Shown in pieces: positions 1 through 55,586 of a stretch of DNA of 55,586 nucleotides. Each line of letters opens with the position of its first letter. The first letter of the stretch is position 1. The notes beneath the pieces were generated by a model. The model had not been told where the DNA came from. It was given only the letters and a program-made list of their open reading frames with translations, and searched no databases. The stretch covers positions 1 to 55,586 of the forward strand of contig CADBZW010000024.1 of the NCBI GenBank assembly GCA_902799345.1, given 5' to 3'. This DNA comes from an uncultured Bacteroidia bacterium (GTDB lineage: Bacteria > Bacteroidota > Bacteroidia > Bacteroidales > F082). The position numbers and the translations under genes are program-made.

Positions 1-56
1 CATGTACTTCAGACGATCTTCGCATGTGTGTTTGTTCCTCTTTTGTGACATAATAA

Positions 57-90
57 AACCCCGAAAGTTTTTTGTCCAACTTTCGGGGTT
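57..90 (-). terminator. Intrinsic terminator of the gingipain-like gene
   Basis: Two perfect 13-bp arms (57-69 and 78-90) enclose an 8-nt loop. On the minus strand the stem is followed by a T-rich run. It lies 40 bp past the stop codon of the protease gene. Bases 1-56 show no gene. Confidence 0.8.
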
Positions 91-130
91 CAGTTCAAAA
101 GCGGCTTTTTTCATTTGTGAAACTTAGTCT

Positions 131-3100
131 TTATTCCACGACGACCTTCTCCACGCGAATTTGCGTGCCAGAGGTGAGGCGGAGGAAGTAGACGCCCTTG
201 GCCATGCCGTTGACATTGATCTGGGTGTTACCCGTGGCAGTGCCTTCAGCGACCTTCTGACCCATGCCGTTGAACATCATGTAGCTGTATTCGGCATCGC
301 CTTCAACATACAAGGTGTTGTTGACGGGGTTGGGATAGATGGCAAATGCAACTTCGTTCTCGATGACGGCGTCGGTGAGTTCGACGACGACGCAAGCGGG
401 AGAGGCAATACCATCGGCATATTCAGCAAACACGCAGTAGGTGTAGGAACCATCGTGGTCAATCGTGTTGTCGGTGTAGGTGGCTTGGGCCGTCTCGCCG
501 ATTTCGATACCGTTGCGCCAAATGATGAAGTTGGTTGCACCAGCGGGAGCCGTCCAGGTCAGCGTGACGTTAGCCATCGAAACTTGGGCTTGGAGGTTCT
601 CGACGGCAGCGAGGTCGTTACCACCGCCGCAGTTGACGTCAAATTGGAAGGACCATGATGAATTGGGGCTGCTGGCTTCGGTGATGACGGTGCCATCTTC
701 GTATTTCACGCTGAACGAGCACTCAGAGGCATAGTTGCCGTTGACCCAGCTGAGAGTCACATGGACGCCCATGCCGATTTCAAGGGTGTATTCAGCGGAG
801 TTGCCGTTTTGAATGGTCAGTTCTTGAGTGGGCGTGCCGTCGTCGAAAGCCACGCGGAGCTTGTTGCCGTTCCAGCCGTCGCCCCATGAGTCGGCGAGCG
901 AGAAGATGACGACACAAGCGTTCTTAAGGGTGGCGCTGCCTTCAGCGGTGAGGCCGCCGTCGGCAGTCAAGGTGAAGGTCAGAGGCAGTTGCTCCGTGCT
1001 GGGGCAGCTGGGGCTGACGATGACATTGAACACGCATGAAGCGGTGCCTTCAGGATCGATGGTGCCCATTTGGATGGAGCTGCTCTCGAAACTGACATAT
1101 TGGCTCGTCGAGGCGATGGTGGCAACGGCGTTGTTAGCCATGTAATGACCCACGTTTTTGAAGTTAGCCACGACAGTGACGGTCTCGCCAGGAGTGAAGC
1201 CGCCAGCTTGTGCGTCGACAAATTCCAGGGTGGCTTCGCCAGCGGTGATGACGGCTCTGCCTTCCCAAGTGTCGCTACCGCAAACGGCGGTGATATTGAT
1301 GGTGAAGCGCGTGCCATCGGCAACGCCAGTGGCGATATTATAGCTGAAACCATTCACGGTGGTGGTGGCTTCGGGAGCGAGGCTGCCGAAGGAACCCGTG
1401 GGCTGAGTGAAGGTAAGAGCCGGGTCGTCGCAGGTCAGCGTGACGTTGGTGGTGCCAGTGGTGGCAGCGGTACCGACGTTCTTGAAGGTGATGCCGAGTT
1501 GGGCTTCCTCGCCGACGTGAGCATAGGCGGGTGAGTAGCTGTCAATAGAGACAAAGGGACCTTCGAGGGCTGCGGCGGGAATGGTCTGGATGTAAGGAAT
1601 ACGCTGGGGAGCAGTCACGCAGATGGTGACGTCGCCGCCAGAGGTGATGGGATCGACATTGACGTTGATGGTGCCTGTCTCGTCAACGAGACCCACGCCA
1701 TAAAGCACGCCGTCCTTGCTGATGGCCACGTATGAGCCGGGATCGGCACTCACTTGGTATGTGCTGATGCCGATGGGGAAGGTGGGCATGTGGCTCACAG
1801 TGTTAGCGATAGGCTGCACACGGAAAGGCATGATAGAGCCATCGCCCAAGGTGTGGTAGGCTTGCCAATAATAAAGGGTGGCACTGTGCATTTGGTATCC
1901 AAGGGCTTGGGCAGCATTGCCAGCAAGGCATCCGATGAAAAGGTAAGAGTTGACGGTGTGATATGCATCGTCGCTCCAAATGGCGTCATACAGACCCATG
2001 GTGGTCTCTTCATAGGAAGGCATGGTGCCGTCGGCACGGTTGGTGGCACCAACACCAAAGTAATAGTCGTTATACCAGGTGGTGTTCGGGCAAGAACCGA
2101 TGTAGGCGTATGCGCCCTTGTTCTCGGCACGCACCATGGCTTCGCCGAAGCAGGTGCCATAACCCCAGTCGCCAGATTGGCAGCAGTTACCGATGGCGAG
2201 GAAATACTTGTGTTCGTTGGTCAGTTGGTTGACGTTGTTGACGTTGAATTCAGGACCAGCCCAGCTGGTTTGGCTGCCGTGAGCCGTGTAGTTGGCAAAG
2301 CCGACGCCAGTGCTCAGATAGCTATAGCAATTGGTGTAAGTGCCATGGCTGAACTCATAGACGTTGTCGAAACCGTGTTCGGTGTTGTAGTAGTAGTTGG
2401 TGGCATACCAAATGGTAGGACGACCCACAGTGACTCCATAACCGCTGTCTTCACCAGCGATGAGGAGCACATTGTTCAGGTAGCTCGGGTCGGGCATGAG
2501 GTATTTCTCATATTCCAAGGCTTTGCTCAGCATGGCACTCATCTGTGCCTTGGTCGTGGCCGACAGACGGCTGTGGAACATGTCGGGGAACTGGTCGCCA
2601 TCGGCGCTGGAGTAGTAGAGGTCGGTGACGCAGTTGGTCTCGCTGCCAGTGGCAGAGGCCGGCACTTGATCCTTGTCGCCCATGATGATGAGGAAGGTGG
2701 GGGCGTCTTGGGCATACTTGTTTTGGATGAAGGTCTTGATGGCGGCGGCAGTGCTGCCCACTTCATCGGTGAAGTTCAAGTCGATGTAGATACCTTTCAT
2801 GGTTTTCCACTCCAGCCAATCTTGAATGACATCGTCAAACATACGGTTGGCGACGATGAGCATCTTCACAGGAGCCTGCCACAGGTCTGGGTGCTGGTCG
2901 TACACGTCGTCACGCCAGTTGAACATCTGCTTGTAGACGCCAGCGAAGTAGGGGCTGAAGGTTCTTTCAAACTCGGAGTACGAAGCCGACTTGTCATATT
3001 GTCCGTAGCGGACTTCAACTTCGATGTCGTTGTATACGCGGATGCTGTTGGTGGCAGCGTCATATTGCACAGGGTTGATGGTCAGGGCACCGATTTGGAT

Positions 3101-3604
3101 GCCACGCATCGTGCCTTGGATTTGCACGAGGGCGATAGGACGCTCGGCAAAGCCCTTGGCGGCATAAGCCTTGTCGCTGTAAGCAAACGGAACGTTTTCT
3201 TGATTCTTGTAAACCAGTTCCTGTTGGGGATAGATCGTCTTGATGCCATAGTCGGCAAGACGGTAGGTGCTGGTGCTGTAGTTCTTCACCTCGACGGTGA
3301 TATCGTTGACACCGAAGGGGACGGCGATGAGCTGGTTGGCAGCGGGCAGCGAAGGCTCGCCGATATTACCGCTGGGGTAAGTCCCGTCCATGGTGATGTT
3401 GGAGAACACACCTTTTTCAGTGTTGACATCAGTAGCAGTGATGCTGCTGAAGGAGAAATTGGCGGTGAAACCGTCATTGGTCACATTGGCACATTGTTGT
3501 GCCGAGCTGGCTCTGCCTAAGTCGATGCGCTGGGCACTGACAGTGGAGCCGATGAGCAATCCGATCAGAAGGAATGCTGCGGTTAAAATGTTGGCTTTTC
3601 TCAT
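131..3604 (-). CDS. Gingipain-like C25 cysteine protease, T9SS substrate
   Basis: Secreted cysteine endopeptidase of family C25, 1157 aa. A signal peptide (about residues 1-24, ending SAQ) is followed by a gingipain propeptide-like region. The catalytic domain spans about 245-600: H442 sits in TAHGSQ and the likely nucleophile C475 in GNCCQSGDW, the same His-then-Cys order as gingipains. Immunoglobulin-like and CARDB-like beta domains follow, then an FnIII-like segment near 1010-1090. The last 75 residues (from YPNPVNNTLY) are a Por/T9SS sorting domain, so the protein should cross the outer membrane through T9SS. It is transcribed alone from the promoter at 3664-3671 and ends at the hairpin at 57-90. 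Arg or Lys specificity cannot be read from the sequence; calling it RgpA or Kgp would overreach. Confidence 0.92.
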   Translation of the reverse strand: MRKANILTAAFLLIGLLIGSTVSAQRIDLGRASSAQQCANVTNDGFTANFSFSSITATDVNTEKGVFSNITMDGTYPSGNIGEPSLPAANQLIAVPFGVNDITVEVKNYSTSTYRLADYGIKTIYPQQELVYKNQENVPFAYSDKAYAAKGFAERPIALVQIQGTMRGIQIGALTINPVQYDAATNSIRVYNDIEVEVRYGQYDKSASYSEFERTFSPYFAGVYKQMFNWRDDVYDQHPDLWQAPVKMLIVANRMFDDVIQDWLEWKTMKGIYIDLNFTDEVGSTAAAIKTFIQNKYAQDAPTFLIIMGDKDQVPASATGSETNCVTDLYYSSADGDQFPDMFHSRLSATTKAQMSAMLSKALEYEKYLMPDPSYLNNVLLIAGEDSGYGVTVGRPTIWYATNYYYNTEHGFDNVYEFSHGTYTNCYSYLSTGVGFANYTAHGSQTSWAGPEFNVNNVNQLTNEHKYFLAIGNCCQSGDWGYGTCFGEAMVRAENKGAYAYIGSCPNTTWYNDYYFGVGATNRADGTMPSYEETTMGLYDAIWSDDAYHTVNSYLFIGCLAGNAAQALGYQMHSATLYYWQAYHTLGDGSIMPFRVQPIANTVSHMPTFPIGISTYQVSADPGSYVAISKDGVLYGVGLVDETGTINVNVDPITSGGDVTICVTAPQRIPYIQTIPAAALEGPFVSIDSYSPAYAHVGEEAQLGITFKNVGTAATTGTTNVTLTCDDPALTFTQPTGSFGSLAPEATTTVNGFSYNIATGVADGTRFTINITAVCGSDTWEGRAVITAGEATLEFVDAQAGGFTPGETVTVVANFKNVGHYMANNAVATIASTSQYVSFESSSIQMGTIDPEGTASCVFNVIVSPSCPSTEQLPLTFTLTADGGLTAEGSATLKNACVVIFSLADSWGDGWNGNKLRVAFDDGTPTQELTIQNGNSAEYTLEIGMGVHVTLSWVNGNYASECSFSVKYEDGTVITEASSPNSSWSFQFDVNCGGGNDLAAVENLQAQVSMANVTLTWTAPAGATNFIIWRNGIEIGETAQATYTDNTIDHDGSYTYCVFAEYADGIASPACVVVELTDAVIENEVAFAIYPNPVNNTLYVEGDAEYSYMMFNGMGQKVAEGTATGNTQINVNGMAKGVYFLRLTSGTQIRVEKVVVE

Positions 3605-3663
3605 TAGTTTGAATTATTAAATGATACTTTAGTTGTTGTCCTTTATAGAGGGATATGAACCTG

Positions 3664-3671
3664 CAAAAATA
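3664..3671 (-). promoter_or_regulatory. -7 box of the gingipain-like gene
   Basis: The minus strand reads TATTTTTG, matching TAnnTTTG, about 60 bp upstream of the ATG at 3604. Confidence 0.65.
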
Positions 3672-3746
3672 ATGTTTTTTCCGAATAAAGGCCATGCCTT
3701 TCGGGAAAAATGTTGCCTTATGGGAATTAATTTGTGCCGAAAAGGC

Positions 3747-5339
3747 TTATCTGCCTTTCAAAATGCTGTTGTATTCCTTGTCGTTGCCGAGCACTTCCAA
3801 GGCTTTCTGGACCCCAGGGTCGGTGGAGGCCATCACCTGATAGTATTGCTGCGTCTCCCAGACGTTGCGGGCGATGAGGGCCTTCATCTGTAAGAGGATG
3901 AACTTCTCGGAGTGCTTGAATTGCTCGTCGTTCCATTCCACTTTGGCGTCCTCGGCGGCTTTCTTCAGCCCGTTGATGATGTCTTGGCCGACAACGAAGT
4001 CTTTGTTATAGTGCTCGAAATCACCGTATTGCGCCTTGATGGCGTCGCGGTGCTTGAGTGCATAGTCTGTGGTGAAACGGTTCAAGGCGCCTTTGCGGAC
4101 GAGGTTGGTGTAGAGCTTGCTGTTGTAGGCTGTGTCGACAGGGATGAAGATGTCGGGCATGATGCCACCACCGCCGTAAACGGTGCGCCCGCCGTCGGTC
4201 TTGTATTTCAGCGAGTCGGGGAAGTGGATGCTGTCGGCATGGTAGTATTCGCCGTTTTTGAGGCGTTTCTCCATCTCCTTGGCATAGTCCTCAACGCCGT
4301 TTTCGTAGGGACGTTGGATGCAACGACCCGAAGGCGTGTGGTAACGCGAGGTGGTGAGGCGGATGACGGCGCCGTCGGGCAGGTTGAAAGGTCTTTGTAC
4401 CAATCCTTTGCCGAAGGAACGACGGCCGATGACGACGCCACGGTCGTGGTCTTGGATGGCACCCGAGAGGATCTCGCTAGCCGAGGCCGAGCCTTCGTCG
4501 ATGAGGACGACGAGTTTGCCAGCGGTGTAAAGTCCGTTTTTCTTGCTCCTCCATTCCTGACGAGGCGAGTGTATGCCTTCGGTGAAGACGATGAGTTTGT
4601 TTTCGGTGAGGAACTGGTCGACGAGCTCAATGGCGGTGTTGAGGTAACCGCCCGTGTTGCCGCGCAGGTCGAAGATGAGCGACTCCATGCCTTGTGCCTG
4701 CAGCTTGGCGAAAGCCTCCATGAACTCCTGGTTCGACTCTTGCGCGAAGCGGTCAAGCTTGATGTAGCCGACATGGTTGTCAAGCATATAGGCTGCGTTG
4801 ATGCTGTTCAACGGAATCTTGTCGCGGGTGATTTCAAAATCAATGAGTTCGGGGTCGCTGCCACGTTTCACGCTGACGGTGACCTTGGTGCCTTTCTTGC
4901 CGCGCAGGCGTTTCTGCACATAGTCGTTGTCGATCTTTTTGCCAAAGGCATCCTCGCCGTCGATTTTGATGATCTGGTCGCCGGTCATGATGCCGACTTT
5001 CTCGGAGGGGCCTCCCGCCGTGGGGCTGATGACGGTGATGGTGTCGCGGATGAGCTGGTAGGTCACGCCGATGCCCTCGAAGCTACCCACGAGGGGCTCG
5101 TTGGTTTTCTCGACATCTTTTTTTGAGATGTAAGCCGAGTGCGGGTCGAGTTCCTTCAGCGCCGCAATGATGGCGTCTTCCGTCACCTTGTCGAGGTTGG
5201 CGGTGTCAACGTAGAAGTTCTCTATCAGATAAAGCGTGGTGCCCAGTTTTTGGGCGTTCATCTGGGCTTTGGATTGGGCCGTGGCTGCCATGGCAACGAG
5301 GCAGACAATGGCCACGAAAAACAATTTCAGTGATTTCAT
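3747..5339 (-). CDS. S41 family C-terminal processing peptidase
   Basis: Serine protease of the Ctp/Tsp family, 530 aa, with a signal peptide (about 1-21), so it acts in the periplasm or at the envelope. A PDZ domain lies at about 70-165 (ITVISPTAGGPSEKVG, then GDQIIKIDG). The S41 catalytic domain follows: S286 in GSASASEI and K311 in SFGKG form the Ser-Lys dyad, at the 25-residue spacing seen in E. coli Tsp. The last 150 residues are a helical extension common in Bacteroidota members of the family. It has its own promoter (5365-5372), with the ATG about 20 bp after the expected transcription start. Substrates are unknown; the family trims or degrades proteins from the C-terminus. Confidence 0.93.
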   Translation of the reverse strand: MKSLKLFFVAIVCLVAMAATAQSKAQMNAQKLGTTLYLIENFYVDTANLDKVTEDAIIAALKELDPHSAYISKKDVEKTNEPLVGSFEGIGVTYQLIRDTITVISPTAGGPSEKVGIMTGDQIIKIDGEDAFGKKIDNDYVQKRLRGKKGTKVTVSVKRGSDPELIDFEITRDKIPLNSINAAYMLDNHVGYIKLDRFAQESNQEFMEAFAKLQAQGMESLIFDLRGNTGGYLNTAIELVDQFLTENKLIVFTEGIHSPRQEWRSKKNGLYTAGKLVVLIDEGSASASEILSGAIQDHDRGVVIGRRSFGKGLVQRPFNLPDGAVIRLTTSRYHTPSGRCIQRPYENGVEDYAKEMEKRLKNGEYYHADSIHFPDSLKYKTDGGRTVYGGGGIMPDIFIPVDTAYNSKLYTNLVRKGALNRFTTDYALKHRDAIKAQYGDFEHYNKDFVVGQDIINGLKKAAEDAKVEWNDEQFKHSEKFILLQMKALIARNVWETQQYYQVMASTDPGVQKALEVLGNDKEYNSILKGR

Positions 5340-5364
5340 TGAGATAAATAAGATTTTAGGGGCG

Positions 5365-5372
5365 CAAAGATA
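5365..5372 (-). promoter_or_regulatory. -7 box of the S41 peptidase gene
   Basis: The minus strand reads TATCTTTG, 26 bp upstream of the ATG. It lies in the 39-bp gap after the Sel1 gene, so the peptidase gene does not depend on read-through. Confidence 0.65.
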
Positions 5373-5378
5373 ATGTTT

Positions 5379-6890
5379 TTATTCCTTTTTTAATTCCAAA
5401 TCCATTGTTTTATTGAAGGTGCCGTCTTCGAAGAGCTCAAAATCTATGGTGTAAGACTCGTTGCCAATGTCGTATTTGATTTGGATTTTCCCGATGTACA
5501 GATGTAAAGCAACCTCGGCATCGAGGTGCACTCCATACCCGCTGGCATAACAATAGGCAAGTAACACTTTGGCGTTGGGACTTCCTTTTACGGCGGCTTC
5601 GGTCAGTTTGTCTATGGCTTTCGGGAAGTTGGGCTCTATTTCGATGCCAAATAGAAGTCCAAATCCTTCCTTGTAGAGCGCAAATGCTTCTTCCTTAATA
5701 TTATTGGCTTTGGGATATGTGAGTAGGATGGCCTGACCCGAAGCCAAGGCTTTTACTCCTTCGATGGCCATTATTTTTGAGCGCGAGTCCATTTCCGCCT
5801 TTTTGTTGGCGTCAGTGCTCCACCTTTGGGCAAGCATGTAGTCTTTCTCTACCCCGATGCCATATTGGTAGTAATAGGCCAAAGTTTCCATGGCCGCTGG
5901 ATGTCCTTGCATGGCTGCTTTCTTGATCCATTGTGCCGATAGGTTAAGGTCACGAGGTATTGGACTATCCCCCTTATAGGCCAGTCCTAACATGTATTGA
6001 GAATTGGCTTCCCCATGGTATGCAGCCTTGCGAAACCATGCCAATGCCAAGGAATCGTTTCGTTCTGTCAATTCGCCAAGATAGTGTATGACACCTAATT
6101 GATGGGCGGCTCGTACAACTCCATGCTTGTCAGCACGTTCAAGCCAGTATATTGCTTTTCGAACGTCAAGATGACCAAATTCTTCTTTACAATAAATATA
6201 TCCAAGGACGAATTCGGCATGTCTAAAGCTGTGTTCGGCAGCTTGAGTATAGTAAGAGATGGCTTTTTCCTGGTCTTTCTCAATCCCGACGCCATAGAAA
6301 TAGCATTCACCCATTATGAATAAAGCAGGGGCCAAGTCCTGTTCGGCAGATTTTTGGAACCATGAAAAAGCTTTTTTATAATCCTGCTTTATCCCATCAC
6401 CTTTCAAATAGCGATTTCCTAGTTGAAGTTGAGATACTCGGTCACCAGCTTTTGCCTGCTTTTTTAAGGATAGCAAATCGGGGCTGAACGCAGTTTGACA
6501 AAGAATGTATATGAGTGCTGCAAAGAGTCCAAGTATAATACAAACGAATGGGAAAATGATGTAAACTGCCAAAAATCGGTTGAGCGTTTTATCGGGAATG
6601 GATATGGGAACATCTTCGATTTTGTCTTTATTCTGCCTAATGCTTAGAGCGAAAGACAATACCACACTGACGCCGAGCATTACGAGAAAGGCATACCAAA
6701 TAATCGGAATAGCGTCACTATTTGTTTTCGCTAACAAAATCATACCCAAAAAGAAGAAAACACTGGACCACAAGAAAAGTGACAGACCAATGATGGCACC
6801 TTCGTTGACCCTTGTGTTGAGACGTCTCCACCAAGGAGCATTGTCGTCATATTTAATCAGTAAGAATATTAATCTGTCTATGAATCTCAT
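5379..6890 (-). CDS. Sel1-repeat protein with N-terminal membrane anchor
   Basis: 503 aa. The N-terminus carries three hydrophobic segments (about 31-54, 63-84 and 107-131). From about 138 on there is a run of Sel1-like repeats (for example LGNRYLKGDGIKQDYKKAFS, then CYFYGVGIEKDQEKAISYY), roughly seven or eight units with one degenerate stretch at 360-420. Sel1 repeats are TPR-like scaffolds for protein-protein contacts, often in envelope signalling. No enzyme motif is visible. The C-terminal 40 residues are acidic and beta-like rather than repeat-like. It starts 19 bp after the tsaC-like gene on the same strand, so the two are probably cotranscribed; no functional link is evident. Confidence 0.85.
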   Translation of the reverse strand: MRFIDRLIFLLIKYDDNAPWWRRLNTRVNEGAIIGLSLFLWSSVFFFLGMILLAKTNSDAIPIIWYAFLVMLGVSVVLSFALSIRQNKDKIEDVPISIPDKTLNRFLAVYIIFPFVCIILGLFAALIYILCQTAFSPDLLSLKKQAKAGDRVSQLQLGNRYLKGDGIKQDYKKAFSWFQKSAEQDLAPALFIMGECYFYGVGIEKDQEKAISYYTQAAEHSFRHAEFVLGYIYCKEEFGHLDVRKAIYWLERADKHGVVRAAHQLGVIHYLGELTERNDSLALAWFRKAAYHGEANSQYMLGLAYKGDSPIPRDLNLSAQWIKKAAMQGHPAAMETLAYYYQYGIGVEKDYMLAQRWSTDANKKAEMDSRSKIMAIEGVKALASGQAILLTYPKANNIKEEAFALYKEGFGLLFGIEIEPNFPKAIDKLTEAAVKGSPNAKVLLAYCYASGYGVHLDAEVALHLYIGKIQIKYDIGNESYTIDFELFEDGTFNKTMDLELKKE

Positions 6891-6909
6891 GGTGGATGAT
6901 TTTGTTTTG

Positions 6910-7482
6910 TTATTGCCTCAAAATCTCAAAAGTGTTGTCCGCATTCAGCTTGATGATGGTCGAACTTTTGGGCTTGCAGAAGCTGTCGTGGTAGAGCTGC
7001 ACCACGTAATCCACCGAGTTTTTGATTTCCTCGCTGATGTCGCTGAAAATCATTGAAGAAGGTTGCCCGGTAAGGTTGGCCGAGGTGGAAGTGATGGGCT
7101 TATCGAGGCGGCGGATGACTTCCTTGCAGAACTCGTTGTCAACCACGCGGATGCAGATGCTCTTGTCGTCGGAAACGGCCTTGGCCAAGTTCTTGCTTTC
7201 TGGATAGATGATGCTCAGCGGACTTTTGGCGCCTTTGATGAGGTCGTAGGCGATGGCGGGCACGTTAACCACGTAATCCTGAAGCCTTTCCACCGAATCG
7301 ACGAGGATGATGAGGCTCTTGTTGAGCGGCCTCTGCTTGACGGCGTAAACCCGCAGGCAGGCCTTGTTGTTGGTGGCGTCGCAGCCCACACCCCAAATGG
7401 TGTCGGTGGGGTAGAGGATGGTCTTTCCGGCTTTCAGTGCCGCCACAGTGCGTTCCACTTCTTGTTCAAATGCTTCTTCCAT
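6910..7482 (-). CDS. tsaC: TsaC/YrdC-type threonylcarbamoyl-AMP synthase
   Basis: 190 aa, a single YrdC domain with no C-terminal Sua5 domain, hence TsaC-like. The family makes L-threonylcarbamoyl-AMP from threonine, bicarbonate and ATP, the first step of the t6A modification at position 37 of ANN-decoding tRNAs. Visible hallmarks are YPTDTIWGVGCDA (24-36), KQRP (49-52) and the SANLTGQPSS stretch near 135-145. It precedes the Sel1 gene by 19 bp. The upstream region holds a folded repeat (7523-7609), and I found no clear TAnnTTTG box there. YciO-type paralogues share the fold, so the exact role is inferred. Confidence 0.88.
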   Translation of the reverse strand: MEEAFEQEVERTVAALKAGKTILYPTDTIWGVGCDATNNKACLRVYAVKQRPLNKSLIILVDSVERLQDYVVNVPAIAYDLIKGAKSPLSIIYPESKNLAKAVSDDKSICIRVVDNEFCKEVIRRLDKPITSTSANLTGQPSSMIFSDISEEIKNSVDYVVQLYHDSFCKPKSSTIIKLNADNTFEILRQ

Positions 7483-7522
7483 AATGGTTGTTTTTTATTT
7501 GGGTATCACTTTCCCCCTTGGT

Positions 7523-7609
7523 CGTCATTGCGGGCTTGACCCGCAATCTCCTGAACGAAAGGATTTGTCTTCGCGTTCAGGAGATGGCGGATCCTTGTCC
7601 GCCATGACG
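7523..7609. repeat. REP-like element with three hairpins closed by an outer stem
   Basis: A 6-bp outer stem (CGTCAT 7523-7528 with ATGACG 7604-7609) encloses three hairpins: 7528-7534/7540-7546, an 11-bp stem 7547-7557/7574-7584, and 7585-7591/7598-7604. The overall form is cloverleaf-like. It starts with CGTCATTGCG, the same opening as the elements at 33941 and 35878, and lies between two minus-strand genes. Confidence 0.7.
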
Positions 7610-7636
7610 CTTAAAGGCTCTGTCGACGTTATCCCA

Positions 7637-8398
7637 TTATTGTTTCTCTTTGATTTTCTTGCGTAACAGGTTGTATTTGTGTCGGTTGGCTTTCGCCATC
7701 GTGCGGCAGATGCTAAACCCCGTCTTGCCGTAGAGGAAGCCGCCTTTTATTATATAGGTGCGGATGAAATTGATGCTCGGGCTGAAAAGATAGGGCAGGA
7801 GGCCCGTCTTCTTGCCACGTTCGTAGTACGACTGCGCGCCCAGCTCGGCGAAGTGGAACTGCTGCTTGCGGAATGCCTCGGGCGTGTCCCAGGAATAGTG
7901 CAGCAGGTCGCCTTGCAAGAGGGTTTTCTTCGGCTCGCTCTTGTAGTTCAGCCACTCGTGGATGATGCCTTCCCACTCGGCGAAGCCCCGTCTCCAGATA
8001 CGGATCTTGGTCTCGGGATAGAGCCCGCAGCCTTTCACCCACTGACCGCAATAGTTGTTGAGGCGTTTCATGGCGAAGACTTCGTTTTCGGCGATTTCTT
8101 TGTCTTTCAGTGCCTTGATGGACTGTTTCAGCTCGTCGGAGACCGCTTCGTCGGCATCGATGCTGAAGATGAGGTCGCATGTGGCGAGGTCGTCGGCGAG
8201 ATTTTTTTGGTCGGAGTAGCCAAGCCAGTCCTGGGTGAAGAACTTCACGCCATAGCGGTCGCAGATGGCTTCGGTCGCATCGGTGGAATGTGAGTCCACA
8301 ACGATGATCTCGTCGGCAATATCCTTAACGGAGTCAAGGCATTGCGCGATTTTCTGCTCCTCGTTGAAGGTGATGATGACGACCGAAAGGGTGTTCAT
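7637..8398 (-). CDS. Family 2 glycosyltransferase (WaaE/KdtX-like)
   Basis: 253 aa from the chosen ATG at 8398. The ORF is open as far as 8665, but a TAnnTTTG box at 8415-8422 lies inside the longer version, and the typical GT2 N-terminus MNTLSVVIITFNEE begins exactly here. Hallmarks are the nucleotide-binding ADEIIVVDSHSTDAT at about 31-45, the DxD-type SIDADEA near 84 and the EGIIHEW region. Length and motifs match lipopolysaccharide core glycosyltransferases of the WaaE/KdtX type, cytoplasmic and membrane-associated. The donor and acceptor sugars cannot be read from the sequence. It is transcribed alone. Confidence 0.85.
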   Translation of the reverse strand: MNTLSVVIITFNEEQKIAQCLDSVKDIADEIIVVDSHSTDATEAICDRYGVKFFTQDWLGYSDQKNLADDLATCDLIFSIDADEAVSDELKQSIKALKDKEIAENEVFAMKRLNNYCGQWVKGCGLYPETKIRIWRRGFAEWEGIIHEWLNYKSEPKKTLLQGDLLHYSWDTPEAFRKQQFHFAELGAQSYYERGKKTGLLPYLFSPSINFIRTYIIKGGFLYGKTGFSICRTMAKANRHKYNLLRKKIKEKQ

Positions 8399-8414
8399 GG
8401 ACGCAAATTTTCCG

Positions 8415-8422
8415 CAAAAGTA
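8415..8422 (-). promoter_or_regulatory. -7 box of the glycosyltransferase gene
   Basis: The minus strand reads TACTTTTG, 17 bp upstream of the ATG at 8398. It decides the start against the longer frame. Confidence 0.65.
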
Positions 8423-8525
8423 GGCTTTTTTTCTTATTTTGAGGACTATTCTTGAACAATATATTGGATGGAAGAGGTTGCCAATTACGTTCAACAATTG
8501 GTTATAGAAGTATAAATTATCCATT

Positions 8526-8612
8526 TTATCGAATATAATCGATGAAATCTGTATATTTATGTCGAATATAAACGATAAATAGTATTTATTTTTATCGAAC
8601 ATAATCGATAAA
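8526..8612. repeat. Operator-like array: three 17-bp repeats, exact 33-bp period
   Basis: TCGAAYATAAWCGATRA occurs at 8529, 8562 and 8595. Copy 3 is a perfect inverted repeat, TTATCGA-N6-TCGATAA; copies 1 and 2 are near-perfect. A weak -7-like TTTCTTTG follows at 8617-8624, which would place copy 3 inside the -33/-7 spacer of a promoter for the plus-strand gene at 8686. In the other direction, an in-frame minus-strand ATG at 8522-8524 abuts copy 1, so the array could be left over from a lost leftward gene. Confidence 0.7.
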
Positions 8613-8685
8613 GTTATTTCTTTGCGGTCGTAAAAAACACGAAAAACCTTGTTAAGTAAGGACATGATTAAGGATTGATATTAAT

Positions 8686-9084
8686 ATGTTTGACTTCGTT
8701 TTCTATCAATTGAACCTATTCTATGAGAAAAGAGAAAAAGGCAGTGATACAATATGGACTGCGGCATTTTATGTGACTATTTTACAGTTCTTGATGCTAT
8801 ATTCTGCTTTCGTTTTTATTGACATTTTCACAAACAAAACTTTATCAGACATATTGTTAGGAGGGAATAAGACGTTGGCAATAATCATTTCGCTCGTTGC
8901 TGTCGTTTTGTTGTTCCTATTTAATCGCAACCGTTACCGTCGCAAACAAGACTTAATAGTTGGCAAATATAAGAAACATCCAGCAAATCAATGGTTTAAG
9001 ATTTGGATGGTAGCTGCATTAATGATGTTGTTACTTCTTTCTCCTATCCTATGGAACGAGTTACATAAATTGATTGTGAGATAA
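8686..9084 (+). CDS. Small predicted membrane protein, unknown function
   Basis: 132 aa with three hydrophobic segments (about 27-50, 64-81 and 103-123) separated by a basic loop containing NRNRYRRKQD. I do not recognise a family. It sits alone between the glycosyltransferase (divergent) and the VWA gene, which has its own promoter. The 33-bp-period array lies 75-160 bp upstream and may control it. An ATG at 8664 opens a five-codon frame only, so 8686 is the likely start. Coding status is supported by membrane-like composition and an undisturbed frame, but not by homology. Confidence 0.6.
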   Translation: MFDFVFYQLNLFYEKREKGSDTIWTAAFYVTILQFLMLYSAFVFIDIFTNKTLSDILLGGNKTLAIIISLVAVVLLFLFNRNRYRRKQDLIVGKYKKHPANQWFKIWMVAALMMLLLLSPILWNELHKLIVR

Positions 9085-9165
9085 AAATGTCTTCGGCTTT
9101 GTTGTATGGTTTGTTCAGATGCTACTAAATGTAACATGTGCTTCGGAGATAAAGTGAAAAAAACG

Positions 9166-9173
9166 TATCTTTG
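9166..9173 (+). promoter_or_regulatory. -7 box of the VWA-domain gene
   Basis: TATCTTTG followed by CAC, 20 bp before the ATG at 9194. Confidence 0.65.
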
Positions 9174-9193
9174 CACCTCATTTTGAGCGTTAG

Positions 9194-11244
9194 ATGAACA
9201 TCGGAATCCCCATCTGGATGTTGGCTTTATCGCTGCTGGCTGGTCTGGCGGCGGCCACGGTGTTGTATTTCCGAAACAAGAAGCAACACTATGGCAAAGC
9301 CTTGACAATCATCTTGTTTTCACTGCGAACCTTGATTGTCGGATTGGTAGCCTTGTTGCTCTTCAACCCGCTGATTCGGCAGAAATTCAGTTCGGTGGAG
9401 ACACCTACGATTATCCTTGCGCACGACAATTCTTCGTCCGTCGTCCTTTGTAAGGATTCGGCGTTTTACAAAAAAGATTATCTGACCCAATTTGATCAGT
9501 TTAGGAAAGACCTGAACGCTGATTTTCAAGTCGATGAATACCTTTTCGGCGAGGATGTCCGCGATTTTGAGCAACTCGATTTTTCCGACCAACTGACGGA
9601 CCTGTCGTCGCTCATAAAGACCTTAGACAGAAGATATTACAAGCGCAACGTGGGAGCAGTGTTGCTCTTCTCTGACGGCATCTACAATCGTGGCTTCGAG
9701 CCGGAGTTGGTGGCGGAGAACTTCCCGTTCCCCATCCATACCGTTGTTTTGGGCGACACGGTTTCGTATCCCGACCTCGCCATCCGTAATGTGTCGGCGC
9801 GACATTCCCCATCCGCATAACAGTGGCCGCCCGCGACCTTGCCGGCCGCAAGGCCCAGCTGACCCTCAAGGAAAGCGGTCGTATCATCGAGAAGCGCGAC
9901 ATTGAGATTCCCTCCAACCGCTTCTCCAAGGAAGTCGACTTCATGCTCGACGCCACTAAGAAAGGCGTGATGCCTATCGACATCGAAGTGAGTGGCATTG
10001 CCGAGGAGGAGCATCTGCTCAACAATGTCCGTCATATCTTCATCGAGGTCCTTGACCAAAAGTACAAGCTGCTCTGTGTGGCGGCCTCGCCGCATCCCGA
10101 CCTGGGAGCTTTGCGCAGTGTGCTCAACGACAACTACGAGGTGGATTTCTGCTTCGGCAAGGAAAACCTGCCCGAGTTCAGCAACTACGACCTAGTCGTC
10201 CTGCACCAGGTGCCTTCGGCCAAGATGGATTTCAATGCCTTGAAGTCGCAGCTGGATAAGAATGTGAAGCTACCTGTGCTCTTCGTCGTCGGCAACGAGA
10301 CAGACAGGAGCCTCCTCGGCAAGTTGCAGAATGTCTATGAGTTGCATTCTGGCGCTACCAATACCTTGATAGATGTCAAGGCCCATCTGAACACTTCGTT
10401 CTCGACCTTCACCTTTGATGACAAAGCGGAGCAACTCATCGCGAAATACCCGCCTTTGGCCTTGCCTCACATGGAAATCAACGCCTTGCAGAACCACGAC
10501 GACCTGCTTCTGCAGGAGGTGATGGGGGTGAAGTCGGGACTGCCGCTGCTGAGCTTCGCCTCCGACAGGCGCAAGATGGCTTTCCTTTTCGGCACCAACA
10601 TCTGGCGCTGGCGTTTGTTTGAATACTACCAGTCGAAAAACCACGATGTGTTTGACGAGCTCTTCTCCAAGACGTTGAAGTATTTGCTACTGTCGGCCAA
10701 CGACGGCTCTGCCATCTACGCCAAGGAGAACTATTACAGCAACGAGCCGGTCATCATCACCGCTGAGTTGCGCAACCCCAACAACGAACTCGTCACCGAC
10801 CCCGACGTGACCATTCAGATTGTCAACAAGTTGACGAACGAGGTCTACGACTACACCTTCTCGAAGCGTGACCACGACTATCAATTGAATGCAGGGTTGT
10901 TGCCCGAGGGATTGTACCAATACAAACTGGAGGCGCAGATGGGCGACCGCAGAATCAACGTGAATGGCACCTTCAGTGTGGTGGCCATAGGCATTGAGGA
11001 ACAACAACTCACCGCCGACATGGAGCGGATGCGCAACGTCGCGCGTCTGTCCAACGGAAACTGCTATACTGCCCGCGAGTTGCAGCAACTTTTTGCCGAC
11101 TTGCACAATGATTCACGCATCACCTCCGTCGAGCACCATGAGAGCCGCTTCGAGGACCTGATTCACTCCAAGTGGATTTTCTTCGTCCTCATCGGTCTTG
11201 CCGCGATAGAGTGGTTCCTGCGCAAATTGTTCGGCTCCTATTAA
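9194..11244 (+). pseudogene. VWA-domain membrane protein, broken by a frameshift/deletion
   Basis: Two frames make up one gene: 9194-9820 (208 aa) and a second frame open from about 9802 to 11244. The N-terminal part has two membrane segments (about 5-26 and 38-58) and a VWA-like domain (IILAHDNSSS, VLLFSDGIYNRG). The second part has an amidotransferase-like middle (LLCVAASPHPD), a beta domain and a final membrane segment near the C-terminus. Frame 1 reads NVSAR up to about 9801; frame 2 resumes at 9805 with FPIRITVAARD. Members of this type usually have some 8-10 residues between such blocks, so a short out-of-frame deletion is likelier than a single-base slip. It is either a recent pseudogene or an assembly error. 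The rest is well preserved. Confidence 0.75.
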
Positions 11245-11288
11245 ATCTTTAAATTTTGAATCTTTAAATCTTTAAATACTATCACTTT

Positions 11289-11828
11289 ATGAAAATCCAA
11301 GATCAAGCTGTCGTCACCATGACCTACGTCCTGCGTGAGAACGATGAAAACGGTCCCATCCTTCAGGAGACCACGAAAGAGAATCCCTTTGTTGCCATTT
11401 TTGGCATGCACCAATTGTTGCCCAAGTTCGAGGAGAACTTGATGGGCAAGGAGCCTGGCGACCATTATGCTTTCCACCTGACCCCGGAAGAGGGTTACGG
11501 CGAGCGTGACGAGGCCTACGTGATGGACCTCGACAAGAATATGTTCATGCAGAACAATGTGCTGATGGACATGGTGAAAGTCGGCGCCCAGCTGATGATG
11601 CAGACCGCTGACGGTCGCCCGATTGCTGGCATCGTTCGCGAGATTGGCGACAACCACGTTAAGATGGACTTCAACCACGACATGGCGGGCAAGCACCTCC
11701 ATTTCTCAGGCGAGATCCTCGACGTTCGTGAGTCGACCGACGAAGACTTCAACCCTGGCGGTTGCGCTGGTTGCGGCGGCGACTGCGGCGAAGGCGGCTG
11801 CGAAGGTTGCGGCGGTGGCTGCAATTGA
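11289..11828 (+). CDS. slyD: SlyD-type FKBP peptidyl-prolyl isomerase
   Basis: 179 aa cytoplasmic prolyl cis-trans isomerase and chaperone. The FKBP half-domains flank an insert-in-flap chaperone domain (about 70-130), as in SlyD. GYGERDEAYV near 70-79 is the usual junction. The last 25 residues are a Gly/Cys-rich tail with six Cys and no His, resembling a metal-binding tail; SlyD tails in enterobacteria bind nickel through His and Cys. The start ATG follows a 44-bp gap made of AATCTTTAAA-like repeats (11245-11281). Hairpins follow the stop. It may be read from the VWA promoter or from an unrecognised one of its own. Confidence 0.9.
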   Translation: MKIQDQAVVTMTYVLRENDENGPILQETTKENPFVAIFGMHQLLPKFEENLMGKEPGDHYAFHLTPEEGYGERDEAYVMDLDKNMFMQNNVLMDMVKVGAQLMMQTADGRPIAGIVREIGDNHVKMDFNHDMAGKHLHFSGEILDVRESTDEDFNPGGCAGCGGDCGEGGCEGCGGGCN

Positions 11829-11844
11829 TTTTAATATGCTGTAT

Positions 11845-11872
11845 GTGGAGACGTGCCATGGCGCGTCTCTAC
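11845..11872. repeat. GAGACG-type palindrome, copy 1
   Basis: The arms GTGGAGACG and CGTCTCTAC (one G-U pair) enclose GTGCC/GGCG-like inner bases. Related palindromes lie at 13751-13778 and 14548-14575. This one is 17 bp past the slyD stop. Confidence 0.6.
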
Positions 11873-11881
11873 CTTGTTTTG

Positions 11882-11934
11882 ATAAAACTCTGGGGAAAAA
11901 TCATGGATTTTGTGATTTTTCCCCAGAGTTTTAT
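11882..11934. terminator. Perfect 22-bp hairpin downstream of slyD
   Basis: Arms 11882-11903 and 11913-11934 match perfectly around a 9-nt loop. Both outer flanks are A/T-rich, so it could stop transcription in both directions. The stem is long for a terminator. Confidence 0.6.
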
Positions 11935-11950
11935 TGTTTTGAACGATTTC

Positions 11951-12038
11951 ATTTTCCGCCAAATCGATGAAAAATCGCTCGATTTGGCGGAAAATATAAT
12001 TATTTATATTACTGTAAAACAATTTATTATATTGTTTT
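11951..12038. repeat. Two further inverted repeats
   Basis: Arms 11951-11967 and 11979-11995 form a perfect 17-bp stem with an 11-nt loop. A shorter A/T stem follows (12016-12023 with 12031-12038). With 11882-11934 this makes three stacked hairpins in 160 bp of gene-free DNA. Bases 12039-12233 show nothing else I can name. Confidence 0.55.
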
Positions 12039-12233
12039 ATGCTGCAAAAAGTAGGTTGAAATTTGTTCAAAATTCTTGTATGATTTGCATGTAAAAAACT
12101 GGTCGAAATTTTGACGTTATTATTGCCTCAAATCCATCCAGATATTTTCATTGAAACGTTTCTTCGTCGCTGTGATGGCGATTTGGTTTTTGGAAAACTT
12201 TCCCTCTTTTTCTGGCAATTGAAATCATTTTTT

Positions 12234-12241
12234 TATATTTG
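12234..12241 (+). promoter_or_regulatory. -7 box of the FISUMP locus leader
   Basis: TATATTTG followed by CAGC. The expected start near 12248 leaves a leader of about 340 nt before the first ORF. Confidence 0.6.
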
Positions 12242-12586
12242 CAGCGTCGTTTTGCAAAGTGCATGCGGCAGACATATTGACAAAGACGCTGAACTGGCGT
12301 TTATTCGCGGCTATCGGAATCTCGCAAATTCTATGTTGTGTCGTGATAACGCAATGGTCATCGTCCATAATTTTTGGTATATTTTACTCAAAATATCATA
12401 CCAAAAGCGTGGGCTGATGCATTGCTTATCTTACACAACAGGGCAATGCGAGAGCCTCGATAGCGGGATAAGCAAAGGTTGATTCCCGCGCTTCTTTCGT
12501 TGTATGGCTTGTCATTTCAAATTATTTGGCGTTCGGGAGTCCGCCAAACTTGAAGTTGCGCCCGACACGAATTTAGGGATAGAGAA
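12242..12586 (+). ncRNA. Candidate structured leader RNA of the FISUMP locus
   Basis: A gene-free stretch of about 345 nt between a promoter box and the ORF at 12587. Stems visible by eye: 12242-12248 with 12285-12291; 12372-12380 with 12398-12406; a 9-bp stem 12405-12413 with 12485-12493 (one G-U) that encloses TTGCTTATC/GATAAGCAA (12422-12430 with 12467-12475); a competing GCATTGC/GCAATGC pair (12419-12425 with 12443-12449); and 12525-12531 with 12542-12548. A frame open across 12111-12482 starts upstream of the promoter box and looks fortuitous. Whether this is a cis-regulator or a separate small RNA is unknown. Confidence 0.4.
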
Positions 12587-12838
12587 ATGAGCGAAAACAA
12601 TAATGTTGGCATTCTTTCAGAGGAACCGACTGGAAACTTGGTAATCTCATTGGATACGATTAAATCCTTTGACGGAAACCTTTTCATCAACAATGTAGAG
12701 AAATTAGTTGACGAGGGCTTCAAAGATTGTCGTACAATTAGTATTGATGGTTATGAAAAGAAGTATTGTAAAGAAGAGAGACAGGCTCTTCTTGACGAAA
12801 TTTGCAAATTACAAAGACAAGAAGAAACAGATGATTAG
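12587..12838 (+). CDS. Small acidic protein of unknown function
   Basis: 83 aa, acidic, soluble, with no signal peptide. It has a C-terminal amphipathic helix (KEERQALLDEICKLQRQEE). I do not recognise a family. Its stop (12836-12838) is 4 nt before the ATG chosen for the FISUMP lipoprotein, or overlaps an alternative ATG at 12831, so the two are translationally coupled. An ORF here that keeps its frame up to a coupled neighbour is plausibly real. Confidence 0.5.
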   Translation: MSENNNVGILSEEPTGNLVISLDTIKSFDGNLFINNVEKLVDEGFKDCRTISIDGYEKKYCKEERQALLDEICKLQRQEETDD

Positions 12839-12842
12839 GAAG

Positions 12843-13592
12843 ATGAAAAACATTAGAAAAATTACAATGGCGGCATTAGTCGCCTTTTCGGTTGTTATTG
12901 CTGGTGGCTGTACAAAATCCGATGACCCGAATAACGGTGGAGGAGGTAACAATGGAGGGGGTAACGGTGGTGGCACTTACAATGGCCACGAATATGTTGA
13001 CCTTGGCCTACCGAGTGGCACCCTGTGGGCCACATGCAACGTTGGCGCGACTTCCCCTGAAGAATACGGCGACTACTTCGCCTGGGGTGAGACCCAGCCG
13101 AAGGACACATACAACTGGAGCACCTACCAGTATTGTATGGGCAGCGATCACACACTGACTATGTACTGCACCGATACCGATCCCCACTTCCACTTCGGCT
13201 ACAACGGTTTCTATGACGACTTGACCACCCTGTTGCCCGAGGACGATGTGGCCACGGCCAACTGGGGCAGTGGTTGGCGAATGCCTACGAGAGCGCAATG
13301 GGAGGAGTTGTATGTGAACGCCGCTTACACATGGACGACACGAGGCGGTGTGCACGGCAGACTCTTTACCGCCAGTAACGGCAATAGTCTCTTCCTGCCC
13401 GCTGCGGGCTACCGTAGTGATGTTGAGCTCAAATTCGCTGGTATCGGCGGCTACTACTGGTCGAGTTCGCTCTACGACTGCCCGGTCTACGCGATGGGCT
13501 TCCTCTTCGGTGTGGACGTCTGCTTTGTGCTCAACGGCAACCGGGACACCGGTCGATCTGTCCGGCCAGTGCGCTCCGCGCGTCAGAACTAA
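12843..13592 (+). CDS. FISUMP-domain lipoprotein with a variable-looking C-terminus
   Basis: 249 aa surface or periplasmic lipoprotein. Signal peptide and lipobox IAGGC (Cys at about residue 22), then a Gly/Asn-rich linker and a FISUMP (Fibrobacter major paralogous)-type domain: GHEYVDLGLPSGTLWATCNV, WRMPTRAQWEEL and YYWSSS, ending SVRPVR. The ATG at 12843 is chosen because MKNIRKITMAALVAF starts a proper signal peptide; the frame is open further upstream (from 12708) but overlaps the preceding ORF. Codons 211-236 (13473-13550) are mostly NNC with mixed residues (Y, D, C, V, G, L, N, T). A GC hairpin (13657-13670) lies beyond the stop. Both recall diversity-generating retroelement targets, but no reverse transcriptase is in this window. 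Function unknown; ligand binding is possible. Confidence 0.8.
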   Translation: MKNIRKITMAALVAFSVVIAGGCTKSDDPNNGGGGNNGGGNGGGTYNGHEYVDLGLPSGTLWATCNVGATSPEEYGDYFAWGETQPKDTYNWSTYQYCMGSDHTLTMYCTDTDPHFHFGYNGFYDDLTTLLPEDDVATANWGSGWRMPTRAQWEELYVNAAYTWTTRGGVHGRLFTASNGNSLFLPAAGYRSDVELKFAGIGGYYWSSSLYDCPVYAMGFLFGVDVCFVLNGNRDTGRSVRPVRSARQN

Positions 13593-13643
13593 TCTTTGTT
13601 CTGTTCGCACACTGGCTGAATGGGAAGGAGCGAAAAAGTTGTC

Positions 13644-13698
13644 GGGCGGGAGGGGACGCACGGGAGTGCGCTGCCCAACCCCGTCCGGTGACTTTTTT
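13644..13698 (+). terminator. GC-rich hairpin and T-run after the FISUMP gene
   Basis: The inner stem CGCAC-GGGA-GTGCG (13657-13670) lies inside GGGC/GCCC (13644-13647 with 13673-13676), and TTTTTT follows at 13693-13698. It works as a terminator. The 4-nt GGGA loop also fits the GRNA loop of hairpins beyond diversity-generating variable regions. Confidence 0.55.
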
Positions 13699-13704
13699 AT
13701 TGAA

Positions 13705-13745
13705 ACAAATCGGGCTTCACCAACCAATGATGAAGCCCGATTTGT
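13705..13745. repeat. Perfect 15-bp inverted repeat
   Basis: Arms 13705-13719 and 13731-13745, loop 11 nt. It lies between the FISUMP terminator and the valS-end duplication. The T-run needed for termination is missing on the plus strand. Confidence 0.6.
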
Positions 13746-13750
13746 GTATG

Positions 13751-13889
13751 GTAGAGACGATGCATGCGCCGTCTCTACAAGCGTAATAAATCATCCCCTC
13801 AACCCCACCAATTGCTGCTCAATCACAGCAATCTTGGCTTCGGCGTCGGCTTTCTTCTTGCGTTCCTTGTCGACGACGGCGGCAGGAGC
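13751..13889. repeat. Left copy of a direct repeat flanking the toxin-antitoxin cassette
   Basis: Contains a 28-bp GAGACG palindrome (13751-13778) and 101 bp matching the valS 3' end (13789-13889). The right copy is 14548-14682. The 101-bp part aligns without gaps at an offset of 793 bp with six mismatches. Confidence 0.85.
13789..13889 (-). pseudogene. Detached 3' fragment of valS
   Basis: Read on the minus strand this encodes the last 32 residues of ValRS, through the stop. It differs from the intact gene by four synonymous changes and two conservative ones (QQLVGLRG instead of QQLAGMRG). That pattern is what selection on a working valS would leave, so the fragment was probably once the end of a functional allele, from this strain or a relative. 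Upstream of 13890 the homology stops abruptly. Confidence 0.85.
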
Positions 13890-13954
13890 ATCCACAGAAC
13901 TTCTATAAAATCTCCGCCATTTGAATTTAACTCGTGCAATTTAGAAAAAGTTTG

Positions 13955-13962
13955 TATTTTTG
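13955..13962 (+). promoter_or_regulatory. -7 box of the toxin-antitoxin operon
   Basis: TATTTTTG followed by CGC, 14 bp before the antitoxin ATG at 13977. Confidence 0.65.
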
Positions 13963-13976
13963 CGCAAAATTAGCAA

Positions 13977-14237
13977 ATGAAAACAGTGAAAATTGACATC
14001 GAATTGCCTTCTCTCGGCTTATATTCCAAAGAGGAACTGACCGATTTGATTTATTCATACGCATTGTCATTGGTGCTGCCTGACAGCGTTTCTGATATGT
14101 CGGTTGAAGACGAGTTGAAGGAACTTAACCGTCGTGCCGTTGAAATGGATAGTAATCCTTCGGTTTGCATACCCCATGAAGAGGTTTATGAAAGAGTAAT
14201 GTCAAGACTGCACCGGTATGAAAATCATTTGGCATGA
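13977..14237 (+). CDS. Antitoxin of a RelE/ParE-type module
   Basis: 86 aa. The C-terminal half, ELNRRAVEMDSNPSVCIPHE then EVYERVMSRL, matches the addiction-module component family (PF09720 type), whose members bind and neutralise a ParE/RelE toxin. The N-terminal region probably mediates dimerisation or DNA binding for autoregulation. It overlaps the toxin gene by 20 bp, the normal antitoxin-first arrangement. The pair sits between two copies of the valS 3' end. Confidence 0.8.
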   Translation: MKTVKIDIELPSLGLYSKEELTDLIYSYALSLVLPDSVSDMSVEDELKELNRRAVEMDSNPSVCIPHEEVYERVMSRLHRYENHLA

Positions 14238-14523
14238 TTTAGCCATTGAAGAATTGGCTTCGATAGGCGAGAAGGTGTTGGAAATGTTTGGCGATAAAGT
14301 GGCTGATAAGGTTGTCAAAGACATAATGGGAAGGGTGAACGTTTTGGCATCAAATCCATTTCTCGGTACAAAGGATGAAAGATACTTGCCATTCTTTGTC
14401 TTGCACTCATGGCATAACCGCATTTTCTATCTTGTCATTGATGATGAGATTAGAGTGATAGCCATTTGGGATAATCGTCGGGATGAAAAGAAATTGCCGA
14501 AATTGTTGTCATCGAGATTATGA
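14218..14523 (+). CDS. RelE/ParE family toxin
   Basis: 101 aa, the size and pattern of the RelE/ParE superfamily: an N-terminal helical pair (MKIIWHDLAIEELASIGEKV), a central NPFLGTKDERYLPF with arginine, and C-terminal strands (HNRIFYLVIDDEIRVIAIWD) ending in NRRDEKKL. Family members either cleave mRNA on the ribosome or poison gyrase; the sequence does not settle which. The start lies inside the antitoxin gene. The valS terminator hairpin follows 25 bp downstream. Confidence 0.82.
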   Translation: MKIIWHDLAIEELASIGEKVLEMFGDKVADKVVKDIMGRVNVLASNPFLGTKDERYLPFFVLHSWHNRIFYLVIDDEIRVIAIWDNRRDEKKLPKLLSSRL

Positions 14524-14547
14524 TGACAGTAAAAGCGGACAAAAATA

Positions 14548-14575
14548 GTAGAGACGGTGCATGCACCGTCTCTAC
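14548..14575 (-). terminator. valS terminator hairpin
   Basis: Perfect GAGACG-type palindrome 9 bp beyond the valS stop. On the minus strand it is followed by TATTTTTG, a serviceable T-run. Confidence 0.65.
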
Positions 14576-14682
14576 ACATTTAATCATCCCCTCATCCCCG
14601 CCAACTGCTGCTCAATCACGGCAATCTTGGCTTCGGCGTCGGCTTTCTTCTTGCGTTCCTTGTCCACCACGGCGGCAGGAGC
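14548..14682. repeat. Right copy of the direct repeat (valS end and terminator)
   Basis: Matches 13751-13889. It contains the 28-bp palindrome 14548-14575 and the final 99 bp of the intact valS gene. Confidence 0.85.
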
Positions 14683-17262
14683 GCCATTCACGAAACGCTC
14701 GTTGGAGAGTTTGGCCTCAACACTCTTCAGGAAGCCTTGGGCGTATTTCAGCTCTTCTTCTAACTTCTTGATTTCGGCATCCACATCGACGCTGCCAGTG
14801 AGCGGCACGAAGAACTCGGTGCTGCCCACGATGAAGCCAAAGGCGCCAGCAGGAGCCTCGGCCACATAGCTAATTTCGCTCACGTTGCAGAGCTTGGCAA
14901 TCACGCAGTCGAAGTCCTTGTTGGCGGTACCTTTCACCACGAGTTGGATGGCATCGCGGAAGGCGATGTTCTTGTCAGAACGCACCTTGCGGACGTTGTT
15001 GATGACCTCTTGGGTGAACTCGAACTGTTTCAGAATCTGTTCGTCAACAGCTTGCAGCTTGGGTTGTTGGGCGATGATGATGTCGTCACCGTCCTTGCGC
15101 TCGGCGATGGCGTGCCAGATTTCCTCGGTAATGAACGGCATGAAGGGGTGCAACAGCAGCATCAGGTTCTCGAAGAACTTGATGGTGGCGGCGTAGGTCA
15201 CGGGGTCGATGCCTTGGCCTTGCGGGGCCTTCACCATTTCGAGGTACCACGAGCAGAAGTCGTCCCAAGTGAGTTTGTAGATGCCCATCAGGGCGTCGCT
15301 GAGGCGGTACTTGTCGATGTTGTCGTTGGTCTCGGCCAGCACTTGGTTGAAGCGGGCTTCGAACCACTTCACGGCCATCTTGGCAGCCTCGGGTTGGGCA
15401 GCGTTTTCGTCCACGTTCCAGCCTTTCACGAGGCGCAAGGCGTTCCAAATCTTGTTGCAGAAATTGCGGCCTTGCTCGCACAGTGCTTCGTCGAAGAGGA
15501 TGTCGTTGCCGGCAGGGGCGCTGAGCATCATGCCCATGCGCACGCCATCGGCACCGAACTTCTCGATAAGCTCAATCGGGTCGGGCGAGTTGCCGAGCGA
15601 TTTGCTCATCTTGCGGCCTAACTTATCTCTCACGATGCCAGTGAAATACACGTTTCTAAACGGCACTTTACCTTGGTATTCCTCGCCAGCCATGATCATG
15701 CGGGCCACCCAGAAGAAGATGATGTCGGGGGCGGTGATGAGGTCGTTGGTGGGGTAGTAGTACTTAAACTCGGCGTTGTCGGGGTCAAGCACACCGTTGA
15801 AGAGCGACAAAGGCCAGAGCCACGACGAGAACCAAGTGTCCAAAGCGTCGTCGTCTTGACGCAAATCGTTGAGGGGCAAATTCTTGTTGCCTGATTTTTC
15901 GATGGCTAACTTTAGGGCTTCTTCCTTCGTTTCGGCAACAACGAAACCGCCTTCGGGCAGGTAGTAGGCCGGAATTTGGTGGCCCCACCACAACTGGCGG
16001 CTGATGCACCAGTCCTTGATGTTCTCCAACCAGTGACGGTAGAGGTTGACATACTTGGCGGGATAGAACTTGATGTCGCCATTCAACACAGGTTTCAGCG
16101 CGATGTCGGCGAGATGTTCCATCTTGAGGAACCACTGCATCGAGAGTTTCGGCTCAATCGGCACATTGGTACGCTCGGAGTAACCCACCTTATTATTATA
16201 GTCTTCGATCTTCTCTAACAGTCCGGCTTCCTTCATGTCGATGATGATCTGCTTGCGGCAGTCCTCGCGGCTCATGCCGATGTACATGCCAGCAGCCTCG
16301 CTCAAAGTGGCATCGTCGTTGAAGATGTTGATGCTCTGCAGGTTGTGTTTCTCGCCCAGCATATAGTCGTTCACATCGTGGGCAGGCGTGACCTTCAGGC
16401 AGCCCGTACCGAACTCGATGTCGACATAATCATCTTCGATGACGGGGATGACGCGGTTGACCAACGGCACCACGACTTTCTTGCCGCGTAGCCATTGGTT
16501 CTTCGGGTCAGCGGGGTTGATGCACATGGCGGTGTCGCCCATGATGGTCTCGGGGCGCGTGGTGGCCACCACGGCGTAGCGGCGACCTTGCTCATCGGTG
16601 TGGATGATTTCGCCTTCAGCACCCGTGGCACCTGTGCCGTCGTCCTCGTGGAGGTAATAACGCAGGTAGAACAGCTTGCTGTGCTCATCCTTGAAAATGA
16701 CTTCCTCGTCGCTCAGAGCGGTCAGGGCTTTCGGGTCCCAGTTAACCATGCGCACACCACGGTAAATCAAGCCTTTGTTATACAGGTCGACGAAGGCACG
16801 GATAACGCTCTTCGAGCGGATGTCGTCCATGGTGAAGGAAGTGCGTTCCCAGTCGCAGGAGCAACCGAGGCGGCGCAGCTGCTTGAGGATGATACCACCA
16901 TGCTCGTGGGTCCAGTCCCAAGCGTGCCTGAGGAACTCCTCGCGGCCAATGTCAGTCTTCTTGATGCCCTGTTGCGCCAGCTTGTTCACCACCTTGGCTT
17001 CGGTGGCGATGGAGGCGTGGTCGGTGCCAGGCACCCAGCAGGCGTTCTTGCCTTGCATGCGGGCACGGCGAATCAGGATATCCTGAATCGTGTTGTTCAT
17101 CATGTGGCCCATGTGAAGCACGCCGGTTACATTCGGCGGCGGGATCACGATGGTATAGGGTTCGCGTTCGTCGGGAGTGGAGTGGAAGTAGTTCTTGTCC
17201 ATCCAGTGTTCATACCATTTGCCTTCAACTTCCTGAGGGCTGTATTTGCTGCTGATTTCCAT
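14584..17262 (-). CDS. valS: Valyl-tRNA synthetase
   Basis: 892 aa class I synthetase that charges tRNA-Val and edits mischarged threonine. The HIGH-type motif is [13 protein letters not shown] near residue 45, the CP1 editing insertion follows ([14 protein letters not shown]), and KMSKS is within [14 protein letters not shown] near 550. The C-terminal coiled-coil arm ([20 protein letters not shown]) is typical of ValRS. The ATG at 17262 is preferred over 17283 because the -7 box at 17281-17288 overlaps the upstream ATG, which would lie outside the transcript. The last 99 bp are duplicated beyond the toxin-antitoxin cassette. Confidence 0.97.
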
Positions 17263-17280
17263 AGTCGTAAAAATGAAGCG

Positions 17281-17288
17281 CAAAAGTA
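17281..17288 (-). promoter_or_regulatory. -7 box of valS
   Basis: The minus strand reads TACTTTTG, 19 bp upstream of the ATG at 17262. It excludes the ATG at 17283 as start. Confidence 0.65.
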
Positions 17289-17350
17289 GGAAAAATTCGG
17301 CTATGCATGGACTTTTTTCCCTTTTTTTCCAACCATATTGAGATTTTTCC

Positions 17351-17358
17351 TATTTTTG
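17351..17358 (+). promoter_or_regulatory. -7 box of the first POT transporter
   Basis: TATTTTTG, 54 bp before the ATG at 17412. Divergent from the valS promoter. Confidence 0.65.
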
Positions 17359-17411
17359 TCCGATTTTGGAAACCAGTGTTGAAATTCATCAACAATCAAA
17401 TTTTATAAATT

Positions 17412-19094
17412 ATGGTATTACTTCAAACTAATGTGACAATGGTGATCCTGCTGGTTATCCTCGCAGTGGTTGCCGGGTTCCTCATTTTCTATGTCTCAAA
17501 GGCAAAGAAGGAACATCCTAAAGGCTTGATTGCAGCCGCTTTAAGTAACATGGGTGAGCGTTTTGGCTACTACATCATGAACGCCATTCTGTTGTTGTTC
17601 ATCGTGTCGAAGTTCGGCTTGCCCGATGCCACCGCCGGTATCATCTACTCGGTGTTCTACTTCGGCATCTACGTGTTGAGTCTCGTTGGCGGTATCATCG
17701 CCGACCGCACGCAAAACTACCACCGAACCATCCAGTGGGGCTTGATCATTATGGCCCTCGGTTATGTGGGCATGGCCATCCCGTTGTTCAGTAAGAACGC
17801 TGAAGGCATCATCGCCGACGGCACGGGCAGCTGGTGGGGCATCCTCATCTTCACTTGCGCGGCTCTGCTCTTCATCGCTTTTGGTAACGGTCTGTTCAAA
17901 GGCAACTTGCAGGCTCTCGTCGGTCAGATGTACGACAACTTCGAGGCCGAGGCTGCCAAGAAAGGTCCCGCAGCTTTGGCCGAGGCCAAGGACAAGCGCG
18001 ATAGTGGTTTCCAGATTTTCTACGTGTTCATCAACATCGGTGGCGTGATTGCTCCTTTCGTGGCTCCCATGCTGCGCGAATGGTGGCTGAAAGCCCACAA
18101 CTTCATCTACAACGCCGACATGTCGGCCCTCTGTCACCAGTATCTCGCCAACGGCGAAGTGACGCAAAAGTTCACTGAAACGATGGCCAATTCTGTGTTG
18201 CCCACCGCCGACTATGGCACCAACCTGACGCAATTCTGCTCCGACTATATCCTGACCTTCAACCAAGGTGTCCACTTCTCGTTCTTCGTTTCGGTGGCCG
18301 CCATGCTCATTTCGCTGATTATCTTCTTCACGCAAAAGAGCAAGTTCCCGCAACCTGCCAAGAAGGTGGCTGCCGAGGCACAAGGTTACACCGCCGAGGA
18401 AAAGGCTGCCATGGCCAAGGAAATCAAGCAGCGTATGGCCGCTTTGTTTGCCGTGTTGGGCATCGCCGTGTTCTTCTGGCTCTCATTCCACCAAAACGGC
18501 CAGTCGCTGTCGGTGTTCGCCCGCGACTTCGTGGATTCGTCGAGCATCGCGCCTGAAATTTGGCAGGCTTTGAACCCGTTGTTCGTCATCATCCTCACCC
18601 CGTTGGTCATGGGCATCTTCGCTTCGTTGGCTCGCAAGGGCAAGGCCGTTTCTACGCCTCGCAAGATTGCCTACGGTATGGGTCTCGCTGGTTGCGCCTA
18701 CCTCTTCCTGATGGTGTTCTCCATCATGAAGGGTTATCCGTCGGGCGACGCTTTCCGCGCCATGGATGCCGCCCAAATGGCCGCCGCTGGCCTCGCCAAG
18801 GCAGCTCCGTGGGTGATGATTGTCACTTATTTCTTCCTCACCGTGGCCGAGTTGTTCATCTCGCCGCTGGGTCTGTCCTTCGTCTCGAAGGTGGCCCCGC
18901 GCCACATGGTGGGTCTGTGCCAAGGCTTGTGGTTAGGTGCCACGGCCATCGGCAACCTCTTCATCTTCGTCGGTCCCATCATGCTCAACGCTTGGGACAT
19001 CTGGAAGTGCTGGGGCGTGTTCCTCGCTATCTGCCTCGTCTCCATGTCGATTATGTTCGGTATGGTGAAGTGGCTTGAGAGGGTGACCGAATAA
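17412..19094 (+). CDS. POT-family proton-coupled peptide transporter
   Basis: 560 aa inner-membrane protein with about 13-14 membrane segments. It belongs to the proton-dependent oligopeptide transporter family, which imports di- and tripeptides. The family signature appears as SNMGERFGYY (45-54): E49 and R50 of ExxERFxYY are present, but the first Glu is Asn. An extra hydrophobic segment (about 8-29) precedes the normal start of the family. A loop of about 65 residues between later helices (about 215-280) is rich in Asn/Thr. It is a single-gene unit with terminator 19115-19146. A second member lies at 31587. Confidence 0.9.
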   Translation: MVLLQTNVTMVILLVILAVVAGFLIFYVSKAKKEHPKGLIAAALSNMGERFGYYIMNAILLLFIVSKFGLPDATAGIIYSVFYFGIYVLSLVGGIIADRTQNYHRTIQWGLIIMALGYVGMAIPLFSKNAEGIIADGTGSWWGILIFTCAALLFIAFGNGLFKGNLQALVGQMYDNFEAEAAKKGPAALAEAKDKRDSGFQIFYVFINIGGVIAPFVAPMLREWWLKAHNFIYNADMSALCHQYLANGEVTQKFTETMANSVLPTADYGTNLTQFCSDYILTFNQGVHFSFFVSVAAMLISLIIFFTQKSKFPQPAKKVAAEAQGYTAEEKAAMAKEIKQRMAALFAVLGIAVFFWLSFHQNGQSLSVFARDFVDSSSIAPEIWQALNPLFVIILTPLVMGIFASLARKGKAVSTPRKIAYGMGLAGCAYLFLMVFSIMKGYPSGDAFRAMDAAQMAAAGLAKAAPWVMIVTYFFLTVAELFISPLGLSFVSKVAPRHMVGLCQGLWLGATAIGNLFIFVGPIMLNAWDIWKCWGVFLAICLVSMSIMFGMVKWLERVTE

Positions 19095-19114
19095 TAACCA
19101 AGTATTTATAAGGT

Positions 19115-19146
19115 AAAGGGATGCAGTGATTGGACTGCGTCCCTTT
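19115..19146. terminator. Terminator between the POT and ATPase genes
   Basis: The arms AAAGGGATGCAGT and ACTGCGTCCCTTT (one G-U) enclose a 6-nt loop, between convergent genes, and can serve both. Confidence 0.75.
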
Positions 19147-19151
19147 ATTGT

Positions 19152-20507
19152 TTAGAACATAACCGTTTCCGTTTCTCCTTGCAAATCCAAAAACAAGGTA
19201 TAATATATTGGCATATAAATCACTTGGCCATCTTGCCGTGTTTCCCTGTCATTGGAAAACACAATGGCCGACTTCACGTGATAATCAGGTGTGGAGAGTA
19301 GGTTGTTCAGGGCACTGTGAACCGAATAGTCTTTTCCCGATTTCACTTCAATGGGTAAAATACTGGTGCTCAAGTAATCGTCAATAAGGAAATCCACCTC
19401 TCCTTTCTTGCGGTTGTCGTAATAAAACAACCGATGCCCGTTGGCTTTCAGTTGCTGTGCGACGGCGCTCTCATAAACTGCACCGAGGTTGACGCTCTTT
19501 TGGTCCTCAAGGACTGGCCGCAAGTTGTTTCGGTAGAGTTGTGCTGTCAGCATACCTGCATCGTTGAGGTAGAGTTTAAGCAAGTTCTTGTGTACACTTT
19601 CGCTCAACGGGAAACGCGGATTGGAAACGGCATGGACGTCAAGTGTGATTCCCGAAGAGATAAGGTACTCGAACTCGTCCTGATATTGTGCAAAGCGGTC
19701 GCCGTCTTTGTCGCGAATGTCTTTGACCACAATCCGTTTCTTCTTGTTTTCCATCTGCGAGGGAATCATATCGTAGATTCGCCGTATCAGCAGGCGCTTT
19801 TGGCTGTCATGCTCGTATTTGGAGGCATCGTCGCCGTAGAGCGTCTTTATTGTATTGTGTATTTCTCTGACTTTTACAATGTTATGGGTCTCCAAATAAA
19901 CATTCACGGCATCGGGCATTCCACCGACGAGCAGGTAACGGCGAAACAAGCCAAGCAAATGTTGGTGTTGCTCCTCTGAAAGGCTTTCCTTGTTCGCGAA
20001 CTTTTTCCTCAACCCTTCAATGGCGTCCAAGTTGAAGCCATTGGCAATGAGGAACTCGCCAAAGTCAAGTTGGTACATCTCTTTACGAATAATGCTGCCA
20101 ACGGGGATGGAAGTTGTCGACCGCAAGGCGATGCCAAGCAGACTGCCGCTGGCAATGAAACGATAGCGGCGCTCCTGGCGGAAAAACTTCAGCATGGTAA
20201 GGTATTGCGGATAGGTTTGGATTTCGTCGAGGAAGACCAAAGTGTCGTCCGCATTGCCAAGGTGGTTGCCGGCAATCATGCTCAATGAGAAATAAAAAGC
20301 CTCAGTGGAATGGATGCCCTTGAATTGCTGTGGACCTTCGTTGTCTTCTGCAAAGTTCACTTCCACGAAGTTTTTGAATAGTCTTTTTCCTGTCTCTCTG
20401 ATGATAAAAGACTTGCCGACCTGTCTTGCGCCTTCCAAAACCAAAATCTTGTCCGATTTTGAAGTCAAGTGTGCCTCGATTTCCTTGCTGATTTTCCTAT
20501 ACAACAT
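19152..20507 (-). CDS. AAA-14/DUF4143 ATPase
   Basis: 451 aa. Walker A GARQVGKS (26-33) and Walker B TLVFLDEIQ (D94, E95) define an AAA-14 type ATPase. The C-terminal DUF4143 region carries a PD-(D/E)xK nuclease-like motif: KGEVDFLI followed by LPIEVKSGK near 375-400. Such genes are numerous and patchily distributed in Bacteroidota, and their function is unknown; a defence or mobile-element role has been considered. Four repeats at 33-bp spacing cover its promoter and leader (20516-20628). This suggests cooperative autoregulation. Confidence 0.88.
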   Translation of the reverse strand: MLYRKISKEIEAHLTSKSDKILVLEGARQVGKSFIIRETGKRLFKNFVEVNFAEDNEGPQQFKGIHSTEAFYFSLSMIAGNHLGNADDTLVFLDEIQTYPQYLTMLKFFRQERRYRFIASGSLLGIALRSTTSIPVGSIIRKEMYQLDFGEFLIANGFNLDAIEGLRKKFANKESLSEEQHQHLLGLFRRYLLVGGMPDAVNVYLETHNIVKVREIHNTIKTLYGDDASKYEHDSQKRLLIRRIYDMIPSQMENKKKRIVVKDIRDKDGDRFAQYQDEFEYLISSGITLDVHAVSNPRFPLSESVHKNLLKLYLNDAGMLTAQLYRNNLRPVLEDQKSVNLGAVYESAVAQQLKANGHRLFYYDNRKKGEVDFLIDDYLSTSILPIEVKSGKDYSVHSALNNLLSTPDYHVKSAIVFSNDRETRQDGQVIYMPIYYTLFLDLQGETETVMF

Positions 20508-20515
20508 AATTAAAA

Positions 20516-20628
20516 TACACTTTTCAATAACTATTTAGGCTGCAAATATACACTTTTCAATATAAAATCAACTCAAAAAACTACACTTTTCAATAAAAAT
20601 CCATGGTTCAAAACTACACTTTTCATGA
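20516..20628. repeat. Iteron-like array: four TACACTTTTCA repeats, exact 33-bp period
   Basis: TACACTTTTCA starts at 20516, 20549, 20582 and 20615; three of the four continue with ATA. The bases between copies are unrelated. Copy a lies 9 bp before the ATPase start codon, copy b touches the -7 box (20543-20550), and copies c and d lie upstream of the promoter. Three helical turns between copies place all of them on one face of the DNA. Confidence 0.88.
20543..20550 (-). promoter_or_regulatory. -7 box of the DUF4143 ATPase gene
   Basis: The minus strand reads TATATTTG. Its first two bases overlap repeat copy b, so a protein bound there would block or contact RNA polymerase. Confidence 0.65.
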
Positions 20629-20843
20629 ATTTGAAGTATTCATCTCCTCCTATCGGGTGTTTGAAGACTTGAAATGCCAATGTTCAAGATAGTCGGCAGC
20701 GATGTCGGCTTTTTTTGTGCCTGAAAATGAGAATTTTTCATCACTCTGCCCGCTTTTGGCAAAGTAAGGGTGTTGTTTTGTATCAGAAAAAAATCAAACG
20801 ATGAAAAATCAGCATTGCAGCAGCCGTATGTCCGAAAATTCCT
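20629..20843. other. Gene-free spacer
   Basis: Lies between the ATPase repeat array and the next promoter. I see no convincing gene, repeat or strong hairpin. An 89-codon minus-strand frame (20640-20909) has no protein-like features. Confidence 0.5.
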
Positions 20844-20851
20844 TATATTTG
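20844..20851 (+). promoter_or_regulatory. -7 box of the structured-leader/DUF4230 operon
   Basis: TATATTTG followed by CGG. The start near 20858 gives a leader of about 265 nt before the ATG at 21123. Confidence 0.65.
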
Positions 20852-20917
20852 CGGCGTAATCAAGCAAAAGAAAGGCAATTATCGAAGCAAAGACAAAAGA
20901 ATAAGACATACTGAAAA

Positions 20918-21052
20918 GCGGACAGACCGTTCTTGACTCCTAATTTACCACTTTGGCCGAAAGGCTGTACTTCAAGGATAGGTCAGTCCGCGCTGCAATG
21001 TTGTAGCGTGGATTGATTTGTATGAAGTACGGGTGTGGTAACCCAGGAGTCA
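20918..21052 (+). ncRNA. Candidate structured RNA (riboswitch- or ribozyme-like leader)
   Basis: Pairing by eye gives a compact fold. P2: 20934-20941 with 21045-21052 (8 bp). A 3x3 internal loop. P3: 20945-20951 with 21035-21041 (7 bp). Then a junction carrying a 4-bp hairpin with a GAAA tetraloop (20955-20966) and a long arm: P4 20967-20974 with 21023-21030 (8 bp perfect), a small bulge, and P5 20978-20997 with 21002-21021 (20 bp with six G-U pairs, loop AUGU). An upstream strand, 20918-20928, matches 20981-20991 in 10 of 11 positions, so it can invade P5 as an alternative helix. It is transcribed from 20844-20851 and ends 70 nt before the first ORF. I matched it to no known riboswitch class. 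Confidence 0.6.
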
Positions 21053-21122
21053 GGCAATGAGATTCACGCTTTCTTTATGCCACCGGACGAAACAGACAAA
21101 CTAATCCTAAAATCATACAATC

Positions 21123-21428
21123 ATGTTAGTAGCAATAGTAAATCAAGGAAGGATCGAAATCAAGCAAAGCACAGGCGGCACTTTAAGGACTCTGTCGCCA
21201 TCGGGTGGAGTTGTTTCCGCCTACATCAATGCCGACGAAACGCGTGTGGTTTATACCACAACCAAAGGCATTGTTGAAATCTGTAATACCACTGGCGGCG
21301 GCACGAAAAGAATCTGTCAAGACTGCACCGATGCAAGGTGGTGTGGTAATGACATCCAAGTAACAACCGCAAAAGGGCACACCGAACTTTGGAGAGCAAC
21401 GGGTGGAAAAATCAGGACAATCAGTTAA
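21123..21428 (+). CDS. Small repeat protein of unknown function
   Basis: 101 aa, no signal peptide. Three similar units are visible: GRIEIKQSTGGTLRTLS (9-25), GIVEICNTTGGGTKRICQ (about 48-65) and GHTELWRATGGKIRTIS (about 85-101), sharing G-x-x-E-x-x-x-[ST/A]-TGG and a basic residue before an Ile or Leu. They resemble beta-propeller blades or small beta-solenoid turns. I do not recognise a family. It is the first gene after the folded leader and stops 18 bp before the DUF4230 lipoprotein gene, so it shares the operon. Confidence 0.65.
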   Translation: MLVAIVNQGRIEIKQSTGGTLRTLSPSGGVVSAYINADETRVVYTTTKGIVEICNTTGGGTKRICQDCTDARWCGNDIQVTTAKGHTELWRATGGKIRTIS

Positions 21429-21446
21429 ACATCAAATCAATTCACT

Positions 21447-21998
21447 ATGAAGAAACTAATCCTATTGATGTGTGGGCTTGCGCTGCTTGGAATGGCGGCG
21501 TGCAAGCCTAAGGAAGACCCCATCAACAAAAAAATCATGGGGCTTGAATCTATGGCAGAGCTGGGAACGGTGGAATACACCGTGACAAAAATCATTAAAG
21601 CCAACGACCCGAAATGGTACAAGTATGGCGAAAGGAAAATCTTGTTCAGCAGTGTTGCTTATATCAAGGCCGGCATTGATATGCAAGAATTTTCGATGAA
21701 CAATGTGACTTACGATAAAGAGGCAAAATCCGTGTCTGTCGTTCTGCCGAGGGCAAAAGTCCTGTCGTTCAACATGCCACCCGAAAAAATCAACCTTGTC
21801 TTTTGTGAAACAACAGGGTCGCGAAAAGATTTCACTATTGAGGAAACCAACGACTTGAAAGTGCAAGCGGAGAACTCAATTCGCGAAGATATCCCCAATT
21901 TGGGCATCATCCAAGATGCGGAGAACAACGCCAAAGGCTTCTTCAAAGTCTTGCTGACGCAATTGGGGTTTGAAATCATAACCATCAAATTTGAATAA
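21447..21998 (+). CDS. DUF4230 lipoprotein
   Basis: 183 aa with a lipoprotein signal (GMAAC, Cys at residue 19), so anchored in the membrane with the domain in the periplasm. The body matches DUF4230 (ELGTVEYTVTKII; IKAGIDMQEFSMNNVTYD; VLPRAKVLS). The domain's function is unknown. The stop is 2 bp before the ATG of the second DUF4230 gene, so they form one operon, and the two products may interact. Confidence 0.8.
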   Translation: MKKLILLMCGLALLGMAACKPKEDPINKKIMGLESMAELGTVEYTVTKIIKANDPKWYKYGERKILFSSVAYIKAGIDMQEFSMNNVTYDKEAKSVSVVLPRAKVLSFNMPPEKINLVFCETTGSRKDFTIEETNDLKVQAENSIREDIPNLGIIQDAENNAKGFFKVLLTQLGFEIITIKFE

Positions 21999-22000
21999 CT

Positions 22001-22846
22001 ATGGAAAACAAAGAGACTATCAACACGGAGAACGCAAATAAAGTCAAAAAAGAGAACGCAAATAAAGTCCAAAAGGAGAACGCGAAGTCAAAGGGTGGCA
22101 AACCGAGCTTGCTCAAATTGAGTCCAACTCTAATGATTTCGATAGTCGTGCTTGTCGCCGCTTTCGTTTTCGTTTTCTTCATCAATCCTTTCCATTTCAA
22201 GTTCGGGTTTGCCAACACAAAACTGGAGATTGAGAAAACGACCAACTTGGTCACGGAAATCAAGAAAATCGCGGAGTTTACCACCGCTTGTTTCTATGAA
22301 GAACTTGTTATTCAAGACATAAAGTACAAATACAAGGAGCGTAAGATCTATAAAAAGAGCGATGTTTGGTGGAAAAGGCAAATCGGCAAGGATAAGGAAT
22401 TCGTCGGCGTAGAAATCGACTCGACTGAAATCGGTAAGATAGTCCTCATTGCCAAAGGGAAAATCCGAGCAGGCCTGGATTTTTCGAAACTGACCGAAAA
22501 CGACTTACGCATCCAAAACGACACGCTTTTTGCTACTTTGCCCCCAGCTGAAATCTTCGACATCATCATCAACCCATCTGACATTGAGTTTTTCCATCGT
22601 GATGGCGATTATTGGGATGATGCAAGCGTCGCCCAGTTAGTCAGTAAAGGAAAGGATACGATGTATAAGCACGCAATGGATGAAAACATTCTCGAAAAGG
22701 CCAACAAATACGGCGTTGAGAAGATGAGCAACATTTTCAAGACCTTTGGTTTCAAGGAAGCAATAGTCTCGATAAAAGAGCCAGAAGCCGTTTCCACATC
22801 TATCGAAATCAATCTTAACGAAGGTGAAACCAACACTAATTTATAA
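22001..22846 (+). CDS. DUF4230 membrane-anchored protein
   Basis: 281 aa. The N-terminus is charged and has a short internal repeat (ENANKVKK, ENANKVQK, ENAKSKGG), then one membrane helix (about 45-65), then a DUF4230 domain (TTNLVTEIKKIAEFTTACFY; GVEIDSTEIGKIVLIAKGKI; TLPPAEIFDIIINPSD). It is a divergent paralogue of the upstream lipoprotein but uses a transmembrane anchor. The N-terminal repeat is also visible in DNA as AACGCAAATAAAGTC copies (22031-22067). Confidence 0.8.
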   Translation: MENKETINTENANKVKKENANKVQKENAKSKGGKPSLLKLSPTLMISIVVLVAAFVFVFFINPFHFKFGFANTKLEIEKTTNLVTEIKKIAEFTTACFYEELVIQDIKYKYKERKIYKKSDVWWKRQIGKDKEFVGVEIDSTEIGKIVLIAKGKIRAGLDFSKLTENDLRIQNDTLFATLPPAEIFDIIINPSDIEFFHRDGDYWDDASVAQLVSKGKDTMYKHAMDENILEKANKYGVEKMSNIFKTFGFKEAIVSIKEPEAVSTSIEINLNEGETNTNL

Positions 22847-22850
22847 CACT

Positions 22851-23039
22851 ATGGGTAAAATCAGTTTAATTATCGCAGCCATCGGGCTTTTGGTTGCTTT
22901 GCTTTTTGGCCGTTTTCCTGGAATAAAAAAAGACGACGACGAAGCATTGATTGACAACGACCATGTCATTTTATGGTCTGTAATCGGTTACGCACTGCTT
23001 GCCGTTGGATTAGGTGCTGCCGTATTCTACTATCTGTAA
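22851..23039 (+). CDS. Two-helix small membrane protein
   Basis: 62 aa: one helix at about 3-20, a charged loop (GIKKDDDEALIDND) and a second helix at about 40-60. The ATG at 22851, 4 bp after the preceding stop, is chosen over in-frame starts inside the upstream gene. It is the last gene of the DUF4230 operon before the terminator at 23059. No family recognised. Confidence 0.65.
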   Translation: MGKISLIIAAIGLLVALLFGRFPGIKKDDDEALIDNDHVILWSVIGYALLAVGLGAAVFYYL

Positions 23040-23058
23040 ATTCGACAGCCAAGCCTTG

Positions 23059-23096
23059 ACAACCAGTCTTGCATTCACCACAACAAGACTGGTTGT
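23059..23096 (+). terminator. Terminator of the DUF4230 operon
   Basis: Perfect 13-bp arms (23059-23071 and 23084-23096) and a T-run. The 3' arm also holds the TTG (23093) of the next promoter. Confidence 0.8.
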
Positions 23097-23123
23097 TTTT
23101 CTTTGTCAAAACCACTAATTTTG
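23093..23123 (+). promoter_or_regulatory. Promoter of the WYL regulator gene
   Basis: TTG at 23093-23095 and TAATTTTG at 23116-23123 with a 20-nt spacer. The ATG at 23142 is about 12 nt past the expected start, a very short leader. Confidence 0.65.
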
Positions 23124-23141
23124 CCTTCCAAATTACCCGCC

Positions 23142-24039
23142 ATGGACAAACTCATCAAATGCATCTGGATTGCCAACACCGTCGCTGATCGCCGCGACGC
23201 GGGCATCACCCTGAAGGAACTGAACGAACGATGGACGCGCGACGGCGACAACGACCCCATCCCCGAACGCTCGTTCCACAACTACCGCCAATACATCGCC
23301 GACGTGTTTGGCGTCGACATCGAATGTGACAAAAGCCGCAATGCCTACTACATTCCCCAAGGCGAGCGTGAGGAGATGCTCGGCAACGACCTCAAGATGT
23401 GGCTGCTGCACAGCTTTGCCGTCAACAACTGGCTTTCGGCAAACCTCGATTTGCGCAAGTGCGTCCAATTTGAACCCATTCCGGGAGGCATCGAGCATCT
23501 GGAGCCACTGATGGAAGCCTTGGAGAGAAACCTCGAAGTCGAAATGCACTACAAACGGTATTATTACACCGACCAATCCAAACGATACCTTCGCAAACCG
23601 CTCGCACTGAAGCTGTTCAAGCAACGTTGGTACCTCATCGCCCTCAACGAAAGGGAAGAAATCCGCTGCTTCGCCCTCGACCGCATTGACGATCTCAAAA
23701 CCACAGAAACGGTTTTCAAGAAGCCCGATGATTTCGACTTGGCGACTTATTTTAAGGATGCTTTCGGCATCTATGTGGAGCCTAATTTGCAGACGGAGGA
23801 AATCGTCGTCAAGGCCGACATCGACCAAAGCAACTTCCTGAAAGGCTTGCCCTTGCATCCATCACAACATATCGTGAAGGAGACGGAGAACTATTGCATT
23901 TTTTTCTTGGCGACTGAAGCCTTCCTACGACTTCATCCAGCAATTGCTCACGATGAACGCACATATCGAAGTGCTGGAGCCGGTTTCGCTGCGTGAAAGA
24001 TTCAAGGCCTTGCTGCAAGAAATGTTATCGAAGTATTGA
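23142..24039 (+). pseudogene. WYL-domain transcriptional regulator, frameshifted in a T7 run
   Basis: Ligand-sensing regulator: an N-terminal winged-helix part (ERWTRDGDNDPIPERSFHNY), a WYL domain (KPLALKLFKQRWYLIALNER) and a C-terminal extension. The frame is lost at a run of seven T (23899-23905). With six T the protein reads CIFSWRLKPSYDFIQQLL and continues naturally to the stop at 24037-24039 (EVLEPVSLRERFKALLQEML); as written it ends at 23996 in an unrelated tail. The total of 898 bp equals a normal CDS of about 298 aa plus one base. Sequencing error, phase variation by slipped-strand replication and true decay are all possible. Confidence 0.8.
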
Positions 24040-24174
24040 GTGTTTTCTGCATTTTCCTGCCTTTGCAGGCAAATAACTGCAAATTCCTAAATTGAGAAAA
24101 GCGAATGTCGAAGCGTGACGCAGGGCAGGGGAAATTTTGGCGTTAAAACAAAACCACACCGTTATTTTTTCCTT

Positions 24175-24182
24175 TATTTTTG
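24175..24182 (+). promoter_or_regulatory. -7 box of the subtilisin cluster
   Basis: TATTTTTG followed by CAC, 58 bp before the ATG at 24240. Confidence 0.65.
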
Positions 24183-24239
24183 CACCCATAACAATGAAAG
24201 AAAGCCATCCGACACAATCAACCATTGCATCAATACTTT

Positions 24240-25970
24240 ATGAGAAGACTTGTTTTCACCGTAATCGCCTTGTTTTTAGGCATCATCGGTTCGACCGCCC
24301 AAACCACCATCGACCCTGCGCTACGCGAGGAGATGGGCAAGCGGGGCGATGACGAGAAAATCAAAATCGTCGTCCTGATGAACGAACAATCTGACGCGAC
24401 GGCATTAAGCCGCGAGGCCAACTTCTTCGCCAACAAACAAGAGCGTCGCGCCTTCGTGGTGGAAACGCTGAAGCGCCAGGCCGAAACCTCGCAAGCCGAG
24501 CTGCTTGGCCTGCTTGAGGAGATGAAGCAACACGATATGGTGGCCGACATACAATCGCTCTGGCTCGTGAATGCCATCAGCTGCCAAGCCACCAAAACGG
24601 CCATCAACAGCCTTGAGCAACAGCGGAGCATCAAGACTATCGCCTATCGCGAAGAAACCCAATGGATTGCCGATGGTGAGGTCAAATCCGCTGTGAAAAA
24701 CGGTGACCGCGACATTGCCGAGTTTTTGTACCAAATCGACGTGCCGCCCGTATGGGACTTGGGCTACACGGGCCAAGGTGTGCTCGTCGCCATCATCGAT
24801 ACGGGTGTGCGCCTCGACCATGAGGACTTGGCCGGTCGGTTTTGGGATGGCGGTAGCGAATACCCCAACCATGGCTACGATTTCTATTACAACGACAACG
24901 ACCCCGATGATATTTACGGCCACGGCACCGAGGTGGCAGGCATCGTTTGCGGAACGGGTGCTGGCGGGACAAAGACCGGCGTGGCTCCCGATGCCACCAT
25001 CATGGTCTTGAAAGCCTTCAGAGACGACGGCGTTGGCGAAGAGACGCCTTGGGTCGCAGCGATGCAGTTCGCCATTGAGCATGGTGCTGATGTGCTCAAC
25101 ATGTCGTTGGGCCGTCCCAAGCCCGAACCCGCCCAAAAACTGATGATGCGACAGGCCTGCGACAACACTTTGGCTGCTGGCGTCGTTGCTGCAGTTTGCG
25201 CTGGCAATGTGGGCTCGGTGCAGTTCATGATTCCCGTGCCGTACAACATCTACACCCCTGGCGACTGCCCGCCGCCCCATCTGCATCCCGACCAAATGGT
25301 GAATGCAGGCGGCACGAGCTGCGTGGTTTGCGTTGGCTCCGTTCTTTCCGACAACGGCTTTAACGAAATCTCGTCAATAGGGCCATCGCAATGGATGGAT
25401 GTGGCCGAATACAACGACTATCCCTACACCGCTGGCAGCACGACGGAAATCGGGCTGATCCGCCCCGACATCTGCGCGCCTGGCAACGACCTCACCACCC
25501 TCGACCATGGGAATAACAGCGGCTATACGCTTTTCAGCGGCACCTCGGCTGCCTCACCCTGCGTGGCTGGCACCATCGCCCTGATGCTCTCCAAAAACCC
25601 TAATCTGACCCCTGCGCAAATCGACGAAATCTTAGAAAACACCGCCTTGAAGCTCACTGAGCATAAGAGCAACAACTTCGGATCAGGCGTCGTGGATGCC
25701 TTGGCCGCAGTCAATGCCGTGGATTACGACAATGTAGAAGAGGCTGAATTGCAGTCGGTTCAGGTGTATCCCAATCCAACCACGGGCAGTTTCACCGTGA
25801 GTTGCGAAGGGATGAGCCAAATCGACGTTTATGCCATCGACGGACGTTTGGTGCGCAGCATCTGTGCCGACCGCGATAGCTATCAAATCGATGGCCTAGA
25901 AAGCGGTGTTTACATGTTGCAAGTTACGAACGGAAGCTCCAGTTTGGTCCAAAAGATCATTAAAATCTGA
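24240..25970 (+). CDS. T9SS subtilisin-like protease A
   Basis: 576 aa S8 serine protease exported through the Sec and T9SS pathways. Signal peptide (about 1-20, ending TAQ), a propeptide-like region (about 25-145), then the S8 domain with D187 (IIDTGV), H228 (GHGTEVAG), oxyanion N323 (CAGN) and S436 (GTSAASP). The C-terminal 80 residues are a T9SS sorting domain (VYPNPTTGSFTV). The ATG at 24240 is preferred to a TTG five codons upstream. Gene B follows after 5 bp. By its subtype (GDDEKI opening, LLGLLEEM propeptide) it pairs with the gene at 27811. Confidence 0.93.
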   Translation: MRRLVFTVIALFLGIIGSTAQTTIDPALREEMGKRGDDEKIKIVVLMNEQSDATALSREANFFANKQERRAFVVETLKRQAETSQAELLGLLEEMKQHDMVADIQSLWLVNAISCQATKTAINSLEQQRSIKTIAYREETQWIADGEVKSAVKNGDRDIAEFLYQIDVPPVWDLGYTGQGVLVAIIDTGVRLDHEDLAGRFWDGGSEYPNHGYDFYYNDNDPDDIYGHGTEVAGIVCGTGAGGTKTGVAPDATIMVLKAFRDDGVGEETPWVAAMQFAIEHGADVLNMSLGRPKPEPAQKLMMRQACDNTLAAGVVAAVCAGNVGSVQFMIPVPYNIYTPGDCPPPHLHPDQMVNAGGTSCVVCVGSVLSDNGFNEISSIGPSQWMDVAEYNDYPYTAGSTTEIGLIRPDICAPGNDLTTLDHGNNSGYTLFSGTSAASPCVAGTIALMLSKNPNLTPAQIDEILENTALKLTEHKSNNFGSGVVDALAAVNAVDYDNVEEAELQSVQVYPNPTTGSFTVSCEGMSQIDVYAIDGRLVRSICADRDSYQIDGLESGVYMLQVTNGSSSLVQKIIKI

Positions 25971-25975
25971 GAACC

Positions 25976-27688
25976 ATGAAAAAGCCCTTTTTGATCATCA
26001 CATTGGCATTAGCAAGCCTTTTTGTTCAAGCCCAAACCATTGACCCAAGGCTGAGCGAGGAAATGAACCGCCGCGCGGAAGACGAGAAAATTGAGGTTTT
26101 CGTCTTGATGAAAGCGCAATACGACCGCACACAACTGTGTCGCCAAGCCGATTTCTTTGCTACCAAAGCAGAACGCAAGGCTTTTGTAATCAACGAATTG
26201 AAAGCCTTTACCGAGGCATCGCAATACGACCTGAAGCAAATGCTTTCCGAAATGGAGCGTCGTGGCTTGACCACGTCGGCCCAGTCGATTTGGACGGCCA
26301 ACGCGGTTTACTTTGCGGCCACCAAAGCCGCCATTCAAGACCTTGCGCAAAGGCCTGACATTAAAACGATTGCCTTCTGCCACAAGCAAAACCTGATTCC
26401 CGAGACCGAACGGGGCAAGGTGGTAGAAGCTACCCGAGAAACCACGCAAAATGTGCTGATGGTCAATGCCGACAAAGTGTGGGAATTGGGCTATCGAGGC
26501 GAAGGCGTTTTGGTTTCCGTCGTCGATTCGGGCGTCAACTACAACCATTTGGACGTGGCCGACCACCTCTGGGACGGTGGCGAGGAGTTCCCGCTTCACG
26601 GCGTCGACATCGTGAATGGCGATCTCGACCCCATGGACGACCTCGATCACGGCACACACTGCGCCGGTACCGTTTTGGGCGACGGCACAGCAGGCTCGCT
26701 GACGGGTGTGGCTCCCGAAGCCACGCTGATGTGCGTCAAAAGCATTGACTCAACGGGCTTTGGCGGTGCGGTCAACATTTCGAGAGGCATGGAATGGTCA
26801 GTGGAGCATGGCTGCGATCTCATCAGCATGTCGTTGGGTATGAGTCTTGCCGAAATGCCCGACAAAGAGATGCTGCGTCGCACATGTGAGTCCGTTCTTG
26901 ATGCGGGCATCGTGGCGGCTGTCTGTGCCGGCAACGAGGGCCATCTTCAGAACTGGGGCTATGGACCCGTGCCCGACAACGTGCGCGTGCCTGCCAGCTG
27001 TCCTCCGCCTTATCTCGACCCCGACCAGCTGGAGAACCCTGGCGGCCTGACCTGCGTGATTGCCGTGGGTGCCGTCGACTATAATGACGTTGCGGCCTAT
27101 TTCACCTGCGAGGGCCCCGTCACATGGCAAGACTCCGAGTTTGGCGACTATCCCTACAACCCCGGCATCGGCCTCATCCGTCCCGACGTAAGCGGTCCCG
27201 GCGTGGCCATCAAGTCGCTCAACTACCTCACCAACGACGGTTACACCAACATGGACGGCACCTCGATGGCGACGCCTTGTGTGGCAGGCATCATCGCCCT
27301 GATGCTCCAGAAGAACCCCGAGCTGACCCCTGCTGAGATCTGTCGCATTTTGGAAGAGACCTCCGTCAAGCTCACCGAGCACAAGAGCAACCTCACCGGC
27401 GTGGGTCGCGTGGATGCCTTGGCCGCCATCGAAGCTGTGCAGCCTTACGACGGCCTTGCGGAGAACGACGTCAAAGCCACCATCTATCCCAACCCAAGTG
27501 CCGACGTTTTCACCATCCGTTGCGAAGGCATGAGACACGTTGAAGTCTATTCCGTGGACGGCAAGTTGGTGAAAAGCCAGCCCACCACCGGCTCGCAATG
27601 CCAAATCAGCGGCTTGGATAGCGGCGTTTATGTGGTGAAGGTCATGGCGGACAGCGGCACCGTGACGAAGAGGATGGTGAAACTGTAG
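25976..27688 (+). CDS. T9SS subtilisin-like protease B
   Basis: 570 aa, same layout: signal peptide (about 1-20), propeptide region, S8 domain with D184 (VVDSGV), H225 (DHGTHCAG), N320 (CAGNEG) and S430 (GTSMATP), and T9SS sorting domain (IYPNPSADVFTI). The subtype (AEDEKIEVFVLMKAQYDRTQ; SWEDVEHGCDLISMS-like core with WSVEHGCDLIS) pairs it with the gene at 29769. It starts 5 bp after gene A, so the two are cotranscribed. Confidence 0.93.
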   Translation: MKKPFLIITLALASLFVQAQTIDPRLSEEMNRRAEDEKIEVFVLMKAQYDRTQLCRQADFFATKAERKAFVINELKAFTEASQYDLKQMLSEMERRGLTTSAQSIWTANAVYFAATKAAIQDLAQRPDIKTIAFCHKQNLIPETERGKVVEATRETTQNVLMVNADKVWELGYRGEGVLVSVVDSGVNYNHLDVADHLWDGGEEFPLHGVDIVNGDLDPMDDLDHGTHCAGTVLGDGTAGSLTGVAPEATLMCVKSIDSTGFGGAVNISRGMEWSVEHGCDLISMSLGMSLAEMPDKEMLRRTCESVLDAGIVAAVCAGNEGHLQNWGYGPVPDNVRVPASCPPPYLDPDQLENPGGLTCVIAVGAVDYNDVAAYFTCEGPVTWQDSEFGDYPYNPGIGLIRPDVSGPGVAIKSLNYLTNDGYTNMDGTSMATPCVAGIIALMLQKNPELTPAEICRILEETSVKLTEHKSNLTGVGRVDALAAIEAVQPYDGLAENDVKATIYPNPSADVFTIRCEGMRHVEVYSVDGKLVKSQPTTGSQCQISGLDSGVYVVKVMADSGTVTKRMVKL

Positions 27689-27810
27689 TTGGCCAAAACT
27701 CCCGACGTCGAATTGAGAGTTTCATGTTGAAATGCCCCATTTTCTTTTGTTTCACGTTATTTTCCGCCAATTCCAGCACCAAATAAGTTAGACTTAAATT
27801 CAAATCTATT

Positions 27811-29763
27811 ATGAAGAAAAGTATCCTAACCCTTCTGGCACTGTGCCTTTGCATGATTGGCATAGCCCAAGCTACCATCGACCCATCGCTGCAATGCGAG
27901 ATGAACCATCGTGGCAACGATGAGAAAATCAGCATCGGCATCATCATGCAGGAGCAAGGCAAGGCTGCGGACTTGCTCGCCGTAACCAACACCTTCGCCA
28001 CCAACAAGGAGCGACGCGAATACGTAGTGAAAACGCTGAAGCAACAAGCTAAAGCCTCGCAATCCGACCTGCTCAGTCTTCTCGAAGAGATGCAACGCAA
28101 TGGCATGGTCGGCGACATTCGCCCGCTTTGGATTGCCAATGCCATTGGCTGCGAAGCCAACACACAAGCCATCAACGACTTGGCACAACGCTCCGACATC
28201 AAGACCATTTATCATTGCGAAAACACAGTTCTTCCACCAACGACCAATAATGTTGCCGTGCAACCCAACGAAATCACACGCGGCATCGCCCAAAACATAC
28301 TCATCATCAATGCTGACAAGGTTTGGGAATTGGGCTACACGGGTGAAGGCGTCATCGTAGGTCATCTCGACACGGGCGCCAACTACAACCACCTCGACCT
28401 CCAAGGCCGCATGTGGGACGGTGGCGAGGAATTCCCGCACCACGGATACGACGTGTATGAGCAAAACAACGACCCGATGGACACTTGGGGCCACGGCACG
28501 CATGTGGCCGGCACCATTTGCGGCACAGGAGCGGCAGGCACACAAACCGGAGCCGCGCCAGGAGCCACATTGATGGAAGTCAAGGTCTTCGCTGACGAGC
28601 CGGATGTGGAAAGCAACGAATTTATCCTTTGCGAAGGGATGCAGTTTGCCATGGAACATGGCGCACAGGTGCTCAACATGTCGTTGGGAATGTCGGGCGA
28701 CAACCAACAATATCGCCGCATGATGCGTGAAGGCTGCGACAGCATGTTGGCAGCAGGTATCGTTGTGGTTTCCACTTCGGGCAACATGGGCCAGTTCCAA
28801 AGTTTCATCCCAATACCTTATAATGCTGGCGCACCAGGCACTTGCCCCTCGCCTTGGATCCATCCCGACCAGGCCGTCAATCCTGGTGGGCTGAGCAGCG
28901 TCATCTGCGTTGGCTCGACGGAGAACAACGACCAAGTCAGCGCCTTCTCTTCACGCGGGCCGACCACTTGGGCCGATGTGCCTGAATACGCCGACTATCC
29001 TTATACCGCTGGCGATGCCACGCAAATCGGCCTCATCAAGCCTGATGTGAGCGCCCCTGGAGGCAACGTGGTTTCGTTGGATTGGACCAATATTGAAGGA
29101 TACAAGGCTGACCTCGGCACCTCGTTTGCGGCCCCTGCCGTGACGGGAACCATCGCCTTGATGCTCTCCAAAAACCCTGACCTCACACCCGCACAAATCG
29201 ACGAGATCCTTGAAACCACTGCCGTGAACCCTATCGGCTACAAGAATAATGACATCGGCTCAGGTCGCATTGATGCCTTGGCTGCCATTTTGGCCATGGA
29301 TGGCTGTGGCCCCGTCGCCAACCTCGACTATACGATTGAGAACGACATCGTTACCCTTACTTGGGAAGGCGATGCCGAGAGCTATCTCGTCTTTGTGGAT
29401 GGCGAAGAAGCCGGTTCCACGGCCGAGCCCCGCTTCGACCTTGAGCTTGAGGACGGCGACCACGAGTTGTGTGTTGCCCCATCGGAATGTCCCACTCAAA
29501 AATCATGCGTTTCCTTAGCCTTCGTGGGCGTTGGCGAAAACGAGCTCCAAGCCAATGTGTATCCCAACCCAAGTGCAGGTGGTTTTACGGTAGAGTGCGA
29601 AGGCATGACTGAAGTCAACGTCTATGCCATGGACGGGAAGTTAGTCAAGCAAATCGCCACCGCCAACGGAACGTGCAGCATTGACGGGCTTAGCGATGGC
29701 ATTTACCTGTTGAAGATTGCAACGGAGAACGGAACACTGAACCAAAGAATTGTGAAATACTGA
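27811..29763 (+). CDS. T9SS subtilisin-like protease A', with extra C-terminal domain
   Basis: 650 aa. S8 domain with D187 (LDTGA), H228 (GHGTHVAG), N325 (SGNMG) and S438 (GTSFAAP). Compared with gene A it has about 75 extra residues (about 490-565), a fibronectin-type beta domain (VTLTWEGDAESYLVFVDG) before the T9SS sorting domain (VYPNPSAGGFTV). The 122-bp gap in front has no clear TAnnTTTG box, so it may be read from upstream or from an atypical promoter. Gene B' follows after 5 bp. Confidence 0.93.
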   Translation: MKKSILTLLALCLCMIGIAQATIDPSLQCEMNHRGNDEKISIGIIMQEQGKAADLLAVTNTFATNKERREYVVKTLKQQAKASQSDLLSLLEEMQRNGMVGDIRPLWIANAIGCEANTQAINDLAQRSDIKTIYHCENTVLPPTTNNVAVQPNEITRGIAQNILIINADKVWELGYTGEGVIVGHLDTGANYNHLDLQGRMWDGGEEFPHHGYDVYEQNNDPMDTWGHGTHVAGTICGTGAAGTQTGAAPGATLMEVKVFADEPDVESNEFILCEGMQFAMEHGAQVLNMSLGMSGDNQQYRRMMREGCDSMLAAGIVVVSTSGNMGQFQSFIPIPYNAGAPGTCPSPWIHPDQAVNPGGLSSVICVGSTENNDQVSAFSSRGPTTWADVPEYADYPYTAGDATQIGLIKPDVSAPGGNVVSLDWTNIEGYKADLGTSFAAPAVTGTIALMLSKNPDLTPAQIDEILETTAVNPIGYKNNDIGSGRIDALAAILAMDGCGPVANLDYTIENDIVTLTWEGDAESYLVFVDGEEAGSTAEPRFDLELEDGDHELCVAPSECPTQKSCVSLAFVGVGENELQANVYPNPSAGGFTVECEGMTEVNVYAMDGKLVKQIATANGTCSIDGLSDGIYLLKIATENGTLNQRIVKY

Positions 29764-29768
29764 GAACC

Positions 29769-31475
29769 ATGAAGAAAACCATTTTTATGATTACGCTGGC
29801 TTTGGCTTGTATGTTTGCGCAAGCCCAAGTCATCGACCCGCTTTTGCAAGAAGAGATGAACCGCCGCACCGACAGCGAGATGATTGAAATCACCGTTTTG
29901 ATGAAATCGCGCTGCGATAGGAACATGTTGAACCAACGCGCCTCGGCTTTGCCCACTCGCGCTGAGCGTAGGGCGTTTGTCGTCGACGAACTGAAGCGCT
30001 TCACCGAAGCATCGCAACGCGACTTGAAATTGGCTCTTGCCGAAATGCAGCAAAAGGGTGAAGTCACTGCACCGCGCACCCTTTGGATGTCGAACAGCCT
30101 TTATTTTTCGGCTACGAAAGAAACCATTTTGGCTTTGGCCAAGCGCGACGACATTGCCCATATTGGCTACAACATTGAGCGAAAATGGATTGAGGATGAC
30201 GAGAAGTCTACATCATTCAACGAAACCCGCGAAATTACGCCCAACATATTGAAAGTCAATGCCGACAAGGTTTGGGAATTGGGCTACACGGGGAAAGACA
30301 TCGTGGTTTCAATCATCGATGCAGGGGTCAACTACAACCATTTGGACTTGGCCGACCACCTTTGGGACGGTGGCGAGGCGTTTCCACATCACGGCTACGA
30401 TGTGCGCAACGACGATGACGACCCGATGGACGACATGGGACACGGCACGCACTGTGCAGGCACAGTGGCTGGCGACGGATCGGCAGGCTCGCAAACTGGT
30501 GTGGCCCCCGATGCGCAAATCATGTGCATCAAGAGCGTGAATGCCGACGGAACAGGCGGCGCGGTGAAGTTGGCCGAAGGCATGGAATGGTCGGTGGAGC
30601 ATGGCTGCGACATTATCAGCATGTCGATGGGCTTGGTGCATCCGAGCGTCACTGAAAGGGAGCTTTTCCGCCGCACCTGCGTTTCCATTTTGGACGCTGG
30701 CGTGTCGAGTTTCATTTGTGCCGGCAACGAAGGCTTTGCCCTGGACCAATACCCTATCCCCCAGAACGTGCGCATCCCCGGCAGCTGCCCTCCGCCTTAT
30801 TTGGACCCCGACCAAATGGCCAATCCCGGCGAGTTGAGCAGTGCCATCGTGGTTGGGTCGGTCGACGACAACGACCAAGCCTCGTTCTTCACCGCCAATG
30901 GTCCATGTACATGGCAAGATACCGAGTTTGGAGACTACGCTTACAACCCCGGCATCGGTCTTATCCGTCCCGACGTATGCGCTCCAGGCGAGAGCATCAA
31001 GTCGTTGAACTACACCTCCAACACGGGCTATAAGTCGATGACAGGCACCTCTCAAGCAACGCCTTGCGTGGCAGGCATCGCCGCCTTGATGCTCAGCAAG
31101 AACCCTGAGCTGTCGCCAGCCGACATCTGCCGCATTCTTGAAGAGACTTCCGTGAAACTCACGCCCACAAAGAGCAACCTCACGGGCGTTGGGCGCGTGG
31201 ATGCCTTGGCTGCCGTCAATGCTGTGGAGGCCTATGATGGGCTGGATGGAGGCAATGCCAAAGCCAGCATTTACCCGAATCCTACAAAGGATGTGGTGAA
31301 TATCGAATGTGAAGGGATGACGAATGTCAAGGTCTTTTCGATGGATGGCAAGTTGGTTAAAGTCTTTGGTGTGAATGGGTCACAATGCAAAATCGACGAT
31401 TTGGAGAGCGGAATATACCTCATTATGATCGAAACAGATAGAGGCGCCTCGCTGAAGAAAGTTGTGAAGTTATAA
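29769..31475 (+). CDS. T9SS subtilisin-like protease B'
   Basis: 568 aa. S8 domain with D184 (IIDAGV, where Ala replaces the usual Ser/Thr after Asp), H225 (GHGTHCAG), N320 (CAGNEG) and S428 (GTSQATP); T9SS sorting domain (IYPNPTKDVVNI). Closest in the window to gene B. The junction with A' (stop, GAACC, ATG) is the same as between A and B, which supports duplication of an A-B pair. The hairpin at 31497 ends the cluster. Confidence 0.93.
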   Translation: MKKTIFMITLALACMFAQAQVIDPLLQEEMNRRTDSEMIEITVLMKSRCDRNMLNQRASALPTRAERRAFVVDELKRFTEASQRDLKLALAEMQQKGEVTAPRTLWMSNSLYFSATKETILALAKRDDIAHIGYNIERKWIEDDEKSTSFNETREITPNILKVNADKVWELGYTGKDIVVSIIDAGVNYNHLDLADHLWDGGEAFPHHGYDVRNDDDDPMDDMGHGTHCAGTVAGDGSAGSQTGVAPDAQIMCIKSVNADGTGGAVKLAEGMEWSVEHGCDIISMSMGLVHPSVTERELFRRTCVSILDAGVSSFICAGNEGFALDQYPIPQNVRIPGSCPPPYLDPDQMANPGELSSAIVVGSVDDNDQASFFTANGPCTWQDTEFGDYAYNPGIGLIRPDVCAPGESIKSLNYTSNTGYKSMTGTSQATPCVAGIAALMLSKNPELSPADICRILEETSVKLTPTKSNLTGVGRVDALAAVNAVEAYDGLDGGNAKASIYPNPTKDVVNIECEGMTNVKVFSMDGKLVKVFGVNGSQCKIDDLESGIYLIMIETDRGASLKKVVKL

Positions 31476-31496
31476 CTCAAAGTTCCTGCTTACTAT

Positions 31497-31527
31497 CACG
31501 GTGCGTCTCAGTGTGAGGCGCACCGTG
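31497..31527 (+). terminator. Terminator of the subtilisin cluster
   Basis: 14-bp arms (31497-31510 and 31514-31527, one G-U) with a 3-nt loop and a T-run. Confidence 0.8.
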
Positions 31528-31530
31528 TTT

Positions 31531-31561
31531 TTTGCTGTTTTCAAACATTTTCCTACCTTTG
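31531..31561 (+). promoter_or_regulatory. Promoter of the second POT transporter
   Basis: TTTG at 31531-31534, a 19-nt spacer, and TACCTTTG at 31554-31561: the full Bacteroidota consensus. Confidence 0.8.
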
Positions 31562-31586
31562 CGGCAAATAACAAAAACGATCAACT

Positions 31587-33269
31587 ATGTTCAAAGGTCA
31601 TCCCAAAGGGCTTTACGCCCTCGCATTGGCCAACACGGGCGAACGCTTCGGCTACTACACCATGTTGGCAATCTTCGTGCTTTTCCTGCAAGCCAAGTTC
31701 GGCTACAACGAGGCGCAGGCGGGCAACATTTACGGCATCTTCCTAGGATGCGTCTATTTCATGCCTCTCATCGGTGGTATGCTTGCCGACCGTTTCGGCT
31801 ACGGCAAGATGGTGAAGTCGGGCATCGTGGTGATGTTCCTAGGTTACTTGCTGCTGGCGGTACCTATGGCAACGGCCACGGCAAAGGTCACCATGTTCTC
31901 GGCCTTGGCGCTCATTGCTATCGGCACAGGCCTCTTCAAAGGCAACCTCCAGGTGATGGTGGGCAACCTCTACGACGAAGCCAAATATAGCGCCTTCCGC
32001 GACAATGGTTTCAGCCTGTTCTACATGGCCATCAACATTGGATCGATGTTTGCACCCATCACGGCTACCAAAGTGACGGACTTGTTCCTCGGCAAGGCGG
32101 GTTTCAGTTATGTGCCGCAAATCCCTTCGTTGGCGCACCAGTATTTGGACGGAACGATTTCTGCCAATGCCTTATCTACCTTTGAGGCCTTGGCTGTGCA
32201 GCAAGGCGGCAATGTCAACGACTTGGCTGGCTTTGCCAATAGCTATATCGATGCCTTGTCAGGCGCCTATAACTACGGCTTCGGCGTGGCCTGCCTCTCG
32301 CTGATCCTCTCGATGGCCATTTACTTGAGCTGTCGCAAGTGGTTCAAGCATGCCGATGTCAACACCAAGCAGGCCAAGGCCATGGAAAGCACCACCGTGA
32401 ATGTGACGGAACTCTCAAAGGAGCAGACCCGCGAGCGCATCACCGCCCTGGTGATGGTCTTTGCCGTGGTCATCTTCTTCTGGATGTCGTTCCAGCAGGC
32501 AGGTCTTTGCCTGACCTATTTTGCCCGCGACTACACGCAAAGCACGGCAAGTGGTTTCACTCGCTTTGGCTTCAATATCTGGTCACTGACGATGGTCGCC
32601 ATCTCGATTTATACGATGTTTGGGGCTGTTCAGGCCACCAAGCCTTTGAATCGCGGCATCTTATGCGGCATAACTGCGTTTTTGTGGATTATGGCGTGGA
32701 CGTTCTATCACGTTATGCCCGACCCGATTAACATACTGCCGCAGCAATTCCAGCAGTTCAATCCGTTCTTCGTGGTCGCCTTGACGCCTGTCTCGATGGC
32801 GGTCTTTGGTGCTTTGGCAAAGAAAGGCAAGGAGCCTTCTTCGCCGCGTAAGATTGGTTTGGGAATGATTGTGGCTGCGTTGGGCTTCCTTATTTTGGTC
32901 GTCTGTTCCTTCCCCTTGGCCAGTCCAGCAGAGCTGAAGGCGCAGGGCGGCGTGAGCAGCACCTTAGTCTCGCCCAATTGGCTGATCAGCACCTATTTCG
33001 TGCTAACCTTCGCCGAACTGTTGCTGAGTCCCATCGGCATCTCCTTCGTTACCAAGGTGGCGCCACCCAAGTACAAGGGCATGATGATGGGTCTGTGGTT
33101 CTGCGTGACCGCCATCGGCAATTACCTCACCAGCGTCATCGCGCGCATCTGGGGTACCGGTATGCCGCTCTGGATGGTCTGGGGCGTGCTCGTCGTGCTC
33201 TGTCTGCTCTCCGCCGTGTTCATTTTCTCGATCATGAAACGGTTGGAGCGGGCAACCTCGGGCTGCTGA
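31587..33269 (+). CDS. POT-family peptide transporter, second copy
   Basis: 560 aa, about 13-14 membrane segments. Signature ANTGERFGYY (15-24) with E19 and R20; as in the first copy, the first Glu of ExxERFxYY is Asn. It lacks the extra N-terminal helix of the gene at 17412, so the two are clearly distinct paralogues. It imports di- or tripeptides by family assignment. Standing directly after the extracellular subtilisins, it fits uptake of their products, though it has its own promoter. Confidence 0.9.
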   Translation: MFKGHPKGLYALALANTGERFGYYTMLAIFVLFLQAKFGYNEAQAGNIYGIFLGCVYFMPLIGGMLADRFGYGKMVKSGIVVMFLGYLLLAVPMATATAKVTMFSALALIAIGTGLFKGNLQVMVGNLYDEAKYSAFRDNGFSLFYMAINIGSMFAPITATKVTDLFLGKAGFSYVPQIPSLAHQYLDGTISANALSTFEALAVQQGGNVNDLAGFANSYIDALSGAYNYGFGVACLSLILSMAIYLSCRKWFKHADVNTKQAKAMESTTVNVTELSKEQTRERITALVMVFAVVIFFWMSFQQAGLCLTYFARDYTQSTASGFTRFGFNIWSLTMVAISIYTMFGAVQATKPLNRGILCGITAFLWIMAWTFYHVMPDPINILPQQFQQFNPFFVVALTPVSMAVFGALAKKGKEPSSPRKIGLGMIVAALGFLILVVCSFPLASPAELKAQGGVSSTLVSPNWLISTYFVLTFAELLLSPIGISFVTKVAPPKYKGMMMGLWFCVTAIGNYLTSVIARIWGTGMPLWMVWGVLVVLCLLSAVFIFSIMKRLERATSGC

Positions 33270-33354
33270 TATTATTATCTGGTATATCCTTCGGATAGAA
33301 ATGCCCTGCATTCAACGCAGTTAAATCTGTCAAAAATCTAAATTAAAATCTTCT

Positions 33355-33398
33355 AAAATCCGTGTCTATACGGCAAATGATTGTCAGACACGGATTTT
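33355..33398 (+). terminator. Terminator after the second POT gene
   Basis: Perfect 13-bp arms (33355-33367 and 33386-33398), loop 18 nt, followed by a T-rich run. Confidence 0.75.
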
Positions 33399-33465
33399 TC
33401 TTTTGATTTTTGAACGATTTTGATGGATTTCTGCCCTTTAGGGCATTCCATAAATCACAATTTGC

Positions 33466-33473
33466 TAATTTTG
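33466..33473 (+). promoter_or_regulatory. -7 box of the queFCDE operon
   Basis: TAATTTTG, 16 bp before the queF ATG. The leader is about 10 nt, too short for a preQ1 riboswitch. Confidence 0.65.
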
Positions 33474-33489
33474 CTGCAAATTTTGAAAC

Positions 33490-33969
33490 ATGTCAAGAAA
33501 CGAACAAGAGCTGAAAGGTGTCACGCTGCTGGGCAACCAAAACACGCAGTACAACTATGACTATACCCCCGAGGTGTTGGAGACATTTGAGAACAAACAT
33601 CCTGAGAATGAATACCTTGTGACCTTGGATTGTCCTGAGTTTACCTCGCTGTGTCCCAAGACGGGTCAACCCGATTTTGGACACATCATCATCAACTATA
33701 TTCCGCGTACCTTGATGGTGGAGAGCAAGAGCCTGAAACTCTATCTCTTCAGCTTCCGCAACCACGGCGACTTCCACGAGGACTGCGTGAACATCATCAT
33801 GAAGGACCTGGTCAAGCTGATGGATCCCAAGTATCTGGAGGTCATAGGCCTGTTCAATCCCCGTGGCGGCATCTCCATCAAGCCCTTCGCCAACTATGGC
33901 GACGCCGAACACCAGGACATGGTAAAACAACGACTTCTTTGTCATTGCGAGCGGAGCGCGGCAATCTAG
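33490..33969 (+). CDS. queF: QueF preQ0 reductase with a repeat-encoded tail
   Basis: 159 aa NADPH-dependent 7-cyano-7-deazaguanine reductase, the last step to preQ1 in queuosine synthesis. C55 ([10 protein letters not shown]) forms the thioimide with preQ0 and D62 is the proton donor; ESKSLKLYL is the usual QueF motif. After MVKQRL (residue about 149) the last ten residues, [10 protein letters not shown], are encoded by a REP-like element (33941-34013), replacing the family's normal C-terminus. The fold core is intact, so activity may survive. First gene of queF-queC-queD-queE. Confidence 0.93.
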
Positions 33970-34013
33970 ACAAAAAGCTTTTACTCTGGATCGCTTCGTT
34001 CCTCGCGATGACG
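33941..34013. repeat. REP-like element overlapping the queF 3' end
   Basis: GTCATTGCGAGCGGAGCGCG opens it and CGCGATGACGC closes it, as imperfect inverted repeats. Same family as 7523-7609 and 35878-35980. It supplies the queF stop codon. Confidence 0.7.
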
Positions 34014-34022
34014 CGAAGCGAC

Positions 34023-34060
34023 CACTGAACAACTGAATAACTGAACAACTGACAACTGAA
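34023..34060. repeat. Heptamer-type repeats before queC
   Basis: Units of AACTGAA/ACAACTG with a period near 7 bp fill the gap up to the queC ATG. The same motif precedes queD (34744-34782). Confidence 0.6.
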
Positions 34061-34714
34061 ATGAAGGACGCAGTAATCATCATCTCCGGCGGAATGGACT
34101 CCACCACAATGCTTTACGAGTTCAAGGACGAAATCGCCTTGGCCATCACCTTCGACTATGGATCGACGCAAAACGGCCGCGAGCGCGTGTGTGCTGTCAC
34201 CCATTGCCAACGCCTTGGCATCAAACATATCATCGTCCCGTTGGAATTCATGCACCGCTATTTCAAGAGTGCCTTGCTGATGACCGCCGACGACATCCCC
34301 GAAGGCAACTACAACGACGAGAATATGAAATCGACGGTGGTGCCGTTCCGCAACGGCATCATGTTGGCCATCGCTTGCGGCATTGCTGAAAGCAACGGCC
34401 TGAAGCGGGTGATGATTGCCAATCATGCCGGCGACCATTCGATTTATCCTGACTGCCGTCCGGGCTTCGTCAATGCGATGTCGGAGGCCATGTCAGCTGG
34501 GACGTACGATGGAATTACGGTTTTTGCGCCTTACACCCATCTGAGTAAAGCTGAAATAGCCCGTCACGGCAAGGCTTTGGGCCTCGACTACAGTGAGACC
34601 TATTCGTGCTACAAAGGCGGCGAGAAGCACTGCGGCAAATGCGGCACCTGCCGCGAGCGTATTGAAGCCTTGCGCGAAGCTGGCATCGACGACAAAACCG
34701 AATATGAAAATTGA
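34061..34714 (+). CDS. queC: QueC 7-cyano-7-deazaguanine synthase
   Basis: 217 aa. It converts 7-carboxy-7-deazaguanine to preQ0 with ATP and ammonia. The PP-loop SGGMDS lies at 9-14, and a zinc site is formed by the C-terminal Cys cluster (CYKGGEKHCGKCGTC). It is separated from queF by a REP-like element and heptamer repeats, yet the order and strand suggest one transcript. Confidence 0.95.
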   Translation: MKDAVIIISGGMDSTTMLYEFKDEIALAITFDYGSTQNGRERVCAVTHCQRLGIKHIIVPLEFMHRYFKSALLMTADDIPEGNYNDENMKSTVVPFRNGIMLAIACGIAESNGLKRVMIANHAGDHSIYPDCRPGFVNAMSEAMSAGTYDGITVFAPYTHLSKAEIARHGKALGLDYSETYSCYKGGEKHCGKCGTCRERIEALREAGIDDKTEYEN

Positions 34715-34743
34715 AAGTACGGCTGCCACACTGTGACAGCCCT

Positions 34744-34782
34744 ACAACTGATAACTGAACAACTACAAACTGATAACTGAAT
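34744..34782. repeat. Heptamer-type repeats before queD
   Basis: AACTGAT and AACTGAA units with 7-bp spacing run up to the queD ATG. An imperfect hairpin (GGCTGCC...GACAGCC, 34723-34741) lies just before. Confidence 0.6.
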
Positions 34783-35136
34783 ATGTATTACGTCAGAAAA
34801 ACCCTGGAAATATCCGCATGTCACCAGCTCTATCTCGACTATGAGAGCAAATGCGAGAACCTGCACGGTCACAACTGGAAAATCAATGTGTTTTGCCGCG
34901 CCGAAAAGTTAGACAGCAATGGCATGGTTTTCGACTTCACCGAAATCAAGCGATTGATTCACGGGAAGATAGACCACACCAACATCAATGAAGTGTTGGA
35001 CTTCAATCCGACGGCGGAAAACCTCGCCAAGTGGATTGTCGACACCGTCCCGAACTGCTATCGTGCCGACGTGTGGGAGTCGCGCGACAACAAGGCTTCC
35101 TACATCAAGGACGATGCACCGCAAATTTTTGATTGA
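34783..35136 (+). CDS. queD: QueD 6-carboxytetrahydropterin synthase
   Basis: 117 aa PTPS-family enzyme acting on 7,8-dihydroneopterin triphosphate. Zinc ligands H14 (SACHQLYL), H28 and H30 (NLHGHNW); C24 is the catalytic Cys. The DHTNINEVLDFNPTAENLA segment and the final ESRDNKASY are typical. It stands between queC and queE. Confidence 0.95.
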   Translation: MYYVRKTLEISACHQLYLDYESKCENLHGHNWKINVFCRAEKLDSNGMVFDFTEIKRLIHGKIDHTNINEVLDFNPTAENLAKWIVDTVPNCYRADVWESRDNKASYIKDDAPQIFD

Positions 35137-35285
35137 TTTTATGGTCACAAAACCTGCAAAACCGACAAAACCTTTTTTTTAAGTTGAGGGAAGCACGCCA
35201 ACCGGCTGCTTCCTGGCGGCAAGCGGTTGCGAGCCGCCACATATTTAATCATTGTTTTGTAAGTTTTGTGATAAAAAAGAAAGTG

Positions 35286-35876
35286 ATGTATCGGATAAAT
35301 GAGATATTCTACTCTCTTCAAGGCGAGGGCTTCCACTCCGGAACGCCCGCCGTCTTCGTGCGCTTCAGTGGCTGCAACCTGCGTTGCGCTTTCTGTGATA
35401 CGCAGCACCAAGCAGGGGAGATGCTGTCATTGCAAGAGATTGTTGATGAAGTCAATAAATACCCTAATGTGCCATTGCTTGTACTGACGGGCGGGGAACC
35501 TTCTTTGTTCATTGACGAGGCTTTTGTTGCGGAACTAAAACAAAAGACCCACAAGACCATTGCCATCGAAACCAATGGGACGCGACCTTTGCCGAGCAGT
35601 TTGGATTGGGTAACGCTTTCCCCAAAATCAGCCTTTGAGGGTGGCGATTTGGAACCTCGTGTTTTGAAGCAATGCGATGAGTTGAAAGTTGTTTATCTTG
35701 GTCAGGATTTGGCGCAATATAAGGATATTGTGGCCAAACATCGTTTTTTGCAGCCGTGCTTTTGTGAAGACGAAACGGAACGTCTTGCCAACATGAAAGC
35801 CTGCGTCGAAGCCGTGATGCAGAACCCAGGCTGGCGGCTTTCTATGCAGATGCATAGAGTTTTGAATATTCAGTGA
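35286..35876 (+). CDS. queE: QueE 7-carboxy-7-deazaguanine synthase
   Basis: 196 aa radical SAM enzyme that rearranges 6-carboxytetrahydropterin. The 4Fe-4S cluster ligands are C30, C34 and C37 in GCNLRCAFC; the N-terminus YSLQGEGFHSGTPAVFVRF is typical. The ATG at 35286 is chosen over upstream in-frame starts (from 35133) because homology begins at MYRINEIF. The 149-bp gap to queD holds no recognisable element. A REP-like element starts 1 bp after the stop. Confidence 0.95.
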   Translation: MYRINEIFYSLQGEGFHSGTPAVFVRFSGCNLRCAFCDTQHQAGEMLSLQEIVDEVNKYPNVPLLVLTGGEPSLFIDEAFVAELKQKTHKTIAIETNGTRPLPSSLDWVTLSPKSAFEGGDLEPRVLKQCDELKVVYLGQDLAQYKDIVAKHRFLQPCFCEDETERLANMKACVEAVMQNPGWRLSMQMHRVLNIQ

Positions 35877-35877
35877 C

Positions 35878-35980
35878 TAGATTGCTTCGTCGTTCCTCCT
35901 CGCAATGACGTCACGGACACGCTTCGCGTCATTGACTCCGTCGAATGCAGAGCATTTGCGAGGAACGAAGCAATCCAGAT
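35878..35980. repeat. REP-like element filling the queE/rsmI-like gap
   Basis: Outer arms GATTGCTTCGT (about 35880-35890) and the matching ACGAAGCAATC (about 35965-35975), with an inner CGCAATGACG and GCGTCATTG. It occupies nearly all the 110 bp between two convergent stop codons and could act as a two-way terminator. Confidence 0.7.
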
Positions 35981-35986
35981 TGTAGA

Positions 35987-36733
35987 TTATTTGTGAGGCC
36001 TAAAGTTTCTCCTCGGCTCGCTGTACACCAAAAACACGGCGGGCTTTTTGTTTAAGTCGCCTTTAAAAGCTTTCCATTCTCCGATGCTTTGGCTGATGAT
36101 GAATTCGTCGTCGCAGGTGAGGTTGCTGGCGACGCAAAGCATGGTGGTAGGGTGGAGGTTTTTGCACAAGTCCTGAATCATCGCATTGTTGCGGAAGGGT
36201 GTCTCGATGAACAGCTCGGTCTCGTTGTTGGCTGTCGACCTACGCTCCAAGTCCTTGATGGCATTCTGTCTCTCGGGGCTTTTGATGGGTAGGTAGCCAT
36301 GGAAGGCGAAGGCCTGACCATTGAAGCCTGAAGCCATCAAAGCCAAAATCATCGCATTCGGCCCGACCAAGGGAACCACTTGGATGCCTGCGGAATGGGC
36401 CAAGTCGACGACCAATGCACCAGGGTCGGCCACGCAGGGCGTTCCAGCCTCCGACATCAGTCCCATGTCCTCGCCTTGCAAGCAGGCACCGAGGTGTTCC
36501 ATCAGGTCGAGGTTGCGGGCGTTGTGCTTGTCGAGCTCGATGAACTCGATGTTGTCGATGGCATTGTCCATCCCGATGCGGCTCAGCACACGGCGCGAGG
36601 TGCGGGTGTTCTCCACAACGAAGTGCTTTAAGCGACGCACGATTTCAAGCGTGCCGGCGGGGATGACTTGCTCGGGTTTCGTGGCGCCAAGCAGGTTGGG
36701 CACGAGATAGAGTTTTCCGAAGTTGTTGGTCAT
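35987..36733 (-). CDS. RsmI-like SAM-dependent methyltransferase
   Basis: 248 aa tetrapyrrole-methylase fold. Motifs GLMSEAGTPCVADPG and LVGPNAMILALMASGF match the RsmI family, which 2'-O-methylates C1402 of 16S rRNA. The protein has the shorter form common in Bacteroidota, so annotation as RsmI is by family only. It begins 5 bp after the dnaA stop and is probably cotranscribed with dnaA. Confidence 0.85.
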   Translation of the reverse strand: MTNNFGKLYLVPNLLGATKPEQVIPAGTLEIVRRLKHFVVENTRTSRRVLSRIGMDNAIDNIEFIELDKHNARNLDLMEHLGACLQGEDMGLMSEAGTPCVADPGALVVDLAHSAGIQVVPLVGPNAMILALMASGFNGQAFAFHGYLPIKSPERQNAIKDLERRSTANNETELFIETPFRNNAMIQDLCKNLHPTTMLCVASNLTCDDEFIISQSIGEWKAFKGDLNKKPAVFLVYSEPRRNFRPHK

Positions 36734-36738
36734 AGGAT

Positions 36739-38160
36739 TTATTGCAAGGCGATTTTCTTCTCGATGTCGGCAAACATCACCTTAAACTGCTTGTCGGTCT
36801 CCAGCTGGTTGGCGATGGTCTTGCAGGCGTGATATACCGTGGCGTGGTCTTTTTTGCCGCACTGCTGCCCAATGGAAGCCAGACTTGCATTGGAGTATTT
36901 CTTGGCCAGATACATGGCGATTTGTCGGGCCTGCACCACTTGGCGTTTGCGCGTGTTAAGGGCCATCTGCTCGGGCGAGATCTTGAAATAGTCGCACACG
37001 ATGTTGATGATGTATTCCACCGACACCTCCTTAACGGTGTTGCGCACAAACCGTTCGATGATTTGCTGCGCCATGTCGAGGGTGATGGATTTCTTGTTGA
37101 GCAGCGACTGCGCCATGAGCGAATTCATCACGCCTTCCAACTCGCGGATGTTGTTGCGTACGTTGCTGGCGATGTATTGCACCACTTCGTCGGGGAAGGT
37201 GATGCCGTTGTCGTAGAGTTTCTCACGGATGATGGAGGTGCGCGTCGGCAGGTCGGGTGCCTGAAGGTCGGCGGTCAATCCCCATTTGAAGCGTGAAAGC
37301 AGCCGCTCTTCCATGCCTTGCAGGTCCGACGGGAACTTGTCGCTGGTGATGACAATCTGCTTGTTGTTTTGCTGCAAGTGGTTGAATATATGGAAGAACA
37401 CGTCCTGTGTGCCACTCTTTCCCGCAAGGAATTGAATGTCGTCGATGATGAGCACGTCAATCATCTGGTAGAAGTTGATGAAGTCGGGGCGGTTGTTGTT
37501 CTTGTTCGCAGTCACGTATTGGGTTGAGAGCTGCTCGGCTTGCACATAAAGCACGGTCTTCTCGGGGTGCAGGCGCTTGGCTTCCAATCCGATGGCATGG
37601 CAGAGGTGAGTTTTGCCCAAGCCTGTGCCGCTGTAAATGACCAAGGGGTTGAAGCCGCCCTTCCCTGGGTTTTTGGCCACTTCGTAGCCGGCACAACGCG
37701 CCAAACGGTTGCAGTCGCCTTCAATGAAATTTTCGAAGGTGTAGTTCTCATTGAGCTGCGAGTCGATTTGGAGCTTCTTTAGCCCGGGGATGACAAAGGG
37801 GTTGATAGGCCCTTGTGACAAACGCTCAGGTGCCGGTTGCCCAATGGGGTTTTTGGGGAAGTTGCGGTTGGAGCTGGGTAGGGTGATGGACCCCGAGCTG
37901 GTGGAGCTGTCGACAGGCATGGTGTAGGCCAGCTTGCCTTTCGCACCCACGAATCTCTTGATGGCCGTCCTGAGATGGTCGATGTAATGCTCCTCAAGAT
38001 ACTCGTAGAAAAACTGGCTGGGTACCTGTAGCGTGAGCACGTTGTTGGATAGCGAAACGGGCACGATGGGTTCGAACCAAGTCTTGTAGGCTTGCTCCGT
38101 GACGTTGTCCTTAATCACAGACAGACACTTATTCCATATCTCCACATGGATGCCAGTCAT
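36739..38160 (-). CDS. dnaA: Chromosomal replication initiator DnaA
   Basis: 473 aa. Domain I (1-85, WNKCLSVIKDNVTEQAYKTW), a short linker, the AAA+ domain with Walker A GTGLGKTH and Walker B VLIIDDIQFLAGK, and domain IV with the DnaA-box-binding signature CGKKDHATVYHACKTI near 435. It binds DnaA boxes and opens oriC. The ATG at 38160 starts the conserved N-terminus. I saw no clear DnaA-box cluster in the A/T-rich 200 bp upstream, so oriC is probably elsewhere. Confidence 0.97.
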   Translation of the reverse strand: MTGIHVEIWNKCLSVIKDNVTEQAYKTWFEPIVPVSLSNNVLTLQVPSQFFYEYLEEHYIDHLRTAIKRFVGAKGKLAYTMPVDSSTSSGSITLPSSNRNFPKNPIGQPAPERLSQGPINPFVIPGLKKLQIDSQLNENYTFENFIEGDCNRLARCAGYEVAKNPGKGGFNPLVIYSGTGLGKTHLCHAIGLEAKRLHPEKTVLYVQAEQLSTQYVTANKNNNRPDFINFYQMIDVLIIDDIQFLAGKSGTQDVFFHIFNHLQQNNKQIVITSDKFPSDLQGMEERLLSRFKWGLTADLQAPDLPTRTSIIREKLYDNGITFPDEVVQYIASNVRNNIRELEGVMNSLMAQSLLNKKSITLDMAQQIIERFVRNTVKEVSVEYIINIVCDYFKISPEQMALNTRKRQVVQARQIAMYLAKKYSNASLASIGQQCGKKDHATVYHACKTIANQLETDKQFKVMFADIEKKIALQ

Positions 38161-38239
38161 CGGAAATTCGTTAATTATTTGTTGTTCAATTTATTTTTGT
38201 GCTAGAAACAGGCATGTTTTTGCTCTGTTTTTGACCTTG

Positions 38240-38247
38240 CAAAGGTA
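38240..38247 (-). promoter_or_regulatory. -7 box of dnaA
   Basis: The minus strand reads TACCTTTG, about 80 bp upstream of the ATG. Confidence 0.65.
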
Positions 38248-38359
38248 TATGATTAATTGTTTATAAAAAAATTAAAAAGCTATTGTTTTTCGATTTTCTT
38301 TTTCCTATACTACGAGATTTTCTGATTTGTCGAAGTGGAAAATCTTGTAAGTTGTTTAT

Positions 38360-38974
38360 TTACAAAGTTTTAATATGTGTTATTTTTACCCCGAATAAAT
38401 TGTTGAATTTTTCGAAAATTCTTGAAGCGCCATTTTTTCTTGTTGAAAACTCCAAATAGCAGTCTAATTCAAAGCGGGGATTCAACTGCTCCAAGTCTTC
38501 CTCTTTCATGATGCGCATCACCTCGTTCATGAGAGGGTATTCAAACTCCAAACTGTAAAATTCATTTATGGTTTTCTCCACAACTTGCGCATTGTCAAGA
38601 GCATCACGGGCGGCGGTTTTGTAGGCGTTGATGAGTCCTGAAGTACCTAATTTAATGCCACCGAAGTACCTTGTCACGACGACGCAGACGTTGGTGACGT
38701 CTTTCGAGAGGATCTGGTTGAGGATGGGTTTGCCCGCCGTGCCCGATGGCTCGCCGTCGTCGCTGGAACGGAAGGTTTTCTTGTCGGGACCGACCATATA
38801 GGCAAAGCAGTGATGGCGTGCATCGAAGTATTTTTTCTTGATCTCAGTGATAGCGGCCTTAGCCTCGTCCTCGCTCATCACGGTGAAGGCTTCTGCTATG
38901 AATTTGCTGCCTTTCTCCTTGTAAAGACCGTCGCCACGAGTGGCCAGCATGTTATATGTGTCGTCTTGTGTCAT
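38360..38974 (-). CDS. YigZ/IMPACT family protein
   Basis: 204 aa. The IMPACT domain core RHHCFAYMVGP then SDDGEPSGTAGKPIL and VVTRYFGGIKLGTSGLI, followed by a DUF1949-like C-terminal domain. Eukaryotic IMPACT modulates Gcn2; the bacterial role is unclear, possibly translation-related. The ATG at 38974 overlaps the stop of the EamA gene (ATGA), so it is translationally coupled; longer starts inside the EamA gene are unlikely. Confidence 0.9.
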   Translation of the reverse strand: MTQDDTYNMLATRGDGLYKEKGSKFIAEAFTVMSEDEAKAAITEIKKKYFDARHHCFAYMVGPDKKTFRSSDDGEPSGTAGKPILNQILSKDVTNVCVVVTRYFGGIKLGTSGLINAYKTAARDALDNAQVVEKTINEFYSLEFEYPLMNEVMRIMKEEDLEQLNPRFELDCYLEFSTRKNGASRIFEKFNNLFGVKITHIKTL

Positions 38975-39831
38975 GGCTTGAGGGTGATGAGGATGACGGC
39001 GAGGATGGCAATGGCCAGGCCCATGTAGTTCTTCCAAGTGAGCTTTTCCTTGAAGAGGAGCCATCCTGTGAGGGCGGTGAGACAGACCACACCTATATTA
39101 TATACGGGGAACAGCACCACGTTGTCGAAGCAACGCATGGCGTTATAGACGCAGAAGGTGGAGAAGAAGTTGATGACGCCGAGCGTGATGCCTCCAATCG
39201 CGTTTTTCCATTGCCATTTCGACTTGCTTCTGATAAGGTCAAACGCCACGACGAGGAACCCGAATAGCATGGCGATGAAATAGATGAAGGCAATCATGAA
39301 GCCCATGTCGTCGCTCGAGTTTTGTTGCTCGGTGAGCTTCATCAGGATGTCGCCCGTGCCTGTCCCGAAAAAGATGAGAACGGGTAATAACCAATTGATT
39401 TTGATGTCTTTATTAGTTGCGTTTTTCCCTCCTACCACCAACACCAACGCCACCAAAGCCAATACGATGCCCATCGTGGCAACGAAGTTCAGCTTCTCGC
39501 TGAACAGCACCACGCCCGCCAGGGTGGGCAGCACCACCGACAGCTTGCTCGATAGCGAAGTCACCGTCACGCCCGAGCGTTGCGTGGAGGCCGTCATCAG
39601 CAGGTAGGTGAAGATGAACCAGAAGCCTGTCAAGATGGAGAGGCCAAACCATGGCTCGCTGACCAACTGCGCCGGTGTGTCGAACTGCTTGCACATCAGA
39701 AAGCCAGTGCCTGCCGCAAAGACATAGTTCCACATCAAAGCCTGGTGGTTGTCGAGCTTGAAACGCTCGAAGAGGCGCATCGCAACGAAGACGCCGGTCG
39801 AGAATACTATGGCTAAAACCAGGTATAGCAT
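38971..39831 (-). CDS. EamA/DMT-family transporter
   Basis: 286 aa, ten predicted membrane helices in two five-helix halves (a tandem EamA arrangement). Substrate unknown; DMT members export amino acids, nucleobases or other metabolites. The ATG at 39831 (MLYLVLAIVFSTG) is chosen because the -7 box at 39838-39845 lies inside the longer frame. Transcription should start at or within a few bases of the ATG, so the mRNA may be leaderless. Coupled to the YigZ gene. Confidence 0.88.
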   Translation of the reverse strand: MLYLVLAIVFSTGVFVAMRLFERFKLDNHQALMWNYVFAAGTGFLMCKQFDTPAQLVSEPWFGLSILTGFWFIFTYLLMTASTQRSGVTVTSLSSKLSVVLPTLAGVVLFSEKLNFVATMGIVLALVALVLVVGGKNATNKDIKINWLLPVLIFFGTGTGDILMKLTEQQNSSDDMGFMIAFIYFIAMLFGFLVVAFDLIRSKSKWQWKNAIGGITLGVINFFSTFCVYNAMRCFDNVVLFPVYNIGVVCLTALTGWLLFKEKLTWKNYMGLAIAILAVILITLKP

Positions 39832-39837
39832 ATTGTG

Positions 39838-39845
39838 CAAAATTA
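39838..39845 (-). promoter_or_regulatory. -7 box of the EamA-YigZ operon
   Basis: The minus strand reads TAATTTTG. Its 3' end is only 6 bp from the start codon, which predicts a nearly leaderless transcript. Confidence 0.65.
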
Positions 39846-39881
39846 CGACAATTTGTGAGACTATCGACAAACGCGTAAAAA

Positions 39882-39907
39882 AATAGGGGCGCAATTGCGT
39901 CCCTATT
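39882..39907 (-). terminator. Terminator of the aminotransferase gene
   Basis: 13-bp arms (39882-39894 and 39895-39907, one G-U), with a T-run on the minus strand. A second hairpin (39914-39946, arms about 15 bp) lies between it and the stop codon. Confidence 0.75.
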
Positions 39908-39948
39908 ATGGGATTGTAGGGCTGTCATATTATGGCAGCCCTACAAGA

Positions 39949-41268
39949 TTATTTCACGGGATGATCCTTGGCAAACGCGGCCAGGCGCTCGGCGAGAATC
40001 GGAATCTCTTCCCTCTGGATGAGCGAGGTGCAGGCGCGGATGCCTTGCTTGGTGCTGCCGCAGGTGTCGAGTGAGATGCCGGAGACGCCGTAGTAGAGCA
40101 TCTCTTCCACGAGGTCGGCACCGGTGAAGCCCGGGTAGCAGAAGGTGAAGTAGAAGCCGTCGGCGATGGGCTCACCGCAGTCTTTGTCGTAGGTGATGTA
40201 GAAGCCGTTGTCGGTGAAGGCTTTCTTCATCAGTTTGGCTTTGCGGCCGTATTCCAGCACGTCGTCGCGGTAGCAGTAGGTGCCGTCGTTGACGGCCTTC
40301 ATCACGGCGGCAAGGGCATATTGGGCCGAATGCGAGGTGCCAGAGCTCAGCGGGTGCAAGGCACCGAAGAGGATGGCTCTCAGGAAGACCTCTTGTCCGC
40401 AGAAGGCTTTCAGGTCGGGATAGTGGCGTGCGGCCAGCTTGTTGCTGATACCGATGATGGCGCAGCGTTCGCCAGCATAGCTGAAGGCCTTCGAGCTGGA
40501 GATCATCAGGATGTAGTTGTCGGTGTACTTACCCACGCTGGGTTGGTAAGGCTCCACGCCCGGGTGGCTGTAGTCCTTGCGGAAGTCCATGCCGAAGTAG
40601 GCGAGGTCTTCCATGACGATGACGTCGTACTTGTTGGCCAGTTCGCCGATGATGCGCAGCTCCTCGTCGGTGAGGCACACCCAGGTCGGGTTGTTGGGGT
40701 TGGAGTAGAGCAGGCTGTGGATGTTGCCCTTGCTCAGCACCTCTTCCAGTTTGCCGCGCAGCTTCTCGCCACGGTATTCGTAGATATCGAAATGCTCCAT
40801 CGGGATGCCGAGGACCTTGTTCTGGAACTTATGCACAGGGAAGCCCGGGTCGATGAAGAGCATGGTGTTCTTCTTGACGTTGGTGTGGCCAGCGATCATG
40901 AACGAGGCGAAAGCGCCTTGCATGGAGCCGACGGTCGGCACGCAGTTGGCGGCGTCGACGTCGAGGTCCAGAAAGTTCTTGATGAAGCGCGAGGCCTCTT
41001 TCTTTAATATAGGTGCACCGTCGATGGGCGGGTAGTTGGCGGCCACGCCATCCTGCAAGGCCTTGATTTGGGCTTCGACGCCCACCTTGGCTGCGGGCAG
41101 ACCGGGGTTGCCGATCTCCATGTGGATGAACTTCTTGCCGCAGGCGGCTTCGATGTCGCGAGCCAACTTGTTGATTTCACGGATGCCAGCCTTGCCGATG
41201 CAGGGCAGACCACTTTCTGCAAAGAGTTTCTTCGCTAATTCTTGGGGTACGATATTGTGTTGCATCAT
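39949..41268 (-). CDS. Class I/II PLP-dependent aminotransferase
   Basis: 439 aa, fold type I. The PLP lysine is in ISSSKAFSYAGERCAIIG, preceded by SNPNNPTW and VMEDLAYFGMD, as in aspartate-type aminotransferases. The exact substrate cannot be assigned; large-neutral amino acid or LL-diaminopimelate-like enzymes are alternatives. Two adjacent ATG codons (41268 and 41265) follow a leader of about 33 nt from the -7 box 41308-41315; the upstream in-frame start at 41337 lies beyond the promoter and is rejected. Confidence 0.9.
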   Translation of the reverse strand: MMQHNIVPQELAKKLFAESGLPCIGKAGIREINKLARDIEAACGKKFIHMEIGNPGLPAAKVGVEAQIKALQDGVAANYPPIDGAPILKKEASRFIKNFLDLDVDAANCVPTVGSMQGAFASFMIAGHTNVKKNTMLFIDPGFPVHKFQNKVLGIPMEHFDIYEYRGEKLRGKLEEVLSKGNIHSLLYSNPNNPTWVCLTDEELRIIGELANKYDVIVMEDLAYFGMDFRKDYSHPGVEPYQPSVGKYTDNYILMISSSKAFSYAGERCAIIGISNKLAARHYPDLKAFCGQEVFLRAILFGALHPLSSGTSHSAQYALAAVMKAVNDGTYCYRDDVLEYGRKAKLMKKAFTDNGFYITYDKDCGEPIADGFYFTFCYPGFTGADLVEEMLYYGVSGISLDTCGSTKQGIRACTSLIQREEIPILAERLAAFAKDHPVK

Positions 41269-41307
41269 ATCTGTTTTGGTTTGTTTTGCTCGTTTTAATT
41301 GGAACGG

Positions 41308-41315
41308 CAAAGATA
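41308..41315 (-). promoter_or_regulatory. -7 box of the aminotransferase gene
   Basis: The minus strand reads TATCTTTG, 40 bp upstream of the ATG. Confidence 0.65.
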
Positions 41316-41380
41316 GGAAATTATTTGAGACATGCAAAAATAAAATGATTAAGTCTTTACCGTGGTAACTGTAGTTTTCC

Positions 41381-41388
41381 TATTTTTG
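41381..41388 (+). promoter_or_regulatory. -7 box of the C1B peptidase gene
   Basis: TATTTTTG followed by CAC, 82 bp before the ATG at 41471. Confidence 0.65.
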
Positions 41389-41470
41389 CACTTGCAAGCC
41401 TCACGGCAGACTATCGCTCTGCAAATCTAGGTTTGTCCTTAGATAGCATATCATTAAATTCCAAATACTA

Positions 41471-42646
41471 ATGAAAAAGCAATTGTTACTTGCCTTAGCC
41501 TTGATGATGGGCTTCTTGCCCGTCAAGGCACAAGATGAAAAGAAAGAAGAAGGATTCCAGTTTACTACAATCAAGGAAATTCCAATCACGGCCGTTCGCG
41601 ACCAACATCGCTCTTCCACTTGCTGGGCCCATTCCGGCATTGCCCTGATGGAAGCCGAAGCACTCCGCATCAAGGGCGTTGACGTCGACCTCTCCGAGAT
41701 GTATGTTGTCAGCCATTCCATGATGGATCGTGCGGAAAAATATGTCCGTCTGCACGGCAACGCTAGCTGGGCACCAGGCGGCAAGTGCGGCGACGTGCTT
41801 TACTGCTTGGAACACTATGGCTTCGTCCGTCAGGAAGACATGCCTGGCAACCGTTATGGCGGAACCTTGCCCAATCACACCGAACTCGACCTCGTGGCCA
41901 CAGGCTATGTGAAAGCCCTTGCCAAAAGTGACATCAGCAAACTCAGCCCCGTGTGGAAAGAAGGCCTGCAAGGCATTTATGATGCCTATCTTGGCAAATA
42001 TCCTGAAAAGGTGAATGGCATGACGCCACAAGAATATGCCAAGTCGTTGGGCCTCGAAGCCGACAACTACATCACCCTCACCTCTTTCACGCATCATCCT
42101 TTCTATGAGCCTTTTGCACTTGAGATCGAAGACAACTGGCGTGGTTGCCCTTATTATAACTTGCCTATCGACGAACTGATGGAGGTCATGCAATATGCCA
42201 TCGACAAAGGCTACACCTTCCAATGGAGTGCCGATGTCAGCGAGCAAGGCTTCACTCGCGATGGCATTGCTGTCTGCCCCGATGCCGAGAAAGCGGCCGA
42301 ACTCTCAGGCTCCGACATGGCACATTGGTTGGGCATGTCGGCGGCAAATCGTCGCAACGAATTGACATCCAAGCCGATGCCAGAGATTGAAGTCACACAA
42401 GAGATGCGTCAGGAAGCCTTTGATAACTGGGAGACTGGCGACGACCATGGTCTGCTCATCTTTGGCAAGGCCAAAGACCAAAACGGCAAAGAATACTTCA
42501 TGGGCAAGAACTCGTGGGGCGACAGTGGCAAATACCACGGCATCTGGTACGTCTCTGAGACTTTCGCCAAATACAAGACCATGAACATCGTCCTGCACAA
42601 GGACGCACTTCCTAAGAACATCGCCAAGAAACTCGGTGTGAAATGA
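41471..42646 (+). CDS. Secreted C1B (bleomycin hydrolase-like) peptidase
   Basis: 391 aa papain-fold aminopeptidase of family C1B. Signal peptide (1-20, VKA|Q) places it in the periplasm or outside, unlike the cytosolic family founder. Catalytic C51 (STCWAHSG), H326 (DDHGLLIFG) and N347 (KNSWGD). It probably removes N-terminal residues from peptides, which complements the DPP IV encoded 340 bp downstream. It forms a single-gene unit ending at the hairpin 42675-42700. Confidence 0.92.
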   Translation: MKKQLLLALALMMGFLPVKAQDEKKEEGFQFTTIKEIPITAVRDQHRSSTCWAHSGIALMEAEALRIKGVDVDLSEMYVVSHSMMDRAEKYVRLHGNASWAPGGKCGDVLYCLEHYGFVRQEDMPGNRYGGTLPNHTELDLVATGYVKALAKSDISKLSPVWKEGLQGIYDAYLGKYPEKVNGMTPQEYAKSLGLEADNYITLTSFTHHPFYEPFALEIEDNWRGCPYYNLPIDELMEVMQYAIDKGYTFQWSADVSEQGFTRDGIAVCPDAEKAAELSGSDMAHWLGMSAANRRNELTSKPMPEIEVTQEMRQEAFDNWETGDDHGLLIFGKAKDQNGKEYFMGKNSWGDSGKYHGIWYVSETFAKYKTMNIVLHKDALPKNIAKKLGVK

Positions 42647-42674
42647 CACGCTAAAGAAGCGCTAAATAAAACGC

Positions 42675-42700
42675 AAAACCCGCTGAAACCAGCGGGTTTT
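42675..42700 (+). terminator. Terminator of the C1B peptidase gene
   Basis: Perfect 11-bp arms with an AAAC loop. The T-rich 3' arm ends just before the tRNA-Val gene on the other strand. Confidence 0.8.
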
Positions 42701-42705
42701 GTTGT

Positions 42706-42783
42706 TGGTGGGACGTACTGGACTCGAACCAGTGACCTCTGCCGTGTGAAGGCAGCGCTCTAAACCAACTGGGCTAACGTCCC
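42706..42783 (-). tRNA. tRNA-Val (CAC)
   Basis: Full cloverleaf: acceptor GGGACGT/ACGTCCC, anticodon arm CTGCC-TTCACAC-GGCAG giving CAC, and CCA encoded (TGG at 42706-42708 on the plus strand). The D stem has one C-A mismatch. Second gene of a minus-strand tRNA pair. Confidence 0.9.
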
Positions 42784-42797
42784 TCCGTTGAATAAAA

Positions 42798-42815
42798 AAA
42801 CGCCGTCGGGCGTTT
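42798..42815. terminator. Short hairpin between the two tRNA-Val genes
   Basis: AAACGCC-GTCG-GGCGTTT, perfect 7-bp arms. It may mark processing or partial termination. Confidence 0.55.
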
Positions 42816-42818
42816 CTG

Positions 42819-42893
42819 TGGGGCGAACAAGGATCGAACTTGTGACCTCATGCCTGTCAAGCATGCGCTCTAAACCAACTGAGCTACCGTCCC
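42819..42893 (-). tRNA. tRNA-Val (GAC)
   Basis: Anticodon arm CATGC-TTGACAG-GCATG gives GAC; T arm ACAAG-TTCGATC-CTTGT. The acceptor stem, GGGACGG with TCGCCCC, has an A-C mismatch at pair 4-69. CCA is not encoded. The 5' half closely resembles the neighbouring tRNA-Val (CAC). Confidence 0.85.
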
Positions 42894-42904
42894 AAATGCG
42901 GGTG

Positions 42905-42912
42905 CAAAAATA
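42905..42912 (-). promoter_or_regulatory. -7 box of the tRNA-Val pair
   Basis: The minus strand reads TATTTTTG, 12 bp before the first tRNA. Confidence 0.65.
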
Positions 42913-42953
42913 CGGCTTTTTCAGTTTTTTTCTTTCTTTTTTTGAAAAAATTC

Positions 42954-42961
42954 TATCTTTG
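42954..42961 (+). promoter_or_regulatory. -7 box of the DPP IV gene
   Basis: TATCTTTG, 21 bp before the ATG at 42982. Confidence 0.65.
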
Positions 42962-42981
42962 TGCAATTAAATCTATATGTT

Positions 42982-45201
42982 ATGAAGTTTAAGAGCTTAT
43001 TAATCAGCTTGTTCCTTGTTTTAGGAACGCTTTCGGCTTCGGCCCAGGAGAAGAAGAATTTTGAATTGGAAGACCTTTATCAGCGTGGAACATTCTACGC
43101 AAAGAGCGTGCGCGGCATGAACTCGATGAAGGACGGCAAGACCTACGCCTCCTTTGAGAGAGGTGAACTCAACATCTACAATTATAAGACAGGCAAATTG
43201 GAGAAGACCCTGTTTGGCATCAGCGACCTCACCGTGCATCCCGATTCGCTACCCATTGGACTGCAAAACTACGAGTTGAGCCAAAACGAAGATAAGATGC
43301 TGTGCCTCACCGATATGGAGAGCATCTACCGCCATTCGTTCCATGCCAATTATTATGTTTATGACTTCGCCACTAAGACCTTGCAACCCCTTTCGAAGAA
43401 CGGCAAGCAACGTCTGGCTACTTTCTCGCCTGATGCCACCAAGGTCGCCTTTATGCGCGACAATAACCTGTTCATCAAGGACTTGAAGACAGGGGAGGAG
43501 AAGCAGTTTACCACCGACGGTCTCTATAACCATATCATCAATGGCGCGCCCGACTGGGTCTATGAAGAAGAGTTCAGCTTCTCGCAGGGCTTCTACTGGT
43601 CGCCCGACAGCAAGAAGATCGCCTTTATGAAGTTCGACGAGAGCAACGTGCGCGAGTTCCAGATGGAGGAATTCGAAGGCCTCTATCCCGAATGGTATAG
43701 CTTCAAATATCCCAAGGCCGGCGAGGACAACTCCATCGTCGAGATTTATGTCTACGACCTCGAAAACGGCAAGACGGTGAAGATGGATACGGGCAAGGAA
43801 ACCGACATCTATCTGCCTCGTATCGCCTGGACCAAGGACGCCAATGTGCTGGCCATCCAACGCCTCAACCGCCATCAGAACCATCTTGAGATCCTGGCCG
43901 CCGACGCCACCACGGGTAAGAGCCGCGTGTTCTACGACGAGACCAACGACTATTACATCGACATCACCGACGACTGGCATTTCCTCGAGGACGGCAAGAC
44001 CTTCCTGATGACCTCTGAACGTAGCGGCTACAACCACATCTACCTCTGCACACTCGACGGCAAGCAGGCAAAACAACTTACCGACGGACCATGGGACGTG
44101 ACCAGCGTCTACGGCTTTGATGGCAAGGAGGTTTACTTCCAAGCAGCCAAGAACACTCCCACCGACCGCCAAATCTATGCTGTCAACCTGAAGGGTAAGA
44201 TGCGCGAGGTGATTGGCCGTGAGGGTACCAACAATGCTACTTTCAGCAACGACTTCAGCTACCTTATTAATGTTAACTCCAGTATCAGCCAACCTCGTCA
44301 GTATGAGCTTTACACCAACAAGGGTAAGCTAGTGCGCGTGCTTGAGGACAACCACGAGTTCGCCGAGAGAATCAAGGATTACAACCTCGGAGAGAAGAAA
44401 CTCATGAAGATCAGCGACCCGGCCTTCGTGCTGCCCGATGGCACCCAAGTCGACGTGGACGCCTGGCAGATTCTGCCTCCCGACTTCGACCCCGCCAAGA
44501 AATACCCTGTGTTGATCTATGTGTATGGCGGTCCTGGTCACCAGACGGTCAACAACTCGTGGGCCGACAGCGACTACTGGTGGCTGCAGATGCTTGCCCA
44601 GCATGGCATCATCAGCGTGTCCATCAACAACCGCGGCAGCGGCGCACAAGGTGAGGTGTTCAAGAAGATGACCTACCTGCAACTGGGTAAATATGAGACG
44701 GAAGACATGATTACCTTGGCCAAATACATGGCCAAGCAGCCTTATGTGGATGGCAGCAGAATCGGTATCTATGGCTGGAGCTACGGTGGCTTCATGGCTG
44801 CCAACGGCATCACCAAGGGCGCCGACGTCATCAGCACCGCAGTGTCGGTGGCTCCTGTGACCAACTGGCGTTACTACGACAACGTCTACACCGAGCGTTT
44901 CATGCGCACACCTCAAGAGAACCCCGACGGCTATGACCTCAACTCACCCGTCCACAACACGGAGCTCATCAAGGGTAATTACCTGCTTTGCCATGGCAGC
45001 GGCGACGACAACGTCCACTACCAAAACGCCATGGAACTCATCAAGGCCATGATCTCGAATGGCAAACAGTTCGACCTGATGATTTATCCCAACAAGAACC
45101 ACGGCATCTACGGCGGCTACGAATATGGCGCTGGCGAGTGCCGTATGCACCTATTCAATAAAATCAACAGTTTCTTGTTTGAGCACTTGCTTGGAGAATA
45201 A
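42982..45201 (+). CDS. Dipeptidyl peptidase IV (S9B)
   Basis: 739 aa serine exopeptidase that removes X-Pro/X-Ala dipeptides. Signal peptide (about 1-22, SASAQ) for the periplasm. N-terminal beta-propeller (about 60-490) with the Glu pair for the substrate N-terminus in DWVYEEEFSFSQGFYWSPDS. Alpha/beta hydrolase domain with S600 (GWSYGGF), D675 (GDDNVH) and H707 (NHGIYGG). The ATG at 42982 is preferred because 42961 overlaps the promoter box. Its products are dipeptides suited to POT uptake. Confidence 0.95.
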   Translation: MKFKSLLISLFLVLGTLSASAQEKKNFELEDLYQRGTFYAKSVRGMNSMKDGKTYASFERGELNIYNYKTGKLEKTLFGISDLTVHPDSLPIGLQNYELSQNEDKMLCLTDMESIYRHSFHANYYVYDFATKTLQPLSKNGKQRLATFSPDATKVAFMRDNNLFIKDLKTGEEKQFTTDGLYNHIINGAPDWVYEEEFSFSQGFYWSPDSKKIAFMKFDESNVREFQMEEFEGLYPEWYSFKYPKAGEDNSIVEIYVYDLENGKTVKMDTGKETDIYLPRIAWTKDANVLAIQRLNRHQNHLEILAADATTGKSRVFYDETNDYYIDITDDWHFLEDGKTFLMTSERSGYNHIYLCTLDGKQAKQLTDGPWDVTSVYGFDGKEVYFQAAKNTPTDRQIYAVNLKGKMREVIGREGTNNATFSNDFSYLINVNSSISQPRQYELYTNKGKLVRVLEDNHEFAERIKDYNLGEKKLMKISDPAFVLPDGTQVDVDAWQILPPDFDPAKKYPVLIYVYGGPGHQTVNNSWADSDYWWLQMLAQHGIISVSINNRGSGAQGEVFKKMTYLQLGKYETEDMITLAKYMAKQPYVDGSRIGIYGWSYGGFMAANGITKGADVISTAVSVAPVTNWRYYDNVYTERFMRTPQENPDGYDLNSPVHNTELIKGNYLLCHGSGDDNVHYQNAMELIKAMISNGKQFDLMIYPNKNHGIYGGYEYGAGECRMHLFNKINSFLFEHLLGE

Positions 45202-45258
45202 GGTAGAACGCTTTCGTCAAATAATAGCGATTCATAACTAAGCGCATGAGCAACAACG

Positions 45259-45292
45259 ACCGCCGCAAAGGTAGCATAACCTTTGCGGCGGT
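45259..45292 (+). terminator. Terminator of the DPP IV gene
   Basis: Perfect 14-bp GC-rich arms (45259-45272 and 45279-45292), 6-nt loop, then a T-run. Confidence 0.9.
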
Positions 45293-45329
45293 TTTTGTTT
45301 AAAAAAACACTTCCGTGATTTTACTTTTC

Positions 45330-45337
45330 TATCTTTG
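45330..45337 (+). promoter_or_regulatory. -7 box of the ECF sigma operon
   Basis: TATCTTTG followed by CAG, 29 bp before the ATG at 45367. Confidence 0.65.
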
Positions 45338-45366
45338 CAGGGTATTATAACTGTCAAGAAAGAAAA

Positions 45367-45906
45367 ATGCACGACGACCGCGACATCATCAAGGCCATCC
45401 GCAGGCAGCCCGAACAAGGCTTCAGGCAGCTATTGCAGCGCTATCAACAACCTGTCTATTGGTATGCGCGCCGTATGGTGGTGTCGCATGCCGATGCCCA
45501 GGACGTGATGCAGGAGACTTTTATCCGGGTCTTTCGCTCATTTGGCCAGTATGATGAGCGCCAGCCGTTCAACGCTTGGCTGTACCGCATCGCCACCAAC
45601 GAGGCCCTAAGGCTCTTGGGCAAGCGCAAAGGCGTGGCAGAACTTTCGTTGGACGACACCTCCGATGACCTCTTCGACTTGAAAGCCGACGAGTATGTTG
45701 ATTACGGCAATGTCGAGGCGGTGCAGCTGCAAAAGGCCATCCTTGCGCTGCCCGCCAAGCAGCAGATTGCCTTCAACCTGCGCTATTACGACGAGCTGTC
45801 GTATGAGGCCATCGCCCAAATCACGGATTCGACGGAAGCCAACGTGAAGGCCAACTACCATTATGCCAAGGAAAAGATTGTAAACTACTTGAAAACAAAC
45901 GATTAG
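45367..45906 (+). CDS. ECF-type RNA polymerase sigma factor
   Basis: 179 aa. Sigma region 2 (DAQDVMQETFIRVFRSFGQY) and region 4 (LPAKQQIAFNLRYYDELSYE then AIAQITDSTEANVKANYHYA) with no other domains, typical of extracytoplasmic-function sigma factors. The next gene starts 2 bp after the stop and encodes a one-helix membrane protein, probably its regulator. The operon has a consensus housekeeping-type promoter. Confidence 0.93.
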   Translation: MHDDRDIIKAIRRQPEQGFRQLLQRYQQPVYWYARRMVVSHADAQDVMQETFIRVFRSFGQYDERQPFNAWLYRIATNEALRLLGKRKGVAELSLDDTSDDLFDLKADEYVDYGNVEAVQLQKAILALPAKQQIAFNLRYYDELSYEAIAQITDSTEANVKANYHYAKEKIVNYLKTND

Positions 45907-45908
45907 AC

Positions 45909-46226
45909 ATGGAAAAAGATTTGGAGAAAATGAGCAAAACGATGCCTTACACCGTCCCCGAAGGCTTCTTCGACGAGATGGAAGAGCGCCTGATGCAGGA
46001 AGTGGCACCGAAAAAGACGAAGTCGAAGGCCCGTAACGTGGTGCTTTGGACGAGCCTCGCCGTGGCCGCGTCGTTGGCCCTGTTGCTCGTGTTGCGACAA
46101 GGATGGCACAAAACCGACGATGCTTCGTTTGAGCAAGTGGAGATGACCTTCAACCAACTCAGCGACGGCGACCAACAGCTCATGCTGGAGCTGTTTGAGG
46201 AAATGGATGAACTTGACAATTATTAA
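45909..46226 (+). CDS. Probable anti-sigma factor, single membrane helix
   Basis: 105 aa: a cytoplasmic N-terminus (about 1-45, beginning MEKDLEKMSKTMPYTVPEGF), one membrane helix (about 45-62) and a short acidic periplasmic tail. There is no zinc-binding HxxxCxxC motif, so it is assigned only by position behind the ECF sigma gene and by its topology. Confidence 0.65.
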   Translation: MEKDLEKMSKTMPYTVPEGFFDEMEERLMQEVAPKKTKSKARNVVLWTSLAVAASLALLLVLRQGWHKTDDASFEQVEMTFNQLSDGDQQLMLELFEEMDELDNY

Positions 46227-46244
46227 ATACAAAAAGTATAACCT

Positions 46245-46688
46245 ATGAAAAACTTGTTGAAAATCAATTTGGTAGCTGTTTTTGTATTGGTGCTTTGTAC
46301 CTTGGGAACGGCACAAGACAAACAGCAACACATGAATCGTGAAAAGTTGGCAAAAAAACAAGCCAATTACATTGCCACACAGATGGCTTTCGACGAAACG
46401 ACCACAAAGCGTTTTACGGAGACTTATTGCGCCTACCAGCAAGAGCTGTGGGCATTAGGTCCCAATCACAAGGAAGTGCCTACCAATGATGAAGAAGCCG
46501 AGCAGGCCATCAAGGAGCGCTTCGAACGCAGCCAACAAATCCTCAACCTGCGCGAGAAATATTATGGCGAGTATAGTAAATTCCTGTCTCAGAGTCAAAT
46601 ACAACAAGTTTATAAGCTGGAACGCCAGACTATGAACCGCCTGCACAAGCATCGTGGTCATAACCGAAAAAACCACGAAGGCCAATAA
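46245..46688 (+). CDS. Periplasmic Spy/CpxP-like protein
   Basis: 147 aa with a signal peptide (1-23, LGTAQ), then an all-helical, highly charged protein (TKRFTETYCAYQQELW; REKYYGEYSKFLSQSQIQQV) ending in a His/Arg-rich tail. Size and composition match LTxxQ-type Spy/CpxP relatives, which sense or buffer envelope stress. Third gene of the ECF sigma operon, which suggests an envelope-stress response unit. Converges with the barrel gene, 14 bp apart. Confidence 0.7.
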   Translation: MKNLLKINLVAVFVLVLCTLGTAQDKQQHMNREKLAKKQANYIATQMAFDETTTKRFTETYCAYQQELWALGPNHKEVPTNDEEAEQAIKERFERSQQILNLREKYYGEYSKFLSQSQIQQVYKLERQTMNRLHKHRGHNRKNHEGQ

Positions 46689-46702
46689 ATCAACACGTTA
46701 GC

Positions 46703-47341
46703 TTAGAAGGTGTGCCCGAAGTTGATGAAGAAACCGTATGATTTTGTGGTGGTGGTGGCGTTGAGCTTGTAAAGGTTGAGGAAACCATAACGGCCGCCAA
46801 GTGAGACAAAGAAATGCTTAATGTCCATTTCGATGCCAGCCATGGCATATACATTAAAACGGTTCATGTAACCATTTTCGCCGTACCATTCGCGTTGTGA
46901 TTCGTGGTTCAAGGGAAAGGTTGTCGTTTCGCTGGTTTTGCCATTAATGCCCCAACTTAACATAGGGCCGACAAAGGGACTAAAGGTGACTGTTTCCCCT
47001 GCAGGGATGCTGTATTTCAGCAGGATGGGGATGTCAATGGACATCTGCCGCTCTTTTGTTAAGTCGTGGATGAATATGGAACCTGCCCAATAGTGTTTTG
47101 CCGAATCCCTAAGATTCATCCTGTACTGTGCGCCTGCGGTGAGGCATAGGTTTTTGTAGAGGCTGAAATTCCAGCTTACACCGAAGTTGAAGCCGTGGAA
47201 AAATAAAGTGGTGTCATAAGAGGGTGACTTTGTGTTCATGATTTCGGGCGCATAACCAGCATAGAGATTCAACTGGGCTTGTGCCTTCTCCGTGCAGAAC
47301 AAGGCCGCGAGGAAAGCCAAAACGACAAGTGTCTTTTTCAT
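46703..47341 (-). CDS. Outer-membrane beta-barrel protein
   Basis: 212 aa with a signal peptide (1-22, AQA|Q) and alternating strands ending in Phe (FFINFGHTF), as in eight-stranded barrels of the PorT/OmpW-like group. Motifs such as DIPILLKYSI and FVGPMLSWGI are shared by PorT-family proteins. The particular function is unknown. Own promoter at 47380-47387. Confidence 0.82.
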   Translation of the reverse strand: MKKTLVVLAFLAALFCTEKAQAQLNLYAGYAPEIMNTKSPSYDTTLFFHGFNFGVSWNFSLYKNLCLTAGAQYRMNLRDSAKHYWAGSIFIHDLTKERQMSIDIPILLKYSIPAGETVTFSPFVGPMLSWGINGKTSETTTFPLNHESQREWYGENGYMNRFNVYAMAGIEMDIKHFFVSLGGRYGFLNLYKLNATTTTKSYGFFINFGHTF

Positions 47342-47379
47342 GGTATGTGGTTTTGTTGTTTACAATCAGGTTCTTTCTA

Positions 47380-47387
47380 CAAAGATA
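47380..47387 (-). promoter_or_regulatory. -7 box of the barrel gene
   Basis: The minus strand reads TATCTTTG, 39 bp upstream of the ATG. Confidence 0.65.
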
Positions 47388-47424
47388 CACATTTTTTTGA
47401 ATATAGCCTGTCTTTTCTCGGTTT

Positions 47425-48312
47425 TTACCCTTCTTTCGGCTCCACATGCACGACCACGTGGGTCTCTTCGCCATATCGCTGCCGCAAGATGTCTTCCACC
47501 TCCGAGGCCTTGTCGTGGGCTTCCTTGAGGCTGATGCCGCCATCCATAAGGATGTGCAGCTCGATGGCGTAGTGGTTGCCGATGCGCCTTGTGCGCAGGT
47601 CGTGCGGCTCGGTGACGCCATCAACACCTCTTGCTAAACTCAAGATTTCGTCCTCCACTTGGTCGGGCAACGACTGTTCCATCAGGTCGCCAATGCCGTT
47701 TTTGAGGAGGTCGAAGGCCACCTTGACGATGAAGGCGCCCACCACCACCGAGGCCACCGGGTCGAGGATGACCCAACGCTGGCCTAGGAAGATGGCACCG
47801 CCGATGCCTATTGCCGTACCGATGGACGACAGCGCGTCGCTGCGATGATGCCAGGCGTTGGCTTCCACCGCCTTTGAGTCCAGCTGCTTTGCCTTGATGA
47901 TGGAATAGCGGTAGATGGCCTCTTTCAACACGATGGAGACGATGGCCGCCCAAAACGCCAGCATGCCTGGCGCCTCAAGAGTCTCCCCATTGGCCCATGA
48001 CGCAATCTTCACCGCGCCTTTCACGATAATGCCGATGGCGACGGCCATCAAGGCGATGCCGATGATGGTCAGTGCCAAGGTCTCGTATTTACCGTGACCG
48101 TAGTCGTGCGACTTGTCCTGCGGCTTGTTGCTGATTTTGACAAACACCAACACGATGATATCCGTCACGAAGTCGGAGAGCGAGTGGACGGCATCGGCAA
48201 TCATGGCCGAGCTGTGACCGATTACCCCTGCTACAAACTTGAAAAGCAGTAGGATAACGTTCACAGCCCCGCCAACGAGGGTCACTTTGTAGATTTCTTT
48301 TTCCCTGTTCAT
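47425..48312 (-). CDS. Cation diffusion facilitator (CDF) transporter
   Basis: 295 aa. Six membrane helices, with metal-site residues D40/H43/D47 (IADAVHSLSD) in helix 2 and H155/D159 (WHHRSD) in helix 5, then a cytoplasmic ferredoxin-like domain. Exports divalent metal by proton exchange. The D/H-HD site is typical of iron/zinc/manganese-type members; the actual ion is unknown. It starts 20 bp after the aldo/keto reductase stop, on the same strand. Confidence 0.92.
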   Translation of the reverse strand: MNREKEIYKVTLVGGAVNVILLLFKFVAGVIGHSSAMIADAVHSLSDFVTDIIVLVFVKISNKPQDKSHDYGHGKYETLALTIIGIALMAVAIGIIVKGAVKIASWANGETLEAPGMLAFWAAIVSIVLKEAIYRYSIIKAKQLDSKAVEANAWHHRSDALSSIGTAIGIGGAIFLGQRWVILDPVASVVVGAFIVKVAFDLLKNGIGDLMEQSLPDQVEDEILSLARGVDGVTEPHDLRTRRIGNHYAIELHILMDGGISLKEAHDKASEVEDILRQRYGEETHVVVHVEPKEG

Positions 48313-48332
48313 GTTTGCCGTAGGTTAAGCAA

Positions 48333-49733
48333 TCACATCTGCTTCAGTTGCTCCACATAGTCGTCGATGCGGTGCAGTTCTTCTGGAATGTTGATTTCCT
48401 GAGGGCAGTGTTCGGTGCATTGGTTGCAGCCGATGCAGTGACTGGCCTGACGCATCCCGGGGATGTTGCGGTCGTAGCCGATGAGGAAACGTTTCCTCGC
48501 CTCCCAAAATGCTTTCGCCTCTCGGTTACCCGTCGGCATCTTGCCTTGGATGATACTCTCGTTGTAGTAGGCAAACACGGCAGGGATGTTCAAACCGTAA
48601 GGGCATGGCATGCAGTAGTTGCAGGCGGTGCAAGGCACGGTCTTCAGTTTGATGAACAATTCTGCTACCTGCATCAAAAACTCGTCTTCTTCGGGCTTGA
48701 TGGGGCGTAAGGGAGAATAGGTCTCGATGTTTTGCACCAAGTGTTCCATGTATGTCATGCCACTCAGCACGGTGAGGATCCCTTCTGGTGTGCCGGCAAA
48801 ACGGAAGGCCCAACGGGCGACAGGCGTCTCGGGCTCGCGTTCTTTCATCTGCTTCACGATGTGGTCGGGCTGCTTGGCAAGGCCTCCTCCAAGCAATGGC
48901 TCCATAATCACTGCGGGGATGCCACGACGGTGCAACTCCTCGTAGAGGTATGATGAGTTGACGCCTTCGCCTTCGATTTCTCCGAAACTCCAGTCCACAT
49001 AGTTCAATTGGATTTGCACAAAATCCCAATGGTAGCGGCCTTCGTCGTGCCATTGCATCATGGTGTCGAACAGCTTTGGGTCGCCGTGGAACGAGAAACC
49101 GAGGTTGCGGATGCGGCCAGCCTTTTTCTGCTCCACGAGCCAGTCGAGGATGCCGTTGTCCATGAAGCGCGCGTTGAACATCTCCATACTGTTCAGCTCT
49201 TTGTTGGAGCCGCCGATGCTGTGCAAAAGAAGATAATCGATGTAATCGGTCTGTAACTTCTTGAGCGAGTTCTCGAACATGGCCTTGGAACTTTCCGTGT
49301 CCCATGTCGACGGGCTGAAGTTGGAAAGTTTGGTGGCAATGTAATACGAGTTGCGCGGATGGCGCGACAAGGCGATGCCCGTGGAGGTCTCGGAATAGCC
49401 TCTCGTGTAAACGGGTGCGGTGTCGAAGTAGTTGACGCCATGGGCCAAGGCATAGTCCACCTCCTCGTTGACCATTTCCTGGTCAATACGGGCATTGGGG
49501 TCTTTTCGCATGTCAGCGCCATTTTCGATGGGCAGGCGCATCATGCCGTAGCCCAAGAGCGACACTTTGTCGCCCGAGTTGGGGTTGATGCGGTAGGTCA
49601 TCTCACCTCGGCCGTCGATAACGTTTTTGGTGACGATGGGTGTTTCATTGTCGTTGTTTTTGCAGGCGGAGAGCACCACCGAGGTTGCCACGGCCGCGCC
49701 GCCTATATGTTTTAGAAAATCTCTTCTATCCAT
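48333..49733 (-). CDS. Tat-exported aldo/keto reductase with two 4Fe-4S sites
   Basis: 466 aa. N-terminal twin-arginine motif DRRDFLK (2-8) and lipobox VVLSAC (Cys24), so a folded lipoprotein sent out by Tat. The AKR domain shows NYFDTAPVYTRGYSE (Asp and Tyr), ATKLSNF (Lys) and LLLHSI (His). The C-terminal region carries CTACNYCMPCPYG and CIGCNQCTEHCPQ, eight cluster-ligand cysteines. Export of a cofactor-loaded oxidoreductase fits the neighbouring tatA-tatC genes. Physiological substrate unknown. Confidence 0.92.
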   Translation of the reverse strand: MDRRDFLKHIGGAAVATSVVLSACKNNDNETPIVTKNVIDGRGEMTYRINPNSGDKVSLLGYGMMRLPIENGADMRKDPNARIDQEMVNEEVDYALAHGVNYFDTAPVYTRGYSETSTGIALSRHPRNSYYIATKLSNFSPSTWDTESSKAMFENSLKKLQTDYIDYLLLHSIGGSNKELNSMEMFNARFMDNGILDWLVEQKKAGRIRNLGFSFHGDPKLFDTMMQWHDEGRYHWDFVQIQLNYVDWSFGEIEGEGVNSSYLYEELHRRGIPAVIMEPLLGGGLAKQPDHIVKQMKEREPETPVARWAFRFAGTPEGILTVLSGMTYMEHLVQNIETYSPLRPIKPEEDEFLMQVAELFIKLKTVPCTACNYCMPCPYGLNIPAVFAYYNESIIQGKMPTGNREAKAFWEARKRFLIGYDRNIPGMRQASHCIGCNQCTEHCPQEINIPEELHRIDDYVEQLKQM

Positions 49734-49738
49734 TTTGT

Positions 49739-49828
49739 TTAGTTTAGAGTTTAGTGTTTAGAGTTTAGAGTTGAGGTATCAGATGGCTTGAGGTTGTCAA
49801 CTTTCAATTCTCAATTCTCAATTCTCAG
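49739..49828. repeat. Two heptamer repeat tracts
   Basis: GTTTAGA/T units (about 49742-49772) and TCAATTC units (about 49804-49828), both with a 7-bp period, fill the gap between the ferredoxin and reductase genes. Similar period-7 tracts precede queC and queD. Confidence 0.65.
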
Positions 49829-49831
49829 TTA

Positions 49832-51298
49832 TCAATTGATGTGGTGCATTTCGTTCCCTTCCACGTAAATGGCACTGAACGGTCGGGCAGGGCAGAGGTT
49901 CTCGCATGCGCCGCAGCCGATGCATTTGTTTTCGTCCACGGCAGGCACTTGCACCGTTCCGTTAGGACCTTCGTAGTCAATCATCTGGATGGCACCGGTA
50001 GGGCAGTGGCGAGCGCAGTTGCCGCACGATACTCCGTCGGTCAAGACCACGCAGTTTTCCTTCACCCAAACGGCATGGCCGAGATGGATGCTTGTTTTTT
50101 CCTCTCTCGAAATGGGCTTGATGGCACCTGCGGGGCAAACATGGCTGCACATCGTGCATTCGGGACGGCAATAGCCGCGCTCGAACGACATGGTGGGCTG
50201 CATGAAGTGCATCAAGTCGGTGGAAGGACGCAACACGTTGTTAGGACAACTCGAAACGCAGAGTTGACAAGCCGTGCAGTGTTTTTGCATGTGACGTGCT
50301 GAAACCGATCCTGGAGGCGTGATGGGTGTCTGGCGTTTTGGAGCCTTCTTATCCTCGATGACAGCCAATCCACCGTCCACTTTCATCTGGGTCTGGGCCA
50401 AAGCCGCTGAGGTCCCAGCTACTGCTGCGCCAACGAGGAAGGCACGGCGCTCCGTGTCGACGGGTTTGGGTGCGGCAACGGGCTTTTTTGCTGTATAATG
50501 TAAAGCGTCGAACTTGCACTTGTCCAAACAGTCGCCGCAGACCACGCAACGCGAGTAATCCACTGTGCCGTTCTTGAAGTCGATGGCTTGGGCCTTGCAG
50601 TTCTTCTCGCACATGCCGCAGTGTTTGCATTTGCTGTCGTCGAAACGCACCTTGAACAGTGAAAAACGCGAGAAGAAACTAAGCACGGTGCCGACGGGGC
50701 AGATGGAGTTGCAGTAGATTCGGCCTTTCCAGATAGCCAAACCGCCTAATATAATTAAGGTGAGGAGTGCCACGACGAAGGTCGTCACGCTGCGGGTCCA
50801 GATTTGCACCTCGGTGAAGTTGTAGCGATCGTTGGCGGCATCCATGCCAGCCAGCCAGTTGTTGAGCAGGTCATACAGTGGCTTGAACAGGCTGTTGACG
50901 ATGCGTCCGTAGGCACTGTAAGGCGCAAAAAGCGTCGTCACCGGAGCGAAGCCGATAATCAACAGGATGGCGAATACGGCAAAGAAGCCGTAGCGCAGCC
51001 ATTTGTTTTCCTTCGCGTAGCTGAATCGGTTTTTCTTTGCTTTACCGCCAATCCACGAGAAGAAGTCTTGCATGATGCCTAAGGGACAGACGACGCTGCA
51101 ATAGAGTCGCCCGAAAAGCAGGGCACACACAATAAGCACGGCCAACACGCCGAAATTCAAGGCCATGAGGGCAGGCAGGAATTGGATCTTGGCAACCCAA
51201 GCGGCCCAGTTATGCACCTCGAAACCGATGTGGAGCAAGAGCAGGGTTACCAAGGTCATCATGACCACTTGTAAGCAGATTCTGAGTTTTCGTAACAT
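49832..51298 (-). CDS. NapH-NapG-like iron-sulfur fusion protein
   Basis: 488 aa. N-terminal half: about four to five membrane helices and NapH-type CPLGIMQDFF and CPVGTVLSFF motifs, then two 4Fe-4S sites (CKHCGMCEKNC and CVVCGDCLDKC). At R284-R285 a second Tat-like sequence, RRAFLVGAAVAGTSAALA, begins a NapG-like half with four more Cys clusters (CTACQLCVSSC, CTMCSHVC, CGNCARHC and CIGCGACENLC). NapH and NapG are normally separate quinol-side electron carriers; here they are one chain. It probably passes electrons from quinol to a periplasmic partner, possibly the reductase encoded next. Confidence 0.85.
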   Translation of the reverse strand: MLRKLRICLQVVMMTLVTLLLLHIGFEVHNWAAWVAKIQFLPALMALNFGVLAVLIVCALLFGRLYCSVVCPLGIMQDFFSWIGGKAKKNRFSYAKENKWLRYGFFAVFAILLIIGFAPVTTLFAPYSAYGRIVNSLFKPLYDLLNNWLAGMDAANDRYNFTEVQIWTRSVTTFVVALLTLIILGGLAIWKGRIYCNSICPVGTVLSFFSRFSLFKVRFDDSKCKHCGMCEKNCKAQAIDFKNGTVDYSRCVVCGDCLDKCKFDALHYTAKKPVAAPKPVDTERRAFLVGAAVAGTSAALAQTQMKVDGGLAVIEDKKAPKRQTPITPPGSVSARHMQKHCTACQLCVSSCPNNVLRPSTDLMHFMQPTMSFERGYCRPECTMCSHVCPAGAIKPISREEKTSIHLGHAVWVKENCVVLTDGVSCGNCARHCPTGAIQMIDYEGPNGTVQVPAVDENKCIGCGACENLCPARPFSAIYVEGNEMHHIN

Positions 51299-51335
51299 AA
51301 TGTATTTGAGTTAGTTGTTTGTTTGCTTTGGTTCA

Positions 51336-51414
51336 GGCGGATTTGCAATCCGCCGGTGACGAATGGGGGATTTCAAATCCCCTCCTCAATACGAGCGGAT
51401 TTCAAATCCGCTCG
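51336..51414. repeat. Three GGATTTCAAATCC-type palindromes
   Basis: GGCGGATTTGCAATCCGCC (51336-51354), GGGGATTTCAAATCCCC (51366-51382) and the 23-bp palindrome 51392-51414. The second contains the tatC stop codon and the third lies inside tatC, encoding part of its tail. Confidence 0.8.
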
Positions 51415-52209
51415 AACTTCTTGTATTGAATTAGTTCTTTTGACAATTTGTATACTGACTTCATAAAGCAGATATATCGGTAACGTCACCAGCGTCAGCG
51501 TCACCGCGTCGCCGGTGGGGGTGATGACGGCCGCCACGATGGCGATGGCCACGATGGCATGGCGGCGGTATTTCTTCAAGGTCTCGGCTTGCAGCAGCCC
51601 GGCCTTGGCCAAGAGGTAGTTGACGATGGGAATCTCGAAGAGGATGCCCATCAGCAGGCTGAGCATGAGCAGGTTGGAGATGTAGGACGACAGCGAAATC
51701 TGGTTGTGTACTTCGGAGTAAACTTGGTAGTTGTTGAGGAAACGGAATGCGAAGGGGAAGATGACGAAGTAGTTCATCAGCACGCCGAGGACGAAGAGCA
51801 GCGTGCCCCATATTATTATAGGTGCGGCATGGCGTTTCTCGTTGTCGTAGAGTGCAGGCGCGACGAAGCCGTAAAGCTGCACAAGGAGATAAGGCGAGAC
51901 CATCACGAGTCCCGCCCCGAGCGCCACTTTGATGTGCGTCATGAACTGCGCCGCCAATTCCGTGTTGATGAACGATGCCTTGAAGCTGCCCGGACACAGC
52001 GACTGCCATCCCGTTTTCTCACAGAGCCATGCCAAGCCACGGTAGGAGATGAAATCGTCGCGCGAGGGGGCAAACAGCAGGTCGAACAGCTCCGTCTTGA
52101 AGCAGAACGCCGCCGCTGCCCCTATGACCCAGGCTATCAGGCAGCGGAACAGCACCTTCCGAAGTACATCCAAGTGGTCCCAGAAACTGCTGACGTCCCG
52201 CTCACTCAT
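51373..52209 (-). CDS. tatC: Sec-independent translocase TatC with repeat-encoded tail
   Basis: 278 aa, six membrane helices, the receptor for twin-arginine signal peptides. The N-terminus SFWDHLDVLRK and the later conserved PSPYL-like VMVSPYLLVQLYGF are visible. The final 14 or so residues (VRADLKSARIEEGI) are encoded by REP-like palindromes, so the native C-terminus was extended or replaced. The start ATG overlaps the tatA stop (ATGA). Forms an operon with tatA and probably with the downstream ferredoxin gene. Confidence 0.95.
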   Translation of the reverse strand: MSERDVSSFWDHLDVLRKVLFRCLIAWVIGAAAAFCFKTELFDLLFAPSRDDFISYRGLAWLCEKTGWQSLCPGSFKASFINTELAAQFMTHIKVALGAGLVMVSPYLLVQLYGFVAPALYDNEKRHAAPIIIWGTLLFVLGVLMNYFVIFPFAFRFLNNYQVYSEVHNQISLSSYISNLLMLSLLMGILFEIPIVNYLLAKAGLLQAETLKKYRRHAIVAIAIVAAVITPTGDAVTLTLVTLPIYLLYEVSIQIVKRTNSIQEVRADLKSARIEEGI

Positions 52210-52406
52210 TCGTCGTTTTTCTTTTCTTTGTCTTCCTTGATTTCAGGCTCTTCCGCGCCGTTCATGCCGTCCTTGAAGCTCTTCACGCCTTTGCCCAAGC
52301 CCTTCATCAGCTCCGGGATTTTGCGACCACCAAATAGTATTAGGATAAGTAAGGCGATTATGAGTATTTCATATCCGTGAAGTCCGCCCAGTAATAATAA
52401 TTGCAT
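52206..52406 (-). CDS. tatA: Twin-arginine translocase subunit TatA
   Basis: 66 aa: one membrane helix (about 12-27), then the FGGRKIPELMKGLGKGVKSF amphipathic helix and a charged tail, all diagnostic for TatA/TatE. The ATG at 52406 is used because the longer frame upstream covers both divergent promoters. Its stop overlaps the tatC start. Confidence 0.95.
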   Translation of the reverse strand: MQLLLLGGLHGYEILIIALLILILFGGRKIPELMKGLGKGVKSFKDGMNGAEEPEIKEDKEKKNDE

Positions 52407-52436
52407 ATTATTGATGTTTAATTGGTTTAAAAACTG

Positions 52437-52444
52437 CAAAATTA
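52437..52444 (-). promoter_or_regulatory. -7 box of the tatA operon
   Basis: The minus strand reads TAATTTTG, 30 bp upstream of the tatA ATG. Confidence 0.65.
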
Positions 52445-52535
52445 GCAAAAAGATGGTTTTTGACAAATGTTTCGTCTCAGATTCGAAACTTTTACATTTT
52501 TCTGCAATTTTTTGTTGCGGAAAAAGAAAAAGTTG

Positions 52536-52543
52536 TACTTTTG
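52536..52543 (+). promoter_or_regulatory. -7 box of rpsU
   Basis: TACTTTTG followed by CAG, with TTTG at 52511-52514 as a candidate -33 element (21-nt spacer). Confidence 0.7.
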
Positions 52544-52598
52544 CAGCCTCAAAAATCAACCATAGTATTAACAATTTAAAAGAAGGAAGTGTTTTAAA

Positions 52599-52796
52599 AT
52601 GATTATTGTTCCTGTAAAAGAAGGCGAAAGCATCGACAGAGCTTTGAAGCGCTACAAGAGAAAGTATGAAAAGACTGGCGTCGTGAAGGAATTGCGTAAA
52701 CGCCAACAGTTCACCAAGCCCTCCGTCATCAAGCGTGCACAGCTGATGAAGGCCATCTATGTCCAGAAACTCCGTGAGGCTGAAGAGAATATGTAA
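52599..52796 (+). CDS. rpsU: Ribosomal protein S21
   Basis: 65 aa small-subunit protein. MIIVPVKEGESIDRALKRYK is the typical Bacteroidota S21 start, followed by the basic helical body. S21 lies near the anti-Shine-Dalgarno region of 16S rRNA; Bacteroidota ribosomes hide the anti-SD there, which agrees with the missing SD sequences in this window. Ends at the long hairpin 52830-52876. Confidence 0.97.
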   Translation: MIIVPVKEGESIDRALKRYKRKYEKTGVVKELRKRQQFTKPSVIKRAQLMKAIYVQKLREAEENM

Positions 52797-52829
52797 TTCG
52801 CCCGCTTAGGAAAATAATTTTTTTAAGCT

Positions 52830-52876
52830 AACTTCGCCGTGAATTGGTAATTTATTACTAATTTTACGGCGAAGTT
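52830..52876 (+). terminator. rpsU terminator abutting the recombinase start
   Basis: Outer arms of 11 bp (52830-52840 and 52866-52876), with further pairing inside, then TCTTTTT and directly the ATG of the next gene at 52884. Confidence 0.8.
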
Positions 52877-52883
52877 TCTTTTT

Positions 52884-53759
52884 ATGCTCATCGACCAGTT
52901 CATAGCATACATCCAGGCAGAGAAGCGTTTCTCGCCGCTGACCGTCGGAGCCTACCAACGCGACATGGAACAGTTTGCAGCTTTCCTGAAAGAGGATTTT
53001 GAGCTCGACGACCTCACCCGTGTGAAGACCACCATGGTGAAATCGTATGTCGTCAAGCTGAAAGAGGACGGGCTGGTCAACCGAAGCATCAACCGTAAGA
53101 TCTCCACGCTGCGCACCTTTTATAAATACTGCCTGCGCGAGGGCCTCGTCGAGAAGTCGCCCACGACGGGTGTCAAGGCGCTGAAGCTGCCCAAGACCCT
53201 CGTCAAGTTCGTCACCGAGTCTGATATTAATAAGGTGTCGTTTCCCGACGACGACGATTTCGCCACCTGCCGCGACCATCTGCTCTTCGAGCTGTTGTAT
53301 CAGACGGGCATGCGTCAGGCCGAGTTGCGCGGTTTGCATGACGCCGATGTCGACAGGGTGGCCATGCAGCTGAAAGTTCACGGCAAACGCAATAAAGACC
53401 GTTTTGTGCCGTTATCATCGCAGATGATAAAGCTGATAGAACGATACCAAGCCCTGCGCGACGCCGCCTTTGATGTGCGTGCCGACCGTTTGCTCCTCAA
53501 CGACAAAGGGGAGGAGATGTCGCCCTCGTACGTATATAATAAGGTGCATCGTATGCTGGAAGGCGTCACCACGCTGAAGCAGAAAAGCCCGCACGTGCTG
53601 CGCCACACCTTCGCCACGCATCTCTTGGACGAGGGCGCCAGCCTGGTGGCGATACAGAAGCTGCTTGGGCACGAAGACCTGGCCACGACTCAGATCTATG
53701 CTCACAACACGATAGAACAACTAAAGAAAATCCATAAACAAGCCCACCCGAAAGGGTGA
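52884..53759 (+). CDS. XerC/D-type tyrosine recombinase
   Basis: 291 aa. N-terminal SAM-like domain and catalytic domain with R144 (TGMRQAEL), the HGKRNKDR Lys, H237 and R240 (HVLRHTFATHLL), H263 (LLGHEDL) and Y272 (TTQIYAH): the complete tyrosine-recombinase set. The length fits chromosomal XerC/XerD, which resolve dimers at dif, rather than larger phage integrases. The ATG is 7 bp past a terminator stem with no visible SD, so expression may depend on read-through or on refolding of that hairpin. Confidence 0.9.
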   Translation: MLIDQFIAYIQAEKRFSPLTVGAYQRDMEQFAAFLKEDFELDDLTRVKTTMVKSYVVKLKEDGLVNRSINRKISTLRTFYKYCLREGLVEKSPTTGVKALKLPKTLVKFVTESDINKVSFPDDDDFATCRDHLLFELLYQTGMRQAELRGLHDADVDRVAMQLKVHGKRNKDRFVPLSSQMIKLIERYQALRDAAFDVRADRLLLNDKGEEMSPSYVYNKVHRMLEGVTTLKQKSPHVLRHTFATHLLDEGASLVAIQKLLGHEDLATTQIYAHNTIEQLKKIHKQAHPKG

Positions 53760-53779
53760 CCAAAAGAAAGGAGTTTATT

Positions 53780-54118
53780 ATGAAAGTCATGATCAATTCA
53801 GTTCACTTCAAGGCTGACCAAAAACTTGAAGACTTCATCACGCAGAAAGTGGAAAAGCTTCAAAAACTTGAAGACTTCATCACGCAGAAAGTGGAAAAGC
53901 TTTGCGCCAAGCACAGCGATGTGATCAGTGCCGAAGTTGCCCTGAAACTCGACAACACCGACACGCCGGAGAACAAGATTGCCGACATCCGCCTTGTGTT
54001 GCGTGGCGACGACCTCTTTGCCAGCAAGCAAAGCAAGTCGTTTGAGGAATCCGTCGACGAATGCGTCGATGCATTGAAGAAACAACTCGAAAAATACAAG
54101 GGCAAAACCACCAAGTGA
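53780..54118 (+). CDS. Ribosome hibernation factor (HPF/RaiA) with a 42-bp duplication
   Basis: 112 aa, short HPF-type protein that binds the 30S decoding site in stationary phase. Residues QKLEDFITQKVEKL occur twice in a row because 53819-53860 is perfectly repeated at 53861-53902. Without the second copy the length would be 98 aa, normal for short HPF. The insertion lengthens helix 1 by 14 residues, an even number of turns, so the fold might tolerate it. An AAAGGAG sequence 7 bp before the ATG is a rare SD here. It starts 20 bp after the recombinase gene. Confidence 0.9.
   Translation: MKVMINSVHFKADQKLEDFITQKVEKLQKLEDFITQKVEKLCAKHSDVISAEVALKLDNTDTPENKIADIRLVLRGDDLFASKQSKSFEESVDECVDALKKQLEKYKGKTTK
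53819..53902 (+). repeat. Perfect tandem duplication, two 42-bp units
   Basis: 53819-53860 and 53861-53902 are identical and in frame inside the hibernation factor gene. Confidence 0.95.
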
Positions 54119-54156
54119 CCCCTGTCGGTTGAACCGTTCAACCCCATTGACAACAC

Positions 54157-54185
54157 GAAGCCGGCCTCGAAGCGAGGCTGGCTTC
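54157..54185 (+). terminator. Terminator after the hibernation factor gene
   Basis: 13-bp GC-rich arms with one G-U pair, AAG loop, then TTTTA. Confidence 0.85.
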
Positions 54186-54280
54186 TTTTATGGCTTAAAA
54201 ACGGAATTATTTATAATGCTGATTTTCAACAATATAACAATATTTCAAGAATTTTTTTCGAAAAAAAAGCAGAAAACGCA

Positions 54281-54310
54281 TTGTCAATTGGAGAAAAGTT
54301 TCTATTTTTG
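54281..54310 (+). promoter_or_regulatory. Promoter of the tRNA-tuf transcript
   Basis: TTG at 54281-54283, a 19-nt spacer, and TATTTTTG at 54303-54310, 58 bp before the first tRNA. Confidence 0.75.
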
Positions 54311-54368
54311 CACACCTTTTCTGAGGGAAAGGGACGGCGAAAAGAAGCCGACAGTTCTTTTACATCAT

Positions 54369-54441
54369 GCCGGTATAACTCAGTTGGTAGAGTAGCTGAT
54401 TTGTAATCAGCCTGTCGGCGGTTCGAGTCCGTCTACCGGCT
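54369..54441 (+). tRNA. tRNA-Thr (TGT)
   Basis: Acceptor GCCGGTA/TACCGGC, anticodon loop TTTGTAA giving TGT. No encoded CCA. Confidence 0.95.
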
Positions 54442-54452
54442 CAGTTAATACT

Positions 54453-54534
54453 GGGGGAGTCGCATAGTGGCAATTGCAACAGACTGTAAATCTGTCCGGG
54501 TATCCGTTCGGTGGTTCGAGTCCACCCTCCCCCA
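54453..54534 (+). tRNA. tRNA-Tyr (GTA)
   Basis: Acceptor GGGGGAG/CTCCCCC, anticodon loop CTGTAAA giving GTA, and a long variable arm as usual for bacterial tRNA-Tyr. Confidence 0.95.
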
Positions 54535-54549
54535 CAGTCAAGCGGACAA

Positions 54550-54622
54550 GCGGAAGTAGCTCATTTGGCAGAGCGAAAGCCTTCCAAGCTTTAGGTGGCG
54601 GGTTCGAGCCCCGTCTTCCGCT
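54550..54622 (+). tRNA. tRNA-Gly (TCC)
   Basis: Acceptor GCGGAAG/CTTCCGC, anticodon loop CTTCCAA giving TCC. Confidence 0.95.
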
Positions 54623-54637
54623 CAGATGAACAAACAA

Positions 54638-54709
54638 GCCGATGTAGCTCAGCGGTAGAGCACTTCCTTGGTAAGGAAGGGGTCGGGAGTTCAATTCTCC
54701 CCATCGGCT
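54638..54709 (+). tRNA. tRNA-Thr (GGT)
   Basis: Acceptor GCCGATG/CATCGGC, anticodon loop TTGGTAA giving GGT. It is 46 bp before tuf; Thr-Tyr-Gly-Thr-tuf is a widespread conserved order. Confidence 0.95.
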
Positions 54710-54755
54710 CGATTTTTTATGGATAAGAGTTCATAACCTTAAATAGAAAAGTAAA

Positions 54756-55586
54756 ATGGCAAAAGAAAAATTCGAAAGAACTAAACCGCACGTCAACATT
54801 GGTACGATCGGCCACGTTGACCACGGTAAGACCACTTTGACCGCTGCTATCACCCTGCACCTTGCTAAGAAGGGTCTGTCAGAGGTCAAGAGCTTTGACT
54901 CCATCGACTCCGCTCCGGAAGAGAAGGAGAGAGGTATCACCATCAACACCGCTCACGTCGAATATCAGACTGAGAAGCGTCACTACGCTCACGTCGACTG
55001 CCCCGGCCACGCTGACTATGTGAAGAACATGGTTACCGGTGCTGCTCAGATGGACGGTGCTATCATCGTTGTCGCCGCCACCGACGGTCCCATGCCTCAA
55101 ACCCGTGAGCACATCCTGCTCGCTCGTCAGGTTGGTGTGCCGCGCCTCGTGGTGTTCCTGAACAAGTGCGACCTTGTTGACGATGAAGAGTTGCTGGAGT
55201 TGGTTGAGATGGAAATCCGCGACCTCCTTGGCAAGTATGAATTCGATGCCGAGAACACGCCTATCATCCGTGGCTCTGCTCTGGGTGCTCTGAACGATGA
55301 CCCGAAGTGGACTCCCGCCATCGATCAACTGATGGACGCTTGCGACACTTGGATTCCCGAACCTCAGCGTGCCATTGACAAGCCGTTCCTGATGCCTATC
55401 GAGGACGTGTTCTCCATCACTGGCCGTGGTACCGTTGCTACCGGTCGTATCGAGACTGGTGTCATCCACGTTGGTGACCCCGTCGATATCCTCGGTATGG
55501 GTGCTGAGAAGCTGAAGTCAGTCGTTACCGGTGTGGAAATGTTCCGCAAGATTTTGGACGAAGGCGAAGCTGGCGATAACGCTGGT
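54756..55586 (+). CDS. tuf: Elongation factor Tu (partial, runs off the window)
   Basis: First 277 residues of EF-Tu, the GTPase that brings aminoacyl-tRNA to the ribosome. G1 GHVDHGKTT (19-27), the switch I region [13 protein letters not shown]3 DCPGHADY, G4 NKCD and the start of domain 2 ([20 protein letters not shown]). The frame is open to the last base. Cotranscription with the four upstream tRNAs is likely, as no terminator intervenes. Confidence 0.97.

Follow-up and report, generated by a model that had tools for sequence, protein, structure and literature searches.

A family of Bacteroidota 5′ leader RNAs with two competing sets of conserved helices, probably a transcription attenuator

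The RNA at positions 20914-21076 of the window (the whole 55,586-nt stretch of DNA analyzed here, from an uncultured Bacteroidia bacterium) belongs, as judged by sequence comparison, to a large family of 5′ leader RNAs in Bacteroidota and is not a leader tied to the DUF4230 genes that follow it. We consider it probable that the RNA is a portable transcription attenuator that works without a leader peptide. The alignments show two mutually exclusive helix sets, both as conserved pairing, together with a T tract and a position ahead of a gene.

The first-pass annotation of this DNA had proposed a compact folded RNA at 20918-21052, lying between a TAnnTTTG box and the first open reading frame of an operon. 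Its nested helices recur in the predicted fold of 20934-21052 (-65.5 kcal/mol) at the coordinates and lengths it gave, and the box and the downstream start (21123) are likewise in place. The 265-nt stretch 20858-21122 is unusually stable (z = -5.74 against 200 dinucleotide shuffles, none of which was equally stable), and 20914-21076 was the most stable of 1370 tiles (163 nt, both strands of the window, steps of 81). The exchangeable upstream strand that the annotation described is also present, 20918-20928 being complementary to 20981-20991 at 10 of 11 positions, and through this pairing the 20-bp helix would lose its 3′ strand. The extent originally assigned to the RNA was too short, however, as its relatives put the end at 21076, which adds a further strand (21061-21070) and a T-rich tract. 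The leader unit of the window, from promoter box to T tract, is about 220 nt, and the loop of its terminator-like helix T is long (46 nt). The parts of the window copy and its surroundings are as follows:

20803-21076, + strand: promoter-plus-RNA block common to L009 (90%), L012 (80%) and L011 (75%); blastn of 20400-21700 and alignment.
20844-20851, + strand: TAnnTTTG promoter-like box, TATATTTG; read from the sequence.
20914-21076, + strand: extent of the type I leader RNA according to covariance models R1 and R2.
20915-20920, + strand: strand 1, AAAGCG, which can close the RNA with 21067-21072 (P0); lowest-energy fold of the full RNA.
20918-20936, + strand: strand 1 continued, with its alternative partner within 20972-20991 (strand 2), giving state A; complementarity and rival-set count.
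20934-20941 with 21045-21052, + strand: P1, 8 bp; predicted fold and covariation alignment.
20945-20951 with 21035-21041, + strand: P2, 7 bp; predicted fold and covariation alignment.
20955-20966, + strand: P3 hairpin, GGCC-GAAA-GGCT, with a GAAA loop; predicted fold.
20967-20974 with 21023-21030, + strand: P4, 8 bp; predicted fold and covariation alignment.
20978-20997 with 21002-21021, + strand: P5, 20 bp, its 5′ strand being strand 2, giving state B; predicted fold and covariation alignment.
21005-21014, + strand: strand 3, AGCGTGGATT, with 21061-21070 as alternative partner in place of strand 2; rival-set count.
21061-21070, + strand: strand 4, GATTCACGCT, the 3′ half of terminator-like helix T; rival-set count.
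21070-21076, + strand: T-rich tract; T count after the last helix strand.
21123-21428, + strand: first gene behind the window copy, 101 aa, without a Pfam match at E ≤ 0.001; open reading frame list and Pfam.
21447-21998, + strand: DUF4230 protein with a lipoprotein-like start (by eye); Pfam.
22001-22846, + strand: DUF4230 protein; Pfam.

Farther along the window the DUF4230 genes are followed by a gene for a WYL-domain protein (23103-23996) and by two adjacent genes (24225-25970 and 25976-27688) for related proteins that by eye look like secreted proteases of the subtilisin type. A tyrosine-integrase match (PF00589) lies near a cluster of four tRNA genes (53211-53711 and 54369-54710) and may mark an integrated element.

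A blastn search with 20900-21122 as query yielded relatives in 20 of 100 genomes at E ≤ 0.1, mostly as very short matches. In L009, L011, and L012 the homology begins near 20803, upstream of the promoter box, and breaks off at about 21070-21076, and the genes behind differ. To follow the family we used three covariance models, built from seven copies (R1), from the 86 type I copies (R2), and from twelve type II copies (R3), and all genomes searched with them were within the phylum Bacteroidota. R1 matched 76 of 99 genomes of the genus at E ≤ 0.01 (own genome included), with 13 matches in G022 and 11 in G120, counts that include weak matches. The genome of the window itself has four strong type I copies and three such weak matches at E ≤ 1, one of which is the antisense of the window copy. 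Across 80 sources (79 fetched stretches, nearly all picked for a listed match, plus the window; 754 kb) R1 gave 86 type I copies at E ≤ 0.001, all of which were taken as family members. In the order, R1 matched 31 of 393 genomes at E ≤ 1e-4, and its weaker matches represent a second type (type II) that has the same architecture and a different P2 sequence.

R3 matched at least 102 of 395 genomes of the class and at least 161 of 384 of the order, lower bounds because seven candidates were scored per genome. R2, by comparison, matched 2 of 395 genomes of the phylum, the window's own being one, and type I therefore seems narrow and type II wide in distribution. If our reading is correct, a regulator absent from Rfam would be present in at least 26% of the Bacteroidia and at least 42% of the Bacteroidales genomes sampled. 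The genome of the window carries type II copies as well (L383, L384, and L385), the first of them directly ahead of a match to a helix-turn-helix (HTH) gene (G000:C25:24288). Over fetched sequence R3 gave 43 matches in 203 kb, one of them antisense (L394), and R2 gave 29 in 85 kb at E ≤ 0.01, again with one antisense (L258). An exact pattern search found 107 stretches in named genomes, and for the 80 listed the title is Bacteroidales, Bacteroidia, Bacteroidetes or Paludibacteraceae bacterium.

This distribution bears on the suggestion of the first-pass annotation that the RNA serves the DUF4230 operon. The 101-aa first gene occurs in only 3 of the 99 genus genomes, as against 76 for the RNA, which stands ahead of unrelated genes elsewhere; we therefore reject the DUF4230 genes, and the operon, as the key to the RNA. 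A scan of the genome contigs with the 101-aa protein as query gave no relative.

The annotation had also named covariation of the helices in homologous leaders as a check, and for the long hairpin (state B) the covariation is strong. In type I (84 distinct of the 86 copies) 98.8% of the cells are paired, 21 of 29 pairs are double-changed, and none of 500 shuffles did as well. In type II (42 distinct rows, one of them antisense) state B with P0 has 96.7% of its cells paired and 27 of 36 pairs double-changed, with P0 itself at 92.5% and showing double changes. P0 is seen in the window's own fold, but by eye strand 1 does not fit it in most type I copies, and we therefore claim this helix only for type II and the window copy. 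One row, L117, was out of frame and was omitted from alignment A6.

Support for the rival helix set (state A) is weaker than for the long hairpin. In type I (PA1 and T) 96.0% of the cells are paired, with 55 double-changed cells compared to 20.3 in shuffles and 40-51% pairing in slid versions, and in type II, with PA2 added, 90.9% are paired, with 25 double-changed cells compared to 6.8 and 40-56% in slid versions. The counts are not biased toward the rival set, because the alignments were fitted to the long hairpin; the shuffle controls amount to no formal proof, because they keep column make-up and not kinship. The double changes of state A sit mostly in PA1 (strands 1:2), which in type I is paired in 94.2% of cells and double-changed at five of nine pairs. 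Of the type I copies 73 of 86, and of the type II copies 34 of 53, have a 5′ hairpin of 5 bp or more, H0, compared to 13-15% of shuffled ends; it also competes with the 1:2 pairing, and part of the variation in PA1 could serve H0. Helix T (3:4) is paired in 97.9% of cells in type I and 97.3% in type II. It is nearly invariant in type I (one of nine pairs double-changed), and its covariation comes from four type II cells, a count made after removal of one antisense and one duplicate row. In every one of the 86 type I copies, five to eight of the 8 nt that follow the last helix strand are T, and in some type II copies (L324, L320, and L399) the tract is weak or absent. The RNA thus combines a terminator-like helix and T tract with another conserved helix that excludes them, the arrangement expected of a transcription attenuator.

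In the mechanism we propose, four strands would compete for partners. In state A, strand 1 (20915-20936) would pair with strand 2 (20972-20991) and so free strand 3 (21005-21014) to pair with strand 4 (21061-21070), and the resulting helix T with its T tract would end transcription. In state B, the partner of strand 2 would instead be strand 3, within the long hairpin P1-P5. Strand 4 would then be left over or, as in type II and the predicted fold of the window copy, be tied to strand 1 through P0, and RNA polymerase would continue to the gene, which as a rule starts within 100 nt. The balance between the two states would be set by a ligand, a protein or the pace of transcription. What we infer from these features is an exchange of the helix sets in the cell, termination at helix T, state B as the ON state, and a signal that governs the choice; the two states lead to sharp, testable predictions for single base changes.

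Folds predicted in order of synthesis are consistent with such a course. For type I RNA cut just before strand 3, PA1 (at least six of its nine pairs) is predicted in 79 of 86 copies; when only strand 4 is missing, the long hairpin is predicted in 84 of 86; and the complete RNA has the hairpin in 84 of 86 and helix T in one, the hybrid L073. The corresponding figures for type II are 33 of 41 for PA1 and then 41 of 41 for the hairpin, with the complete RNA in state B in 40 of 41, helix T in 1 of 41 and P0 in 33 of 41. The 1:2 pairing would therefore form first and the hairpin would be the stable end state, and since the complete RNA is almost always predicted in state B, termination would have to depend on timing (kinetics) or a factor. 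L073, which is also the copy listed as L010, forms the exception: its 5′ half is like the window subtype, its 3′ half like the L012 subtype, and its long hairpin is broken because the halves come from different subtypes. It may reflect recombination inside the RNA, which could be homologous, and provides a naturally occurring test of the terminator state.

The prediction of state B as the minimum-energy fold for almost every complete copy, and the covariation of the rod-closing P0 in type II, would also suit a structured 5′ leader that does not switch at all. In such a leader a P0-P5 rod would shield the mRNA or be the binding site of a protein or small RNA, and the complementarity of strands 1:2 and 3:4 would be a by-product of the likeness of strand 1 to strand 3 and of strand 2 to strand 4. 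We regard this as rather unlikely, since PA1 lies partly outside the strands common to P0 and P5b and yet is paired and double-changed to the extent given above in type I, and since the T tract is kept in every type I copy, including many whose strand 1 is by eye too A-poor to pair with it.

The strand logic of the proposed attenuator is that of the trp-type attenuators, in which mutually exclusive helices (1:2, 2:3, and 3:4) form ahead of a gene and the last is followed by a T tract. The leader RNA shares these exclusive helices, the T tract and the pre-gene position, and differs in having no conserved leader peptide, a much longer antiterminator hairpin, and many unrelated genes rather than one pathway behind it. 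The shared strand logic could in principle mean that here, as in trp, the ribosome controls attenuation while it translates a leader peptide encoded over strand 1. We find this scarcely credible: the window has no ATG, GTG or TTG between the expected transcription start and strand 1, and an ATG frame of at least five codons runs into strand 1 in only 6 of 48 promoter-bearing copies, all six in the subgroup that precedes genes for leucine-rich repeat (LRR) proteins. With no conserved leader peptide, a translating ribosome is an unlikely sensor for the attenuator proposed here. The c-di-GMP riboswitches occur in many copies per genome ahead of diverse surface and regulatory genes. Transcription-terminating riboswitches, these included, resemble the leader RNA in being structured with an alternative terminator and in having many copies and diverse genes; the leader RNA differs in that it matches no Rfam family and that we recognized no separate aptamer domain. 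We would call it an attenuator by design, unusual for its lack of a leader peptide, its four exchanging strands, and the very varied genes downstream.

The first-pass annotation had matched the RNA to no known class, and the Rfam 15 covariance models agree, in that the RNA matches no family at gathering thresholds, at which the window gives only tRNAs. At E ≤ 10 there were only weak matches, either to miRNA, snoRNA or CRISPR-repeat models or outside the RNA. A literature search over titles and the openings of abstracts found no description of this leader RNA, most subscription papers being outside its reach. In the survey of Weinberg (2010, PMC2864571), 6S-flavo, Flavo-1, Bacteroidales-1, Bacteroides-1, and Bacteroid-trp are given as Bacteroidetes RNA motifs with Rfam numbers, and Bacteroides-2 and GUCCY-hairpin as Bacteroidetes motifs without them. 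The comparison covers the first five, which are structured and from the same phylum; none matched the leader RNA if they are still in Rfam 15. A study of human microbiomes (PMC8040213) describes palindromic Bacteroidetes candidates with predicted terminators (HMP2_4205, HMP2_1065, and HMP2_1032), which are like the leader RNA in phylum, palindromic form and terminators; the leader RNA may overlap with some of the candidates of that study. A separate, sub-threshold match to the DUF805b small RNA motif (31.5 bits, cut-off 35.6) was seen at L325:1736-1768, about 77 nt behind a type II copy.

The genes that follow the RNA argue for a leader. A next gene was called for 80 of the 86 type I copies and lies on the same strand in 75 and on the opposite strand in five; 66 of the 75 start within 100 nt, with a median gap of 44 nt. 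Four of the opposite-strand calls (L068:7852, L066:4487, L134, and L140) are probably errors because a same-strand HTH gene was found behind each, leaving L069:16518 as the exception. In type II, a next gene was called for 39 of 41 distinct copies, always on the strand of the RNA. Several type I copies (L111, L067:6784, both L065 copies, L081, and L106) have only 1-5 nt between the T tract and the start codon, too few for another promoter. This same-strand position ahead of genes in many genomes and the compensatory changes in base pairs point to a cis-regulatory RNA, one of the two roles that the first-pass annotation had considered. The other, a separate small RNA, could arise as a by-product of termination, and in the window a promoter box and a T tract do bound a unit of the length given above. 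Even so, a small RNA that acts in trans from a promoter and terminator of its own, placed beside genes by chance or shared transport, seems highly improbable to us given how closely the next genes follow and that 38 of 86 type I copies have no promoter box nearby.

As to what these genes encode, Pfam analysis of 69 following proteins identified 14 with a type IX secretion system (T9SS) sorting domain, 10 LRR_5, 9 HTH_26, 3 HTH_3, and 5 each for two zinc-ribbon models, with none for the window's own gene, and the proteins share no evident pathway. PADLOC models matched only a few of them. A local HTH profile found an HTH gene behind 28 of the 86 type I copies, and of 20 hand-picked HTH matches away from known type I copies, 13 had a type I or type II RNA 26-132 nt upstream on the same strand (L364 being weak and L365 cut by a contig end) and seven had none. 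HTH genes are present in 92 of 99 genus genomes, and RNA-bearing genomes such as G051, G034, and G042 have none. We therefore rejected the HTH protein as an obligatory partner of the RNA; the counts signify association, not requirement. By eye, many HTH-linked copies (L113, L120, L128, L132, and similar) share ATGTAG, a start codon with a stop immediately after it, in the leader upstream of the RNA.

A TAnnTTTG box lies within 150 nt upstream of 48 of 86 type I copies, compared to 300 of 3580 stretches drawn at random from these loci, with coding sequence included. A same-strand gene ends within 130 nt upstream of 23 of the 38 copies without a box and of 14 of the 48 with one (p = 0.005), and many copies thus seem to lie inside operons. 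Among 59 upstream proteins (a few being added second genes of pairs) Pfam identified 10 DUF1016_N, 10 HEPN, 4 Fic, 4 nucleotidyltransferase, 2 YafQ, and 2 Panacea. Over 80 stretches, 9 of 12 DUF1016, 10 of 10 HEPN, 4 of 14 MNT, and 5 of 10 Fic genes lay within 250 nt upstream of an RNA and on its strand, and several type II copies are preceded by PIN-, HEPN-, and Rpn-like genes (named by eye). Varied toxin-antitoxin-like modules adjoin the RNA upstream on the same strand in L104, L066, L064, L106, L065, and L067; at an rpsB-tsf-like locus (by eye; L065, L066, and L067) three genomes have different toxin-antitoxin-like sets together with the RNA and HTH genes.

Such neighbors raise the question of whether the element acts at the level of DNA, as a folded recombination site or a small mobile repeat (MITE or REP), with the toxin-antitoxin, HTH, and other genes as its cassettes. 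Integron attC sites are long imperfect palindromes beside toxin-antitoxin and other cassettes, and the leader RNA has a long palindrome and cassette-like neighbors in common with them. Beyond the toxin-antitoxin-like genes directly upstream, such an element would fit the tandem copies spaced 1-3 kb apart, the several type II copies close to contig ends, the two-subtype hybrid L010/L073, and the sharp end of homology at the T tract with other genes behind; in groups drawn by eye, median identity is 0.70-0.84 in the RNA and 0.38-0.47 in the 40 nt behind it, and copies with a common downstream zinc-ribbon gene share little upstream. We nevertheless think it improbable. Unlike attC sites, the leader RNA has a fixed orientation and relation to the downstream start codon, a promoter box in about half of its copies, a T tract, and two conserved folds, and compensatory changes via G-U suit an RNA. 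No PF00589 integrase lies beside the RNA arrays among the matches listed for five genomes with fragmented assemblies: in G022, G120, and G018 no listed RNA match shares a contig with a PF00589 hit, and the nearest on the same contig is about 198 kb away in G047 and about 32 kb away in the window's contig. Type I was without a match in viral contigs (exact pattern search) and in plasmids or phages (blastn of one copy). A gene that by eye resembles a REP-associated Y1 transposase was seen at L105:8336-8929, about 4 kb behind an RNA copy.

Taking the RNA as an attenuator, we put forward tentatively, as a possibility in which we have less than even confidence, that hundreds of copies of this two-state module, moved as a unit and often set behind toxin-antitoxin cassettes, place unrelated surface, regulatory, and defense genes of Bacteroidota under a single signal or antitermination factor. 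If the attenuator reading itself is correct, the RNA would be a general leader switch for the phylum and would link the expression of surface proteins (T9SS and LRR), small HTH regulators, and genes that follow toxin-antitoxin modules. In the LRR-protein subgroup (L079, L082, L083, L084, and L087-L089) an extra palindrome, GCGCATnnGGCGC, is visible by eye between the promoter box and the RNA.
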